Part shown: positions 1-10,919 of the stretch, in pieces
How positions within the stretch are numbered: the first letter of the stretch is position 1
How the letters are laid out: each line of letters starts with the position of its first letter
DNA from: Nanobdellota archaeon
GTDB lineage: Archaea; Nanoarchaeota; Nanoarchaeia; Parvarchaeales; Parvarchaeaceae
Length of the DNA: 10,919 nt
Assembly (NCBI GenBank): GCA_021796445.1
Contig: JAKACB010000023.1
Coordinates: forward strand, 1-10,919
Reading direction: 5' to 3'
Notes under the pieces: generated by a model
The model's input: only the letters and a program-made list of their open reading frames with translations
What the model was told of the DNA's origin: nothing
Databases searched by the model: none
Program-made: the position numbers and the translations under genes

Positions 1-1
1 T

Positions 2-304
2 GCTAATTCAGATGATGGTAAAATAGTAGGAGCATGCGCATTAGAACTTTATAAGAAGAATCTACTTAAGATTGACTGGTTAGCGGTAAACAAAGAGCAC
101 AGAAGACAGGGTGTAGGCTTTTCAATCATTCGATATATTATTGACTATGCTAAGAGGTATAATTTATATAACATCGAATGCATTTCATTGATTTCAAATA
201 AAGAATCAAAGAAATTTCTAAAAAAAGTGGGTTTTAAGAAGGTTGGGAAATTAAAGCATTACTGGGCCAAGCAGGATTATTACCTCTGGGAGTATCTGCC
301 TTAA
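2..304 (+). CDS. GNAT-family N-acetyltransferase, 5'-truncated by window edge
   Basis: An open frame enters from the left edge and ends in TAA, giving the last 100 residues of a protein. It carries the acetyl-CoA pyrophosphate-binding loop of GNAT enzymes (motif A, RRQGVG, fragment residues 34-39) directly after a beta-strand segment (WLAVNKEHR). A helix and a motif-B-like end follow (SNKESKKFLKKVGFKKVG), in which the late helix packs on the cofactor. This matches the RimI-like C-terminal half of the fold. GNAT enzymes move an acetyl group from acetyl-CoA to an amine; the acceptor cannot be read from this fragment. The gene converges on the UspA gene with a single base between stop codons. 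The start and promoter lie outside the window. Family assignment is firm, substrate unknown. Confidence 0.85.
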   Translation, partial: ANSDDGKIVGACALELYKKNLLKIDWLAVNKEHRRQGVGFSIIRYIIDYAKRYNLYNIECISLISNKESKKFLKKVGFKKVGKLKHYWAKQDYYLWEYLP

Positions 305-305
305 A

Positions 306-740
306 TTACTTTATTATCAGTAAGGGAATCTTGCTAATCACAGCTAATGTCTGGCTTACTGATCCAAGGACGGAGCTTTTCCATTTTCCCATTCCTCGGC
401 TTCCTACCACTATTATGTCTGCATTCTTACGCTTTGCTTCGTTTATTATCTGATTAGGGGGATAACCTTCTAGGTATTCATACTTTACTTTAAATCTCTT
501 CTTTTTTATCATATCAACTTGATGTTTAAGTTCTTTTTTAGTTTTTTCTCTGATTTTTTTAATTACGCTGTCATCTATAAAGAGACTTGGATTAGACAGG
601 TACAACGGTGCAGGCATTTCTTCTACATAAACAAGATAAATTGTGCTATTTCTGCTAAAGTTATTAATAGCATATTTGACAGCCTTTTTTGAATATTTAG
701 ACCCGTCAAAACCTATCATTATTTTTTGACTTTTTATCAT
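306..740 (-). CDS. Universal stress protein, UspA family, ATP-binding type
   Basis: A 144-residue single-domain protein, the usual length for the family. It opens with the Usp beta-strand and acidic residue (IMIGFDGS, D12) that contacts the adenine/ribose. Near the end it has the full nucleotide motif G-x2-G-x9-G-S (G113, G116, G126, S127), then the closing strand SKIPLLIIK. This marks the MJ0577-like, ATP-binding subgroup rather than the non-binding E. coli UspA subgroup. Such proteins are cytosolic dimers acting as ATP-dependent switches in stress responses; the partner is unknown. The ATG at 740 is the first sensible start, has no Shine-Dalgarno sequence, and sits about 28 nt after a TATA-like element, so the mRNA is probably leaderless. 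It is divergent from the MFS gene and convergent with the acetyltransferase. Confidence 0.92.
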   Translation of the reverse strand: MIKSQKIMIGFDGSKYSKKAVKYAINNFSRNSTIYLVYVEEMPAPLYLSNPSLFIDDSVIKKIREKTKKELKHQVDMIKKKRFKVKYEYLEGYPPNQIINEAKRKNADIIVVGSRGMGKWKSSVLGSVSQTLAVISKIPLLIIK

Positions 741-764
741 ATAAATATAATTTGTTTTTCTTCG

Positions 765-781
765 TTTAAATTAATTTATTA
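765..781. promoter_or_regulatory. Overlapping divergent TATA-like elements (UspA minus, MFS plus)
   Basis: The 65-nt gap between the UspA and MFS starts holds one continuous A/T block. Read on plus, TTTATTA (775-781) is centred about 28 nt before the MFS ATG. Read on minus, AATTTAAA (765-774) is centred about 28 nt before the UspA ATG. The two boxes abut, so TBP/TFB binding for one promoter would probably exclude the other. Neither gene has an SD sequence. Confidence 0.5.
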
Positions 782-805
782 AGCTAAAAAGGGCTGAATA
801 TTATA

Positions 806-2071
806 ATGGAGAAGGATAAGTATTGGCTTTCAATTATATTTCCAATTGCGGCTATTTCATCTGGTTTCAGTGTAATAATCCCACTATATATATTGGAATT
901 ACACGGAAATGTGGTTGATGTAAGTCTTGCCACTACCGCTTATTCTCTTGCGGTTATACCTGCCTCTTTGTTTTGGGGAGAGCTTACACAGCGTCTTAGA
1001 AAGATAAAGTTGTTTATAATGCTTTCTGTTATTGGAATTATCCCTTTAATAGTACTTTTGTATTTATTGAAAAGTATACTATTGGCAGTAATAATTTACG
1101 CGGCTTATGCTTTTATCTTAACTGCTTCCTCCCCTGCTATAAATATGCTCATAATGAACCGGAGGAAAAAGACCGTATTAAGGTCTTATTATGGGGTATA
1201 TGGCTTGATGAGCATAATAGGTAACATAATAGGGTATATACCTGGAGTACTGCTTTTCAGCGATGTAATTGCAAGATATCTATTGATACTATTTGCATTC
1301 AATATAGCGTCTTTGATATTTACTCTTTTTTTCGTAAAGGAAGAAAAACGAAGAATTAAGGAAGAAAAGGAGAAGCATTTACATAGAATGTTTCCAATGC
1401 TGAATGTACTAAGCAAGTTTCCACAAATACTCGCAGGCCACCATCTTATACTGGAAGTTGCGGAAATAAGAAAGAGAAAAAAGACAGTAAGGATAATGAT
1501 TATATTTGCTGCCATCGCTCTTGTAAACTTTGGAATTTATCTTTTTAATACTTCTTACATTCCGTTTCTTTATTCCTACAAAATATCTTATTCGGATATA
1601 TTCCTTATAAACATGCTGAATGGTTTCGGTCAAGTTGTTGTTTATATGATTTTTATGTTGGGAAAAGCAAAGAATACGCTAAGAAGATATTATAGGCTTT
1701 CTACCGTTGTAAGATCAACAAGTTATCTCATTGCAATAATCTCTATTTTGTTATTGACTGCCGTTTTTTATCTCAATCTCTTTTCATATTTTGTAGCAGG
1801 CTTAGGATATGCACTTTGGAACATTTCTGCTTCGGTCATAATCTATGTAAATATAGCTGGCAAGATGGAGGCCCATTATATAGGACTCTGGTCTGCAATA
1901 ATAGGTTTATCCGGTGTTCTTGGGGCAGTTTCTTCGGGCTTTTTGTCATTTTATCTGGGTTACATATTTACGTTTATATTAAGTATAGTCTTTACTTTAT
2001 CTTCCATTTTTGTATTCAATAAAGCATATGTTGATGGTAATAAAATAAAAGATTTCGGAAACAAGATTTGA
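806..2071 (+). CDS. Major facilitator superfamily transporter
   Basis: A 421-residue, highly hydrophobic protein with about 12 predicted membrane helices in two blocks, separated by a long charged loop (about residues 178-229, rich in Lys/Glu/Arg). This is the standard MFS 6+6 arrangement and length. After helix 2 there is a worn-down form of MFS motif A (WGELTQRLRK, residues 57-66) in which the usual Gly and Arg/Lys spacing survives but the Asp is replaced by Gln. It should be a secondary transporter in the cytoplasmic membrane. The substrate cannot be told: drug or sugar exporters and organic-acid importers all share this layout. The ATG at 806 is preceded by a TATA-like block at about -28 and no SD. 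Antisense ORFs inside it look like shadows. Confidence 0.85.
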   Translation: MEKDKYWLSIIFPIAAISSGFSVIIPLYILELHGNVVDVSLATTAYSLAVIPASLFWGELTQRLRKIKLFIMLSVIGIIPLIVLLYLLKSILLAVIIYAAYAFILTASSPAINMLIMNRRKKTVLRSYYGVYGLMSIIGNIIGYIPGVLLFSDVIARYLLILFAFNIASLIFTLFFVKEEKRRIKEEKEKHLHRMFPMLNVLSKFPQILAGHHLILEVAEIRKRKKTVRIMIIFAAIALVNFGIYLFNTSYIPFLYSYKISYSDIFLINMLNGFGQVVVYMIFMLGKAKNTLRRYYRLSTVVRSTSYLIAIISILLLTAVFYLNLFSYFVAGLGYALWNISASVIIYVNIAGKMEAHYIGLWSAIIGLSGVLGAVSSGFLSFYLGYIFTFILSIVFTLSSIFVFNKAYVDGNKIKDFGNKI

Positions 2072-2079
2072 TCAAAAAA

Positions 2080-2090
2080 TTTATATATTA
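2080..2090 (+). promoter_or_regulatory. TATA-like box for transglutaminase-like gene
   Basis: TTTATATATTA follows an A-rich stretch (2073-2079) that could act as a BRE. It is centred about 25 nt before the ATG at 2109. No SD is seen, so a leaderless transcript is expected. This is the closest match in the window to the archaeal TTTAWATA consensus. Confidence 0.65.
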
Positions 2091-2108
2091 TCTCTTTATA
2101 TAAAGTAA

Positions 2109-2888
2109 ATGGCTAAAAATATATTCGCCATTGTTAAACAAAGTAAACACAAAAATTTAGAAGTGAACTTAAATGAGATAGGTGATTATAAAATTGTTTT
2201 AAAGTATCCTAACAAAATTAAAAATGGAGATATAGTGTTAAATGCCGGGTTAACCGATGAAATATCTACTAAATTTTATAATAAAAATTTTAAAGAGCCA
2301 TTCTTATCAGAAGTTTATGGTATATACTTAAATAACGTATGGAGTAGATCCTCAAATCTATATCAAATTTACAATTCTGCAAGCTTGGCAGCTGGGAATA
2401 AAAAAGGATTAGACCGGGTTTTGGCAATAGCAAATTCAGTGCGCCTGCAGCTACATTATCGTATTACGGAGTATACTGATAGTTATAGTAAAAAGAAAGG
2501 AATACTGACAAATGCTGATTTGTTGTATCTAGAAAGGAACAATCAGCGTAATGGTAAGGCAATATTATTAGAAGAGTCATTGATTGATGGTCCGTTTCTG
2601 TGCCATGAATTTGTTATTACTTTAAGTGTTTTGCTCAATAGGGAAAAAATAAGAACGGGTTTAAGGGCATTTTATGTTATGGGGATAGTTGAAAGAGATG
2701 GAGAGAAAGCGGAGCATTGCTGGATAGAGCTCCGAAACAAAAAGGATGAAAGAGTTTTATTTGATCCTATTTCAAATGTTATGGAATATTTAAGTAAAAA
2801 TGAAAATTATTTAATTTCATCTAATGGCATAAAATACCAGATAGATAACGGCCCTCTTATACTTAGAAAGAACCACTTGACAAAATAG
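2109..2888 (+). CDS. Cytosolic transglutaminase-like (papain-fold) protein
   Basis: A 259-residue protein with no signal peptide or membrane helix. The C-terminal half has the transglutaminase-like core in order. C165 opens a helix (GPFLCHEFVITLSVLLN), like the usual G-x-C-x(3)-A-x-L-x-x-A-L-L. Then comes the strand IRTGLRAFYVMGIV, H203 in AEHCWIEL, and D219 in RVLFDPIS. These form a plausible Cys-His-Asp triad. The N-terminal 100 residues match nothing I recognise. Proteins of this superfamily act as proteases, amidases, cross-linking enzymes or inactive scaffolds, so the reaction is open. It sits upstream of the ABC permease in the same direction, but a second TATA-like box in the 33-nt gap suggests separate transcription. 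Fold and triad are well supported, function is not. Confidence 0.75.
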   Translation: MAKNIFAIVKQSKHKNLEVNLNEIGDYKIVLKYPNKIKNGDIVLNAGLTDEISTKFYNKNFKEPFLSEVYGIYLNNVWSRSSNLYQIYNSASLAAGNKKGLDRVLAIANSVRLQLHYRITEYTDSYSKKKGILTNADLLYLERNNQRNGKAILLEESLIDGPFLCHEFVITLSVLLNREKIRTGLRAFYVMGIVERDGEKAEHCWIELRNKKDERVLFDPISNVMEYLSKNENYLISSNGIKYQIDNGPLILRKNHLTK

Positions 2889-2890
2889 AA

Positions 2891-2900
2891 GTAATTTAAC
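2891..2900 (+). promoter_or_regulatory. TATA-like box for ABC permease gene
   Basis: GTAATTTAAC is centred about 26 nt before the permease ATG at 2922, matching the box-to-start distance of other genes here. A short inverted repeat (AAGGA 2903-2907, TCCTT 2915-2919) lies between box and ATG, near the expected transcription start. Confidence 0.45.
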
Positions 2901-2921
2901 GTAAGGACAGCATATCCTTGT

Positions 2922-4421
2922 ATGTTACAGCTGGTTTTTTCAGTCATACTGGACACCGCATACTCATGGACAAGGATGTTCATAGCCATGGCTATTTCAA
3001 TGGTAATAGCCTTGTTTACTGGCATAGCTGTGGCAAGGTCCAAGAAATTGAATAGGGTTCTAATGCCTATTGTCGATATATTACAGACACTTCCCATACT
3101 TGCGTTCTTTCCGTTTGCTATATACCTTTTTGTATTTTATTTTCCTGGTTCAGTAGGGATAAATGCTGCAGTTATATTTTTGATAATAACAAGTATGCTT
3201 TGGAACATTATATTTGGTGTTTATCAAGCAGTAATATCGCTGCCTTCCGAGTATTTAGATATGGCGAATATATATGGACTTAATTTTTATCAGCGGCTTA
3301 AAAAAATATTTATACCTGCGTCACTTCCAAGGATGTCTGAGCAGATGAGTTTATCTTGGGCAATTGGGCTATTTTACTTAGTTACAAGTGAGATATTTTC
3401 GGTAGGCACAAAGAACTACGCAGTAAAACATGGGATAGGGGTTGAATTTGTAAAGGCGGCTGCAACTGGTAATAGCTATCTTTATCTTTATTCTATAATA
3501 GTATTCGTTTTATTTGTGATTGCAACCCGCTTATTGTTCTTTGAAAGGTTTGACAGGTTTGCGAATAGGCATTATCTAAAGGACTACAAGAAAAGAAAAA
3601 GAGACAATTTTACATTTAATTATTTCAGAGATAAATGGATAAAACCGGATGAACAAATCAGATATAAACTAACTGTATTTGCCAATTTGGTTTTTTATAC
3701 ATTGCTTGCAGCGCTTTTTGGTTTTTTAATTTACAAAGTGATTCCTTTTGTAAATTTACAATTGTTAAGCAAAATTGTCGGATATGAAGGATATTCTATT
3801 TTGTCGCTGGCCTTTTCATTTCTAAGGGTTTGGGGCGCTTTCCTTGCAATAATTGCAGTTTCAATCCCATTAAGCATATATGTAGTATTCCTTTCAAACA
3901 AGACAAAAAGATATCTTCTTTTATTCCAGATATTCGCTTCAATACCAGCTACTATACTGCTGCCTGCAATAGCTGAACTTGTTTATGGAAACTCTGAATT
4001 GTTGGCGTTTATGATCTACTTTTTAAGCGGTTTGTGGTATGTAATCTTTAGTATAGTGGCAACTACAAAATACCTGCCAGAAAGCATAAATGAAGTAAAA
4101 AAGATTTTTCATCTTAATGGAATAGTTGCATGGAAAAAGATATATCTAAAGGCCATCATGCCTGGAGTTATAACAGGCGCGGTAACCGGAATCGCTGCGG
4201 AGTGGAATGCAAGTATAGTTGCCGAATACTTTTCAGCGGGTAGCAGCAAACTTATAACTTCAGTGTCTATAGGGATAGGAAAGGCATTAAATGTGTCTTT
4301 AGATAATAATAATCTTCTTTTGATGGGTATTCTTCTTGCAAATATGGTGGCAATGATAATCATTATAAACTATTTTGTATGGCGTAGGTTATATAACAGA
4401 GTAAATTCAGTTTATTCTTAA
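2922..4421 (+). CDS. ABC anion-type transporter, fused double permease (COG4986-like)
   Basis: A 499-residue membrane protein made of two binding-protein-dependent permease domains in one chain. Each half has several membrane helices and one EAA coupling loop, where the permease docks on its ATPase. The first loop is at residues 108-136 (SEYLDMANIYGLN, G119) and the second at about 385-415 (ESINEVKKIFHLNG, G400). A charged cytoplasmic linker (about 207-245) joins the halves. The tandem layout resembles the archaeal duplicated permease of anion (nitrate/sulfonate/taurine-like) ABC systems. The ATPase gene follows after 2 nt. A chain with both permease halves would pair with two ATPase copies. 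No substrate-binding protein is encoded in the window, so substrate and even direction are unproven, though the family is an importer family. Confidence 0.9.
   Translation: MLQLVFSVILDTAYSWTRMFIAMAISMVIALFTGIAVARSKKLNRVLMPIVDILQTLPILAFFPFAIYLFVFYFPGSVGINAAVIFLIITSMLWNIIFGVYQAVISLPSEYLDMANIYGLNFYQRLKKIFIPASLPRMSEQMSLSWAIGLFYLVTSEIFSVGTKNYAVKHGIGVEFVKAAATGNSYLYLYSIIVFVLFVIATRLLFFERFDRFANRHYLKDYKKRKRDNFTFNYFRDKWIKPDEQIRYKLTVFANLVFYTLLAALFGFLIYKVIPFVNLQLLSKIVGYEGYSILSLAFSFLRVWGAFLAIIAVSIPLSIYVVFLSNKTKRYLLLFQIFASIPATILLPAIAELVYGNSELLAFMIYFLSGLWYVIFSIVATTKYLPESINEVKKIFHLNGIVAWKKIYLKAIMPGVITGAVTGIAAEWNASIVAEYFSAGSSKLITSVSIGIGKALNVSLDNNNLLLMGILLANMVAMIIIINYFVWRRLYNRVNSVYS
4389..4397 (+). promoter_or_regulatory. 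Possible internal TATA-like box before ABC ATPase
   Basis: TTATATAAC lies inside the last codons of the permease gene, centred about 31 nt before the ATPase ATG. The ATPase has no SD, unlike the coupled cistrons at 7403 and 7927, so a separate leaderless or short-leader transcript is possible. The site is also coding sequence, so chance is a real alternative. Confidence 0.3.
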
Positions 4422-4423
4422 GT

Positions 4424-5170
4424 ATGGCATTCCTAAATGTTGAAAAAATAAATTTCACCTATCCAAAAAGCGGATTGACGGTGTTAAATGGGATATCGTT
4501 TTCAGCAAATGAGTTAGAATTCGTTTCTATCATAGGGCCTTCTGGCTGTGGAAAGAGCACTCTTCTGAGGATAATGGCAGGTCTCATAAAGGCAGATAGT
4601 GGAAGTATAGTATTGGCTGGAAAGAAAATAAATAGCCCTTCAAACAATATCTCATTTGTTTTTCAGGATTTTGCGCTTCTGCCCTGGCTTTCAAACCTTG
4701 AAAACGTGAAGATAGGGCTAGCTTCAAAGCAGATAACAGAAGCTGAAAGAGAAAAAACTGCATTGGAAATGCTTTATAAACTAGAGCTGAAAGGCTTTGA
4801 AGATGCTTACCCGAATCTTTTAAGTGGCGGAATGAAACAGAGGGTAGGGCTTGCGCGGGCTTTGGTATCAAATCCTATCCTGCTTCTAATGGACGAGCCA
4901 TTCAGCTCATTGGATGAGCTTACTGCGAATAGCCTTCGTAAAACCGTTGTTGAGGTCTTGAAAGGCAGGAAAACGCTGCCTAAAGTAATTGTAATGGTTT
5001 CTCACAACATAGAAGAGGCAGTGGAGATGTCAGATAGGATAGTTGTATTGTCAAACAAACCTGCAGTTGTAAAAAAGATACTAAGTATTGATATAAAACG
5101 TCCGAGGGACAGAGGGAGTACTGAATTTAGAAAGAAGGTAAAGGAGATATATTCAATCTTTGCCGAGTGA
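4424..5170 (+). CDS. ABC transporter ATP-binding protein, TauB/SsuB-like
   Basis: A 248-residue nucleotide-binding domain with every ABC motif intact: Walker A GPSGCGKST (38-46), Q-loop Q81 in FVFQDFALLPW, signature LSGGM (133-137), Walker B LLLMDEP with catalytic E158, D-loop SSLD, and switch His H194 in MVSHNIEEAV. The FQ-x-LLPW pattern is typical of the nitrate/sulfonate/taurine ATPases (TauB, SsuB, NrtD). It would power the double permease encoded 2 nt upstream by binding its two EAA loops. The protein ends about 60 residues after the H-loop (FRKKVKEIYSIFAE). It therefore lacks the roughly 120-residue AAA_assoc_C tail common on archaeal relatives, which is encoded separately on the opposite strand next door. 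The gene is convergent with that one, 3 nt apart. Confidence 0.95.
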   Translation: MAFLNVEKINFTYPKSGLTVLNGISFSANELEFVSIIGPSGCGKSTLLRIMAGLIKADSGSIVLAGKKINSPSNNISFVFQDFALLPWLSNLENVKIGLASKQITEAEREKTALEMLYKLELKGFEDAYPNLLSGGMKQRVGLARALVSNPILLLMDEPFSSLDELTANSLRKTVVEVLKGRKTLPKVIVMVSHNIEEAVEMSDRIVVLSNKPAVVKKILSIDIKRPRDRGSTEFRKKVKEIYSIFAE

Positions 5171-5173
5171 ATC

Positions 5174-5656
5174 TTATCTGCTAATTATCTTCCAAATGTC
5201 ATTTTCATGATTGTATGTAAGTATCTCAAGCCTTATCCCTATCACAAGTAGGTCTCTTTTGAATGCTTCTATTCCGGATAGATTATTCCTATATGTTATC
5301 ACGCCTTTTTTTATCAGATCCTGAAATAACTCTGTAGTTGTTATCTTTTTGTTTTTTCTTAGTATTTTTTTTATTTCTAAAAATGGTTCTATTTTCAACA
5401 GATTATTTTTTATTTCTAGGTTTATTTCATGGGCGCTCTTATTTTCAAGCTTTTTACTTAGTTTTATCTCACCCTTGTTTATTTTTATAAATCCAAGCAA
5501 TTTACAGGCCTGAAGTACATTGACAAGGTTATCTACTTGCTCCAATGCCTCATCAGAAAGTTCTTGCAGAGATATTTGTCCGTTATATTCCTTTAGTATA
5601 GAAATTACTCCCTGTATCCGGCCAAGCTTTATGTTTAAAGGAAAAAGTCCTTTCAT
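5174..5656 (-). CDS. Stand-alone AAA_assoc_C-like winged-helix protein
   Basis: A 160-residue soluble protein that resembles the C-terminal AAA-associated domain (PF09821) usually fused behind archaeal TauB/SsuB-type ABC ATPases. The pattern runs: G-R-I-x-G-V-I-x-I-L opening (12-21); QELSDEALEQVDNLVNVLQA; CKLLGFIKINKGEIKLS (about 51-67), a wing after a DNA-binding-like helix; a helical middle (75-100); and the end RDLLVIGIRLEILTYNHEND, where the family has a W-G-R-Y-A-E-L-F-like motif. Helix-turn-helix character suggests regulation of, or binding to, the transporter. It is convergent with the ATPase gene, so it is transcribed independently. ATG 5656 has a TATA-like box 26 nt upstream and no SD. 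An ordinary MarR-like or winged-helix regulator is the alternative. Domain assignment is from recalled pattern, not a search. Confidence 0.7.
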   Translation of the reverse strand: MKGLFPLNIKLGRIQGVISILKEYNGQISLQELSDEALEQVDNLVNVLQACKLLGFIKINKGEIKLSKKLENKSAHEINLEIKNNLLKIEPFLEIKKILRKNKKITTTELFQDLIKKGVITYRNNLSGIEAFKRDLLVIGIRLEILTYNHENDIWKIISR

Positions 5657-5676
5657 AATAATTGTAATAACCTGTG

Positions 5677-5686
5677 CTATTTATTA
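5677..5686 (-). promoter_or_regulatory. TATA-like box for AAA_assoc_C-like gene
   Basis: On the minus strand this reads TAATAAATAG, centred about 26 nt before the ATG at 5656, with no SD. It lies back to back with the plus-strand box at 5708-5716 in an 81-nt divergent region. Confidence 0.4.
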
Positions 5687-5707
5687 CTTTAATTTTTTAC
5701 GCAGAAA

Positions 5708-5716
5708 CTATTTAAC
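5708..5716 (+). promoter_or_regulatory. TATA-like box for SPFH gene
   Basis: CTATTTAAC is centred about 26 nt before the ATG at 5738. No SD precedes the ATG, which fits a leaderless mRNA and supports this start over the in-frame ATG four codons later. Confidence 0.5.
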
Positions 5717-5737
5717 TCAATATTTTGTTTAATCGTT

Positions 5738-6679
5738 ATGGTTGCAGAGATGAAAAATTTTAATGGAGATGCACTGGGTATACTTTTTGTTATTCTTATA
5801 CCTGCAGTTATAGGCTATCTGCTTTCTATTGTTAATCTGTATGCAGGTATAGGAATCGGAGTATTATTTTTTATTGTGTTTTTAATTGCTGCAATAAGGA
5901 TAGTCAACCAATGGAATAGAAAAGCTGTTCTTTCGTTTGGAAATTACGTTGGTATACTGGGGCCAGGCGTACACATTTTGATACCATTTGTGCAGACTAC
6001 TCCTGTTACATTGGATTTGAGGGTAATTAATACCATTTTCAAGGCAGAGAAAACGCTTACAAAGGACAATGTTCCTGTAGATGTCGATGCGCTTCTTTTC
6101 TGGAAAGTCCTTAACCCGGAGAATGCGGTTTTGAATGTTCAGATTTACAGGGATTCCGTTCAACTGGCAGCACAGACAGCTTTGAGGGATATAATTGGTA
6201 AAACCGAATTGTCAGAAATGCTGGCCGGCAGAGACGTAATAGGTAAGGATGTAAAGAAATTGATACAGGACCGGGTGTCAGACTGGGGAATAGAAGCAAT
6301 ATCTGTTGAAATAAGGGATGTAAGCATACCTCCTGATTTACAAGATGCAATGGCAAGGGTTGCTGTAGCAGATAGGGAAAAGCAGGCAAGAGTTAAACTG
6401 GCTGAGAGCGAATCACTTGCTGCGGATAAAATTATAGAAGCAAGTTTAAAATATAAAAAAGATTTGTTCGCAATGCAGCTCAGGTCGCTTAATATGATGT
6501 ATGAAATAAGTTTAAGTGGTAAGAATCTTATGATATTTATCCCGACAGACAGCAAAGGATTTAGTATACCTACACCTGTAGGAGTTGAGGGAATAAAAGA
6601 TCTGTTTGAGAAGAGCAATGTAAAGAATCTGCCTGATAAAAACAAGGGAGATAAAGAAAAAACACAGAATGATAGTTGA
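5738..6679 (+). CDS. SPFH/band 7 (stomatin-like) membrane protein
   Basis: A 313-residue protein. Two hydrophobic segments lie at the N-terminus (about 13-30 and 36-55). The SPFH domain follows, with recognisable landmarks: FGNYVGILGPGVHILIPF (67-84), the strand around NVPVDVDALLFWKV, and the helix ALRDIIGKTELSEMLAGRD (148-166). Then comes EIRDVSIPPDLQDAMARVAVADREKQAR, the classic stomatin stretch leading into a coiled coil (about 200-230). The last 30 residues are charged and low-complexity. Stomatins form membrane-bound oligomeric rings that organise lipids and control membrane proteases or channels. Archaeal homologues usually pair with an NfeD/STOPP gene, and none is seen here. It is followed by the KaiC operon after 68 nt. 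Family certain, partner unknown. Confidence 0.93.
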   Translation: MVAEMKNFNGDALGILFVILIPAVIGYLLSIVNLYAGIGIGVLFFIVFLIAAIRIVNQWNRKAVLSFGNYVGILGPGVHILIPFVQTTPVTLDLRVINTIFKAEKTLTKDNVPVDVDALLFWKVLNPENAVLNVQIYRDSVQLAAQTALRDIIGKTELSEMLAGRDVIGKDVKKLIQDRVSDWGIEAISVEIRDVSIPPDLQDAMARVAVADREKQARVKLAESESLAADKIIEASLKYKKDLFAMQLRSLNMMYEISLSGKNLMIFIPTDSKGFSIPTPVGVEGIKDLFEKSNVKNLPDKNKGDKEKTQNDS

Positions 6680-6687
6680 TTTTTCTC
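6679..6687 (+). terminator. Weak T-rich stop signal after SPFH gene
   Basis: Immediately after the TGA of the SPFH gene the plus strand reads ATTTTTCTC. Archaeal RNA polymerase can stop at short T-runs without a hairpin. This run is only five T long, so support is slight. Confidence 0.3.
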
Positions 6688-6707
6688 TAAAATGATAAAC
6701 CTAAAAG

Positions 6708-6718
6708 TTTATTAAATA
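6708..6718 (+). promoter_or_regulatory. TATA-like box for KaiC-V4R-ANL operon
   Basis: TTTATTAAATA, preceded by an A-rich BRE-like CTAAAAG, is centred about 35 nt before the ATG at 6748, predicting a leader of about 8-10 nt. A second AT element (6727-6737) is too close to the start to serve. No good SD is seen before 6748. Confidence 0.45.
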
Positions 6719-6747
6719 AGCCTTTCTATACTATATGTAAAAGTAAT

Positions 6748-7413
6748 ATGGTAGGACTAAAAAGGATACCTAGCGGGATACATGGTCTCGATGAAAAGAT
6801 AGGTGGCGGATTTGAAGCAGGGTCTGTTATAAGTCTTCTAGGCGGACCTGGAGCAGGCAAGTCACTTCTTGGAATGTCATTTTTATATGAAGGTTTAAAA
6901 AATGGTGAAACCTGTTTAATGGTTTCTTTTGAAGAAAGTGTAGACGATTTAATTTCAGACATGGAGGCTATTGGATTTAAAGACCTAAAAGACTTCATTA
7001 GTAGAAAAAAGCTCATATTATTATTTAACTCCCCGGTGAATTTCGAATATCTTGGAATACTAGATATAATACGGGAAAATAATGTTTCTAGAGCCGTAAT
7101 AGATTCATTGTCTGCAATCTCCATGTATATGGATGATAAGTCAAAATTTCGTAAATTTATGTTGGATTTAGTAACAGAATTAAAGGGATTAAAGGTTACG
7201 ACTATAGCTACTGATGAACAGCCACAGGTTTCGGATAATGATACTCTTTATTTCAGTGGGGAGTACCTCTCTGACGCAGTGATAAAGCTTTTCTACACTG
7301 GTTTGGGTGGTGATTTTGATAGAAGTATGCAGATAGTAAAAATGAGAAGGACAAATAATGACAGGTCAATGCTCCCTATGAGAATAGACCAGGGAGGCAT
7401 ATATGTCAAGTGA
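6748..7413 (+). CDS. KaiC/RecA-like single-domain ATPase
   Basis: A 221-residue protein with one KaiC domain. It opens with the family hallmark SGIHGLDEKIGGGFEAGSV (9-27). Then come Walker A GGPGAGKS (32-39), the catalytic acidic pair E62/E63 in MVSFEES, and Walker B AVIDS (116-120) followed by LSAI. The C-terminal half (LKVTTIATDE, FSGEYLSDAVIKLFYT, RSMQIVKMRRTNND) matches the KaiC core that forms hexamer contacts. Single-domain archaeal KaiC homologues are ATP-driven signalling modules, often next to sensor domains. They are not clock proteins, and no KaiA or KaiB is here. It is the first gene of a three-gene operon and overlaps the V4R gene by 11 nt. Its last codons carry that gene's strong Shine-Dalgarno sequence. 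ATPase fold very sure, biological role inferred. Confidence 0.9.
   Translation: MVGLKRIPSGIHGLDEKIGGGFEAGSVISLLGGPGAGKSLLGMSFLYEGLKNGETCLMVSFEESVDDLISDMEAIGFKDLKDFISRKKLILLFNSPVNFEYLGILDIIRENNVSRAVIDSLSAISMYMDDKSKFRKFMLDLVTELKGLKVTTIATDEQPQVSDNDTLYFSGEYLSDAVIKLFYTGLGGDFDRSMQIVKMRRTNNDRSMLPMRIDQGGIYVK
7393..7397 (+). promoter_or_regulatory. Shine-Dalgarno for V4R gene inside KaiC ORF
   Basis: GGAGG (within AGGGAGG, 7391-7397) lies 5 nt before the ATG at 7403, inside the KaiC reading frame. It decides the V4R start and indicates translational coupling. It contrasts with the SD-less operon-leading genes. Confidence 0.8.
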
Positions 7414-7930
7414 TATTACCCCCAATAATTTCTTAAATGAGATGCTTTTGACTAAAAATATAAGGTTTGAGAATAATAGGCTGCTATTAATGAATAGGCC
7501 CGGTGTGCTTATAAACATGAGTATATTTGCATCTTTAGTTGGCAAGCTTGCAAAATATGATGAAACTGAGGCATACAATGCCGGTTCAATTAGTATAAGT
7601 GGCATAGTAAGCGATTATAAAAATAGATTTGATAATGATACCAATAAAATCCTTGATTTGGTATCAAATGTTGTTGCGTCTTCGGGCTTAGGAAAATTAG
7701 TTTTTGATTTTGATAAAGATAAAATTGTAACAACAATTAATCCTTCTCCCTTGGCAGAAGCATACTTACAGATATTTGGTAAAACAGAAAAACCAGTGTG
7801 CTTTTTCTCAGCAGGCAGTTTAAATTCAATTTTTGCAGGTTTACTAGATAAAAAATATTCAACTAAAGAGATATACTGCAAAGCAAAGGGAGACTTGGAA
7901 TGTAAATTTGTCTCTGAGGTTTTATTATGA
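7403..7930 (+). CDS. V4R-domain (4-vinyl reductase) small-molecule sensor protein
   Basis: A 175-residue soluble protein whose C-terminal third (about 110-175) is a V4R domain: an aliphatic helix (PLAEAYLQIF), then CFFSAGSLNSIFAGLL, and the closing EIYCKAKGDLECKF. V4R domains bind small hydrophobic ligands, as in BchJ and the aromatic-sensing regulators DmpR, XylR and MopR. From memory, the zinc site in MopR is Cys-x22-Glu-x2-Cys-x7-Cys; here C133, E156, C159 and C167 have exactly that spacing. The first 110 residues resemble the N-terminal part of such sensor domains (FENNRLLLMNRPGVLINMS), but I recognise no DNA-binding domain. It overlaps KaiC by 11 nt and the ANL gene by 4 nt, so the three products are probably made together. 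Likely a ligand-sensing partner of the KaiC ATPase; the ligand is unknown. Confidence 0.83.
   Translation: MSSDITPNNFLNEMLLTKNIRFENNRLLLMNRPGVLINMSIFASLVGKLAKYDETEAYNAGSISISGIVSDYKNRFDNDTNKILDLVSNVVASSGLGKLVFDFDKDKIVTTINPSPLAEAYLQIFGKTEKPVCFFSAGSLNSIFAGLLDKKYSTKEIYCKAKGDLECKFVSEVLL
7916..7920 (+). promoter_or_regulatory. Shine-Dalgarno for PaaK-like gene inside V4R ORF
   Basis: GAGGT lies 6 nt before the ATG at 7927, within the last V4R codons. With the ATGA stop/start overlap it supports coupled translation and fixes this start. Confidence 0.75.
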
Positions 7931-9282
7931 CAGCAAAGCCTAACGTTAAATCCGTTTTTAAATACGCATTAAATAATATAGAATTTTATAAGTCAGGTTC
8001 CTATGAACACTTGAGAAATTTGAATTCAAAGAATTTAGAAGATGTAATTAAAGACATTCCTATAATTTCAGGAGAGGTTTTCATGAATAACTTTTACAAA
8101 TTTATACCTGATATACGTACGAGGGTATCTTTATTTCAAACTTCCGGTTCGACTGGTAAACCTAAAGTTATACCTGTAACCTATGATGATATGGAAATTT
8201 TTGGACATACTTTTGTAAATGTGTATAAGGAGTTACTTGGCGAAATACCCTATATAACTATAAATATCGCTCCACCTAGGCCCGCCATAAGCGGAATAAC
8301 TATGTCGTCTATATCAGAGGCTGGAAAATCCATAGAATTAAATCCTGGACCAGGTCAAACACTTCTAGATATTTTGAAAAAAGGCAATGATATAATAGAT
8401 TCACACCCAAACATGAATAAAAAGATATTTATATCGGGTTTGCCGTCCATTTTGTTCAGAGAGATATACAATTTAGATGAAAAATCCCGAGAAGAACTAA
8501 ATTATCTAGTGCGCAAAAATGAAATATATATCGCAGTCGGTGGGGAGCCTCTAAATCTTGAGAGGAGTAAGCTGCTTTATTCTCTTATGCCAGTAAGAGG
8601 CATACTAAATTTCCTTGCTTCGACCGAGAGAATTTGTGGTAGCAAATTTTATTCGGAGGAAATGTTAAATAGCGAAGATGCACCGGACACTTCCGTATTT
8701 AAACTTTCTAGGTATAACAATGAATTTGGTATTTATTCTGATAGTAAGGTTTATTACCCTTCTGATAATAAACTTAAGGGGCTTGAAGGCGAATTGCTTT
8801 TGACAAGCAAGGGGTTAAAGGGACAGGATCATGTGCCTTTAATAAATTATGATACAAAGGAAAAAGTTAGGTTTATAGGCCTAGATAAGGATTATATGTA
8901 TTTAGAATTCCTTGGCAGGACAAACAAGCTTGTTAACTTTAGCGTATCAAAATTGGATGATATAATAATAGATGATGTTCTTGCTTTTGTATCAAGGAAA
9001 TTAAATTTGGGAGAGGGCTACTCTGAGATAACTAGAGAAAACGGCTTAGATAAGATGACTTTTTACTTTTATAAAAATGAATTTAAAGGCAGTAAAGAAG
9101 AAGTAGTCAACCTAATCTTAGATAAACTATCCAAAGAGGAAATGGAACTAAAGTATGTTATAGACCAAAAACTAGCTTTATTGGATGCGGAGTTAGTTGC
9201 TAAAGACAGAATTCCTTTTTACGATCCAACGAAAATTAAAAGCCCTAAAATTATAGATAGAAGGGGAATAGAACACTATTAA
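7927..9282 (+). CDS. PaaK/LuxE-like adenylate-forming enzyme (ANL superfamily)
   Basis: A 451-residue ANL enzyme of the phenylacetate-CoA ligase/LuxE type. Motifs in order: P-loop QTSGSTGKPK (71-80), AVGGEPLN (203-210) where PaaK has its G-G-E-P strand, LASTER (230-235) for the aromatic/STE adenine motif, INYDT (306-310) with the ribose-binding Asp D309, and FLGRTNK hinge region (328-334). A C-terminal subdomain ends in RIPFYDPTKIKSPKIIDRRG. That end resembles the PaaK tail I-P-R-S-E-G-K-A-K-R-V-x-D-x-R and supplies a candidate catalytic lysine (K436). Family members activate an acid with ATP to an acyl-AMP and pass it to CoA or a protein thiol. The acid is unknown; coupling to a V4R sensor hints at an aromatic or hydrophobic one. 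It is the last gene of the operon, and its TAA overlaps the stop of the convergent ANL gene. Confidence 0.82.
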   Translation: MTAKPNVKSVFKYALNNIEFYKSGSYEHLRNLNSKNLEDVIKDIPIISGEVFMNNFYKFIPDIRTRVSLFQTSGSTGKPKVIPVTYDDMEIFGHTFVNVYKELLGEIPYITINIAPPRPAISGITMSSISEAGKSIELNPGPGQTLLDILKKGNDIIDSHPNMNKKIFISGLPSILFREIYNLDEKSREELNYLVRKNEIYIAVGGEPLNLERSKLLYSLMPVRGILNFLASTERICGSKFYSEEMLNSEDAPDTSVFKLSRYNNEFGIYSDSKVYYPSDNKLKGLEGELLLTSKGLKGQDHVPLINYDTKEKVRFIGLDKDYMYLEFLGRTNKLVNFSVSKLDDIIIDDVLAFVSRKLNLGEGYSEITRENGLDKMTFYFYKNEFKGSKEEVVNLILDKLSKEEMELKYVIDQKLALLDAELVAKDRIPFYDPTKIKSPKIIDRRGIEHY

Positions 9283-10376
9283 TTTAAAGATCTTGAAAGA
9301 TTTGAAATCCCGTCTATCTCTTCAAATGCCTTTGTTGCTTTTTTTACGCTTGTTTTTACTGCGTAGTCTTCATCGTTTATTAGTAACAGCTCAGGTTCAG
9401 CGACTATCATCTTGGTAGGCGCTTTTTTCCCATATGCAGGAGTTTTTCCTTGATAATTCATGTAAATGTATGTAACTGGAAATGACGGGAAATACACTAT
9501 GTCGCTACTTGTAAAACCTATTGAAGATTTTCCAGCATAGTGACCATACATGGGTATAAGTTTTTTACCGAGTTCCTTCTCCGTTTTTGTCAACATATCA
9601 GTATTTATCTGTGTGCCCGATACTTTTATTAGGTCTGTGCCGTAAAATAATTCTTTTGGCATCATAGAAATCATTTCCATTGCAGCCGTTGCTATCCCAA
9701 TATTACCCTGGTTTAATATATAGGTTTCCTTTTCCATCACAGGCCTCATTTTATTCATCATCTCCTGCGGGCCTAAAAGTTTTAATCCCTTTGTTTCGAA
9801 TTCATTTCCTATATATTCCATCCCAAGAAGCTCTGCAAGTTTCTTGTGCTCTTCTTGATAAGCGCCAACCGGTCCAGCAGCCAATAATTTCTTATTTTTT
9901 AGTTCTTTTACAGGATACTGTGCCTTTATCCCCGTGTATTCATTTACTGCAGAAATAGATAAAGATTGAGGGGTGTGGTAAACAGTCTTTGCCGGCCCAG
10001 TAGTGCCCGATGAGGAACTTTTGAACATGTCATTAAGCTTGAAATTCTTAGGCATGTAATAATCCTTGTAACCATTGTCCTTTTTTAGAAATTCAGAATC
10101 AGAATTTCCTAAAAGCGAAACCAATTCATTTAAACTTGTAGCATTATCTATCTTTTCAGGGGTTATTCCTTTTATGTCTGCTTTCATTATCCAGTAAAGT
10201 GAGCCAGTATTCTCATCTGTATGGTATTTTGCAACTTTTTTCAGCCAATACAACATCCCCTCTTCACTATTCTTGTAAGATAATGCTTTATTGAATGGCC
10301 CTTTAAAGTTATTCCATTCCCCTTCAAAGAAATCCTTCTTGGTGTATTTTTTCAAATTCTTTATATAATTATTCAT
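9279..10376 (-). CDS. Divergent ANL-superfamily protein without C-terminal subdomain
   Basis: A 365-residue protein with a clear adenylate-forming P-loop, KSSSSGTTGPAK (119-130), after a helical N-terminal region. Further on, VSGTQINTD (252-260) and IPMYGHYAGKSS (274-285) sit where ANL enzymes have the G-x-E-P and Y-G-x-T-E motifs, but the Glu of the latter is missing. The chain ends about 30 residues after INDEDYAVKT (333-342), the probable ribose-binding region. The C-terminal subdomain and its catalytic lysine are therefore absent. Substrate unknown; it may adenylate only, work with a partner, or bind a ligand without catalysis. I start at ATG 10376 and not the upstream TTG (10457): the extra 27 codons cover a TATA-like box 27 nt before this ATG and read as non-conserved hydrophobic sequence. 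It converges on the PaaK-like gene with stops sharing TTAA. Confidence 0.75.
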   Translation of the reverse strand: MNNYIKNLKKYTKKDFFEGEWNNFKGPFNKALSYKNSEEGMLYWLKKVAKYHTDENTGSLYWIMKADIKGITPEKIDNATSLNELVSLLGNSDSEFLKKDNGYKDYYMPKNFKLNDMFKSSSSGTTGPAKTVYHTPQSLSISAVNEYTGIKAQYPVKELKNKKLLAAGPVGAYQEEHKKLAELLGMEYIGNEFETKGLKLLGPQEMMNKMRPVMEKETYILNQGNIGIATAAMEMISMMPKELFYGTDLIKVSGTQINTDMLTKTEKELGKKLIPMYGHYAGKSSIGFTSSDIVYFPSFPVTYIYMNYQGKTPAYGKKAPTKMIVAEPELLLINDEDYAVKTSVKKATKAFEEIDGISNLSRSLN

Positions 10377-10398
10377 TCTAAAATAGTGATTAGTTATA

Positions 10399-10406
10399 AT
10401 ATAAAT
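10399..10406 (-). promoter_or_regulatory. TATA-like box for truncated ANL gene
   Basis: On minus this reads ATTTATAT, preceded by a purine-rich GGAAAGCT that could be a BRE. It is centred about 27 nt before the ATG at 10376 and has no SD after it. It lies inside the longer TTG-initiated frame, which argues against that start. Confidence 0.6.
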
Positions 10407-10426
10407 AGCTTTCCATATGATTAAAA

Positions 10427-10435
10427 TAATATAAC
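10427..10435 (+). promoter_or_regulatory. TATA-like box for two-helix membrane protein
   Basis: TAATATAAC is centred about 26 nt before the ATG at 10457, with no SD. It is divergent from, and about 25 nt away from, the minus-strand box at 10399-10406. Confidence 0.45.
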
Positions 10436-10456
10436 TTAATGGATCATTAATTATCA

Positions 10457-10675
10457 ATGATAATCGAAGAATTAAGCAGTAGAAAGAAAAAAATATTCTT
10501 TTCTGTCGTCATACTTTACTTTTTAGTTGGCTTTGTCCTTATATTAGTTTTTTTAACAAAGTACTTTGGTCCTAACGGAGCAAGCCTGATAGGGATAGTA
10601 TATTTGGGAGTTGGATGGCTTGTTTTATACCGCTGGAAAGGCTTATTTAAGATAATGAAAATAAAATACAAGTAA
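10457..10675 (+). CDS. Small two-helix membrane protein of unknown function
   Basis: A 72-residue protein. A short acidic/basic head (EELSSRKKK) is followed by two hydrophobic segments (about 13-33 and 41-58) joined by a short turn (KYFGPNGAS), then a basic tail (KGLFKIMKIKYK). The positive residues on both ends suggest a hairpin with both termini in the cytoplasm. The TATA-like box at -26 and good AT-rich archaeal codon use support a real gene. I recognise no family. It is divergent from the truncated ANL gene across 80 nt, with no other partner visible. Could be a membrane-associated helper or regulatory miniprotein; no function is claimed. Confidence 0.6.
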   Translation: MIIEELSSRKKKIFFSVVILYFLVGFVLILVFLTKYFGPNGASLIGIVYLGVGWLVLYRWKGLFKIMKIKYK

Positions 10676-10680
10676 AGTAC

Positions 10681-10819
10681 ATGATAAAAAATAAGGTTAG
10701 CAGCTCGCTGATATAAAACTCGATTCATTCGATATTGCCGTAAGAAACAGGGTTATTAAAGCGGCCGGAGAAAACAGAGTAAGGAGTATGAGCCGTTTTA
10801 TAAGACTGTTCAAATAATT
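10681..10819. other. Short stretch with competing weak coding readings on both strands
   Basis: No tRNA, repeat or clear promoter is seen. On plus, frame 10701-10817 is open for 38 codons but has no ATG, GTG or TTG start and a TAG just upstream. Its residues (DIAVRNRVIKAAGENRVRS) faintly recall the N-terminal part of an archaeal histone. On minus, 10725-10823 is a 32-codon ORF starting in an ATGA overlap with the membrane-protein stop. Part of it (AHTPYSVF) faintly recalls a cytidine deaminase N-terminus. Either may be a gene remnant or chance; the two cannot both be ancestral coding strands. Confidence 0.25.
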
Positions 10820-10918
10820 TCATAATTCTCTTCTGGAATAGTAGAATATACCAAGTACTGCGAATATTATCAGATAAAGCAGTATTATTAACAGGGCTTC
10901 ATTTAAATAAGGTATATA
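10820..10918 (-). CDS. C-terminal end of a membrane protein, 5' part outside window
   Basis: Reading in from the right edge on minus, one frame stays open for 32 codons to TGA. It encodes one strongly hydrophobic helix (ALLIILLYLIIFAVLGIFYY) ending in a basic tail (SRREL), as expected for a last membrane segment with a cytoplasmic C-terminus. Only one helix is visible, so the family cannot be told. Short length makes this moderate evidence. Confidence 0.45.
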   Translation of the reverse strand, partial: YIPYLNEALLIILLYLIIFAVLGIFYYSRREL

Positions 10919-10919
10919 G

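Follow-up and report, generated by a model that had tools for sequence, protein, structure and literature searches.

A KaiC-family ATPase, a V4R protein and PaaK/EhpF-like adenylating enzymes clustered in very small archaea suggest a chemical signalling module

What joins an ATPase, a putative small-molecule receptor and an adenylating enzyme that are encoded one after another in a very small archaeon? Very small archaea of this group presumably live in contact with other cells, and the inputs of KaiC proteins in archaea are largely obscure. A KaiC-V4R pair with an adjacent enzyme names the receptor, the candidate ligand chemistry and the transducer together, so that an archaeal KaiC input becomes directly testable. 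The locus described here lies in what we call the window, i.e. the whole stretch of 10,919 nucleotides that was analysed, and its arrangement suggests that KaiC and V4R beside candidate ligand-making or ligand-activating enzymes form an undescribed chemical signalling system in these tiny archaea. We found no account of a KaiC-V4R-enzyme module in the literature searched, the main KaiC survey (Makarova 2017) lying outside its coverage. The features discussed are the following:

5738-6679, plus strand: SPFH/Band-7 membrane protein (PF01145, E 2.3e-39), a conserved neighbour upstream of KaiC
6706-6720, plus strand: TATA-like promoter element, about 30-40 nt 5' of the KaiC ATG, seen by eye
6748-7413, plus strand: KaiC, ORF of 221 aa, single-domain KaiC-family ATPase (PF06745), proposed signal transducer
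7403-7930, plus strand: V4R, ORF of 175 aa (PF02830), proposed to be the receptor of a small molecule; four conserved residues are putative metal ligands
7490-9115, no strand: mosaic block covering most of V4R and LIG, from the comparison of the window with a near-identical genome, G251 (locus L032)
7927-9282, plus strand: LIG, ORF of 451 aa, divergent adenylating enzyme of PaaK fold, C-terminal domain present
9279-10376, minus strand: ANL2, an EhpF-like adenylating enzyme that lacks the C-terminal domain and converges on LIG

The initial annotation placed three overlapping genes here, and the ORF list of the window confirms them, with overlaps of 11 nt (KaiC/V4R) and 4 nt (V4R/LIG), but the annotation overlooked a fourth gene, ANL2, which overlaps LIG by 4 nt at their stops. 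The ANL2 ORF is open to 10457 (TTG), and its relatives begin at the ATG at 10376. The internal Shine-Dalgarno sites were correctly recognised, since by eye GGGAGG stands shortly 5' of the V4R ATG and GAGG 5' of the LIG ATG, whereas no site of either type is visible by eye at the KaiC start. The TATA-like element would fit a transcript that is leaderless and starts at KaiC. Upstream of KaiC, TTTATTAAATA is found in 7 of 14 loci, the window counted, and at least two further loci carry variants of it (by eye).

KaiC matches its Pfam profile above the cut-off (E 6.6e-47), and its Walker A motif (G32-K38), E62 and E63, which we take to be the paired catalytic glutamates, and D119, presumably the Walker B aspartate, are invariant in 13 aligned orthologues; by profile and intact motifs it belongs to the KaiC family. 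A clock KaiC was considered and rejected, as this needs two tandem KaiC domains and the window protein has a single one; NCBIfam circ_KaiC scores it at 75 bits, where the cut-off is 546. The product of 7403-7930 scores as a V4R protein, as had been claimed from the sequence alone (E 2e-11; 44.2 bits, Pfam cut-off 31), and consists of the V4R domain alone; its profile matches include MopR (6e-8) and MJ1460 (2e-7). The putative metal-site residues C133, E156, C159 and C167 resemble those of MopR and keep its four-residue spacing. All 16 close relatives have CECC at these positions, and among 47 V4R sequences from outside the order 16 have CECC and 22 have DECC, i.e. an aspartate at the first site position. 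Genomes of the order also encode weakly matching tandem-V4R proteins, about 345-394 aa long; around the one whose surroundings were inspected (L003, 3.1 kb) there is no KaiC, and these proteins do not enter the linkage counts given below.

LIG was harder to name. No Pfam match rose above its cut-off (GH3, 4.9e-4, and AMP-binding, 4.3e-3, were both under), the NCBIfam F390 synthetase match (0.0038) was under it as well, so naming by profile was dropped, and a single-sequence PDB search returned one chance match. Because the profiles failed, its identity as a PaaK fold comes from structure prediction: the AlphaFold2 model (pLDDT 84.8, pTM 0.80) matched in Foldseek the PaaK-type ligases BT_0428 (E 4.4e-20) and PaaK2 (E 1.1e-17), which upholds the PaaK-like ligase first proposed. 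The P-loop (S73-K80), E234, R331 and K438 are invariant in 19 aligned sequences, and a glutamate occupies the A7 aspartate position in the window; predicted two-domain fold and adenylation motifs thus place LIG with the PaaK-type ANL enzymes, with sequence profiles under cut-off. ANL2 (365 aa; profile match E 0.0018) has EhpF as its best Foldseek match (3hgu, E 3.1e-16), with the fold of the ANL N-domain and the C-terminal domain absent, as in EhpF-like proteins. Both enzymes resemble PaaK and EhpF in fold and adenylation P-loop, but identity in structure alignments is only about 15%, and they are linked to KaiC-V4R. Weak LIG matches exist elsewhere in the phylum, in 9 of one set of 14 genomes; V4R adjoins the match in G074 and G188, and of the seven other loci (L110-L116) the five whose surrounding genes were listed, L112-L116, show neither V4R nor KaiC among them. 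A viral collection gave 135 stretches matching a pattern and no relatives.

Is the trio more than a chance arrangement? Among 32 genomes of the order, KaiC and V4R share a cluster with LIG in 13 of the 13 other genomes that carry LIG, and therefore the trio is not due to chance; it is conserved beyond the window genome, as the initial annotation needed it to be. Gene order in these loci is nearly fixed, and the conserved neighbours are SPFH, MFS and ANL2 genes, with an ABC transporter in some. Within this stable frame V4R and LIG change together: their pairwise identities correlate at 0.98, as against 0.37-0.62 with other genes. When the window is compared with G251, 60-base bins of the mosaic block show 73-95% identity, while outside it 250-base bins are 98-100% identical. 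Two separate replacements take V4R and LIG, the KaiC, SPFH and ANL2 flanks remaining constant. In clade tests the backbone was rejected by LIG alone (p 0.005), with p 0.07 for V4R and p 0.14 and 0.105 for the window plus L032. Neighbouring genes can be exchanged jointly through linkage alone.

Outside the order, KaiC lies within 2 kb of V4R in 24 of 30 places, where 0.38 would be expected, and in an enlarged set it does so in 31 of 41 V4R loci and is absent from that distance in 10, counts that overstate independence because the loci are related by descent. V4R matches in G315 and G359 were left out of the neighbourhood counts. A PaaK-like enzyme is near V4R in four of these 41 loci, a FeeM/GNAT-like acyltransferase in 15 (10 of them above the Pfam FeeM cut-off), and neither lies within 2.5 kb in 22. 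In another order of the phylum an acyltransferase of this type often fills the enzyme slot, sometimes fused to a methyltransferase. Seen from the enzyme side, 7 of 8 FeeM matches in a 279-genome sample of the phylum have a V4R no farther than about 2 kb away, and in the second order only 4 of the 8 FeeM matches that were new relative to the first sample are V4R-linked. The FeeM family comprises N-acyl amino acid synthases, which are related to autoinducer synthases.

Our preferred reading, to which we would give roughly even chances, is a signalling module with V4R as receptor, LIG and ANL2 as enzymes acting on its ligand, and the KaiC ATPase as switch. V4R would be located in the cytoplasm and bind a small, hydrophobic ligand of carboxylic or acyl type; LIG, probably with ANL2, would make or activate this molecule, and V4R, bound or empty, would act on KaiC, which would use ATP and then switch a downstream target. 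Hydrophobic compounds are the presumed ligands of V4R domains, whose signalling is believed to work either in cis or in trans (PMC2253512), and control of an ATPase by a separate sensor protein agrees with the KaiC-V4R linkage seen outside the order. For a role of the enzyme in making or using the V4R ligand the support is only indirect: it comes from the joint replacement of V4R and LIG and from the FeeM-type acyltransferases that take this position in other loci. Against the reading count the 22 outside loci with neither enzyme and the 10 with no KaiC nearby, the FeeM matches of the second order that are not V4R-linked, and the clade tests in which LIG alone rejected the backbone. The initial idea of a V4R-ATPase regulator split over separate chains and joined to a ligand-related enzyme is thus partly supported, and is extended by ANL2 and the FeeM-linked loci.

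One may also consider catabolic control, in which LIG activates an aromatic or fatty acid from outside for breakdown, V4R senses this substrate in the manner of XylR, DmpR or MopR, and KaiC adjusts metabolism, the molecule being food and not self-made. The predicted PaaK fold and the metal-site spacing shared with the phenol sensor MopR would suit this, yet no further catabolic genes are linked to the loci of the order, and the FeeM-type enzymes found in the same place elsewhere are synthetic, so that we regard it as unlikely. A quite improbable alternative is that V4R, through its cysteines, is an oxidation sensor of the kind known from MsvR, a regulator of archaea, and that it controls KaiC in this way, LIG being a separate stress-linked enzyme, perhaps similar to F390 synthetase. 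NCBIfam MsvR does match V4R (5.8e-9), though far under cut-off (36 vs 220 bits), as is the F390 synthetase match to LIG under its own; however, the aspartate at the first site position in nearly half of the outside V4R sequences argues against a cysteine-based sensor, and joint V4R-LIG replacement would be unexpected.

In a LuxE-like protein-tagging scheme, another reading that we doubt strongly, an acid adenylated by LIG and ANL2 would be passed on to a protein, and the acceptor would be V4R or KaiC. ANL2 does lack the C-terminal domain, and the LIG-like enzyme of L091 matches LuxE above the Pfam cut-off (26.5 vs 24.9 bits), but LIG itself retains that domain with K438. Finally, the genes might share a promoter and no pathway. 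The nearly fixed order within the order's loci would allow for this, the module being known here from genes alone, but one would then hardly expect the linkage to survive outside the order, above chance, with gene order, strand and partners altered, and we consider it very improbable.

Returning to the signalling module, its parts can be compared with known systems. DmpR, XylR and MopR respond to aromatics and combine in a single polypeptide a V4R sensor, an AAA+ ATPase and a DNA-binding domain. The window likewise pairs a V4R sensor of MopR-like spacing with an ATPase, but on separate chains and with a KaiC/RecA-type ATPase instead of AAA+, and Pfam and NCBIfam profile searches found no DNA-binding domain in V4R or KaiC; membership in that family was therefore rejected, and the comparison is one of analogy. 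KaiC-like ATPases have reportedly been proposed as central signalling hubs in archaea, and the window agrees with this in its single-domain KaiC with intact motifs and adjoining input domain, but V4R, the putative input, is here a protein of its own and has an enzyme encoded beside it. In LuxI-type synthase/receptor pairs and FeeM one finds a parallel to the outside loci, where a FeeM/GNAT acyltransferase stands beside a putative receptor for hydrophobic ligands, whereas here the receptor would be V4R plus KaiC and not LuxR, and the window enzymes are adenylating ones; of quorum sensing, it is the gene linkage of enzyme and receptor that is observed. Should the molecule be self-made, very small archaea would have a form of chemical signalling. 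A tentative and somewhat unlikely extension is a signalling system of DPANN-type archaea, with an interchangeable synthase (a FeeM/LuxI-like acyltransferase or PaaK/EhpF-like adenylating enzymes) that makes a small lipid-like signal, a V4R receptor and KaiC as ATP-driven transducer, in which receptor-enzyme pairs would diversify and swap jointly, like allelic signal-receptor pairs, around a constant KaiC. Among the lesser features of the order's loci, the SPFH gene lies upstream of KaiC in 8 of 13, and in L034 and L036 the first gene of the operon is ANL2.

Three plus-strand genes, one overlapping the next, had been proposed in the initial annotation, and open reading frames match their coordinates exactly, with a fourth gene meeting them from the other strand:

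6748-7413, plus strand, single-domain KaiC-family ATPase (KaiC; ORF and Pfam match)
7403-7930, plus strand, V4R-domain protein (V4R; ORF and Pfam match)
7927-9282, plus strand, divergent PaaK-fold adenylating enzyme (LIG; ORF and predicted structure)
9279-10376, minus strand, EhpF-like adenylating enzyme, convergent with LIG (ANL2; predicted structure)

The KaiC/V4R overlap is 11 nt and the V4R/LIG overlap 4 nt, as had been described, and SD-like sites were seen by eye before V4R and LIG, in agreement with the internal SDs claimed earlier; by eye, there was none upstream of KaiC. A TATA-like TTTATTAAATA lies ~30-40 nt 5' of the KaiC ATG in 7 of 14 loci (window counted), with variants in at least two further loci of the 14 (all by eye), so that KaiC is probably the first gene of the operon and the transcript leaderless.

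KaiC and V4R both pass their Pfam cut-offs, which bears out the reading of 7403-7930 as V4R. LIG reached no cut-off in the Pfam search; its predicted structure (pLDDT 84.8) matches PaaK-type ligases on structure comparison, so that its description as a PaaK-like ligase holds for the predicted fold. The P-loop, E234, R331 and K438 of LIG, which we take to be adenylation-motif residues, are unchanged across 19 aligned sequences. In V4R, the spacing of C133, E156, C159 and C167, read from the alignment, equals that of MopR C155/E178/C181/C189, which bind zinc in MopR; at the four positions of this putative metal site, 47 V4R sequences from outside the window's order have CECC in 16 cases and DECC in 22.

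Within the order, LIG is present in 13 of 32 genomes, and V4R matches of at least 217 bits occur only in the same 13. KaiC lies inside the V4R-LIG cluster in all 13, and the trio is thus kept beyond this genome, as the initial proposal required; the gene order is KaiC-V4R-LIG in 12 and V4R-LIG-KaiC in L037. KaiC presence alone says little, because all 32 genomes have KaiC-family matches. Among 19 LIG relatives in the protein database, the four that carry an organism name are Parvarchaeota or Parvarchaeum; one locus is from a Nanoarchaeota-titled record (G001), and the order surveyed is that of G001. Separately, many of the order's genomes contain ~345-394-aa frames that match V4R weakly; the single example inspected (L003 1144-2178) is a 344-aa protein with two V4R-like stretches and no adjoining KaiC.

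V4R profile matches were found in 34 of a sample of 279 genomes of the phylum, 23 of these outside the order. At the 30 V4R places in these 23 genomes, KaiC lies within 2 kb in 24 (0.38 expected) and within 500 bp in 20 (0.16 expected), the chance expectation being calculated from KaiC counts and the sizes of the genomes. As a second sample, the order to which G130 belongs was searched (287 genomes); 33 have V4R matches, many of them common to the phylum sample. In the enlarged outside set (41 loci examined of 43), whose members are not 41 independent events because they are related by descent, KaiC is within 2 kb of V4R in 31 and within 500 bp in 26. Other neighbours of V4R outside the order include FIST, CBS, response regulator and radical SAM proteins; FIST-like genes were seen in L092, L097 and L099 (Pfam FIST in L097, the other two by eye). 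A conserved ~100-aa protein precedes KaiC in many outside loci, and in 10 of the 41 it is within 2.5 kb of V4R; the one tested, from L107, had no match in a Pfam search. Found beside KaiC in many loci that combine KaiC, V4R and FeeM (N-acyl amino acid synthase family), it is a possible KaiC partner:

L104, 5427-5729, ~100-aa protein beside KaiC
L105, 9835-10164, the same
L107, 9474-9770, the same
L108, 7675-7977, the same
L118, 3642-3944, the same
L122, 2348-2653, the same

By a purpose-built profile, a FeeM/GNAT-like protein is encoded within 2.5 kb in 15 of the 41 outside V4R loci. Ten of the 15 pass the Pfam FeeM cut-off; L101, L107 and L132 miss it, narrowly or by a wide margin, and for L119 and L141 the only matches are to other GNAT models. 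In all of the 15 but L134 the gene converges on V4R (14 loci), and in nine the two overlap stop to stop. The strongest Pfam FeeM matches are those of L131 (1.8e-38) and L133 (4.8e-31); L106 and L132 also have an Autoind_synth match, just below cut-off, and in L107, L108, L118, L119, L122 and L141, all from archaeal genomes, methyltransferase and FeeM/GNAT-type acyltransferase domains are fused. In L101, a response-regulator protein carries the partial, below-cut-off FeeM match. Seen from the FeeM side, seven of eight matches in the phylum sample lie within ~2 kb of V4R (five of five over the cut-off), in a search that missed two over-cut-off genes found by hmmscan, in L108 (G066) and L120 (G060), and may therefore have missed unlinked FeeM genes too; none of these eight genomes belongs to the window's order. 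In the order of G130, 11 of 16 FeeM matches are V4R-linked, and four of eight among those new to the first sample. Among the five of the 16 that are unlinked, L127 and L128 have KaiC and the ~100-aa protein 2-3 kb off, L129 sits 0.2 kb from a contig end, and L126 and L130 have neither of the two nearby. A PaaK-like enzyme adjoins V4R in four of the 41 outside loci, passing the Pfam AMP-binding cut-off in L090, L091 and L137 and falling below it in L136; L091 and L136 have KaiC close by, in L137 it is 3.3 kb off, and the L090 contig stops just beyond V4R. L090 also contains, in convergent orientation, a second ORF that includes a P-loop-like stretch (AMP-binding 27.4 against a 29.9-bit cut-off), an arrangement that resembles the window. 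In 22 of the 41, neither enzyme type is nearby.

From sequence comparison within the order, we read V4R and LIG as a receptor-enzyme pair swapped as a unit, with the transducer constant. Across 250-base bins the window matches L032 (in G251) at 98-100% identity, apart from ~7490-9115, where 60-base bins drop to 73-95%; V4R is 84% and LIG 88% identical, KaiC and the neighbouring SPFH gene 100%, and ANL2 99%. As the differences are mostly at third positions (V4R 43/72, LIG 116/176), they point to the import of a segment that had diverged earlier, and not to fast protein change. A one-off assembly chimera is a possible but disfavoured source of the difference, since both alleles have protein database clusters of their own (P0001 and P0020 window-like; P0022, of 18 contigs, L032-like). 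In a second, separate case, L035 and L038 are 83 and 86% identical to the window in KaiC and 89 and 94% in SPFH, and 46 and 48% in V4R and 43 and 39% in LIG (incomplete in L038). Over eight taxa, the correlation between pairwise identities is 0.98 for V4R with LIG, 0.37-0.62 for either of them with any other gene, and 0.68-0.92 for KaiC, ANL2, SPFH and MFS (also a neighbour) among themselves. In tree tests that covered LIG, V4R, KaiC and ANL2, the backbone clade is rejected for LIG (AU p 0.005), not quite rejected for V4R (p 0.07), compatible with KaiC (p 0.45) and recovered for ANL2 (support 100/99); tests of a window+L032 clade were not significant (V4R p 0.14, LIG p 0.105). Linkage alone could also produce such a joint replacement of V4R and LIG.

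KaiC-like ATPases have reportedly been proposed as archaeal signalling hubs, a proposal that the KaiC-V4R-enzyme module fits. Our literature searches found no account of KaiC combined with V4R and FeeM/PaaK-type enzymes. The presumed role of V4R domains is to bind hydrophobic ligands and to signal in cis or in trans (PMC2253512). Linkage, folds and motifs are observed, and all biochemistry of the module is what we infer. Enzymes of two unrelated classes, both of which make or activate acyl or aryl compounds, are repeatedly encoded at KaiC-V4R, and V4R travels with the enzyme wherever replacement can be traced. The simplest account is that the neighbouring enzyme would supply a ligand, V4R would detect it and KaiC would relay the signal. 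The ligand may be food, a metabolite or a signal that the cell itself makes. By membership the module is not an XylR-type regulator, since the V4R chain lacks both an AAA+ and a DNA-binding domain; the mode of working may be alike.

ANL2 overlaps LIG by 4 nt and has no match in a Pfam search. The nearest fold to its model (pLDDT 90.4) is EhpF (E 3.1e-16), which it also matches by profile (E 0.0018); EhpF is, by the title of the paper on it, an atypical ANL adenylating enzyme of D-alanylgriseoluteic acid biosynthesis. ANL2 is convergent with LIG in 7 of the 13 LIG genomes (L028-L033, L035) and heads a same-strand operon, ANL2-KaiC-V4R-LIG, in two (L034, L036). In L040 the contig end just upstream of KaiC reads by eye as an ANL2 C-terminus, and the profile search gave no match in its genome, G211; nor did it in G288, or in G296, where the L038 contig stops inside LIG. 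ANL2 stands at the end of a contig other than that of LIG in G122, and at the end of one from which LIG is absent in G299. Records bearing the names Sulfolobus sp. E5-1-F (P0059) and Thermoprotei (P0053) also contain ANL2 relatives. Elsewhere in the window, 2922-5656 holds a two-domain ABC permease (499 aa) and ATPase, plus a separate convergent AAA_assoc_C protein (5174-5656); this block is found in L029, L031, L032, L033 and L038, but in L028, L030 and L035 the same flanking genes stand without it. Divergent from ANL2, 10457-10675 encodes a 72-aa hydrophobic protein with relatives in the same place in several loci.
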